Origin: Monosiga brevicollis MX1
Lineage: Eukaryota > Opisthokonta > Choanoflagellata > Craspedida > Salpingoecidae
Direction: 5' to 3'
DNA: 46,611 bases
NCBI RefSeq assembly: GCF_000002865.3
Contig: NW_001865043.1
Coordinates: 851,261-897,871, forward strand
The notes beneath the pieces are model-generated. The model was not told where the DNA came from, made no database searches, and saw only the letters and a list, made by a program, of their open reading frames with translations. Below are positions 1-46,611 of this stretch, piece after piece (positions within the stretch are counted from its first letter, which is position 1; each line of letters opens with the position of its first letter). The position numbers were made by a program, and so were the translations under genes.

Positions 1-235
1 TTTTTTTTTTTTTTTTGGGGGGGGGGGGTGGGGGGTGGTTATGACTGACTGATGGTGATGATGGCAAGCGCAAGGGGACAGGGGGGGGGCGGAGATTCAG
101 ATGTCAGGTCTTCCATTTTCTTGACCGCCACATCAGGCATTGGAGGAGGTCGGCGCGCAGTGGTGGTGTTGTGGCTGCTTTTGCCAGTTCCATCCCATCT
201 CTTTAGTTTGTGCTTGCCCTTGTGTGTCAAAAGTC
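1..235. repeat. Homopolymer T/G at window edge, then 5' flank of RING gene
   Basis: Positions 1-16 are T only and 17-38 are almost pure G, as at the edge of an assembly gap. The rest, to 235, is the 5' flank of the RING gene. I see no other gene here. Confidence 0.6.
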
Positions 236-1379
236 ATGGCGACCGCATCTGGTCCAGCGGCGCCGGTCAGTGCATCCTCCCCAGAAACCCAGGGGCAGTC
301 GCCATCTGGGCTGTCGAATGCGGCTCGTTGGCTCTGCTTTGAACATGAATACGGGCCTGCTCTGCCTGATGTGCCAACGGGGATTGATGTATATGGAGAA
401 AACACGGATGCCAACACTGATGCCAACGTGGGATTTGACTGGGCGGAAGAGCTTGCAAACGGAGTCCTTCAGGTGGATGAGGATGACTGCAGTGATGATG
501 ATGGAAGCACGGGTGAGCCGTACACGTACGAGCTGATGGACGCCGCCGACTTTCTCGCTGAGGAGTATGAACGAGATCTGGATCTGCATCGTCGTGGCTT
601 CGTTCGCCGTCAAGGGTGCGTGACAAGGGGCCCAGTCCAAAATTGTCAAGTGTTGTTTGCTCACCACCCAGTAGACTCACTCGAGCCATTCTTATTGGTC
701 CCTCTCTCATTGTAGCCACCGTACCAAGGCCATCCGGAGTGAAGATCGTGCGGATCGCCGCGCGCGCCGTCGTCGTTTGGTCCCGGCATCTCGCTCACTG
801 CCATTCTTGGCGACGTTTCAGCGCCGCCATGCTCGCTCCATTCAGAAGCAGGCTGCTGCCCCCGATGTGCTGGCAGCAGCGCCAGCACAAGACTGGGCCA
901 AAGGGACATGCCACTCTCGACCGCGAAACACTGCAAACACTCCAGAATGGGATCAGCCATTGCCTCCAGTTGCCCCAGTCCTTCCCGCAGCTCTGCGAGC
1001 CCACGTTCTGCAGGCCAACGCTGCGCGCACGGCCCGCGACAAGCTTCTTCAGGACCTGCAGTATCGAGACATTACCCCCGAGGACTATGAGCTACTATTA
1101 GAACTGGACGAGCAGCTGCCCAAGACAACGGCAGACCCAGCCTTGTTGGCTGGGCTCGTCGTTGTTTCCTTTGCCGCCTTGAGCGATCACGCCTCGTCAA
1201 AGCCGATTGATTGTAGCATTTGCATGGAGGCATATACGGATAGTAGCGCCGTGGTGGCGCTCCCCGCCTGTCATCACGTGTATCACGAGGCCTGTATTCG
1301 AACTTGGCTGGAGGCGTATGGCGCCAAATGTCCTCTTGACAACCGTTCCGTTGAGCCTATGACCATGGGCGCAGTTTAA
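236..1379 (+). CDS. RING-H2 finger protein, probable E3 ubiquitin ligase (2 exons)
   Basis: Exons 236-615 and 716-1379 are separated by a 100-nt GT-AG intron and give 347 aa. The C-terminus is a RING-H2 finger at about residues 292-340: ligands C293, C296, C312, H314, H317, C320 and C332, with D335 as the eighth (C-P-L-D). Asp in that place is rare but is known from RBX1, which also reads CPLDNR. W324 in the I-R-T-W-L helix is typical of E2-binding RINGs. The first 130 residues are acidic and low in complexity. The middle is rich in Arg, Ala and Pro. Neither part matches a domain I recognise, and no membrane segment is visible. The likely role is ubiquitin transfer, with the substrate unknown. 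The ATG at 236 is chosen because it follows a usable context (AAAGTC) and gives a soluble start; an in-frame ATG at 140 would add a Cys/Trp-rich stretch that looks untranslated. Confidence 0.8.
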
Positions 1380-1842
1380 AGCTCCGGCCGGCCCTGAACA
1401 CGGGTGGTTTTGATTTGTTTAAGTGAAGTGCACTGGAAGGAGTGTCCACTGTTTTGACTTTTAGCGTTGGTGCCGACATGGACCGCATCAAGCAAGTGTG
1501 TCTCAGTTTGAACCGACGCTGTGCGTCGGCTGGCGTGCCGGTTGATTGATTGTGACTAGACGATGCCCTGGCTCGAGCCAGAGTTAATTGAGTTTGAGAT
1601 GACGACATGATAACAATCAGAGTGGCACAGCGCGATCAGTAAGTCACGAGAGAATAGAGAAGGAGCAAAAGAAGAAATGAAAGCAGAAAGAGGAGAGAGA
1701 GACGCAAGAGAAACACAGCGAGGGGTGGCTGAGAAAATCCTTGACCGCTCATGCTCTGCTGTGCTGGTGGAGCTCTACCTCGGAGTTTATCTCTAGGAGT
1801 GGAATTGTAACACATCATGCGAATTTGTGTGATAATCTCACT

Positions 1843-1877
<35 letters not shown>

Positions 1878-2348
1878 GATTTTCTGTTCCTTGTCTTTTG
1901 TGAGGCATTTATTTGGGTGCTGGGTGTCAAGTTGTCGTGAACGGCATCGGCACCGGCAAAGGCGATAGAGGTTTTCAACAGCTGGTGGCATCACCGGAGG
2001 GAAACCTTTCGTTTCATCTTCTCATTTTTTTTGCTGTTTCTTCTCGCGGATCCCTCGCAAAGGCGTCAGACCTGTCAAGATTCAAGCGAGGTGTGACCTG
2101 TCTGTTTTTTTGCGAGGTCTCCACCTTCCCCCACGTCGCCACTGCCCGTGGATGCCTCTGTCTATTCATCTACTCCCCCAGCCCGTCGGTGCAGTTCTCC
2201 CGTGGCCTCTGAAAGCTTCCTATCCCTGCTAGTGGCTCTGGTTCGACGGCTCGGGCACTCGGCGGCCAACGATAGTGCTACCCGACCCCACTACCCGCCT
2301 TGGGCTGCGAGCTGCCCCACGGTCCCCCTCGGTCCATTTGCCTCCAAG
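1380..2348. other. Intergenic: 3' flank of RING gene, T31 tract, 5' flank of PP2C gene
   Basis: A run of 31 T lies at 1846-1876. The frame of the next gene is open back to about 2148 but contains no ATG before 2349. This could be 5' UTR or an upstream exon I cannot see. No other coding signal was found. Confidence 0.5.
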
Positions 2349-3737
2349 ATGTGGGCCACTGGGCTGTGGGGGTTGTGTGGGCGCAGTCGCCTCCACGGTG
2401 CTGGTGTTGGGCCAGCTGGCTGGATGACCGCATGGCGCTTTCTGCGCGCGGGCCAGCGGGCAGCTTCTCCCATTCTCGAGTTTGACATTTTGACCAGCGA
2501 TGCGCGTGCTGCTGGTTGCGAATGCAACGCTCTGGTCAAGGTCGAGGGCTCGCGCAACTCATTTGAGGGACGCCTGCACCCCAAGTCTGGCCTTTTTGAG
2601 CGGGGACAGCGCGAAATCTTTCGCGAGCGCTGCGATGATCTCGGGCGCATTCGTGCTCTTGTCATCGGGCCTGACCGCCCAGGAAAGGACGATGGGTGGT
2701 TACTCAATTCGGTGATATTGCGCATTTTGGACGATGACAACCGTCTGCGCCGCGTTTTTACCTTTGAATGTAATCGGTGGCTGGGGGGCCGCCATGAGGC
2801 CAGCAACCCGACGCTGTCTGTCACACTCACACCCCAGCAGTCCGTCACACCCGATGAGGTGCGTCTCAAGACCCAGGAGAAGCCCCTGTCGCTGATCGTA
2901 CATTCAGTGGCTTACCCGCATCCGGATAAAGTCCAACAAGGCCGCAAGGGTCTAGTAGGCCGGATGCAAGGCTATGCTGGAGAGGACGCTTATGCCATCA
3001 GTCACGAAACTGGTCCTTTGCATGGCCTCTTCCTGGCCGACGGTGTACATGCCTGGCATAGTGAGGGCATTGATGCTGGCGCTTGGGCTCGGGAGCTAAC
3101 CCTTGGACTTGCACACCAACATGACAGCGCTGCCAGCGCCTATGCCAAAGCCCCACTCGCCGAGCGAGTCCGGCCCGGCTTGACCCTGGTGGAGATGGTG
3201 GAGCACGTGTATCAACAGCTCTTGACTGACGGTGTGCAGGGTAGCTCCACCCTGGTGAGTGCCTGCTTCGATGGCTCCACCGGCGCCCTCGACGTTTACA
3301 ATCTCGGGGATAGCGGCTTGAGCGTTTTGCGCCGGCGGGGTACCATTGGCGGTGCCGATGTCTATGGTGTACTGTACCGCACACCCGTTTTGGAGCACCG
3401 CTTTGGCTGTCCCTACCAGCTGGGCCACCATGCTCAGGGCGACACGCCAGAGGCGGGCCTCGTCAAAACACTGGCTCTACAGCCCGACGACATTGTTGTC
3501 ATGGGCAGCGACGGCTTGTGGGACAACTTGTTGCCGTCAGACATGGCGCGAATTTGTTCAGAGCCCAGTTCACGGCGAACCCTGCATCACCGGCTCGCCG
3601 CGGCTGCCTTTAATGTCAGTTTGGATCGTAACGCCGACTCACCCTTTGCACGTGAAGCCACGGAGGAGCTCAACATGTTCTACAGCGGCGGTAAGAAAGA
3701 TGATATCTCTGTGGTGGTGGCCATTGTGGAGAGCTGA
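2349..3737 (+). CDS. PLAT domain + PPTC7-like PP2C-family Ser/Thr phosphatase, probably mitochondrial
   Basis: Single exon, 462 aa. Residues 1-40 hold many Arg and no acidic residue, which suits a mitochondrial presequence. About 43-146 is a PLAT/LH2 domain: F-D-I-L-T-S-D opening, G-L-F-E-R-G-Q, D-L-G-R-I, D-D-G-W-L-L and a closing aromatic strand. About 185-462 is a PP2C phosphatase closest to PPTC7. It shows G-E-D-A-Y, F-L-A-D-G-V-H-A-W (metal-binding D231), N-L-G-D-S-G, M-G-S-D-G-L-W-D-N and G-K-K-D-D-I-S-V-V-V-A-I-V. All metal-binding Asp motifs are present, so it should be active. PPTC7 acts in the mitochondrial matrix and on its outer face; PLAT domains bind lipid or membrane proteins. 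The start is set by the first in-frame ATG; the open frame upstream contains no ATG. Fusion of the two domains is unusual, and no intron is needed to explain it. Confidence 0.88.
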   Translation: MWATGLWGLCGRSRLHGAGVGPAGWMTAWRFLRAGQRAASPILEFDILTSDARAAGCECNALVKVEGSRNSFEGRLHPKSGLFERGQREIFRERCDDLGRIRALVIGPDRPGKDDGWLLNSVILRILDDDNRLRRVFTFECNRWLGGRHEASNPTLSVTLTPQQSVTPDEVRLKTQEKPLSLIVHSVAYPHPDKVQQGRKGLVGRMQGYAGEDAYAISHETGPLHGLFLADGVHAWHSEGIDAGAWARELTLGLAHQHDSAASAYAKAPLAERVRPGLTLVEMVEHVYQQLLTDGVQGSSTLVSACFDGSTGALDVYNLGDSGLSVLRRRGTIGGADVYGVLYRTPVLEHRFGCPYQLGHHAQGDTPEAGLVKTLALQPDDIVVMGSDGLWDNLLPSDMARICSEPSSRRTLHHRLAAAAFNVSLDRNADSPFAREATEELNMFYSGGKKDDISVVVAIVES

Positions 3738-4474
3738 AATCGGTGCCGGGCCAGCGGGGTGAGACCCTTGCACGGAGCTCCGAGCGGAACAGGCACATGA
3801 GGGCCCGGCCCTTTCTTTTTCTATTATAACGTGGCTGTGTATGTCAATGCACATGGGGACGTATACTGCTCGAGGGTAGATAGGCGGTCGTGTATTTTTT
3901 TTTTTTTTTTTTGCCGTCGGTCCCTTCTCGCTCGTTTGTGCTGGCCCAGAATACAAATTGAAGGAGAATACATCAGCTCTCCTAAATAAACCATTATGAT
4001 CTGACATTTCAATTGTCAGCATGGCACGGGGTTGTTGAGGGATCCTGTCCGCTCTCGTGCCGCGCGCGCCGCGGCTTCAACATGCCATGGCTGCCAAGGC
4101 AGGAGACCAAGGCGCGCGCGGTGGCCATCCACTTGCCCATCTATCCGCCACCCTGTTCATCCGTCTGTCGTGGAGAAATGTGCTTGCGTTTTTTTGTTTT
4201 CTTGTTGGCGCGTTCATTCTGCATGATCAGCGGACAATGCGTCTCGCGGCTCTTGCCTCTCTGAGCAAAGGCCACGAGCGTCCCCGCCTGGGGCTTGCTT
4301 TGCCTCAGGTGCCCTACCCTGTCTTAAACGAGGCAGCTTTTCAGTCGCTGGGGTAGGTACCAAGACTTGGTTGGTGGGGTCGGCCATTTTCTCTGACCCG
4401 CCATCGCTTCGTTGTTGGCCGGGATCGTCTCTTGCGCTGTCCTCGACCACACTGTGCCCATCGCCGCCACCACC
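3738..4474. other. Intergenic: 3' UTR with poly(A) signal, T18 tract, 5' flank of LIM gene
   Basis: A T18 tract spans 3895-3912. AATAAA at 3985-3990 is a plausible polyadenylation signal, 248 nt after the phosphatase stop. Nothing else coding was recognised. Confidence 0.5.
3985..3990 (+). terminator. AATAAA polyadenylation signal candidate for the PLAT-PP2C gene
   Basis: The hexamer lies 248 nt downstream of the stop on the same strand, just after a T tract. Position and motif fit, but cleavage was not observed. Confidence 0.4.
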
Positions 4475-6699
4475 ATGACTGTCACCAAAAAAGGTGAGTG
4501 TTTCTGGGCCCTGCGGCACCAGCTGCGACCGCTGCCGCTCACCAACGCGGTTGGACATCAATCGCATGACCTTCTCACCTCGCCCAATCGCGATGTGACC
4601 TAGGCTGGCAACCGCCCAAGGCGGCCGGCTGTCAAGTGTGCAGCAAGCCCGTGTACTACATGGAAAAACTTGAAGCCGATGAAAAGGTGCGTACAGCTGT
4701 AGTCCACTTTGGGCCCAGACGTGTGCTTATCGCAAGCACACTCACGAATCGCCTTGTCCCATATCACACAGGTGTACCATAAAACCTGCTTCAAATGCTC
4801 AGTGTGCAAGAAGAGCCTTTCTGCGGGCACTTATGCAGCCATGAGCGGAGTTCTCTATTGCAAGCCGCACTTTAAGCAAATGTTCAAGGCAAAGGTGAGT
4901 TGCAGGGCATCTGTGTGCTTGTTGTTTTTTTTCAGGAGCTGCCTCGTCGCCAGCTCCAGTACCTCCAAATGCCAAGGGCCAATCAGTCTAACCTTTGTTT
5001 TGGCGCAGGGAAACTACAACTTTGGTGCACATGCCTCCGACAAGCCAAGCTCATACACCGTCACTACCAAGGCTTCATCGTAAGTTTTGATGAGGGCGTG
5101 CTCTATTGGGCCATGCATCCGGTCATTTGCAATTGTATATGCGGATATGTATTTTTTTAATGCTTTGTACTGGCGCACTCAACTCATCCTTGCCGTGGCT
5201 TCAGGGTGCCTGCCCGACCGGCCTCTTCCGAGAAGGCCGTGAGTGCCCCCAAGGCTGCGCCGGCCCTGGCTGAACGAATGAAGGCGTTTCATGGGCAACC
5301 ACCCGTCAACTCGGTCGTTGGAGGCAATACCACCCCGGCACCCCCGACCGTATCCGACAAGGCTTTGCGCGAGTCCGAGTCAATGGCCAAGCGAGGCGGC
5401 GTCGCCGCTATTGCGGCTCGCTTTTTGACGACTCAAACTGAGGGTACGGCGCCTCAGGCCCGAGAGGCGGCATCCCGACGCCGTTCGTCAACGGCCAAGG
5501 TGGCTGAGGTGGCCCGAGCCTTTGCAGTGACGGCGGCAGTCCCGTCGCCGGCTCAAGAGCCGCAGGGATCCAAGCCCGAAGCCCCGGTCCGAGCGACGCC
5601 CAGGGCATCGGGAGTCTCCGCTTCTGGTGCTGTCAAGTGCGACGTGGTGCCGCCAAAGACCGCAGTCACAGCCAATCAATCTGTGCGAGGCATTCGCGCT
5701 CTGTTTGAGAAGATTTCGGCCACCTCCACCACACCGGCCCCAGTGACTATCTGCCGACCCAAGTATGTTTTTAATGGCAGCCTTGTGGGCCAAGGCGCGG
5801 ATGCACAAGCCGTGCAGGCCGAGAGGCCCGGTGAATCCGTCCAGGAGGCGAAGGTGACCACTGTGGATGAGCACGTTGCAAGCCCAATCTCTACTGGTGC
5901 CTCGGATCTTGATGCGCAAGTTGCCAAGCCGGAGGACGTGAAACCTCGCTCTCGCACCGTGTCGTCGGTCGAGGCGGAGGACGATGACAACTCATCGGCG
6001 GACGAGGAAGACGATGAAGTTTCCGATGAACCTGAACAAGGCGTCACGGCGACACATGGGGCGTTGACCGACGCTCCCATTCTGCAAAGGGAGGCCAGCA
6101 CGCTCTCCACCGTTTCTCTTGAATTCGAAGCCACCTCACCAACTCTCAGCAGTTCTGCTGAGATGCCCGAGCTGAAAGAAGCTGTCGAGAGCAGCGAGGA
6201 GGCGCAAGCACAGCCGGTGCTCAAGGACACCCTTAACGAAAGCGAGGAGAGCGACGAGGATGAAGATGCTTTGATTGATGAGGACCCGTTGGCCGAGTAT
6301 GAGCCTTGCGATGGCGTGCACGACAGCGAGGAGAACGAAAACGCCAACGAGGCGTCAGCCGCGGAGGAGGACGCTGAATCGTCGGACAAGGCACCGGCCG
6401 TGCATGAACATCGCCTGTCTCGTCGACTGTCCTCCTTGCTTAATGTTGCTGATGCTTTTGATGTGGACCTCGAGAATCTCAGCATCGTTGACCAGTCCAT
6501 TCAGGACCCTGAATCTGACACGACCAAGGAAAACTCCAACCGTGGCTCCTTTATTAGTCTGGACAAGGAGCGCGTCCAACCCGTGCTGCCCCCCGGCAAG
6601 ATCCCTCCCTTGGGTCGACGCCTATCCTCCATGATGAACTTGACCAACTTTCTCGAGACTGATTTTACCCATCTCGAGGCCCTCGAGGTGGCCAACTAA
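4475..6699 (+). CDS. Single-LIM-domain protein of the EPLIN (LIMA1) type with acidic tail and two RRLSS repeats
   Basis: Exons 4475-4493, 4604-4686, 4772-4894, 5009-5079 and 5205-6699 give 596 aa. The LIM domain occupies about residues 16-75 and has two zinc knots: C-Q-V-C with H-K-T-C, then C-S-V-C with C-K-P-H. It ends in H-F-K-Q-M-F-K-A-K-G-N-Y, the signature of the LIMA1/EPLIN LIM domain, which is a cytoskeletal adaptor. The long last exon is Ala/Ser/Glu-rich and mostly disordered. It contains short basic-hydrophobic helices (A-L-A-E-R-M-K-A-F; G-I-R-A-L-F-E-K-I) and a strongly acidic stretch at about 5970-6400. Near the C-terminus a motif occurs twice, at 6412-6480 and 6610-6678: L-x-R-R-L-S-S-h-h-N. 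R-R-L-S fits a basophilic kinase site such as PKA. The likely role is linking actin to signalling. Start ATG lies in CACCATGA, a good context. The first two exons are short, so the 5' end rests on frame and splice signals. Confidence 0.85.
6412..6678 (+). repeat. Two copies of a C-terminal RRLSS motif in the LIM protein
   Basis: Coding copies at 6412-6480 and 6610-6678 share L, R-R-L-S-S, two hydrophobics, N, then an acidic residue and D seven to nine positions later. They are separated by about 43 residues. Confidence 0.6.
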
Positions 6700-7561
6700 C
6701 TGGAACAAACACCTTTCCCTTGTTGAATAGCCGGCCCTTGATGCTTGCCATCGGCCATCCATGATTTTTTCTTATGTTATTGTCGTATCTGCCTTCTACT
6801 GCTCCCCCTCTCTCTTTTAACTGTTCACGATGTGGCACCAGCCTGTTCTTGCTCGTGCTGCTACCTGATTCCTCTGTTCCTGGAAAAAAACAATAAAAAC
6901 CAATCCTAAGGAACGTCCGTTTTTGTTCTTCAATGGTGTATTTGTCTGTGGCTGTGCAACTTCCGCCACCGCCTGCTGTCTTGGCATAAACGAGCCCCCG
7001 CCCCCTCTTGTTGTTTTGCACGTTTCCTTTCTTTTCCTTTTGATGCTAAATCTGTTGATTGTAGAATTGATTGATTGATTGATTGATTGATTGATGAAGG
7101 AATTACAACTGGCGTCCAGGTTGAGGCAAACGACTAGAGCCATGAGGCAGTGAGTGTGAACATGACGGGGCACAATGGATGAGAAATAAATGCAGAGCGG
7201 AAAGAGGACGGAAAATAAGAAGGCGCAGTCTAATCATGTGCAAGTGCCAACAGCGACAACACCACGGCCCGATCTGCAGCGCTAGGCAATCCCTGGGCAA
7301 AGACGAAGAAACAATAATCTAAACTCAAGAGCAAACGAAATCACGGCCGCCTTTTGTGATGGGTTGGGGCAAAGCCAGGACGAGGACCGAGTGCGTGCCC
7401 AGCCCATACCGAGGAGTCATCCAAACACTTGCGTCGGATGGAGCTGCATCGTTCTTCTGGCCAACGAGACGAAAATGTACGAGAAGCAAATGCTGGCACA
7501 CTCGCGAGCCAAAGGATGCTTGAACAAGGCCTTGGTCATCCTTGATATGACGCTTGGGTGC
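6700..7561. other. Intergenic: 3' UTR with AATAAA, TGAT tetranucleotide repeat
   Basis: AATAAA at 6892-6897 follows the LIM stop by about 190 nt. A (TGAT)n repeat lies at 7066-7095. No gene was recognised between the two convergent neighbours. Confidence 0.5.
6892..6897 (+). terminator. AATAAA polyadenylation signal candidate for the LIM gene
   Basis: Canonical hexamer on the gene strand, about 190 nt past the stop codon. Confidence 0.4.
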
Positions 7562-8071
7562 CTAATTGCCCCCACAGCACGGGGAGGTGCCACTGGGCGT
7601 TTGGACAATAGGCGTTAGGGCCGAAGGCTTGCGCCCATCAAGATCTTGGTATGCGCCGACTTTGCGCACATGTCGCTGGAGTTGACGAACAACGAAAGAG
7701 CCCGTGGCCAGGCCGAGGATGATCATGACGAAGAAAAGGCTCTCATAGAGCATGACGAGCAGCATGAGAAAGTAGGCGTTGAGCATGTGGATGCCGTATG
7801 ACAGGGCGACACACAGATCTTGCAGAATGGGGCGAGTGCTCTCTTGTGCTTCGAGACGGTTACGGTACCACCGAAAGAGCTCATTGAAGAGGCCCATGCA
7901 AAATGTGCCAATGAGAGCAATCGCATATTTGCCCGCGGTATCAATGACGACGTTGTGAAAGAGAAAGATGGGGCAGAATGACGGGGCCCGCCCAAAGCCA
8001 TCGTTCATGACCATGCCCGAGCCAGAGCAGAACCCATTTGAGGGCATGCCCATGTCATCGTCCATGTCCAT
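7562..8071 (-). CDS. Ctr-family (SLC31) copper transporter
   Basis: Single exon, 169 aa. The N-terminus is Met/Asp-rich (M-D-M-D-D-D-M-G-M, then M-V-M), the extracellular copper-binding part of Ctr proteins. Three membrane segments follow: about residues 38-60, about 92-110 and about 112-128. The second carries M-L-L-V-M, the family's MxxxM selectivity filter. The third carries G-L-A-T-G, the GxxxG packing motif. The C-terminus ends C-C-G-G-N, a Cys pair that can pass Cu(I) to chaperones, like HCH in human CTR1. The protein should act as a trimer taking up Cu(I) at the plasma membrane or releasing it from vesicles. Length is usual for the family. The start is the ATG before the Met motifs. 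An unspliced upstream exon cannot be excluded but is not needed. Confidence 0.92.
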   Translation of the reverse strand: MDMDDDMGMPSNGFCSGSGMVMNDGFGRAPSFCPIFLFHNVVIDTAGKYAIALIGTFCMGLFNELFRWYRNRLEAQESTRPILQDLCVALSYGIHMLNAYFLMLLVMLYESLFFVMIILGLATGSFVVRQLQRHVRKVGAYQDLDGRKPSALTPIVQTPSGTSPCCGGN

Positions 8072-8858
8072 CTTGATTGAGCGTAGTCAAGTGGTTCACA
8101 AGAGGGTAGACTGCAGGGCCCGTACAGGTAAGACAATGTGGTGAGGTGGGTCAGGGCTGCTGGCAGCTGATGCAAACGGGCGTGCCATGCTGTGTACTCA
8201 CCAAGGGCAGGTAGTCGCCTGATGAGGTTGTCGTGCTCTGTCAGGCCCTTGCGCGCGATCGCCGCTTCCGGGGTTGTTTGCAAATTAAGAAAATGGCTGC
8301 CCGAACACGCCGACCACCACCCGTGCAAGCAACCAGCCTGGCTCCGACGTGCTGTGCCTCGTGATGCTGATGCAAACCCACAGAAACACCCGGCCAAAAA
8401 AAAAAAAAAAAAAAAAAAAAAAAGGAGGGGAAGTTTCGTTCAAGTGTAAAAGTGTGTGTCATCGCGATCTGTGCCGCTTTAAAACTTGGAGCAAATCGAC
8501 TTACTAAAGCTCTCTTTTCGGTAACGGACGCTGCAAAAGCCTTTCATGACTTGGTTCTGCCATCGCCACGCTGCCTGACACGACTGGGTCGTGCAGACAA
8601 TAGCCCATGACTCGCATTGCCGGCGACGGGGCGGACGGCCGCTGCCCTTTCTTCCGGCATACCTCCACCGCTACCAGCTGATACTCCCCGGCCCTCAGAG
8701 GACGTCGGAGCGGGCACGAAAAGGTCTGACAAGCATCACGCTTTCATCTTTGAGACTAAAAATAGATCATGGATAGAGGAATTGTCAGATGAATTTGATC
8801 GGCCTTGGTAGTGTGATCTTTATTACAGTTTTCTTTTGAAGGTTGGTCAGGCACTCGA

Positions 8859-8919
<61 letters not shown>

Positions 8920-9285
8920 GCGGGTCGTTGTCTGCTTGTCCTTGATGATGGTGACGCGCGCTGTTGGCGACGAGCGGGGAGGAGGACATGCAAGGGCGCG
9001 TTTGAAGAAGTGGAGCGATGGACCTTGTTTATTGGCTCTATCTTTTTGGACCGCCTCACATCCGCCCTCCCCTGGCCGCCTCGCATGCATAGGTAGAGTG
9101 AGCAGGATCTCCCTCTGCCCAAACGACACACACGCTCTTTGAAGACTACCGAGAGTACGTTTCTTTGCATCGCGCCCTATGGATGTCTACGTGTTTGTGT
9201 GCGCGCTGGCCAGAGGCCTCAAACGCTTCTTCTCATGATATCATTCGGATGGGCTGGGATTTGAGCAGTGTCGTCCGACGAAGAA
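8072..9285. other. Intergenic between divergent Ctr and TNFAIP8-like genes, with two long A tracts
   Basis: A28 lies at 8396-8423 and A56 at 8860-8915. The remaining sequence shows only short reading frames that I cannot match to any family. Confidence 0.5.
8860..8915. repeat. A56 homopolymer
   Basis: An uninterrupted run of 56 A. It may be a retroposed poly(A) tail, a slipped homopolymer or an assembly artefact. No target-site duplication or 3' end of a recognisable retroelement is visible. Confidence 0.8.
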
Positions 9286-10527
9286 ATGGCCGATGAGGTG
9301 TGTCATCGCCCACGGTAGCTGCTGCTTCTCCCGAGGCCCAGGGGCCCGTTGGCTCATGTGCCTGATACTCGGAATGTTTGTTTCTGAGTAGCCCGTCAAG
9401 GGCGCCTCCAAGTCGCTGGCACTTCGCATTCAGAAAAAGTTTCTGGGAATGACCGTGAAATCCAAGGGCTCGATCAAAAACTACATTGACGACAACTCTG
9501 GTATGTTGGCCGAGACCGGGGTCCTTGATGAGCAAGGCGCCTGCGTGAGTGGTGTATTAAAACGGAATGCACGCCCTTACGTCTCTTTTGTAGGTGAGCT
9601 TCTCGACTGTCTCTATGATCTGGCTTTGCGCGAGCTGGGCGACAAAAAGGCCGCCAAAAAAGTGCTGAAGGTTTGTCATGCATCCAGGACTGTCCTGTCC
9701 GTCACTTTGTGTCTTGTTGCCTCCTTTGATTTGTCGTCAAGTCTGTTCCTTGGTCAACTCGACTTACCCTCTGATATGCTCATCCCCATCAGGATCTGAT
9801 CAAGGTCGTCGTCAAGCTTGGCTTGCTCTATCAAAAGGGCCAGTTCAATCAAAAGGAACTAAGTGAGTCTGAAGCGTCCAGCCAGACTCGCACGCCTCGA
9901 CTTGAGGAGCTTTCAGTCCTGTGCAATGACACGTGGAGACTTGGGGCCGTATCTCACTCGCTACCCCGCCCTGTGCCATTGCCTAGCCGTTGGTAATGAG
10001 CTTCGTGGCAAGTTCAAAATGGCCATTCTGACCATGGTCTCGTATTACGATGTGGCGTTTACTTTTGATGCCGAGTTCCTCTGCGATTTGTTGAACCAGT
10101 GCCGCGTACGTCAAACAATCCGCTTGGGGTGGGGTATCATTTTTTTTCACATGTTTATTTTTCTTCACAACGACACATCGCCCATGGCCTTATTATGCAT
10201 GCCCAATCCCTTCTGCCGGCTTGCGGCAACACAGGAAGCTCTCCAGGCCTTGATCGCTCGCCACCTCACGGACAAATCCAAGGGGCGCGTCAACAACGTG
10301 TTTGGCTTTTATGGCAACGGTCAGAGTGTGCACCACAACTGTTGCTGCCTCTCATGCCCATTCGCTGCCTCCCATGCCCATTCGCTGCACCCACACTCAC
10401 CCCATTTCTTTTTTTGATGTTGGCAGGCGACGTTCTCACAAAGCTTTACAACACGCCTGAATACAAAGATCTTTTGGACAACATTATCAAATGCATGCGC
10501 CAAATGATCGCTGATAACGTTCTGTAA
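9286..10527 (+). CDS. TNFAIP8 (TIPE)-family protein, complete, 7 exons
   Basis: Exons 9286-9297, 9392-9500, 9594-9670, 9793-9862, 9987-10105, 10235-10319 and 10427-10527 give 190 aa, the usual family length (184-198). Landmarks shared with animal TNFAIP8/TIPE2: S-K-S-L-A-L-R-I-Q-K-K, I-D-D near residue 38, K-K-A-A-K-K-V-L-K-D-L-I-K, L-G-L-L-Y, Q-F-N-Q-K-E-L, M-V-S-Y-Y-D-V, R-H-L-T-D-K-S-K-G-R-V-N-N-V-F and a final D-N-V-L. The fold is an all-helical TIPE homology domain with a central cavity that binds phosphoinositides. Animal members move PIP2/PIP3 and steer leukocyte polarity and cell death. The first coding exon is only 12 nt (M-A-D-E), so the start is the weakest point; all other joins are forced by homology and phase. 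The intron before the last exon holds a 20-bp tandem duplication. Confidence 0.92.
10345..10388 (+). repeat. 20-bp tandem duplication inside a TNFAIP8-like intron
   Basis: Copies 10345-10364 and 10365-10384 differ by one base, with a partial third start after them. It lies wholly within the intron 10320-10426. Confidence 0.75.
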
Positions 10528-10911
10528 CTGCGACAGCCGACTGCGCCGCTGCCCGGTTGACCCGTGCATGCTTCCTTGATGTGTATAACAGCCCCGTGTT
10601 TTTGCCTGCTACTGGCATGATGTCTTTTTTTTTGTCCGCTTTTGTCTTCTTTCCGTGTGACCCGCACGCCCCCTCTCCTCTTATTTTTTTTCTTCTTTCC
10701 AATTCATGATGGCAGTCGTCTCGCAGTCCCTGTACACTGATTCGTTTCTTGTAAAACAAGTCGATTCCTCTTCACATCCAAAGGACAAACTTCCACCCTC
10801 GACATAGGTGAAGCTTACTCAAATACACAAAAGTTATGATCGAATCTGCATTTATTCTGCCAGCCCGCTTCACGTGGCTTACACAGCCTCAGCCCAAGAG
10901 ATCGAGAAATT
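10528..10911. other. Intergenic between convergent TNFAIP8-like and forkhead genes
   Basis: Contains T-rich stretches (about 10625 and 10685), probably 3' UTR of the left gene. No gene was recognised. Confidence 0.5.
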
Positions 10912-13141
10912 TCACATGGGAGTCTTGCGGCCATGGAACACGGTGCCTTGTCCGGCAAGAGACAAGAGGGCGGCTGAAGCAGAGAGCTCATCACCTGTTG
11001 TATCCATGCCGTCCGGCAAATCAGCAACAGGATCCTCTTCTACCTCGGGGAGATTCAGGCGGCGACGAGCCACACCCATAGCTCCGGGTCGTTCGCCCAG
11101 GGCCCCTTCGCCACTGGCCACGGTGGTCATCATCTCAGCGTCATCCATGTCATCCATTTTCTCCGGGCCGTCCGAGTCAGGCTCTCTGGCCGTCTCCTCT
11201 GTCTTGAAACCGCGTACCGACACGGAAGAAGAGAAGGTGAAAAGCGCCGGATTGGGGGATTCGCGTACACGGCGAGCAAATCGGCGGTTGCGCTCCGGAT
11301 CGCGCTCATCGCTCTCAGCCTCCATGCCGGCGAGAATGGAGGCATCCAGCTGACGTACGGGCGTCGCCAGCCTGCACGGGTTACGAAAATAAAAAACCAA
11401 AACGATAAGAAATCACGTTGGAATCGCTGAGCTGCTTACATTTCCAGACACAGCAAGACCAGAGCTGTGGCTCACACAAGGACAGATTTGAACGAGAGGC
11501 AGCAGCGATAGGCGTGTAGCACGTACTCGGCATCTGCTGAACGACCTAGGGCATCGGCACCTCGGGCACTCCGGCCAGGAATGGCAGGTAAGGACTTCTT
11601 ACCACTCAGAGTAAGCAGCATCTGCGCGGCGTCCGCGGGTGCCATGGCACGCGCCTGAGGAGACAACACGAGCTCCTCTTTGATGGCGCGACGGCGGCGG
11701 CCCGTAGTCCCACGCACTGAGTGCGGCGGTCGAGGCCGGCGAGGCGAGCGCGCACGGTCCTCGGGTGGAGGACTAAAAGTCGGGGTATAGCCTGAGACCT
11801 GTAGACTCGCTTGGAGTTCATGAGAGGACGACTTGGCGCGACGCCCGTGCCGTGCTACGCGTTTGCTAGGAGACTGGGCAGCGTGCTGTGCCTTGATTCC
11901 GGCCAGGAATACCAGGCTCTCCGAGAGAAGAGTCCAGCAAGCGCCCTTCATTGGCAGATGGCTGTCGTCTTCGCGTTCCACCTTGACGAAATGACGATTG
12001 GAGCTGCAGAAGATGCGGCAATGACATGGAGATGAGTCGGGGCAAGGCAAAAGCGTAGTTGTCAACGAGTTGCGCGTGTGCTTCCAGCATTAATCAATCG
12101 CCTGGGGTGCTCCGCCGGACCTGAGGTTGTGGCGAATCGAGTTTTTCCAGCTCATGCCAATGGTCGGCGAGCTGAAGTACGGGAAGTTGGATTGAAACCA
12201 AGAGTAAATCTCGCTCACGGTCATGCGGTGTCGTGGGTGTTCCAGCAGGGCCAAAGCAATAAGCGCGTTGAAAGAGACGGCTGGTTTGACTGAAGCATCT
12301 ACATGGGCATTGCTCCGGTCCAGAACGAGTAGCGCTTCGGCTAGATTGGGAAAGTCAGCCAGTGTATCAGAGCCCTGCGCGCTTCCTGAGAGGAGTGATG
12401 AATGTTTTCACGCAGCCATGGAGTGAGGACGAAGGCATCGCAAAGGGGAGATCACGGCAGGCACGGGACGGCCTGCTGCTACAAGCGACCCAGCAAATAT
12501 AGGGGCGAGGTAGATGAAATGGACGTACCACGATCAGCTCGTGAGGTGCGACTGGGCGTCGGGTTGGGATGTACATCGTTGCTCTGAGCTGGTGACGAGG
12601 TCGTTGTCGATTGCATTTCAGCCAGAGCTCCATCGAGCGGCTTGAGATGCTCGCGGAGCCAGGACGTGTGGTTATGCAGCGACGATTGGACACGCTCTAC
12701 ATCGGCCATGTCCGTGCTGCTCCCACTACCATGGGAAGTTGCACTAGGTTGCGCCCGTCGTCCCGGGTGGCGCTGATTCGACTTTAGAGTGTTCGGAGCG
12801 GACCTATCCAGACCCAAAAAGGGTGAGAGGGAAACTATGCGAGGGGGCGGGATTGGAAGCCGGTGGGCCGTCACCAAACGGGGCATTTTGGAATGTAGCA
12901 TGACATACGCCATAGGAAGAAGGCTATTCAAAAGCGACTGAGTGGAGCTGAGATCATCGTGGTGGGGTGCCGTACGCAGGTTTAAGCGTGCGGCGGCACT
13001 GGGCTGTCGTGTGGCCGCATCGGCCAGGGATGTGAGCAGATCATTTTTTGTGCCCAAACCGTCCAATGATCTATCAATGATTATCCACAAGGCACGGGCG
13101 TGAGATGGCATGCTGAGCGCGGGTCCCAGAGGCGTTGGCAT
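10912..13141 (-). CDS. Forkhead-box transcription factor (4 coding exons)
   Basis: Exons on the minus strand: 13141-12529, 12385-12121, 12003-11527 and 11371-10912, giving 604 aa. The forkhead domain is at about residues 237-318 and is split by the intron after N-S-I-R-H-N-L. It shows V-K-P-A-V-S-F, L-I-A-L-A-L-L, M-T-V-S-E-I-Y-S-W-F, F-P-Y-F, W-K-N-S-I-R-H-N-L (helix 3, the base-reading helix, intact), S-S-N-R-H-F-V-K-V and C-W-T-L. The opening K-P-A-V-S-F replaces the usual K-P-P-Y-S-Y. The N-terminal 200 residues and the C-terminal 280 are Ser/Pro/Arg-rich with no other domain. The C-terminal part has an acidic Met/Asp patch that could activate transcription. Joins are fixed by phase and by the domain. 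The start is the first in-frame ATG, so a further 5' exon is possible. I cannot assign a Fox class. Confidence 0.88.
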
Positions 13142-13427
13142 GAACGCGAGGCACGGGGAGCTCGCGCGTGCCGGACGCCCGAAGAGAAGAGGCAAGTCCG
13201 ATTTGGTAAGGAGGCGGAACTGCAGCTGAATGGCCCGAGTACCTACCGGCCAGGACGGCGCACGGGCAGAGCCGAGGAAGCAGTGGCAAAGGGGCTCGGG
13301 CTGGCACTGTTACTGGCGGGAAGCTCCGCTCGCGCAGCCATGGCCGACATGGCAACCGCAGTGACCCGCCGGCCACCCGACGGCAGCCTGTCGAGGCGAG
13401 CGGCCCGGGTTGCTGGGGGGCGGGCGG

Positions 13428-13433
13428 TATATA
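13428..13433 (-). promoter_or_regulatory. TATATA box candidate upstream of forkhead gene
   Basis: TATATA sits 287 nt before the forkhead ATG in otherwise GC-rich DNA. The motif is palindromic and no transcription start is known, so this is weak. Confidence 0.2.
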
Positions 13434-14062
13434 GGGTTAAGAACCCTTGGCAGCCCAAGCCGGCAGGCAAAAGCCCGTCAAGGAAGCCGGACACGGGTTC
13501 GGCCTTTAAAGCCGGTCCGAGGGGCAGGTTAGCAACCGCCTGTCATAGAAAAGCCGGTCAAATATTCATCGAGTTAAGTTGCGAGCGGAGAGCGGAGCGG
13601 AGAGCGGAGCGGAGGCAGAAGGGCTTCAAGAAAGCATATATGCCTTCCTTGCGTATCCAAGGGGAGCCCACAGAGTCTGCCCCAAGCTTGTCTGCTGCTT
13701 TCAATGCCGTTTCCTTTTGGCAAGTGCGATGCAGGACTTGCCTTATCGAGAGCCAGGTGTGGCAGGCAAGACGACCGTGTGGGCACTCGAGGGGGAAGAG
13801 GCTGAATGATACGACCAGACCAGGTCTGGTTGCTGGAAAGCAGGTGATGGAACTTGAGTGAGCGGAGATGGCAAGGAGGAAGCAGAAATAGCACGACGGC
13901 ACAATGTCAAGCAATAAAGACGAGAGGGGGAGAGAGAGAGAGGGGGGGAGAGGGGGGGGACGAGGAGAAGGTTGTGCCGATTGAGCTGAGCAGCTCTTTC
14001 TTGTCCAACCTCTCGTTAGCAACAGCCACCCGCGCCACTTTTCCCTGTGCACATGCCCAACA

Positions 14063-14075
14063 CAGAGAGAGAGAG

Positions 14076-14109
<34 letters not shown>

Positions 14110-14130
14110 CTCTCTCTCTCTCTCTCTCTC
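14063..14130. repeat. Compound AG/AC/CT microsatellite
   Basis: An (AG)n block is followed by (AC)n and (CT)n with almost no interruption. Confidence 0.9.
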
Positions 14131-14697
14131 AGAGAAAGAGATGCTTCACGTAGATTTGTGTCGTGTTTTGTCACACGTTATGTAGTGGTTGCCACGCGCC
14201 AGCGCCAGTATGCATGTTGCGCACGAGATCAAGCCGTCACACTTGTAGGTGTGGAGAAGAGGGGGATCAAGCCAAAAATACCACACTTGAGAACAAAGGC
14301 TGCGGAAATAAGACATCAATCCGGAGCGCTCTCTGCACACAAGGAAGGAGGGCGGGAGAGCCAGAGGACGAAGATCAGAGAGCCAGCCGGTGTGGCCAGT
14401 CGGTGTGTTGACTTGACGTCCCGCTTTTGCTTGACGGATGTTAATCTCAGTTCTTGTTATTTCATGTTTTTTTTTTTCGTCTGTTGTTCCTTGGAGCCGT
14501 TCGCCGATTGTCGCGTGGCATGGTCAAACATTCTTAAAATCTCATCTATCTTTGTGGGCTACGATGGCAAAGCAACGCGGGCTTTGCGCCACGTCAAAGA
14601 GTGGGACGCGTGATACACGTCCACAGCCCTGCTCAAGCAAGTACAAACACCGATCGTTGACGAGTACACTTTCAATCACCAACTCCACCACCATCTA

Positions 14698-16652
14698 TCA
14701 TGCCCATCGCTTAGATGAGTGCCGAAAACCAGCCACCAAAGAAACGGTGTTTGAAAGTGGGCGCACCTGCAGGGTCAAAAAGATGCGGAGATATGCCTCC
14801 AAAGGTGCCCGATGCTCAAAGGTCCGCCGGATCTAAGGGAGGAGGGGGGTCCATCAGCCGTGTGCCTTTGAATCGGGTGCCTGATCAAACCCGATGCTTA
14901 CCTCGTCCATGACAAGGATGCGCGCCGCTTCCTGTGCAGCAAGATCCTCCTCATTCACCGGCTCGTCGAGGTGAGCCACCCGGCTAAGAAAACAGGGGCA
15001 GAGGGGGCGCATCGACACACAATCAAGCACACACCAATGCAGCGAGAGGCATCTCCGACAAGAACAAGTCTGGGCATCGGCGCCGACTGACCAATTTTCA
15101 AACGCCTTGGCCAAGTAGCTTTCAAAATCAGGACCATACTGAAGCCTATTTGAGCAAGTGATGGTGTTGTGGCGTGGGTACGAGGCCTGCCTTTACCAAG
15201 TGGAGAACAGGTATACATTTAAAAAGGTTTGGCAGGACGTAAACTCGACGCTTGCGCTGCTCCTTACCGACTGAGCTTGAAGCGCACCGATTTGATGCGC
15301 CAATTGGGATGCCGATCCAGTACCTCTTCAACCACGGTCCGGTACAGCGTGGCTCGCACGCCAAATGCACAATCTTCCGGTGATCCCGCCAAGGTTTTGG
15401 CCAAGTTGGAGGCAGACGCGCGCCTCATTGAGAAGGGATCGATGACACGAAAGCGGTCTGTCGTCCGCATCTCGTCATGCGCCGCCGCGCTCATGGGAAA
15501 CGCGGCAAACACTCGGGCGCCAGACACCAGGGCAGGCTGGTAGTGGTAGTCGTCGTGTCCTGGCTGCATGTTGAAACGTCCGGGCAGCGCATTCGTTGTT
15601 GAGGGTTGCGACTGAGACTGCGCCGGACGGTAACTTCCTAGCACCTGATCGGCCCGTGCCTGCCTTGCCCCATCTGCCAGTGCATCTGCTGTCTGACAAC
15701 GACAAAACCAGTCGTAGGTGCGTCCTTGCTGCAGCGAAAGACCGTGGTAACAACAACCGACCACGGCCAAGCTGCGCAGCCCTGGGTGCTCCGCAAAGGA
15801 GGTCAGCATGCTGGGGGTCAAGTCTCCGCAACAGTGCAAGCCTGTCATGAGCACCGCTGAAAGGTCCGACGCCGAATCCAGTCTATCTGGAGCGAGATCC
15901 AGGTGATTGACGGTCTGGATGGTTCGCAGGGCCCGCGTGACGACCGCCTCATTCTCTGCGTGCTGCTGCCACTCGAGGCGACCATGCACGATACTAAACC
16001 CAGTTGCATTGATCTGACCGTCTGCAGCCAATCGCTGCACGGGGCGCTGTCGCAACACCCGCTCATCGCGAGCCGTGGCACCGGCGTGGATGGATTGGTT
16101 TCCCTCGACGCCCACATATCGGGCCGTGGGATCTGAGAGCCGCAAGAGCTGTCCTATGTATGCCGAGCCGGCTCCAATGTCCAGTATCGCCTCGCAGTCC
16201 TCACTCCGGCGCAAACCATCCAATAGCGCTACCAACCGTCGAGATTCGTGCCGCTTCTTGGGTGTGGCACCCTTCATTTGCTGCAGCGCGTGCGTCAAGA
16301 TGGGTCCGTCCGGCAGGTCCACGGGGGCACGCGCCGCGTGTTCGCGATTGCCCACGGCCAGAAACGCACAAAGATCGTCCGGCATGTCGGCAACCAATGA
16401 CTCACCGAGCTCATGTCGGTCCCGGCACAGACGAGCCAAGTCATAAGCTGAGCAGCTGCTCAGCACCGATGCCCAGGCGCTGGGGATGCGCTCGTGCAGA
16501 TGAGCGGTGAAAAAGGTGATCACGGGCGCATTGTGCAGCCATTTGAATTCGTCCAGCCAGCGCAAGTCTGCAGCAAGATGTTTTTGCAACTCCTCAGCTT
16601 GGACCTCACAAGCTCCTACAGCGGCAGCTACAGCTGCCGTATCCCCGTCCAT
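14698..16652 (-). CDS. METTL25-like SAM-dependent methyltransferase (4 exons)
   Basis: Exons 16652-15268, 15145-15092, 14983-14902 and 14832-14698 give 551 aa (human METTL25 is about 600). The methyltransferase core has I-L-D-I-G-A-G-S (motif I, SAM binding), V-G-V-E-G-N closing strand 2, T-G-L-H-C-C-G-D-L and V-V-G-C-C-Y-H-G-L; the last two are hallmarks of the METTL25/RRNAD1 family. The N-terminal F-F-T-A-H-L region matches the family's helical cap. Exon 2 carries Y-G-P-D-F-E-S-Y-L-A-K-A-F, corresponding to the family's F-x-x-Y-V-R-R-x-L. The first 461 residues are secure. Exons 2-3 fit by phase. The last exon is only weakly similar, so the true C-terminus (family consensus L-F-D-P) may use another splice near 14740. 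The substrate of this family is not settled. Start is the first ATG in the open frame. Confidence 0.82.
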
Positions 16653-17166
16653 GCTCGCCTGCCCACGTGTCAACTGCCCGTTGATGTTTTTTGACAATTT
16701 GCACTTGAACAATCAAAAAAATTGGAAAAGATCGATTAACTAGAAGTGAGAACTGAAGTGCCGCGACAAGAGAAGAGATGGGTGGGGCAAAGGGTGTTTT
16801 TTTCTTTTTTTCTTAGCCTTTGGCAAACGCGGGTTGGACACCAGATCACGCCCGATGCAAGGGTGGTTTCAGCTGAAAAGGGTAGGGCAAAACCTCAAAT
16901 CAGCAAACAAACAAACAGAGGGTTTACCATGAAAGAAGACATCAAGAAAGACGAGGTGGCCAGCACCGAATGCTCTCAGACACCAGACGCTCATAGACCT
17001 GGGAAGGAGGAAGGATTGACAATACAAAACAAAACAAAAAAACAAAACAACAACAATAAGGGAAATCAACTCTCAAAACAATGCGCGCCGGCGGCCAGTC
17101 GCAGCAGTCTCTGCAAGAGCCAAGACGCCATGAGAGGCATCGGAATATCGAGCTGAGGATGCGAAT
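16653..17166. other. Intergenic, A-rich
   Basis: Contains A/AAC-rich sequence at about 17025-17060, probably 5' flank of the METTL25-like gene and 3' flank of the next. No gene was seen. Confidence 0.5.
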
Positions 17167-18201
17167 TTAGCGCACGAGGACCATGTGAGGATCGAGGTAA
17201 ATTTGCTCGTAACCATGGTCGATGGCGCACATGTGGAAGCTGAGGTGCTCGCAATCGTCACCCGAGTATTTGCAGTGGTCAAAGATGGAACGGTTGTAAA
17301 TGGCAAAGCCACCAAAGCAAGATTGCAGACGCAAGGCTGGGGTCTCGGGTCCAAGCTCAAGGGGATCGATAGCGGGCTCGCCGCAGGTAGAGCAGGCGTA
17401 ACGCACGCGATTGCCAGCCATGTCTTGAATGGCAAAGTCATCATAGTGACGGCGACCACCAAAGAGATGGACATGCCAATTGATACCATGCGCACAAACC
17501 ACGTCAAAGTTGAGACGAAAGGCTGCCTGAATAGCCCGCTCAGCAGGCAAAGTCACAAGGTCCATGTCCACCACAATGGCGTAGTCAGCCGTGTTGTAGG
17601 GAGCAGCGCGCATCATGTCCACTAGCCGATTGCGCAGCTTGGCCATGGCATAGGTGCGCCGTTTGCTCTTCTCTCCAAACTGAAAGGGAAGGGTGTCATC
17701 ATAGAGCTGGAGGCTAAGCGCGTGCACGTGATCATCCTCGCGAGCCAGCTGCCGTAGCAGGGCCGGCGTTTGATCCACCGAGTCATTTTCCAAGATGAGG
17801 ATTTGATAGTTTTTGAATAATTTGCCAATTTTGTGTAGGCTAGCCATGGTACGCGGCAACATCTGCTCGTTGTCGCGGCAAAGGCCCAAAATGACGACGG
17901 TAAACTCTTTCGGGCGGTCCTGAATGTGTTCAGGAAGGAGCTGCAGCATCGTGTCCTGGGCAATGGTGACGTCCGAATCAATAAAGGCGGCGTAGAGACG
18001 CCGGCCAGTCGTAAAGGTCCGCAATGGATAGCGCAGAGACAAGGCATGTAGCGAGAAGAAGGAGACGAGCACGAGGAGGACGGCGAGCACATTGCCCAGG
18101 GTGATGCGACAAGGCACGCCGCGGCAGGTAAAGGCAATGTGCAGCTGGCATACCCGCGCGAAACGATGGCGGAATATCGTAAATCGTCGCCACAGACTCA
18201 T
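17167..18201 (-). CDS. Type II membrane glycosyltransferase-like protein (GT-A fold)
   Basis: Single exon, 344 aa. A short basic cytoplasmic tail is followed by one membrane segment at about residues 35-55, so the catalytic part faces the Golgi lumen. The lumenal domain starts F-T-V-V-I-L-G-L-C-R-D-N and has I-L-I-L-E-N-D-S-x-D-x-T, as in transferases that read a nucleotide-sugar. V-V-D-M-D-L at 212-214 is the DxD metal/sugar site. Downstream, C-F-G-G-F-A-I-Y and C-E-H-L-S-F-H resemble eukaryotic and giant-virus enzymes related to fungal CAP59/mannosyltransferases. I cannot fix the CAZy family or the sugar. The neighbouring plus-strand gene is another Golgi transferase, transcribed divergently 843 nt away. 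The start ATG directly precedes the basic tail. Confidence 0.78.
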   Translation of the reverse strand: MSLWRRFTIFRHRFARVCQLHIAFTCRGVPCRITLGNVLAVLLVLVSFFSLHALSLRYPLRTFTTGRRLYAAFIDSDVTIAQDTMLQLLPEHIQDRPKEFTVVILGLCRDNEQMLPRTMASLHKIGKLFKNYQILILENDSVDQTPALLRQLAREDDHVHALSLQLYDDTLPFQFGEKSKRRTYAMAKLRNRLVDMMRAAPYNTADYAIVVDMDLVTLPAERAIQAAFRLNFDVVCAHGINWHVHLFGGRRHYDDFAIQDMAGNRVRYACSTCGEPAIDPLELGPETPALRLQSCFGGFAIYNRSIFDHCKYSGDDCEHLSFHMCAIDHGYEQIYLDPHMVLVR

Positions 18202-19044
18202 GACGGCTGCCCCACGTGCTCATTGGCACACCGGTACCGCGGAAGTGGGTAACACGGCGTGGGACCCTTGGCCGCTCACATCCACTGAATGCAATGTTCG
18301 GGCCCAGTGACTACCTGGCTTGTCCCATTGACCCCAGCTTCTTGCCGTCGGCGGGCAGCATGATTTGATCAACCCAAAGCAAGCGATCAGGGGCCATGGA
18401 CCGTGCACATTGGTGTTCCCCTCTTGTCAGTCGCACAACCAGAGCTTGCGCCGGCCCGGGCGCGCAGGCTGGTGTGGACAGACAGCGATGGGTCTGAGTT
18501 GCTTCGTTGACACAGCCAAGCAGCCCTAGTTGGTCAGGAAGTCAAAATCAATGCAATGAGAACAGGATGCAGTTGAACCCAGATTCAAAGTCAAGTCAAA
18601 ACGCCAGCGTCCCCCAAGAGGCGCACACCAACCGATCACTGCCGCTCACTGCACAAGAAGGAAATTATCTGATAAAAAAAAAACCGAAAGACAGAGAGAG
18701 AGCGAGACACACACACACACACACACACCAACACAAATTATTTTATTTTTATTTTTATTGAACTTTTCCCAGTGCGTGCTCATTATTAAACCGAAAAATA
18801 CAAAAATAAAAACAGCAACAACAGCAGTAAACGTCTGACATTGACGAGCTGAATAATTTTTTGTTTTTTTGGGTGCACCGGCAGTTAACGAGTTTACCGG
18901 CAGATGGCTGGTGGCGAGTGGCAAATGGCGAATGGCTGCGAGGGACGCAGTGCAGTGCATGGTGTTGAGGTTGTGAGTGTGCGGATATAGCTGTGGCAAG
19001 AGGTAAAAGCAGCCTGAAGGTACATGCGGTGAAGATCGTGCAGC
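18202..19044. other. Shared divergent promoter region of two glycosyltransferases
   Basis: 843 nt between two start codons facing away from each other. It holds an (AC)n repeat at 18707-18728 and an A/T-rich part at about 18735-18870. Promoter elements cannot be pinpointed. Confidence 0.5.
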
Positions 19045-20220
19045 ATGTTTCCTCGGGTGCCGCGTCCCACCGTGCTGCGGGTGGCCATGTACCTGGCTCT
19101 GGGGACTTACTTCCTGCTGGTCATGGGCGTATGGTTCAAGCAGTCTGACTGGAAGAGCTATGCCGTTCACCACCCCCGTTGCAACCACGACCATAATGTG
19201 GCCGTAACCCCAGATGACATTGCCGTTCTTGTCGTGACGGGCCAGGGCGTGCATGATCAGCGCTTGCCCCTGATCCGCGGCCCAAAGGCCACGTGGAACC
19301 ACTTCAAACAGCTCTTGGTCGTGAGCGACCAAGCTACCGCGCAAACGGACACGCTCAAGACCAAAGTGCGCGTGCCCGGCGGAGAGACTGGGTATTGCAA
19401 GGCTCAGGAACGCTATGTATATGGCTTTTACGACCTCGTTCACCGCTACCCTGACGCCAAGTACTACATTGTTGCCGATGACGACGTCATCGTTTCCACC
19501 TCCCGCCTCCTCCATGTCCTGCGGTACTGCAACCCCAACAGGCCCTTTGAGATGGGCCACGACTATGTCTCACGTCTCAATCTTTTTGAATTCCCCATAT
19601 ACGGCCTGCAATACATCCTCTGGACCTTTGTCGGGGGCCCTCTGCCACCACGCCACAAGACCATTTACGGTGGCGTGCTCATCTTCAGTGCTGGTGCCGC
19701 TCGTGAGCTCGTGCAAATGGGTCAGCTGGATAAGTGCCTGGAGGATATGGCTGCCGCCATCGCCCAAAACGCCTACATGGACTTTGTCCGCATGCCCATC
19801 GGCACTGGATGCGCTTACCACCAGGACCATGTTTTTTACGCCTGCACTGTCGCCAAATATGTGCGCGGTGAAGCAATCACGCCCAATGATCTGCTCCACT
19901 TTAGCCCCAAGACGCTGAAGGAACGTCACCTTACCAACGTCGTTGGCATCCATCATATTTATGATGCTCAAGATTGGCTGATCAATGATTTGTGGAGCCA
20001 TGCCTCAACGTGGGTGCCCCTCCTCCGTACCTCGACAGAGACCCAATCTGGCGAAGACCCCATCGAGGCTGGCGACATCGAGCTTCGCAACATTATCGAC
20101 CATCTAACCGCTGAGCGGGCCAAGCCGGCTTCCGCGGTGGATGATAACGCTGTGGCTGGTCTTTTTCGCCAACTCTTTTCCAACCTCTTTGAGCGCGACT
20201 ATGCACGCTCTAACAACTAA
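19045..20220 (+). CDS. Fringe-like / GT31-type Golgi glycosyltransferase
   Basis: Single exon, 391 aa. The membrane anchor is at about residues 10-29, giving type II topology. The catalytic domain has Y-Y-I-V-A-D-D-D at 145-147, the DDD metal site of Fringe and core-1 beta3-galactosyltransferases. Y-G-G-V-L-I-F-S-A-G-A matches the family's glycine-rich G-G-A-G strand, and G-C-A-Y-H-Q-D-H-V-F matches its late acidic loop. Two Cys (C118, near-match C156) could pair as in Fringe. It would add a beta-linked sugar to secreted or membrane proteins; donor and acceptor are not readable from sequence. The ATG precedes the anchor directly. It is divergent from the transferase at 17167-18201. Confidence 0.8.
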   Translation: MFPRVPRPTVLRVAMYLALGTYFLLVMGVWFKQSDWKSYAVHHPRCNHDHNVAVTPDDIAVLVVTGQGVHDQRLPLIRGPKATWNHFKQLLVVSDQATAQTDTLKTKVRVPGGETGYCKAQERYVYGFYDLVHRYPDAKYYIVADDDVIVSTSRLLHVLRYCNPNRPFEMGHDYVSRLNLFEFPIYGLQYILWTFVGGPLPPRHKTIYGGVLIFSAGAARELVQMGQLDKCLEDMAAAIAQNAYMDFVRMPIGTGCAYHQDHVFYACTVAKYVRGEAITPNDLLHFSPKTLKERHLTNVVGIHHIYDAQDWLINDLWSHASTWVPLLRTSTETQSGEDPIEAGDIELRNIIDHLTAERAKPASAVDDNAVAGLFRQLFSNLFERDYARSNN

Positions 20221-21082
20221 ATGGCTCACCCGCTTCTGGACGCTTGTGGTCTAAGCTTCTTGTCGTCCCTGCGTGGCTCTAAGGGGCCGGCTGGCCCGGC
20301 CAGAGATGGCTTTTGAAAAGCCCTTTTGTAAAATTTAATCTTCGTGTTCGATACCAGTGCGCAAATCTATTTTCCCTTGGTCAAGTGGATTGTCAAGTCG
20401 CTTCGCGATGCCATGATACCAAAAGGAGTTCACTGCCACAAATCCTTTCCTTGGGATGAGGCGCGCGGGAGGGTAGGTGAATGTTCAATTCCCGTTTTCA
20501 ACAACAATACACCTCCATCCAGACAACGATATGGTGATTTCCCAAAAATTCTTTTGGGAAAAAGCCGACCAAACTTGAAGGAAACCCGTTTGGCTTTCAC
20601 AAACCCCACACGATGGCGGCCAATCGGACAAGGAAAGACAATTCGAACACGGGGTGGGGTGGAAGAAAAGACAAAGGCCAACACAAAGTGGGAAACGATA
20701 GGATGGAGAAGAGCAGAAAAGACAAAATGAAACTGGCCCTAAAAAGACAAAGCACATATTCGAGAGGATGACGCAAAACATTGACACTGATACACCAGGC
20801 GAAGCCAACGCAACAACTGCCACGGATCACCTAAACTCAAGAGTCACAGGAAAGAAGAATAAAGGACACTCGACAAACGAGCATGGTCTAAACGGCTGGC
20901 ACAAACATAGCATGCCAAGATGTTGGTCAATCGGATGGTGGAACTCCAGCACCCCTATGGCCAAACACAAACAAAAAAGGAAACAGAACCCCTCCCCTTG
21001 CAAGAGAAAAGAAATACAAGAAAAGGAGAGTACAGAGAGGGGGCAGGCCCAAACGGGTCAAGTCCATCAGCAGCAATGCCGA
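20221..21082. other. Intergenic between convergent GT31-like and Tousled-like genes
   Basis: Purine-rich on the plus strand at about 20690-21050. No gene was recognised; it includes both 3' UTRs. Confidence 0.5.
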
Positions 21083-24000
21083 TCATGTGCGCTTGCGCAT
21101 ATAAGGGTCCTCGCTGAGAGTCAAGACGTCTGGGCGCGCTCGCATGTCGTAGGTCAGACAGCGGCGAATAAAGTTTTTGGCCTCCTCGCTCACTTTGGGC
21201 TTTTCCGGGAAGCGCACTTCACGGGCGTTCAAGATAACGTTGTTCTGCAGGAGCGATTGCTGGCTCAAGTTGTGGCCAAAGGGCTTCTCCCCATACAGGG
21301 ACTGATAGAAGATGACGCCAACGCTCCAAACGTCCACCTTGCTGCTAATCTTGGGCAAGGCTGAGCCAATGACAAAGCACTCGGGAGGCAAATACCAGTA
21401 TGTACCAGCGCCTTGCGAAGTCAAGTCCACGTTGCCATCCGAATCCGAGTCCCGAACTTGCTTGGAGAGACCAAAGTCAGTAATCTTGACCATGCCATGA
21501 CGAAGCAACACGTTGGCGGGCTTGAGATCGTAGTGGATGACGGGGGGCTCGACGCTGTTCAAATACTTGAGGGCGTTAACAATTTGCACAATTTTGTTAC
21601 GGGCATCGCGCTCTACACAGCAGCAAGACCGGGTGGGAAGGACGTCAAAAAAAAGCCGCACGCGGCAACCACATTGCGGAGCAATGCCCCACCATTTGGA
21701 AGATTAGGCAGGCCAAGAGCCTGTCGAGAAAAGACTTACCGGGCAGCCGGTGTTCTTGCTTCAGCAAAAAGTCAAGATCTTGTCCAGGACAGTACTCAAG
21801 TACTGTACAAAAGCTGTTGGCGTCAATCTCGAACACATCTGATCAACACCAAAAACAGGGGCGTGCATATAGGGCAAACATGAGCTGAGACAAAAAGAAA
21901 ACCCCCCCGGGAGAGGGAGGCTTGAAAAAGCTCATTGTGACTCTTTGCGCGCCTCGATGTAAGTACGTGCGGTGGTCGAAACAAGCGCTTACCATGCATT
22001 TCCACAACGCTTTCATGCTTCAAACTGCGGTGGATTTCATACTCGCGAGTAGCGTGCTTGATGTAGTTTTGCTTCTTCGCATCGGACCAGCTTGAGTTGA
22101 GTTGGTGGACCTTGCAAGCAACGTAGCGGTGCTCGCGAAGATCATACGCCTTGTAAACTTCGCTAAAACCACCCTTGCCCAACAAAGAGCAGAGCAAGTA
22201 GCGCTCCGATAGCCTGAAGAAAAAGAAGAAGAACAAGCAGAAGACGAAGAAGAAGAATATGTCAGATGCACCCGGAGGGGACATTCGGCAAGTGACAAAA
22301 GGGAACGGGAATACGGAATCAAAGTCAACAGCACAAAGCACAAAATGCATCACATCAGCTTGATCGCACCGGTTGGGCAAATCACGATATTTGGCGTTAT
22401 CTTCATCCGTAATGCGCTTCATCTCGCGCAAATGAAGATTGCGCTCGCGCAGCAGCATGTTGAGCTGCGCCTTGATGCCTTCTTCCTCGGTCTTGATTGT
22501 GATTAGGTTGAGCTGAATGATTTCCAGTTTGACAGCATACTGCAAGGCGGTCGGCATGTCCACGTATGAGGCGTATGCTGGACCAACATTGCCTCGCTCG
22601 GACGGACTGATCTGCATGAGGGACACACACACACACACTTGCTCAACAAGCAAGCAGTTTCACAACACCTACATCTTGCTCGGAGAGGCGAGACTTGAGG
22701 CTGCGAGCGGTACCGCTGGGACGGCTAAAGCCATCATCGGCTGCGCCTACGGTTCCAATACATGAGCGTTGTGCGTGATGCAGTTCAAGGTCTAAGCAAG
22801 TGGGGGGAAATAGCAGGGGTTTGAAGGTGCACAATTCGGCCTGCAAAGTGATTGTACCTTCGCTGCGCTTTTTGTTTTTGACAGGGCGGACCTTGGCCAG
22901 GTCACGTTTTTCCTCTTCAAGCTGCTTTTTGCGCAAGTCAAGCGCCTTTTGCTTTTGACGAATATCACGAAAGGCGGCCCCCTCATTCCAGACATCGTGA
23001 ACGTGCATGCCTGAGCGCACGGCTGAAGCCCAACCCAAACGCTGCACGTTGCGCAGGTAGTTGTCTCTGTGGGGAAGATAGTAGCCCCAGGATGGCGAAA
23101 GCGTCAAGCAACACAAATAAGCTATCGAGGCTGGGATGCTAAAAGAATGCCTAAACCGCCGCGACTGGTACGTGGAAGGCGGCGGGCATCTTGCAACACA
23201 TGGCTGCATGGCTGCACACACCTGGCAGCACGATTTTCTTGACGAGACTTTTCTGAAACCAGATGGCAGATGGTCTGCTGACAAAAGGAGAGGTGATCAC
23301 GCAATTCGTCATCCTTGGCTGCCAACACTTTTCGGTACTGCTGAAGTTCTGCCTCCATCTCCTCAAACCGCGTCTACCATGATTTTCCAGAATGAGCGGA
23401 ACAGAAGACGAGAGGCGGTGGCTGGCCGATTGTTCGAGTAAGACAGGAAGCGTTCAAAGACGCACCTGCATTGAAGCAGGATCAAGGGTAGCGCTAGCAC
23501 TGTCATTACTGCCGGGCTTGCGCTGGCCTGAGATGGAACGCTTGGCAGGCATGATGGGAGAGTTTTGGCGCCGCTTGGCCGATGCTCTTTGTGGAGGTGA
23601 CTTGGTCAAGGCGCTGCCCTGAGGCATGCTCGTGCTCAGGTTGGGGTCACCGGCGTCAGAGATTGCGTGCTGGCTGCTGCTGTTGCTGCGAGCACGTCGG
23701 CCGCCGCTTTGACGGCTACGACCTGGAGGAGAACAAACATGATGTAAGTGGCCATAAGACTGGTTGAGAGACAAATAGGCACAGGCAGATGCCCGACAAA
23801 CCCTCCATAACCGCCACACCCGGAGCCATGGTTTTAGCAGAAATGTGATCAGGGACATGGGGCGGGGCAGATACGCACTGTCGCTTGGTTCGCGCTTTGC
23901 GCGTGAGCCCTTGCGCGAATTGCCACGCGAGCGCGGTAAGGGAGAACGGGATCGACTGTCCGCATCGGAAGACTTGCGCGACTCATGAAGCGGTGAGCTC

Positions 24001-24736
24001 CTGAGGATACATGGCCAGCAAAGACATGGAGTGAGCACTGGGGGTGGGAGCGTCCCCAGCATATGGTTGGCTTGACGGGAGCTTCTGTTGTCCAGGAGTG
24101 CATGAAGCTTACGAGCGAGAACGCTGATTGGGCCCCAGGGGCAACTGTGTAGCCAAAAGGTTGCTGGTACTGGTAGTGGAAGACCCATGGGCAGGTGGCA
24201 GGCTTGTGTTGAGGGGCGAGATGCTGTGGGATTCAAAAGTATTGGGTTCGGCGGAGTGACCGGCGCTCAGGCGAGACGTGACGGGATTGGCTCCGGCATC
24301 CGTAGATGCAAGGGCGCCGGTGGAGGTCGGTTGTGCGTTGCCTTCTCCCGCAGGTTGAGCCGCCTGGTTGTTTTCTTCGTCCTCAAAACCATCGCGGCTC
24401 ACGCCCTGGGAGGAGCTACCATTCTGTGGGCAGTCCAAGGCAGGCAACCAGCCGGACCGTTCATTATCGTTGGGCAGGAATATGCTTGAGCGTGTCTGTG
24501 AGGGTGCGAGCGAAAAGACACCTACATTCTCGATGCGCCGATTGAGTTTGCGCATGCGGTCCTCGTCAATGCGCAGCTGTCAGGAAATTGAATGGCATGA
24601 GCACAGGATGAAATGGACACGGGCATGCAGGTTGTTGAAGGGCGTTGTCTTTTACCTCAAGAGGCAAGGAGCCATCTTGCTGTGAGCCGAGCTCTTGCGT
24701 TGGTAGGTCCATGTCGCGTGCAACGTCCGCTGCCAT
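21083..24736 (-). CDS. Tousled-like Ser/Thr kinase (TLK), 11 exons
   Basis: Exons (minus): 24736-24656, 24576-24113, 24000-23879, 23722-23466, 23373-23222, 23066-22858, 22791-22673, 22611-22370, 22213-21993, 21838-21740 and 21612-21083, giving 831 aa. Residues 1-300 are Ser/Arg/Gln-rich. About 305-545 is coiled coil containing the Tousled block R-L-G-W-x-x-A-V-R-S-G. The kinase is at about 549-825: [23 protein letters not shown] (the H-Y-D form is typical of TLK), [19 protein letters not shown] and [11 protein letters not shown]. TLKs phosphorylate the histone chaperone Asf1 and support chromatin assembly in S phase. Phases agree at all ten joins. A possible extra 30-nt intron near 24500 would not change frame. 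The first exon is the least certain. Confidence 0.93.
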
Positions 24737-25792
24737 ATTTTGATCACTCAAAGGGTGGGTGGGCTCAAGAAAAGACGGGTGGGGCACCTGCCTCGCCGCG
24801 TCCTCCTCAGCGCAGTGTATCGGCTGGATGCTAAAACTTGTAGTCAGCGTATTCCACGACCTTGAGACCTTGTGGAGCGCCAACCACAGTGACGCTCACA
24901 AGTTGAATGGGAGCAGGAGACGGCCACCGCCTCAGGTGCAGTGGGTTTGACACGCTTGCGTCTGCTCCGATGATCCAAGGCGAGAGGTTGAGAGGGGAAG
25001 CAAAAAGGGAGAGAGAGAGAAGAGGCAAGAAGCGAAATAAGGAAGCATCAAGTAACAACAGAGAGAGAAGGGGGGGCTGAGCCTGAGCTCGAGAGAAGCG
25101 CCCCCCTCTAGCAAAAGGGGGGGCAGCAGCCGGACAGCCACATACCGAGCAAGCGGTTCAGCCGGAGAAAGGGTGGGGCCAGTTGAGCGGCGAGGAGAGA
25201 GCAAGCGCTCGATAAGAGCGCAATGCCCAATGGGTCAACAGGAGACGCAACTAGCCAGGTATAAATAGTGGCTGCGTTGAACCCTCAAGCAGGGCACGAC
25301 CACCGCGGCACGCCTTCCTGTCACAGTACGCGCACATTGACAGCGCATCAATCAATGACGCAAATGGCAGGACCGTCGGGCATGGGCCCAGGCACTCAGC
25401 GATAAGAGCAAGACAAACTGACCAAAAGAAGAAGAAAAACCAGGCTGTCCCAGTCACTAGGGAAGGTCGTCCGCGCGGCTGCCGTTCTGCTGCGTGCGCG
25501 CGGTCAATTTTTTTTACGTGTGTGATCTTGCGATCTTGGGGTCTCAAAGCCGAAGAAAACCCAAAACGGCTTTGGCTGTGTCTGAACTCGAGGCCAATCC
25601 CGACCACTTGCCACAGCCGGCTACCACCAGAGGTCACCGAATAAACCCCTGTGGTCCAGGGCTCAGTTTTCCAGCTCGTTTACGTAGTGCTCTGCCGTCG
25701 CGCGTCGCCGTCGCTGTCGCCGTCGCTGGCGTTGTCGCTATCGACCTGACTGCTTCTGAAGCCGAAAGTACACACACTCACTCACACACTCG

Positions 25793-25869
<77 letters not shown>

Positions 25870-25933
25870 TGTTTTTCTTTGTTTTCTTTTGTTTTGTGTT
25901 CTCTCTCTTCTCCAACCAGGCCAATTATTCATT

Positions 25934-25968
<35 letters not shown>

Positions 25969-27309
25969 TCTTTTCTCTCTTTTTCCCTCTCTCTCTCTCC
26001 CCCCCTCTCTCTCTGTGTGCTCACCAAGTAGTCACACACAGTCAAAACCCATCAACGTCGCTTTTGGTGTTGGTGGTTTTTTTCCTCTTTTGTTGCCGCT
26101 GCGCGACCCTTGGCTCGCGCCGATGACCATCACCAATTCAATTTGTAGAGAGGAAGAGAGAGAGAGGCCATGGGCAAAACATAATCATTCAGACACGACA
26201 TTACAAGCTCTTGCTCCGTCGCATATCTTGAAGGAGCGAAGAAACACAATGGCAGCGGCATGGGCATGACGCGCAACAGTCATACGAACGGTTCTCCCAA
26301 GACGGACAAGGAATGGGCTTGCTTCAGTAACCCCGACGTCCCCCGTAAAGTAAGGGTCAAGGTGGGTGGGTGGGTGGGGCGGTTGAAGAAAGCGACTTGA
26401 AGCGAGCCGTAGGGCACAACCGTTGTGGCAAGCCACGTCGAGCATCCGTTTGCTCGGGTTTTGAAGGAGTGGAGGAGCACACCTATGGGAGCGTTGTTCG
26501 TGCATCGCCCGTGGCTGCCGTTTGCCCAAAGACACAAGTACTGCTCAGCCCGCTCGGGCCAAATGTCTGGGAATGACATTGTACATGTACGATGACCAAA
26601 AGCATGCGTGCATCTCATCGCGGCAAGGAAGAAGCGTGGTGACCCAACCGCTCTGCGTTCGTTTTGTTTGGTCGAGCACGCCAAACTCTCATCTTTTGTT
26701 GTCGCACGTCAGCCTCACGCCCATGCTCTCTGTCTCTCAATGCCGTTCTTGAGTTGTGCCAAACTGGCCCACGACTGCCCGAAGCTGGCGCCCGGCGTTC
26801 CCATCCTGAGCCCCCTACCAGCGCCACACACCGCACAGGTCATAGCACAGCTCCCTTTTGACTTGTTCGGCGCACTTTAACACATTGTGCCTTTACGCCT
26901 CTTGACACATGGATCACAAAAAGGGAAAAAAGGCGCTGGCGCGCGTAACGGTTTCATCATCCCATTCAATTTTCAAAGGGTGAACGTGGGTTTTTCATCC
27001 CAAAACAATTGCTTCCCACCGCTTCACTGCTCCACTTTTAAAAGTGCTGACAACTACTGTAGTCCGGAGACTGAGCAAATCCCCTAATCTTGCTCCAGAC
27101 TCACAGAGACCAAAAGACTCACCATTTTCTCGCCGTCGCTCACACACACACTCGGCGACTGAGCAGGTCTCCGACTGAACAGCAGCCCGTGCGTTTGCTC
27201 CATCCCATTGTTGACTGGCCATTGAAGCAGCGGGGGAAGTAACGGTAGCAGCGCTCGTGTGGCGTTTGCCCCTTTCGGATCCCTCTTTCCCTGTGCAGCT
27301 ACCGTCATC
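24737..27309. other. Gene-poor 2.6 kb with long CT microsatellites
   Basis: Two CT blocks (25803-25867 and about 25937-26016) are the main structure. Around 25000-25200 the plus strand is GA-rich and contains G7-9 runs. Reading frames here give only Ser-Leu or Arg-Glu strings. It must hold the promoters of the divergent TLK and SAP18 genes. Confidence 0.5.
25803..26016. repeat. CT-rich microsatellites
   Basis: A near-perfect (CT)32 block at 25803-25867, then an interrupted (CT)n block at about 25937-26016. Confidence 0.9.
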
Positions 27310-28623
27310 ATGGTGTCTCCGCAGCGCGATCAGGTCGAAGCCGACGCCGATGCCCGCAAATCTTTGGACAAGGTGTGCAACCTGCCCCCGTGTACATCTC
27401 ACCGACCTCTCTTCCAAAGTGCAACCCCTCTGCCTCTCTGCAACACAGGCCCCGAGCCATCACACCCAACCCCCGCCCTGTGGCTCATCTGCCTCAACTA
27501 CTCCGCCACCCCCTCCCCCTTGTTAGATGGAAGAGGACGAGGATGGCCGCAGCGGCGGACGCGGCGCGGATGATGAAGACAAGCCCTCAACAACGCTGGC
27601 CGATACAGCCAAGGAGCCTGCCGCCCCCGCCATTGACCGTGAAAAGGTGGTCCCTCCTCACGTTGCTCCCTAATGAATCTGGGAATTCGAGTGCAGGGCT
27701 GTTTCTCGCCCCTTGGTATCGTCGAGCTCATCTTTGTGCCGCTCTCCTGCCCTAGACATGTCCCCTTCTTTTGCGACTCTTCTGCCGTGAAGGAGGTCAC
27801 AACCACACCAACGATTACCGAGGCGAAAACACACCGCCGGGTGAACTCGACATTTACACCTGGTCCGACTTGCGGCTTCTTTTCCTTGGCGTGTGTCACT
27901 GATTTATGATCAACCGCTTATCCTTGGTCATTTCCGTGAATCGTGCTTTTGGGCTAGGATGGATGCCACGCTCAAAGAACTTTCAGACCTGATCAAGGAA
28001 TGCAACACCTCGGCGCGCCGCAAGGGTGCTCGACTTGCTTTCTCCTCGGTCTTCAAGGACACGTACGTCACACCCTCCAATGTACAATGTAGCTGCGTAA
28101 CTGTCATCTCACCACGACCTTGGTGCGGTGCGGACACCCCACTTCCCTCTGGTGCCTAGGCGTGGAAACCCTACGCTGCGTCACCTCGGTGAAATCACAA
28201 ACGGTGAAGAGGTGTGTTTTGAGCCCCTCGAGACCCATGGCATCAATTCGCGAACATGCAGCTCACGATTGCTGTCGCTATCCAACCCACCCACTCTGGC
28301 CATGTCCCAAGACCGACGCAGGCAGCCGATCGCTCAGTGACGTCAGGTTCAAGATTGGTGATTTTGTAGATGTTGCCATCTACACGGGTGCGCGCCGTCG
28401 CGACTCGAGCGCCATGGATATTGAACGTCCTTTGCCCGGCAGTGCTCGTCGCGAACGCCGCGGTCGCGATGATGACCGCGAAGACCGCCGTGACCGCCGC
28501 GACCGTGGTGACCGTGGTGATCGCCGCGATGACGACCGCGTCGATCGTGATCGCCGCGACCGTGAACGTGACAGCGATCGCCGTGACCGCGACCGCGATC
28601 GCCGCGACCGTGATCGCCGATGA
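27310..28623 (+). CDS. SAP18 (Sin3/ASAP complex subunit) with an Arg/Asp-rich tail, 6 exons
   Basis: Exons 27310-27372, 27527-27646, 27756-27862, 27958-28062, 28160-28203 and 28322-28623 give 246 aa. An acidic N-terminus precedes the SAP18 core at about 58-165: I-D-R-E-K-T-C-P-L-L-L-R, G-E-L-D-I-Y-T-W-M-D-A-T-L-K-E-L, F-S-S-V-F-K-D and F-K-I-G-D-F-V-D-V-A-I. The core is a ubiquitin-like fold that in animals joins HDAC-Sin3 and, with Acinus and RNPS1, the ASAP/EJC splicing complex. From about residue 185 to the end the protein is almost only Arg and Asp, with repeated D-R-R-D and D-R-D-R. RD/RE tails like this occur in splicing proteins, not in animal SAP18. The tail is in the same exon as the end of the core, so it does not depend on a splice guess. 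The first exon is the least certain; an ATG at 27527 is an alternative start. Confidence 0.9.
28450..28620 (+). repeat. RD/DR dipeptide-repeat coding tract in SAP18
   Basis: Codons are GAC/GAT and CGC/CGT with mixed third positions, so selection on the protein rather than slippage of one DNA unit appears to keep the tract. Confidence 0.75.
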
Positions 28624-29075
28624 GTTTCCCCCCTCACTTCCACGCCCCCGCCCCAATGACACAATCGAAACTGGTTCAACCCTTTTTTGTGTAGAAACAA
28701 ACTCTAACTGTAAATTCAATTATGCATCGCGTGCTGGACCAATGCGAGAACTGGGGCTTGTGCAGAAGACGTTAGCACAAAGGGCGGGCTCGCCCCCAGG
28801 CATTCAAACCAGCCAAAGCTGGGGGAAGCACAGTTGTACCAAGACCTGACTTGAGTATTTGAGCCACCACTTTGAGACAACACCAGAAACAGGGCACTCT
28901 TGCCTACATCACGATCGAGACAATATGTACGGAAAGCGAACAACCAAGCACATACAGAAAAACTACTAATAAACCAAAGCTGACACAACCCAAATGTCTA
29001 GAGCACTTCGACGCCTTCCCCTGAATGCTGATGCGCAACACTCGGTCCTTTGGGCATGGCAGGCAGTGATATCGC
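28624..29075. other. Intergenic between convergent SAP18 and sestrin genes
   Basis: AATAAA on the plus strand at about 28968 could end the SAP18 transcript, but it is 345 nt past the stop. Nothing else was seen. Confidence 0.4.
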
Positions 29076-29460
29076 CTAACCCAGAGACGGTGAAGCCCGT
29101 TGTTGCTTCAAAAAGTCTTGCAGTGCCCGCAAGAAGTACAGGAGAGAGGCTTGTTTGCTCGAATCCATGGCCAAGAGCGCCACGTGAATCTGAGAGGCAA
29201 GGCGTTCAAGAGAGACACCAGCACGGAATGATGCCAAATGCATGAGCAAAAGCAGCGAAAGAGCGAGGCGCACGGTCGTCCTCGGACTCGTACCTTCTCA
29301 TCAGGCAAAAAGTCTGACCACGAAAAATCATCGATCGTGATGCGCTCCGGCTCGCATGCCAGCAATTTACAAAACGCCTGCACCGCGGGTTGCCCATCTC
29401 AATCAGAGGTTTTGGCCAAAGGACTCTCCAGAACCACAAATCCACTGACGGTCACTTAAA

Positions 29461-29552
<92 letters not shown>

Positions 29553-32207
29553 TGCATTCTTTGCTGAGCACATCGTTGATATCTTTGTACCAAAACTCGT
29601 CGTTAATGATGCCACGAGTGAAGGAGGAATAGTGCCAGATGGCCGATCGCACAGGCTTGGTCTTAACATCCTTGATCACACCAATAAAGTCGTAGGTCAG
29701 CTGTGTAATCACCTGGAACTCTGCGCATTCGTTGCAACCAACAAACCAATAAGCAGGACCAGTGAGTGAAACTCAAAGAGCAACCCCGAATTTGATCGAG
29801 CCTCGCATGTGCAAGGATGGGGAAAGCCACTGACCAGTATCGAGCAACTGTGCATACTCGCGTCCAAAGCGCTGCACCAGCTCAAAACCATGATCGACCC
29901 AGGAGAAAGCCTTTGACATTGGCAAGCCAGAGAGGAAGACAAGTCCAAAAGTCACACAGGTGAGCCAACGGTTCAGTAGAACCTACACCGCATTACAACC
30001 CCCGACCCCCTCCCCGTTTCCGGTGGTGGTCTGTCCAGAACAAAGGCTTGGCCTGCATACGCACCATGGTCTTGATAAGATAGCGGCCAAATTTGCCAGT
30101 GTTCACATTGACGTGGTGCTCCTCAATAGCCGAATCCCACTCGGGCAGATTGGAGGCACTAAAATAGGTACGCCAATGATCTTCCACGGGAGCAACAAAA
30201 GACACCTCGGCAGCATCCTCGCTCTCATCTACCGGCACAAGAATACAAGTCAAGAGAGCAGTTGCAAAGAAGGTCGCAGCACACGCATGGTTGCTCTCCC
30301 ACGAAGGTGTCATCACAAAAGTTGGCACACAACTGACTGGGTGGTGACATCAGAACGCTGCTTGGTGTGGCATCGTGAGTGTTGGCAACCGGCGTGGTCG
30401 GTGCAGCCAGATCATCATTCGGATCGGCGTTGGCCGCTGCCTTGAGTCTGAGGGTCAAGCAGGAGCCACCGTGAAAGGGACACCTTGTCGGGGAGAGCGT
30501 TTTGGGAGCAGCATAGGAAGTGAAATGTAACGCCCATCCTTCACGAACTTGGCAACGACCGAAGCAAAGAGAGCAGAAGGCTCGTGCGAATTGACGCGTG
30601 CCACGCCTGGCTCGGGCGGAGGCTCGTCCACGTTGTCGTCAGCACCATCCAACGGTTTAAGATCAACCTCAGGTAGCAAGCCCGTAGCCAAGCAAAAGCC
30701 CGCCAGGGCATGAAAATGAGAAAGCAAGAGAACGGCTTGCATCAGCTCAGGAAGCGACCAGTTGTCATCCTCTGGACTCTGCAACACGATTAACGCGATA
30801 CCATGGTCATGACGGGGTGCAGACGTTCGACGTGAGCAAGGTGCCGACCAATTCACGGGCATGGCATCAAACGTGAGCGCGTAGGTCGTACGTTGAGCAG
30901 CAAGGCAAGGTGTGATTGCTGCAGGCGCCAAGGCTGATATGCAAGGACAGAGTTGATAATACTCAATCGCCGCAGTTTCCCAGGAATGGCCTCGCGATTT
31001 GTCAGCCACTACCCCTCACCGCATCATGAAACACGATGGCAATGAGCCATTGTCTCGTAGCAAAATTCTGCAAAGCCAAGCCTTGATCGTGTCCGCAGAG
31101 AAGAGAGAGCAAAGTAGACGCACCTCTTCGTCGCCGCCCAGCTCGCGAAAGTGATGCAGGTGGATATCAATCAGGTACTGACAGCAATGACGGGACGCCG
31201 CCTAACACGCAACCAAGCCATTGCGATCAGCAAAGCGAGCTCAAGTAGCCAGGGCAGTGCAGACCAAGCCGAGCTGATACCATGATTGCAATAAAATGGC
31301 GCACGTCCAGTGCGATGGGCCCCTCGCCCAGGAGGATGTGATTGTGAAATTCACGAAAGCACTATCATGCCCAGCAAGCCCATGAGAAATGGGGCAAAAG
31401 ACTGAAACGCAACCATCTAACCAGCAACGACGCAGCCGCAGTGCTAATCACAAATGCCCGCGGCCTCACCAAAAGAAACTTGGGATGTGTGGCCATGACG
31501 CGCGTCATGTTGGAGACGCGACCATCGCTCTCGAAAGCCAGGCGTAGCTCGGAGAGGACCTGGTTGGAGTGGAAAAGAAACATCAGACAAATGAATTGGC
31601 TCGATATGGATCATGCGTTGTGCGAGAACAAGCCCGTACGCCAGTCGAGCCCTCGAACCTCTTCATCATCTGTATCGATTGGCTTGAGTTCTTCGAGGCT
31701 GAGAAAAGAGGAGATGGCGGGCAGCTCCGGCACATGAACGGGCGTGTTCCACTCGGTCAGCTGAGTCAGGATACCCGCCGGAGATCAAACAATAGCGAGC
31801 AAAAGTGAATTCATGTTGGAGGATTGACTCAATCCAGTCGTGACGGCTCTCAGCACAAGGGGGAAAAGGGGGGCAAGCGGGGGATGGGGATCATGGTTTT
31901 GCTGCTGCACCTTTGATCTCACCTTTTGGGCAATGGTATCGACGAGCTGATTGCAGCGCGTGCGCATCTCTGCGTCCGGACCAGTCCAAGCCAGACGCAG
32001 CAAGGTGCGAATGGCTTGCTCCAGCACATGGGCCAAGGGAGGGGGGTTCGTCCCATCAAAATCCGCCTCTGCGTCTTCGATGAGGGAGTCAACGATGGCC
32101 TCAAGGGTCAACAAGGCTTCCTCGCGTTCCCCTTCGATACGCAGCTGGCCAACCGCAGCCGCGAACTGAAAGATGCGCACGTCGTGCATCGGTGAAAGGG
32201 CTGCCAT
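29076..32207 (-). CDS. Sestrin (stress-induced TORC1 regulator), 13 exons
   Basis: Exons (minus): 32207-31923, 31760-31659, 31559-31470, 31361-31281, 31201-31124, 31067-31020, 30778-30484, 30436-30338, 30228-30065, 29910-29835, 29720-29551, 29377-29294 and 29189-29076, giving 561 aa. The N-terminal domain has H-F-I-A-I-M-A-A-S-R-H-C-C-Q-Y-L-I-D-I-H. C193, Y195 and H200 match the redox relay (C125, Y127, H132 of human SESN2). W-S-L-P-E-L-M-Q-A-V-L-L-L-S-H-F-H-A-L-A matches the family's second helix block. The C-terminal domain has F-S-W-V-D-H-G-F, L-T-Y, I-W-H-Y, F-W-Y-K-D-I-N and D-E-K-I-H-V-A-L-L. Residues at the leucine pocket (T448, Y449, T460, R464, W516, E523, H526) align with SESN2. Sestrins bind GATOR2 and restrain TORC1 when leucine is low. 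The borders of exons 2 (a poor GTTCGA donor), 6 and 7/8 are the weakest. The intron 29378-29550 starts with (GT)45. Confidence 0.9.
29461..29550. repeat. (CA)45 / (GT)45 microsatellite abutting a sestrin 5' splice site
   Basis: Ninety bases of pure CA on the plus strand, running right up to the exon 29551-29720. On the gene strand the intron thus begins G-T-G-T repeated. Confidence 0.95.
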
Positions 32208-33953
32208 TGTGTTGGTGGGTGTAAAAGCGCAAAGGCCAGGCACACGCCGTTTCCGTTGTAGTGAAGGTGTGGGGGGGTGTTCCTCGGTTTCTTTTCGGTT
32301 GGCAGCGTGACGGATTGCCGGCGGCACGTTCCCGACTCGACCACGAGGAGAAAGTCGGCGGTGGGCGCGCCCGCGCCGCCTAGGTTGTGTCTCTTCCCCC
32401 CGTCCAATGCAGGCACGCGGCGGGCACTCGATGCACAACTACTTTTCTTATTTCTCCTTTGGCGCTCACACACACACGCACACACACACGCACACGCACA
32501 CGGGGGCTGAGCGGCGCAGTTGTGAGTCAAGAAATGGCCACTTTTTCACGCACACACACACACACGTAGTGAAGCTGAGAGAATGGCTTGCAATGCAGAT
32601 GTGTTCAACAGTCACAAGAAAAATACGACACATGGTCAGAGAGTTGCGCACCGCCAGCGTCACCAACACACGAAAACGCTCGCAACTCTCAAGTAACCCA
32701 GAGAGTAGGGGAAGATGATGACTGACTGTCAGAGAAAGAGAGCCAAGCAGATCAAAAGCCAGAGAGAGTGCCACCATGTAAATGAAATTGGATGAAAAAT
32801 GTGGAGAAAGAGAGAAAAGAAAAAAAAGTTTGCACGAGGGCTCGAGCCCTTGTGGTGCGCGACACGGGGTCTTGCGATGGCGACCTGACCTTTTGATCGA
32901 GAAGAGGGTCAGACTGCCAAGATGCGACCAGTCACTCATACTCAAAGAAGGGTCAGCCGTCACCTGGCCGGGCAGATCAGAACGGATAGTGGTGTTTGTA
33001 CACAGCGCCGACCTCCAGGTCGCCTGATCTTTGTGTGCCTCGCGTGTGTATTCGGATCTATGTATGGGGTTTTTGATGTCAGGTGTGGTGTTTTCTGCTG
33101 AAGTCGCCATGCTATGAAACGCAAATGTGTGGCGCTGACAGCATTGAGGTATGATTAGTGCTAAGTGAGCTCTGTGCGTGTGTGGTGGATGAGCGGCGCT
33201 GCCGTCAGCCGAGGCCTGCATCACACCACATGCCCCTTTTTGATGCGATGCGATACACACGCCATGCGCCCACCAAAGGGTCGTGGGCACATTTTGTGAT
33301 CAGGCATGTCAACCGAGTTACATGGATTCTGAATGATCAAACCCGCCACCAAACAAAAGAATTTTTGTCTTGCACAAAAAAAAAAAAAAAAAAAAAAAAG
33401 TAACCCGCTGTGCAATGTCACAGTCAAGCTGATTCTATCACGAACTGTGGTCGGTTTGAATCGACGCTTATGAATTCTCATCTAGTGGAGGCTGGTCTCG
33501 GACCCACTGGGCGACCTTGGCCCCCTCTCCAAATTGCTGCCAGAAATGAATGCGATCCGACTGTGACACAAAGATGAAGCCCGTGTGCACGAGTAAAAAG
33601 CAAGATGCCATGAGCGAGCCATTCGCTTCTCGTTTCCGTCATCGCGAGCCTTGACACCACGCAAAGCCTGTGGGTTGAGTCACCTTGTGAAAGGGGCGCC
33701 AGCCTGGTGGATGCTGACACGTATCCGCATGCGGCTCCCCGCGCTCCAGATGGGCGATCCAACTACACAAACAAACACGCACGACCATAGGATCAAACAC
33801 CATTCCGCAGTCCAGGTGAGGTCCGCAGGGGCAGTGCAGCGCAACTGCCAAGTAGCTAGCGAAGGAAGCTGGGAGACGCAGGACGCACGCTGTTGACTCG
33901 AGCATAGTCAGCATCCGCTTATTCGAATCAGGCCAGCAACGGTGAATTTGCAG
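32208..33953. other. Gene-poor 1.7 kb with AC repeats and an A24 tract
   Basis: AC-rich stretches lie at about 32466-32503 and 32550-32566, and A24 at 33376-33399. Short frames on both strands match no family. It lies between two minus-strand genes and includes the sestrin promoter. Confidence 0.5.
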
Positions 33954-36287
33954 CTACATGGGAATCGGCGTTGCATAGTCGTTGAGCTGCTTGCAGAAAA
34001 CGCGTGTACAACATGGGCCCTGTGGAGGAACGCGGACCTGCTGTGTGGCTGGTAGATGATAAACGGCCTTGGGAGAGACGTAGTTACGATCCTTATCGCT
34101 AATCTGAAAAGGCCGCATCGAATATCAGGTTGTCTGCCAGGCCCGTGTCTCTGGCAAAGCCAAAACTCGCAAAACATACCATGTCCTGAAGCGTGACGTT
34201 GTGGCCCCTGGCGTAGCGCACCTGCACAGCGCCCCTCCGTCAGAATTGGCTGAACACAAAGCGCCGCGCCAACAATATACACCGTGCCAACATTATACGC
34301 CGCCAACGCTGGCGCACCTGGGGTAGGCTGCAATCCCGCTTCACATTGTGGCGCAGCAAAGTATAACAGGCTATCGCTGGGTCCTCTTGCCGCTGCCAGA
34401 TGGATACCCCGTGACCACCCAATGCCCAAGCCCAAATGATGGTGATGATCAAGGTACAAAGTTTTCAACGGTAATAAAACTCTCACAACCTGGCTGTGCG
34501 GGCCGAAAAATGCCGTGCGGAGGAAGCCTGGTCCCGTACCAACGAGGGGCATGGTACGCCTGACTTGACGCACCTTCTGGCGTAGCAAGTCCGGAAAGCG
34601 TAGGCCTGGGGTTGGCGGGTTGTAAATCAAAAACTCATCCACATCAATCGAGTACACCTGGTCAAAGGACACCAAATAACCGATACCCATTTCCCGGTCT
34701 CAAGTGTCAGCGTGTGACGACCCATCGAAAAAGAGGAGCGATCAAGAGGCACATATCAAGAGAGGCACATATCAAGAGAGGCACATATCCCGGCACAGGC
34801 ATCCACGCACCCACTCGTAGGCATATCGTGCGCGGTCCGTAAAGTCCGCCAAAGCCAAAGACTTGCCAAATTTGTAAGTTTGCAATGGCGAGGGCCACTG
34901 AATGACGGTAGCTGAGACACCGGGCGGCGGGTGTAGCCCGTTTTCGGAAGCATTCACCCAGCTCTCGTTTGTATAGAACGTGAAGTGGGTTACATCAAAG
35001 TGATCGCGATAATAGCGCATAAACTGCTCAAGAATCGGCGTCACGTGGTGCATGATGCCGACCACCACGCCGTGCTCTGCCAACTTGGTCTTGCGGGGCA
35101 ACACGAGCGGCTCAAAGGTGGATAATTGACACGTCGCCTCGCACGGCCCCGCCTGCGAATTGGACATTCAAACCGGGTGCAGCATCGCAGGGAACAAGCG
35201 CCAGGACGCGAATGAATCAAGCCCCCCACCCGGCACACAGCTCAAATCAGTGATATCCCATCCAACAAGGCAGGCAGCCTTGCCCAGTCCAGCATGTAGC
35301 CCGGACGATGCTGAGGCACGTACCCGCACTCGTAGCCAGGGCTTGTTCATGGGAGCCACGGCCGAGCTCCGGGCCAAAGGAGGCGTGTTGCGCAAAGTTT
35401 GCCAGCGGCCTGTAGCAGTGTCCCAAACAATGTTTGAATAGAGCTCGTTGTTCGCGGGACGCACGGCCTCAAGTCCTGAGGCAGCCAGCTGCGGCAATGG
35501 ACACCAGACTTTGGCGAACGCCGAGGACAACGGCCGCGTTCGCGCCGTCACCTCGTACCTGCCACAGCAGCATGAACGCGGGCCATCAGTATCCCTCAGA
35601 GGGTCGGTGCGGGCACGATACCGATCATATCCAGAGCAATCGGACAATACCAGCGGTGATTGCGCAGGGTTTCAAAGCGAGTGGACATGGCCTTGGTCCA
35701 CAGCCGGTTCTCCGTCGCCGTCTCTGCGGGGCCGACGCCTAGGACAACAGCGGCCATTGCAACACAGTCGTGCACGCCCGCAAGCGGCTGCTTTATTGAG
35801 AGGCAAAGACTTTATGCGGAGGGTGCGGTACGTCAGGCCAGGGCAAAGCTGCTTTCCCTGCCCATTCTTGCGCCAACTCACCGCATCCCAGGAGTTCGAC
35901 GCGAACGGGGTGCTTGCCGTTTAAAACCAGCTTGTGGGCCTCCACGAAGAACATCATGCCAAGCTGGTTGTTGCTGTTGCGCATGACCACGGCCGAGACC
36001 GGATGGATGAGGTTGTCCATCTCCTTGGCTCGACATGGAGCGCCACAGTCGATGGAAGCCGAAGGCAGCAGCAGCTTCAAGTAGTCGGGCAACTCAACCA
36101 GCTCGGTACTCCGCCACGTGACATTGCGCCCCCGCATTCGCACAAAATTCTCCATCTGCGAGAGGAGCTGATGTGCCGAGGTTGCCACTAGAGGCTCGTC
36201 TTCTATCACTTGCTCTTCCTCGGCTCCCACCCCTGCACCAACAAGCAGGAGGACCGCAAGAGTGGACCAGGTCGCTAGTCTATGCAT
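33954..36287 (-). CDS. Glycosyltransferase family 92 (DUF23)-like secretory-pathway enzyme, 8 exons
   Basis: Exons (minus): 36287-35882, 35738-35651, 35558-35324, 35152-34811, 34657-34490, 34392-34318, 34221-34180 and 34103-33954, giving 501 aa. A signal peptide or anchor is at residues 1-22. The first 270 residues are a divergent N-terminal part. Then come H-H-V-T-P-I-L-E-Q-F-M-R-Y-Y-R-D-H-F and T-H-F-T-F-Y-T-N-E, the GT92 opening (a loop where a 'YHRLLGVDHFYIYDN' consensus lies), and A-Y-E-W-V-Y-S-I-D-V-D-E-F-L, whose DVD is the metal site. F-F-G-P-H-S follows, as in W-x-x-F-G. The usual K-S-I-V block is not clear, so exons 5-7 are tentative. GT92 enzymes add galactose to core fucose or related glycans in animals; the acceptor here is unknown. 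Confidence 0.72.
34743..34789. repeat. Three tandem copies of a 16-bp unit in a GT92-like intron
   Basis: The unit is AAGAGAGGCACATATC, nearly three times in the intron 34658-34810. The outermost copies differ slightly. Confidence 0.8.
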
Positions 36288-36822
36288 CTTGGCGAAGCGC
36301 TTGACAAAGACGCCACAGCTGCTTCAAGCGACCACGCTGTATGCACGGCCACCCAATAGCTAACATTAAATCCGAGGCCTCGACAGCACAAGCATTGACC
36401 AGGGGTTCAAGAATTGCCGTCAATATCCGTGCTACTTTGCAAAGACCTTCCTTGGTTGCCAGCGCGACGCTTTTTGCATGCTTGCACGCTCGAACCCTCT
36501 CGTTTCTTTTCACAAATCACATGTCAACAATAAGCTGAAATTTTGACATGTGAATTAGCATGAAATAATGGGCCTGAAGACTGGCAAGCGCCCTCGGGGC
36601 AACTTGCTGGCTGCACCTTACTTGTTGAAAGTTGTATGAGGGTCAAAATGCTTGACAACGCCAAGCGAAAAACTGCGTCAGAAGTACGAAGTTATGAAGG
36701 CTATATGCAGGAGGTTGTGGGGAACACAAGCGCAAATCCCCGCCGACCCTTTAAAAACAAAAATTCGCCACAATGTGCAAACCTTGCGACTCGTGACCAG
36801 TGGCCAGAAAACATGAATGACA
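36288..36822. other. Intergenic between two minus-strand genes
   Basis: 535 nt. It holds the 3' flank of the receptor kinase and the 5' flank of the GT92-like gene. No gene was seen. Confidence 0.5.
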
Positions 36823-37221
36823 TCACAACAGCAGCGACACCTTGCTGGGCACAACCAAGATGCCATGACCGGCCGGACACGTAAAATAAGTATAGCCCTG
36901 TAGCCAAACAGACAGCAAGTTGGAGGGGTCAGCGAAGCGATTGATACCAACACGCACAAAGAGTGCTGCATGAGGAGAGGCAGGGCCGCCCATATGTTCG
37001 GTGCACGTCTCGGGAACACGGTTGAAACAGCGTGCGACCGTCCCTGGGATTACAAAAAAAACTCACCGACACAGTGCCATCGTTGCGGCCTTCGGGTTCG
37101 TCCAGTTCGACGCCGCAGCGCACGCCACCCTTCTCGTGGTGATGGCCATAAAAGCGAAGGTAGCCGAGCGAGCGATAGCCTTGCACCACGACACGCTTGC
37201 CAATGTCATGCTCGGCCACAA
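36823..37221 (-). other. CAP-Gly domain exons of the receptor kinase
   Basis: Two exons (37221-37067 and 36897-36823) encode H-D-I-G-K-R-V-V-V, G-V-R-C-G-V-E-L-D-E-P, then G-R-N-D-G-T-V-S (the canonical G-K-N-D-G with K to R) and G-Y-T-Y-F-T-C-P-A-G-H-G-I-L-V. CAP-Gly domains bind EEY/F tails of tubulin, EB1 and CLIP-170. Stop is at 36823-36825. Confidence 0.85.
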
Positions 37222-40200
37222 CTACGCACACAAATACAAACACAAAGCCAGACACATTTGATGAATGCTCTTGCTCCCAAGTTTGCACCCAGACCAGACA
37301 ACTACAAACTCAACTCTAGGACATCAAACAGCAACTGTTTCCAAGACTCAAGCAGACGCACCTCGCTGTTCTTGGGGCGCCGTCGTGTCCATGTTGCCAT
37401 AAAAGTCATCCTGCCACAACAGTACATCAAACGTACACGATGACACCACATGCACGACAGGCGCAAGCGCACACCGCTACAGAGAACGCCATGTGATGCA
37501 GTGTGACTCCGAGACGTACCGCAGCAGCACCCGAAAGAATGGAGGCACTGCCTTCTGAAAAACCGCCCTCGGAGAAGCCGCCCTCGGAAGACTGAAAGCT
37601 GCTGCTCTTTTCAATTCCTCGCCGAGGACGCACCGTGGACGTGGCGCCAATCATCCCAGCGCCATCAAACCCGGTGGACTCAAAGTCCGGGTCCACAGAG
37701 GCCTCCGCCGTGTCCTGCGTGGGCTCTCCGCCTCCCAGGTCGTACAGCGCCATGCCTTCGCCGTCCCCTCCGACTGTGTCACTGGCAAATGTATCGTTTG
37801 CACCCATATCATAAAGGGCCATACCATCATCTGAGCCCATCAACCGCGCCTCAAGATAGCTCTGATCCACACTGTCTTTGTAGCCGCGGTTTCCAACACG
37901 ACGCGGAACGGCGGGTGTTTCTTGCGTTGATGAGTTGCCAACGCTCAAGTACTCATCTGCATCATCTGCAGTAAGCGGTGCATCAATACAATACGCACCC
38001 AACCAGTGAGGCGCCAAAGAAACATGGGGGGGCAGGACAGTTGGAGACAGTTGGAAGGTCAGAGAGGAGGCCAAAGCAAATGGAATAGCTGTCTTCTCAG
38101 TTCAAAACCATGTTCACCTGCCCAAGCTACTTTCATACCGCCCTCACTCACCCTCGCCCCTCCTTGCCTCCCTTCGCCTTCCTCGCCTAGCTCGTGATCC
38201 ACCAAAGTATACTACCCACAAGCAAGATCCAAACGCACCTCCGTCAAGGGACATGCTAAGAAGCTCTTCCAGGCGCTCGACAACTCCACTAAAGTCGGGG
38301 CGCTCCTTGGGATTCATACTCCACATGTCATTCAACAGGTCACAGAGCTCCGTGGGCGTGCCTGTGGGTGGCTGCAGCTTATAGCCGGCACACACCTCCA
38401 CCCACACCCGCTGGTTGGACCAGCCGTCGTAGGGCAAAGCGGCTCTGGTCAAGATCTCATAGAAGAGGATTCCACCGGCCCAAACATCACTCTTTTCGGA
38501 AAACTTGCGCTCCTCCATGGCCTCAGGCGCCGTCCATCGAATAGGGATCTGGCTCGAGGTGGCACGGTAATATGTCTCCTCGGCGCCGCCGTCTGCTTCA
38601 CGCGCCAAGCCAAAGTCGGCCACCTTGGCCGTCAGGTCCGAGGACACGAGCACGTTGCGGGCAGCCACGTCGCGGTGCACAAAGTTGTAGGCATGAATGT
38701 GCTCCAGTCCACGGGCAGCATCCAGAGCAAAGCGGAGCTTTTGGTGTTGTGTCAAATCGTGCTTCTCAAGATAGCCCTTAAGGGCGCCCTTCTCGCAAAA
38801 CTCAATGACGACCAAGATGGGTCGACCCACGGTTACCACGCCCACAAGTTTGACAACGTTACGGTGATTGAACTGAGCCATCACGGCAGCTTCTTCCAGC
38901 AGCTCTTGACGCGCTTTCTCATCAGCGGCATCGTGCAAGCTCTTGACAGCCACCAAAAAGCCAGGGTTCGGCGGTTCTTCCAGTAAACCCTTGTAGACAA
39001 GACCAAAAGCACCCCGGCCCAGTTCCTCAAGCAAGGTCAGACACTGGCGACGCAGCTCACGCGGCACTTTAACGTCGCCGTCAGAGTTCTTGAGCTGATC
39101 AATCATAGCAAAGACCTGGTCCCAATCCGCGGGCTGTCGGCGGCGCTGACGCTGCCGATATAAAACCAGCACCAGCACGAGCACCAAGAGCAGGAGGAGG
39201 CCAGCGCCGGCACCCGCACCGATGAGGCTGGTGCTGTCCTGAGGGTTAGCCGAGCCCTGTCCGCTGGCAGTGTTGTTGCTGTTGGTAGCAGCGGTGACAT
39301 CGACGTGAACAACACAAGTCACAGCGTTGTTCGCAGCGTCGCTCACCACGATAACCACGGTAGTTCGTCCTGTAGGCAAGGCTGCTGCCGTATTATTGTC
39401 TGATACAAACACGCTGCCACTGTTGTCCTCCGCCAAGGGCAAAGTATAGTTGTAGACAACGTTGGGCGAGGCGGCCGTGCTCACCAACGCAACCGGGGAC
39501 GTGGGGCAGATGACGCGCGGAGGCTGCTCGTCTCGCACAACCACCGGCACCATCACGGTCTGAGAATTGCCATAGGCATCGCGTACCGTCGCGTTGACAG
39601 ACGCAGAACCGATGGGCACCTGAACCTGCTGATTGCCGGGTGTGATCCAGGTCAGAGGAAGGCCTGAGTTGTCATCGAGCATTTGCAGCAGGCCACTGCG
39701 GTTTACTGTCGCATACGCCTGGTCCTCGTCGGCCACAACAATCATATTGCTGGCCGGCGTCAACACAGGAGGGGTCTCATCTTCAACTGAGAGCGCAAAA
39801 CTGCACGTTGTGCTTCGGCCGTAGTAATCTCGAACCACGTACTTGATCTGCAGGGGTGGTGTGTGGGGGGCGAGGATCGAAGCCAGAAGCGACTGCGCCA
39901 ACGTGATGGCCGTGACATTACCCGTGCTGCCAATCAGGTACTGCTCAAGGGGTGGGTCGGCGAGACGAATGTCGTCTGAATAGGTGGGCCGAGGCCAGGA
40001 AAATGCAACGGCGTTGGAATTGCTCGGCAACACGCGCGTCAGGTTACTCGAACAACCGTGCAGAGTTGGATCCACAAAGTCGGTGATCAGCAGGAAGGGC
40101 GACGAGTTGATCGGCAGCGGCCCGTCCAGACCACGAGACAGCAAGAAAAAGCTACTTGTGTCCAGGGTCAGCTGGCTGGTGACGGAGGCCAGCGCATTTG

Positions 40201-43200
40201 CGTACTGGATCTTAAGCTGCACTCCCGTAAAGTTGAAGCGACAGTCAAAGGTTTGGGTGCGCGCGCGCACCCACAGCGTCGAACTCGCCCCATCGCCGCG
40301 AATTCCAACATTGGCCGAAGTGAGCACCGTTTGCGCCAACGGTGCCACACAGCTTGCTGCATCCTGCTCGAGAATTTGCAGATTAAAAAATTGATACGAA
40401 AGAGAGACTCCATCTACCGGGGCCACAGCCACGGCAGCGTCCAGGTTCCAGTTCATGCTGATGTCAAAGAAACTGATGAGCTCATCCCCATCAGGCCGCA
40501 CCTCGATGGCCTCGCCCCCGGGGGTCGTCAGATTGATGATGACTGAGCTGTAAAGACTCAAATCCACGCTGGGGACGGAGAGGCTTGCGTCGAAGACGTC
40601 CACCAGGTCGTACTGCTCATAAATCACGTCCGAGAAGGGACGGGTTACGCTTTGGCCTGATAAGGCAAGGTCCAGGTCTGCGGCGATGACAAGCGGCTCC
40701 CCCGCAAGCTCGAGGACAACGGTGAACTCGCACGTCGCAGTACGACCACTCAGATCCACGGCCGTGTAGATGACGTTGAAGGGAGAGTCCGTCATGTCCA
40801 GGGTATCACCTGGGGCATAGTTGGAATGGGTTTCCCGCAGGCCCACGTTATCTGTGGCCTGCGGCTCAGTCCAGTCTGCAGTGGTGCTCAGCGTTGGCTG
40901 AGACACGAGATATGTAATCCGCCCAGTTGGGCAACCAACCCAACGCGGGTCCACGAGGTCTTCGAGTGCCAGGTATTGCGCCAAGAGAAGGTCCTGCTCG
41001 GAACTCGTCGTGACACCGTACTCAACGCCCATGATGGCAGCAGTGGGTTGATAGACAGCGGCGGCACGACGGCGGCGATCGATGGAACCAGAACCCAGGG
41101 AAGCAAGCGGCAGCACAATATCCACCGCTTCCCAAAATAGCTCTTCTGCCAGAGCTGAAGACCGCGCTGCAATACGCAGGCATCGTTCGTCGTCCAGAGC
41201 ACCCGAACCTTGGTCAGTAAAGGAAACTTGAGCCGACGTGGCGAGAGAAATGGTGGCGGGCAAGCTGACAAAATTGTCCTCCTGGCCCGTGAAGGTACCG
41301 GAACTGCACCAAATAAGGTCGATATCCACATGGGCCGACACGTTCGCATGGCGAGTGAGCGTAAACGGACGCCCGCTGGGGCTGCTTACACCAATTGCCA
41401 AATCCTCATCAAATAGCGAGCCGGTGATTGAGAATGTAGGCGGGGTTAGCATGCCCAAGACGGACTCAAAGTCCTCCAAGAAGAGGTCTTGTGAAGCCTG
41501 TCGCGAGAGCAAGTTGCGATGCCGCAGCTGACGAGCCTGTAAGTCAAAGCCTCGACGCACAGTGATGGAGAAGTTGCAAAATGGCCGAGTGCCCAAATCG
41601 GGCTGCGGTCCCATGAAGAAGAGTGCCGTCGTGCCAACGGGATACTCCTCGTTGGGAGGCATGTTGGTGGCCTCGTAGGCCGCGCCGCCAGGCAATGTAG
41701 GCTCTGTCACCTCGATGGTGGCATGCGATGAGGAAGTCGCAATGTAATAAACCCCGTCCGAGGGGCATTGAATAAAGTCCATGAAGACCAGCGAGATGGT
41801 CCGTCTGGAGGAGCAACCTCCGTCGATGAGGCCCGTGGTCAGCTGACAACGCACTCGGCTGTCCGTGGCTTGAACAACCACAGTGCCGTAGCTAGCCTCG
41901 GGTTGTCCCACGATGAAGAGTAAGCCGGTCGAGGCGTCAACAGTCACATAGCTGGCCGCACCGCCCGAGGACTCGGCGATGTGGTAGGTCACGCTGAGAT
42001 TCGACTGGTCAGGATAAGCAGAGGCATTAAGAATGATTGTACCCTGGGCCAGGGTGGTGGAAACGGTGCGAGAGGCAATTGTGTTGTAGAACTGTGGCGG
42101 GGTAACGGCCGGAACGCATTGCAATGAGTCTTGCACGTAGTTGACCGCACATGCTTCGCAAGTTTGCATTTGGAAAAAGTGGGCGCTAGGCAAGTTGCGA
42201 TAGACCGTGGTGGAGAATCTGGAAGGAGGGAAGAAAAACAGACACCGTCCAGGATGATACAGTGAGACAACACTTGGTGCCAGGAAAGGAAATGGAGAAG
42301 AAGAGAGAAAAACAAAGGAGAGGGGGGGCCGAGACACCTTGCAGCCCTGGAAACGTACGCTGATTTGAGGCAACACTGGCCCGCAATGTCTGATGAAGCA
42401 GCAACACTATAAATGGTAAAGGCTACGCAGGAGGCATCCGCACTGCAGCGATCTCGGCAGTCGTAGATGACCTCCTGGTCAGATTGATAAGCGACAGTGG
42501 GTGCATAGCACGCTGCTCCGGTCGAGGTTGGAATGCCAGTCATGGTTCGCGGCTCGCCATCAGCACGAAGGTACAGAATTCCATCATAGGCTGGCTGGCT
42601 GACGCAACGGGCACAAGCGCTATCCGTGCACGAACAGCTACTGCCGGTCTCAGAATCGCTGCCAGCCACACACGTGACCAAATCAACGCAGACGCGATCC
42701 GTGGTTGGGGTTGGTGCCTTGACGGCCAGCTCTGTGCCACAGTCCGTGGCAGAGAGACATGACGTGGCGTAAGCGGAAGGCTGATACTTGCCACTCGGGC
42801 AAGCCTCGCACTTGCGATCTGATGCTACGGTTGGAGCAACGGCCTCGTAGGTGCCGGCCGTGCATGTCGTGTGGGGCGCACACGACGTCAGCGTCGCGTC
42901 GCGATAGTATCCTTGCCTGCAAGCCTAAAGTACAACCATACGTCACCATGAGGAGATGAGGCGGCATCGAATCGCAGCGATCACCACACGGTATGCTTGG
43001 GCCAGCCCTTGATGCCTGCCACACTTCGCAACGTGTAGCGGAGCTAATAAGCAAGCAAGCAAGCATACCTCGCACACGCGGTTTGAGATGAGAGTGGGGG
43101 CCGTGTACTCCTCCTCACCGACGCTGCAAACGGTCACCGGTTGGCATTGCGCAGCGTTAATGGCGGAGCTGAAGGTAGCACCCAGACTACAGCTCTGGCA

Positions 43201-45735
43201 TTCGCGATTCGAAGTCACCGTCGGGTAGACAGTCACATAGGAGCCAGCAGCACAGGTGGTATGCGGAGTGCACTGCGCGGCATTGTTGGTCGTTGAGAAG
43301 GCATCCCCGGGACAGGCCACACAGCTACGGTCATTGCTGATGGATGGTTGGCCTTGTACAAAGCTACCGGGGGCACAGATTCGATGCGGAGCACACGAAC
43401 TCAAACCGGCCACTTCAGCAAAAGACGTCGAGTTGCACGGTGTGCACGCGAGTTGGTTGATGGAGGAAGCCACATATCCAGCTTCGCAGCGTCGGCACAC
43501 GCGATCCGTTGAGGACGTCGGTTGAGTGGCTACCTCGTAGCCTGTGGGGCAAGTGGCAAGGTCTTGACAGCTCTCCTGGCCACGGCTGGCCGAGAACTTA
43601 CCGGCGGGGCAAGCAGCACAGGCCCCGTCGCTAATATACGTGCCAGCTTCACAAGACGACGTGTTGACAAAGCAGGTCAGCGCTCCTTCATTCGAGGACT
43701 TGCCCTCTGGGCAAGTTGTGCACGATGCGGCATCGGCCGTCGCGCTATAGGTGCCCGCTGCACAAGCCTCACAGGTGCGATCCGTCGACGAAGTCGGTGT
43801 GGCCGCTACAAAAGTGCCGGCGGTGCAGGTGGTAACGCGAGTACATTGCGTCGCACCCGAAATTTCCGCAAAATAGCCGATACTGCACATGCTGCACGAT
43901 GCACAGCGCTCGGTACCACAAAAGGTGCCGGGCACACAGCGTGCACACGCGCCGATGGTACGTGGTTTCGCGGCGTAAAAGCCTGGCGAGCAACTATAGC
44001 GCTGTGCCTGGCCCACGCCAGTGCCCACGTAGTAACCGGGGCCTGGATCCTTGCAACTGCTTGCATCAATGACATCACTGTAGGTGCCCTCAGGGCAGCT
44101 GAAGCACTGGCCGTTGTAGCCATAGTGTCCTTTACCACAGTCAACGCAGTTGGTCTTGTCAAAGCTAGCCTTGGTGCCGTTGGGGCAGAGTACGCAGGCA
44201 GTGGAACCGGGCTGTGGCTGGGCACTGGCGTCGCTGCATGCGGTGCATGACCCTCCCGTTCCAGCAGTGCCAGCCGGGCACTGCACGCACAAAGTTCGAT
44301 CATTGTTCGATGTGGTGCCGTCAGCACATGTGGTGCAAGATGTTTGGCCAAGCTGTGCTTGGTAGCTACCAGCGGCGCAAATGAGACAAGAGGCGTACGC
44401 TTGGCCATCATTGGGAGTGTAACTGCCAACGGCACATTTCTTGCAATTGGCCGAAACGGTTCCATCTTGGTACTGTCCGTTATTGCAGGGTCTGCACGAG
44501 GTGGCACCCATAACGTTCTGATAGGTACCCTCTGGACAACTTAGACAAGTGGCTTGGCTCGTTTGGTTTTGATAGCGACCAGTACTGCACGGAGAGCAGG
44601 TGGCGCTGCCGGCCAATGGTGCTTCAGTACCCACAGGACAAGCCAGGCACTGTGTGCTGCTTGTGCCCCCAGTCGCGTCACGCATCGTCCCTGCCGGGCA
44701 AGCCTTGCACTCGCTCTGGCCTGTCGAATCCTGATAATAACCCTTGGCACATGTTTGGCATGTGCGGTCGGATGATGATGTCGGTGCCACAGTCTCGTAG
44801 GATCCGGCAGAGCAGGCTGCGCTGTGGGCTGAGCATGTTGCTGCGTTCGTTGTAGAACTGTACTTGCCTGAAGAATCCAAGGGTGTCAAGTCCACCAGCA
44901 TATGGACGTGAGAGCTCGGACAGTGTGCTGGGCCTGAGATGACCGGCAAGTTGAATGAACGGTCGCACTTACCGGCTTCGCATGCCTCGCACAGATGCCC
45001 GGTTTTCAAGGTCCCTGGGGGGCAAGTGGCGTCAGAATCTTCCACACATGATGTGGACCCAGCCACGGAGGTGTACCCGGCGGCGCAAACCTAAGCCGGC
45101 CACAGACAGATTGAAATACAAGTTCGATGCAACGAAAATGGTCGACATGTAAGTGCAGCCAAGGATGTAGTCCTGCCGGCTAAGGGCAAGCACACAGCTG
45201 GATGCTTGAGTGGGTGCGAGAGCCTGAAACGTACTCTGCAAGACTCGGCATTTTCCACTGTGCTGTAGGTACCCGCAGGGCAATCGCGGCACACGCGGTC
45301 AGTCGAAGCCGTAAAGCTAGTTTCCACAAACTTGCCGGCGGTGCAGGTCGAGGGGTCGCGACAATTCACTGTGCCAGGAGAGGGGGCCACCTTGCCATTG
45401 TAACAAGCCTAGACCACAAGTATGACCGGATGAGGGGCGCTTGGGTGCTTTTGTAGAAGCAGGTCGTGCTGCCACTCACATTGCAGTCGTAGGTGATACC
45501 CAAGCTGGCGCTAGCCTTGCCGATGGGGCATGCTGTGCAGCTACCCACACTGCCTTGCGTCGAGTAGGTACCTCGGGGACAGTACAGCATTTCTGTTTGG
45601 CCCACCTCGGCAAGAACGTAGTAGCCACCTTGCACGGCTACTCAGCCCCATTGAAAATGGTCCGAAGCGTATAAGCATGCGCAAGTCGAACAATTACAGT
45701 ACAACTCTCAAACGCCTCGTTGTACAACATACTTT

Positions 45736-45774
<39 letters not shown>

Positions 45775-46561
45775 CATGGCAGTCGACGTACTCGAGCACC
45801 AGGATTGGCCCACAGCTGACTGGTACTCCCCCAAAGGACATGGCACACAGTTATTGCCTACGCCTTTGGTGCCCTGGTGGATGGAGGGGGAGGGGGAGGG
45901 GGCACGCAAAACAGTTTAATTAGCATTCGCAGCATGCACAGACTGATGCAAGGTCAGGCAACTTTCAGACCTTGGGACAGGGAGTGCACGATGTAGCGCC
46001 AGCGGAGGAAAAATAGCCAGATTGGCAGTCTACCAGGTCAATCCAGAATGACAATATGAAACCAATCAAGAGGGCCCGAAGCGAGCTCGATGCATTTGAC
46101 TTGATTAATTCCCTGGCTTGCGTGTTTGCTCCTTGCTCTCTCCGACATGCCATCACAGTCACCCTCAGCCCATCAACACTAGCACCACTACGCTACTTTT
46201 GAAGAGCGCGTGGCCTTCATGCACAAACGTACTGATGCAGTTGATGTTGTTATGCGTGTACGAGCCTGCTTGACACTCTGTGGAAAGGTTGGCAGAAACA
46301 CATGAAAGAGGAAGGCAGAAGCAGAGACGAAGAGTCATGTGCACATGCTGACAACGGAGGACAACAAAGGGCTCTGATGCGTCGCCAAAAAAAAAACACA
46401 CACACACACACACATTGACCCGCACAGGATGAACCAGCGATGTGTGGGGAGGTGAACATTTGCAGCAACTGACCTTGACAAGACGCTCCATCAGGCGAGG
46501 AGATTTTGCCACCAGTGCAAGCCAGACATTTTGCGTTTGCTGTCAAGTTGGAGATGGATCC
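36823..46561 (-). CDS. Receptor tyrosine kinase with cysteine-rich/HYR ectodomain and C-terminal CAP-Gly domain (5' partial)
   Basis: Exons (minus): 46561-46474, 46277-46233, 46029-45971, 45873-45792, 45637-45480, 45408-45235, 45090-44973, 44867-43069, 42924-42359, 42218-38239, 37965-37520, 37410-37362, 37221-37067 and 36897-36823, giving 2597 aa here. More lies upstream, since the first exon opens with an AG acceptor and no signal peptide. Residues 1-1030 are ephrin-receptor/TNFR-like Cys modules (C-x-x-C, G-x-Y, T-x-T-D-R-x-C). About 1030-2010 holds HYR/cadherin-like beta repeats. The membrane segment is at about 39150-39220. The kinase is complete: G-R-G-A-F-G, V-A-V-K, H-R-D-V-A-A-R-N, D-F-G, E-T-Y-Y-R and W-T-A-P-E-A. 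The tail has D-E-Y-L, two G-M-A-L-Y-D and F-Y-G-N-M tyrosine motifs, then CAP-Gly. All joins keep phase. Confidence 0.9.
38239..39050 (-). other. Tyrosine kinase domain of the receptor
   Basis: P-loop at about 39015-39035, V-A-V-K near 38940-38955, H-R-D-V-A-A-R-N near 38655-38680, DFG at 38609-38617, paired activation-loop tyrosines near 38570-38580. No catalytic residue is missing. Confidence 0.9.
45740..45772. repeat. AC microsatellite in a receptor-kinase intron
   Basis: (AC)16 in the intron 45638-45791. Confidence 0.9.
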
Positions 46562-46578
46562 CTAAGGGAGCGGGGGGG

Positions 46579-46609
<31 letters not shown>

Positions 46610-46611
46610 AA
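46562..46611. repeat. G-rich homopolymer at window end (intron of the receptor kinase)
   Basis: G runs from 46571 to 46609 with one A interruption. On the gene strand it is a C tract just upstream of the acceptor of the first visible exon. Probably an assembly gap edge. Confidence 0.7.

Follow-up and report, generated by a model that had tools for sequence, protein, structure and literature searches.

Our analysis confirms, as far as the sequence can tell, that the minus strand of the window (the whole stretch of 46,611 nucleotides from Monosiga brevicollis MX1 that was analysed) carries one gene for a receptor tyrosine kinase with a C-terminal CAP-Gly domain; in all likelihood it is among the ten members of the RTKC family. 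It seems to us probable that the tail of this single RTKC receptor is phosphorylated by its own kinase and that the CAP-Gly domain is a docking module of changed specificity; a domain that still reads the canonical EEY/F terminus appears less likely than one with changed specificity. As the receptor family has already been described, what is added here is the residue-level divergence of the CAP-Gly domain, which is a modest but testable addition.

Five exons that the first-pass annotation had proposed have GT-AG borders and the phases 1, 0, 1, 0, and join in frame to a spliced reading frame that ends ...KVSLLL-TGA. They sum to 4705 nt, the first base of which is the end of a codon from an upstream exon, and the remaining 4704 nt equal 3 x 1568. 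The large exon (38239–42218) had been termed the kinase exon. The kinase is indeed found there, but the label is incomplete, as the exon encodes part of the ectodomain with HYR domains, a transmembrane helix with the approximate position 39158–39220 (GAGAGAGLLLLLVLVLVLVLY, hydropathy maximum 2.91), the juxtamembrane region, and the tyrosine kinase domain (38240–39040) with the motifs GRGAFG, VAVK, HRD, DFG, and APE. The tyrosine-rich tail exon (37520–37965) follows with the tail sites LYDMG (37802–37816) and LYDLG (37733–37747), then an exon of 49 nt (37362–37410) that reads DDFYGNMDTTAP... and finally the two CAP-Gly exons, the first extending to GRNDGTVS (37067–37221) and the second from GYTYFTC to KVSLLL and the stop codon (36823–36897). 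Upstream of the large exon there are a Cys-rich ectodomain exon (42359–42924, TNFR_c6 with 33.1 bits, entered in phase 0 and left in phase 2) and a block of Cys-rich ectodomain exons (43069–45090, five Ephrin_rec_like stretches and TNFR_c6, with one 105-nt intron in the model). All these features are on the minus strand. The gene model from position 45090 comprises 2395 residues with 0 internal stops, and further exons are expected upstream of 45090.

On the joined protein Pfam reports the tyrosine kinase with 268.7 bits and CAP_GLY with 70.7 bits over the full length of the profile (positions 1–65, cut-off 26.5). When the CAP-Gly domain is read through its intron the match is reduced to 47.5 bits and profile positions 1–61, that is, splicing raises the score. 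The ectodomain has Ephrin_rec_like and TNFR_c6 matches in the upstream exons and HYR domains in the large exon; no Ephrin_lbd match was found in the ectodomain pieces scanned, which belong to the model from 45090 on. Among structures in the PDB the best match of the CAP-Gly domain is CLIP3 (CLIPR-59, 2cp0) with 54.4 bits, and for the kinase RTKC8 (8E4T) ranks first of 813 matched sequences with 285 bits, followed by 9p9u with 277.2 bits. Elsewhere in the window, a single open reading frame on the plus strand (2097–3734) has PLAT/LH2 and SpoIIE-type phosphatase matches, and an open reading frame on the minus strand (17170–18219) has CAP59_mtransfer and glycosyl transferase family 2 matches.

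The paralogues show how kinase and CAP-Gly domain are connected. Scanning the genome (39.5 Mb, 57 contigs) yielded 31 CAP_GLY hits that were merged to 28 domains by joining three split pairs. At seven further loci, one each on contigs C49, C53, C34, C33, and C51 and two on C21, a similar kinase is followed by a CAP-Gly domain on the same strand, and in five of these seven (C49, C53, C34, C33, and C51) a single uninterrupted frame runs from the kinase through the initial part of the first CAP-Gly domain. A phase-0 CAP-Gly intron after GTVx is common to the window gene and the same five genes; RTKC8 and L015 are without an intron at this place, and the paralogue L009 (C49:786500-796400) has two CAP-Gly domains, the mid-tail one with and the C-terminal one without it. 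In the paralogue L013 (C51), kinase, tail, and the first part of the CAP-Gly domain are encoded in one unspliced frame. Here YGNVDTSAP is the counterpart of YGNMDTTAP of the 49-nt exon, the two tails match in blastp with 123 bits and 35% identity, and in the MAFFT alignment EDYLSV after the L013 kinase is placed at DEYLSV just past the kinase–tail junction of the window gene, a short match outside the blastp stretch. Thus, the unspliced matches in L013 support the junctions of the window gene, the kinase–tail junction through this short match only.

One could instead divide the locus into two genes, a receptor tyrosine kinase with the tail exon as its last and a separate short CAP-Gly gene that starts from the ATG of GNMD, as introns part the exons here and this ATG is in frame. 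However, kinase and first CAP-Gly part share one open frame in five of the seven paralogues, the Met of GNMD is a Val in L013 in frame with its kinase, and RTKC8 has been published as a single protein with kinase and CAP-Gly (PMC10263333). We therefore reject the division into two genes, which the paralogues with a single frame make hardly credible. A merely accidental adjacency is rejected as well, since for 11 such kinases 0.008 cases of a CAP-Gly domain within 2 kb downstream on the same strand are expected by chance and 8 are observed, the expectation being a Poisson value for random placement that ignores the linkage inherited among paralogues. The in-frame splicing and the five paralogues with a single frame thus bear out the proposal of the first-pass annotation that one gene encodes a receptor tyrosine kinase with a C-terminal CAP-Gly domain.

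This architecture had been presented as if it were new, which does not hold, as it has already been published as the RTKC family. According to Bajaj et al. (2023, PMC10263333) this family has ten members in Monosiga brevicollis, most of them with Cys-rich and HYR ectodomains, a transmembrane segment, the kinase, and a tail with CAP-Gly. In the CC-licensed literature, as far as its text was accessible, we found no description of a choanoflagellate kinase with CAP-Gly beyond PMC10263333, and the accessible part of PMC6993872 mentions neither CAP-Gly nor RTKC. The window gene agrees with the family in the organism, in its nearest kinase, in the combination of Cys-rich regions, HYR domains, and transmembrane helix, and in the CAP-Gly domain of its tail. 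In addition, three published RTKC8 tail peptides are found exactly in the locus L014 of the same genome, which identifies L014 as RTKC8. In the study by Yeung (2021, PMC8662651), RTKC and Eph are joined in one clade.

PMC3583065 lists F52, W57, K68, N69, and R90 of dynactin1 as the residues that bind EEY/F. We use the numbering of p150Glued throughout, and the dynactin sequence served for mapping the columns. In the window domain F52 is replaced by Glu, W57 by Arg, and R90 by Val, the change of K68 to Arg is conservative, and N69 is unchanged. The same picture emerges from the 11 RTKC-type domains, a set made up of nine domains from eight RTKC genes and those of the loci L016 and L020: F52, W57, and R90 are kept in none of them, K68 in 2/11 (Lys or Arg in 5/11), and N69 in all. 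The replacements are uniform at several positions, with Arg instead of W57, Leu instead of F88, which we take to be a groove residue as well, and His two residues after the Gly, each in 11/11. The Fisher value for Arg57 is 5e-8 and is descriptive only, because related domains are treated as independent.

For comparison, the genome has 17 CAP-Gly domains outside the RTKC type. Trp is found at position 57 in 11 of them by script and in 12 by hand, the other residues being two Tyr, one Phe, one His, and one Leu; the script gives Arg for domain b of L027, an artefact of joined exon pieces, as the residue five positions from F52 is Trp. F52 is kept in nine of the 14 domains in which it is readable (unreadable in three), K68 in 10/17, and N69 in 8/17, while for F88 and R90, both unreadable in four, the counts are 10/13 and 4/13. 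With these frequencies outside the RTKC type N69 and R90 are weak markers, which softens the argument, and the case for an altered groove would be carried by F52, W57, and F88.

The first-pass annotation had suggested that the CAP-Gly domain tethers the receptor to microtubule ends or senses tubulin tyrosination. This reading is weakened, as four of the five listed residues differ, N69 being the one that stands. The microtubule suggestion, there as well as in print, draws on the usual role of CAP-Gly domains, and each of the 11 RTKC-type domains has lost most of the residues that bind EEY/F. Still, binding to EEY/F of tubulin or of plus-end proteins has points in its favor: the family match of 70.7 bits is clear of the cut-off, N69 is invariant in the RTKC-type domains and position 68 is Lys or Arg in 5/11 of them, and a cytoskeletal role of RTKC, or an interaction with the cytoskeleton, is suggested in PMC10263333, which cites Manning 2008 for it. 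Moreover, one alpha-tubulin of the genome (L035, called alpha from its sequence) ends with GAEEY, so the canonical ligand is present in the cell; EB1 (L041, C44), provided that the exon considered is the final one, has PEEAY and not EEY/F at its end. Against this stands the replacement of F52, W57, F88, and R90 throughout the RTKC type, in contrast to the three aromatic positions elsewhere in the genome, and we consider tethering through EEY/F unlikely. The CAP-Gly domain could also be a relic which folds, binds nothing, and serves as a stable C-terminal cap. Most groove residues are lost, and two RTKC-like kinases on the same strand of C22 (L017 and L018, 266500-285000), in which DLG replaces DFG, have no CAP-Gly hit in the genome-wide scan. 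Decay, however, would hardly leave replacements as conserved as Arg57, Leu88, and the His after the Gly, nor would it be expected to preserve the domain in eight receptor genes; this explanation we regard as quite improbable.

Thus, we favor a CAP-Gly domain of changed specificity, because F52, W57, F88, and R90 are replaced in every RTKC-type domain. Two observations speak against it: with N69 invariant and Arg57 and Arg68 basic, acidic tails could still bind, and the alpha-tubulin with its EEY end offers the canonical ligand in the genome.

In vitro, the RTKC8 kinase uses peptides of its own tail as substrates (PMC10263333), and of three peptides the one with LYDMG, the motif that also occurs in the window tail, is phosphorylated fastest. 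YD-x-G motifs are present in the tails of five of six modelled genes and absent from L011, and in the same six proteins only 1 occurs ahead of the kinase HRD motif, in a total of 6254 residues; these counts span six of the eight RTKC genes, as for RTKC8 and L015 there are no full models. One RTKC8 substrate peptide, GTVGEHEYFDCADQH, sits inside the RTKC8 CAP-Gly domain at the position of GYTYFTC in the window gene. We suggest that a ligand or a contact on the ectodomain would bring receptors together, that the kinase would then phosphorylate tail tyrosines such as those in LYDMG and LYDLG, much as RTKC8 does with its own LYDMG peptide in vitro, and that the CAP-Gly domain would dock peptides with a specificity shifted away from the canonical EEY/F C-terminus, its new partner probably being another acidic or cytoskeletal one. 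A more daring proposal, to which we assign only a slim chance, is that the RTKC-type CAP-Gly domains form a distinct receptor-associated subclass in which the Trp-to-Arg pocket recognizes, in place of EEY/F, a tyrosine tail that is acidic or phosphorylated, perhaps the LYDMG of the receptor itself or of its neighbor. If so, the kinase activity would write the ligand that the CAP-Gly domain reads.

The RTKC-type CAP-Gly domain is also found apart from kinases. One frame of the locus L016 (C31:398000-407900, minus strand) combines a TNFR_c6 match with a transmembrane helix of hydropathy 3.37 and a CAP-Gly domain of the RTKC type; the product is a large membrane protein with the CAP-Gly domain in its presumed cytoplasmic tail. 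Pfam detected no kinase in its 2407 residues, nor did tblastn of the window kinase against the 9.9 kb of the locus. At L020 (C32) there is another CAP-Gly domain of this type, again without a kinase match in 6.5 kb. Thus, the subclass is not restricted to kinases. In a CAP-Gly tree of the 11 RTKC-type domains, the complete ones (7/17) of the other domains of the genome, and three human domains, the RTKC-type domains form a clade (99/95) with L016 and L020 nested among them, so that the tree is compatible with shuffling in either direction. A single gain of the CAP-Gly domain in one kinase clade is unsupported: in the kinase tree five of 11 inner branches are unresolved, no CAP-Gly clade is seen, and the outgroup branches are long with L030 placed inside. 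If the binding has indeed changed, these receptors would show how an adaptor domain has been adapted to receptor signalling in unicellular organisms closely related to animals.

Among known systems, RTKC8 (XM_001750163.1; kinase structure 8E4T) resembles the window gene in species, Cys-rich and HYR ectodomain, transmembrane segment, Eph-like kinase, tyrosine-rich tail with YDMG sites, and a CAP-Gly domain in the tail. In RTKC8, however, this domain lies mid-tail, is followed by YDMG repeats, and has no GTVx intron, whereas in the window gene it forms the very C-terminus and contains the intron. Eph kinases take the next PDB ranks after RTKC8 and 9p9u (an entry named EGFR), but the window gene has HYR domains and no Ephrin_lbd match in the ectodomain pieces scanned, and we know of no Eph receptor with a CAP-Gly domain. 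The CAP-Gly domain itself is shared with p150Glued (dynactin1), CLIP3, CLIP4, and CEP350, none of which is a receptor to our knowledge; these four proteins keep F52, W57, and F88, whereas the RTKC-type domains are devoid of all three.
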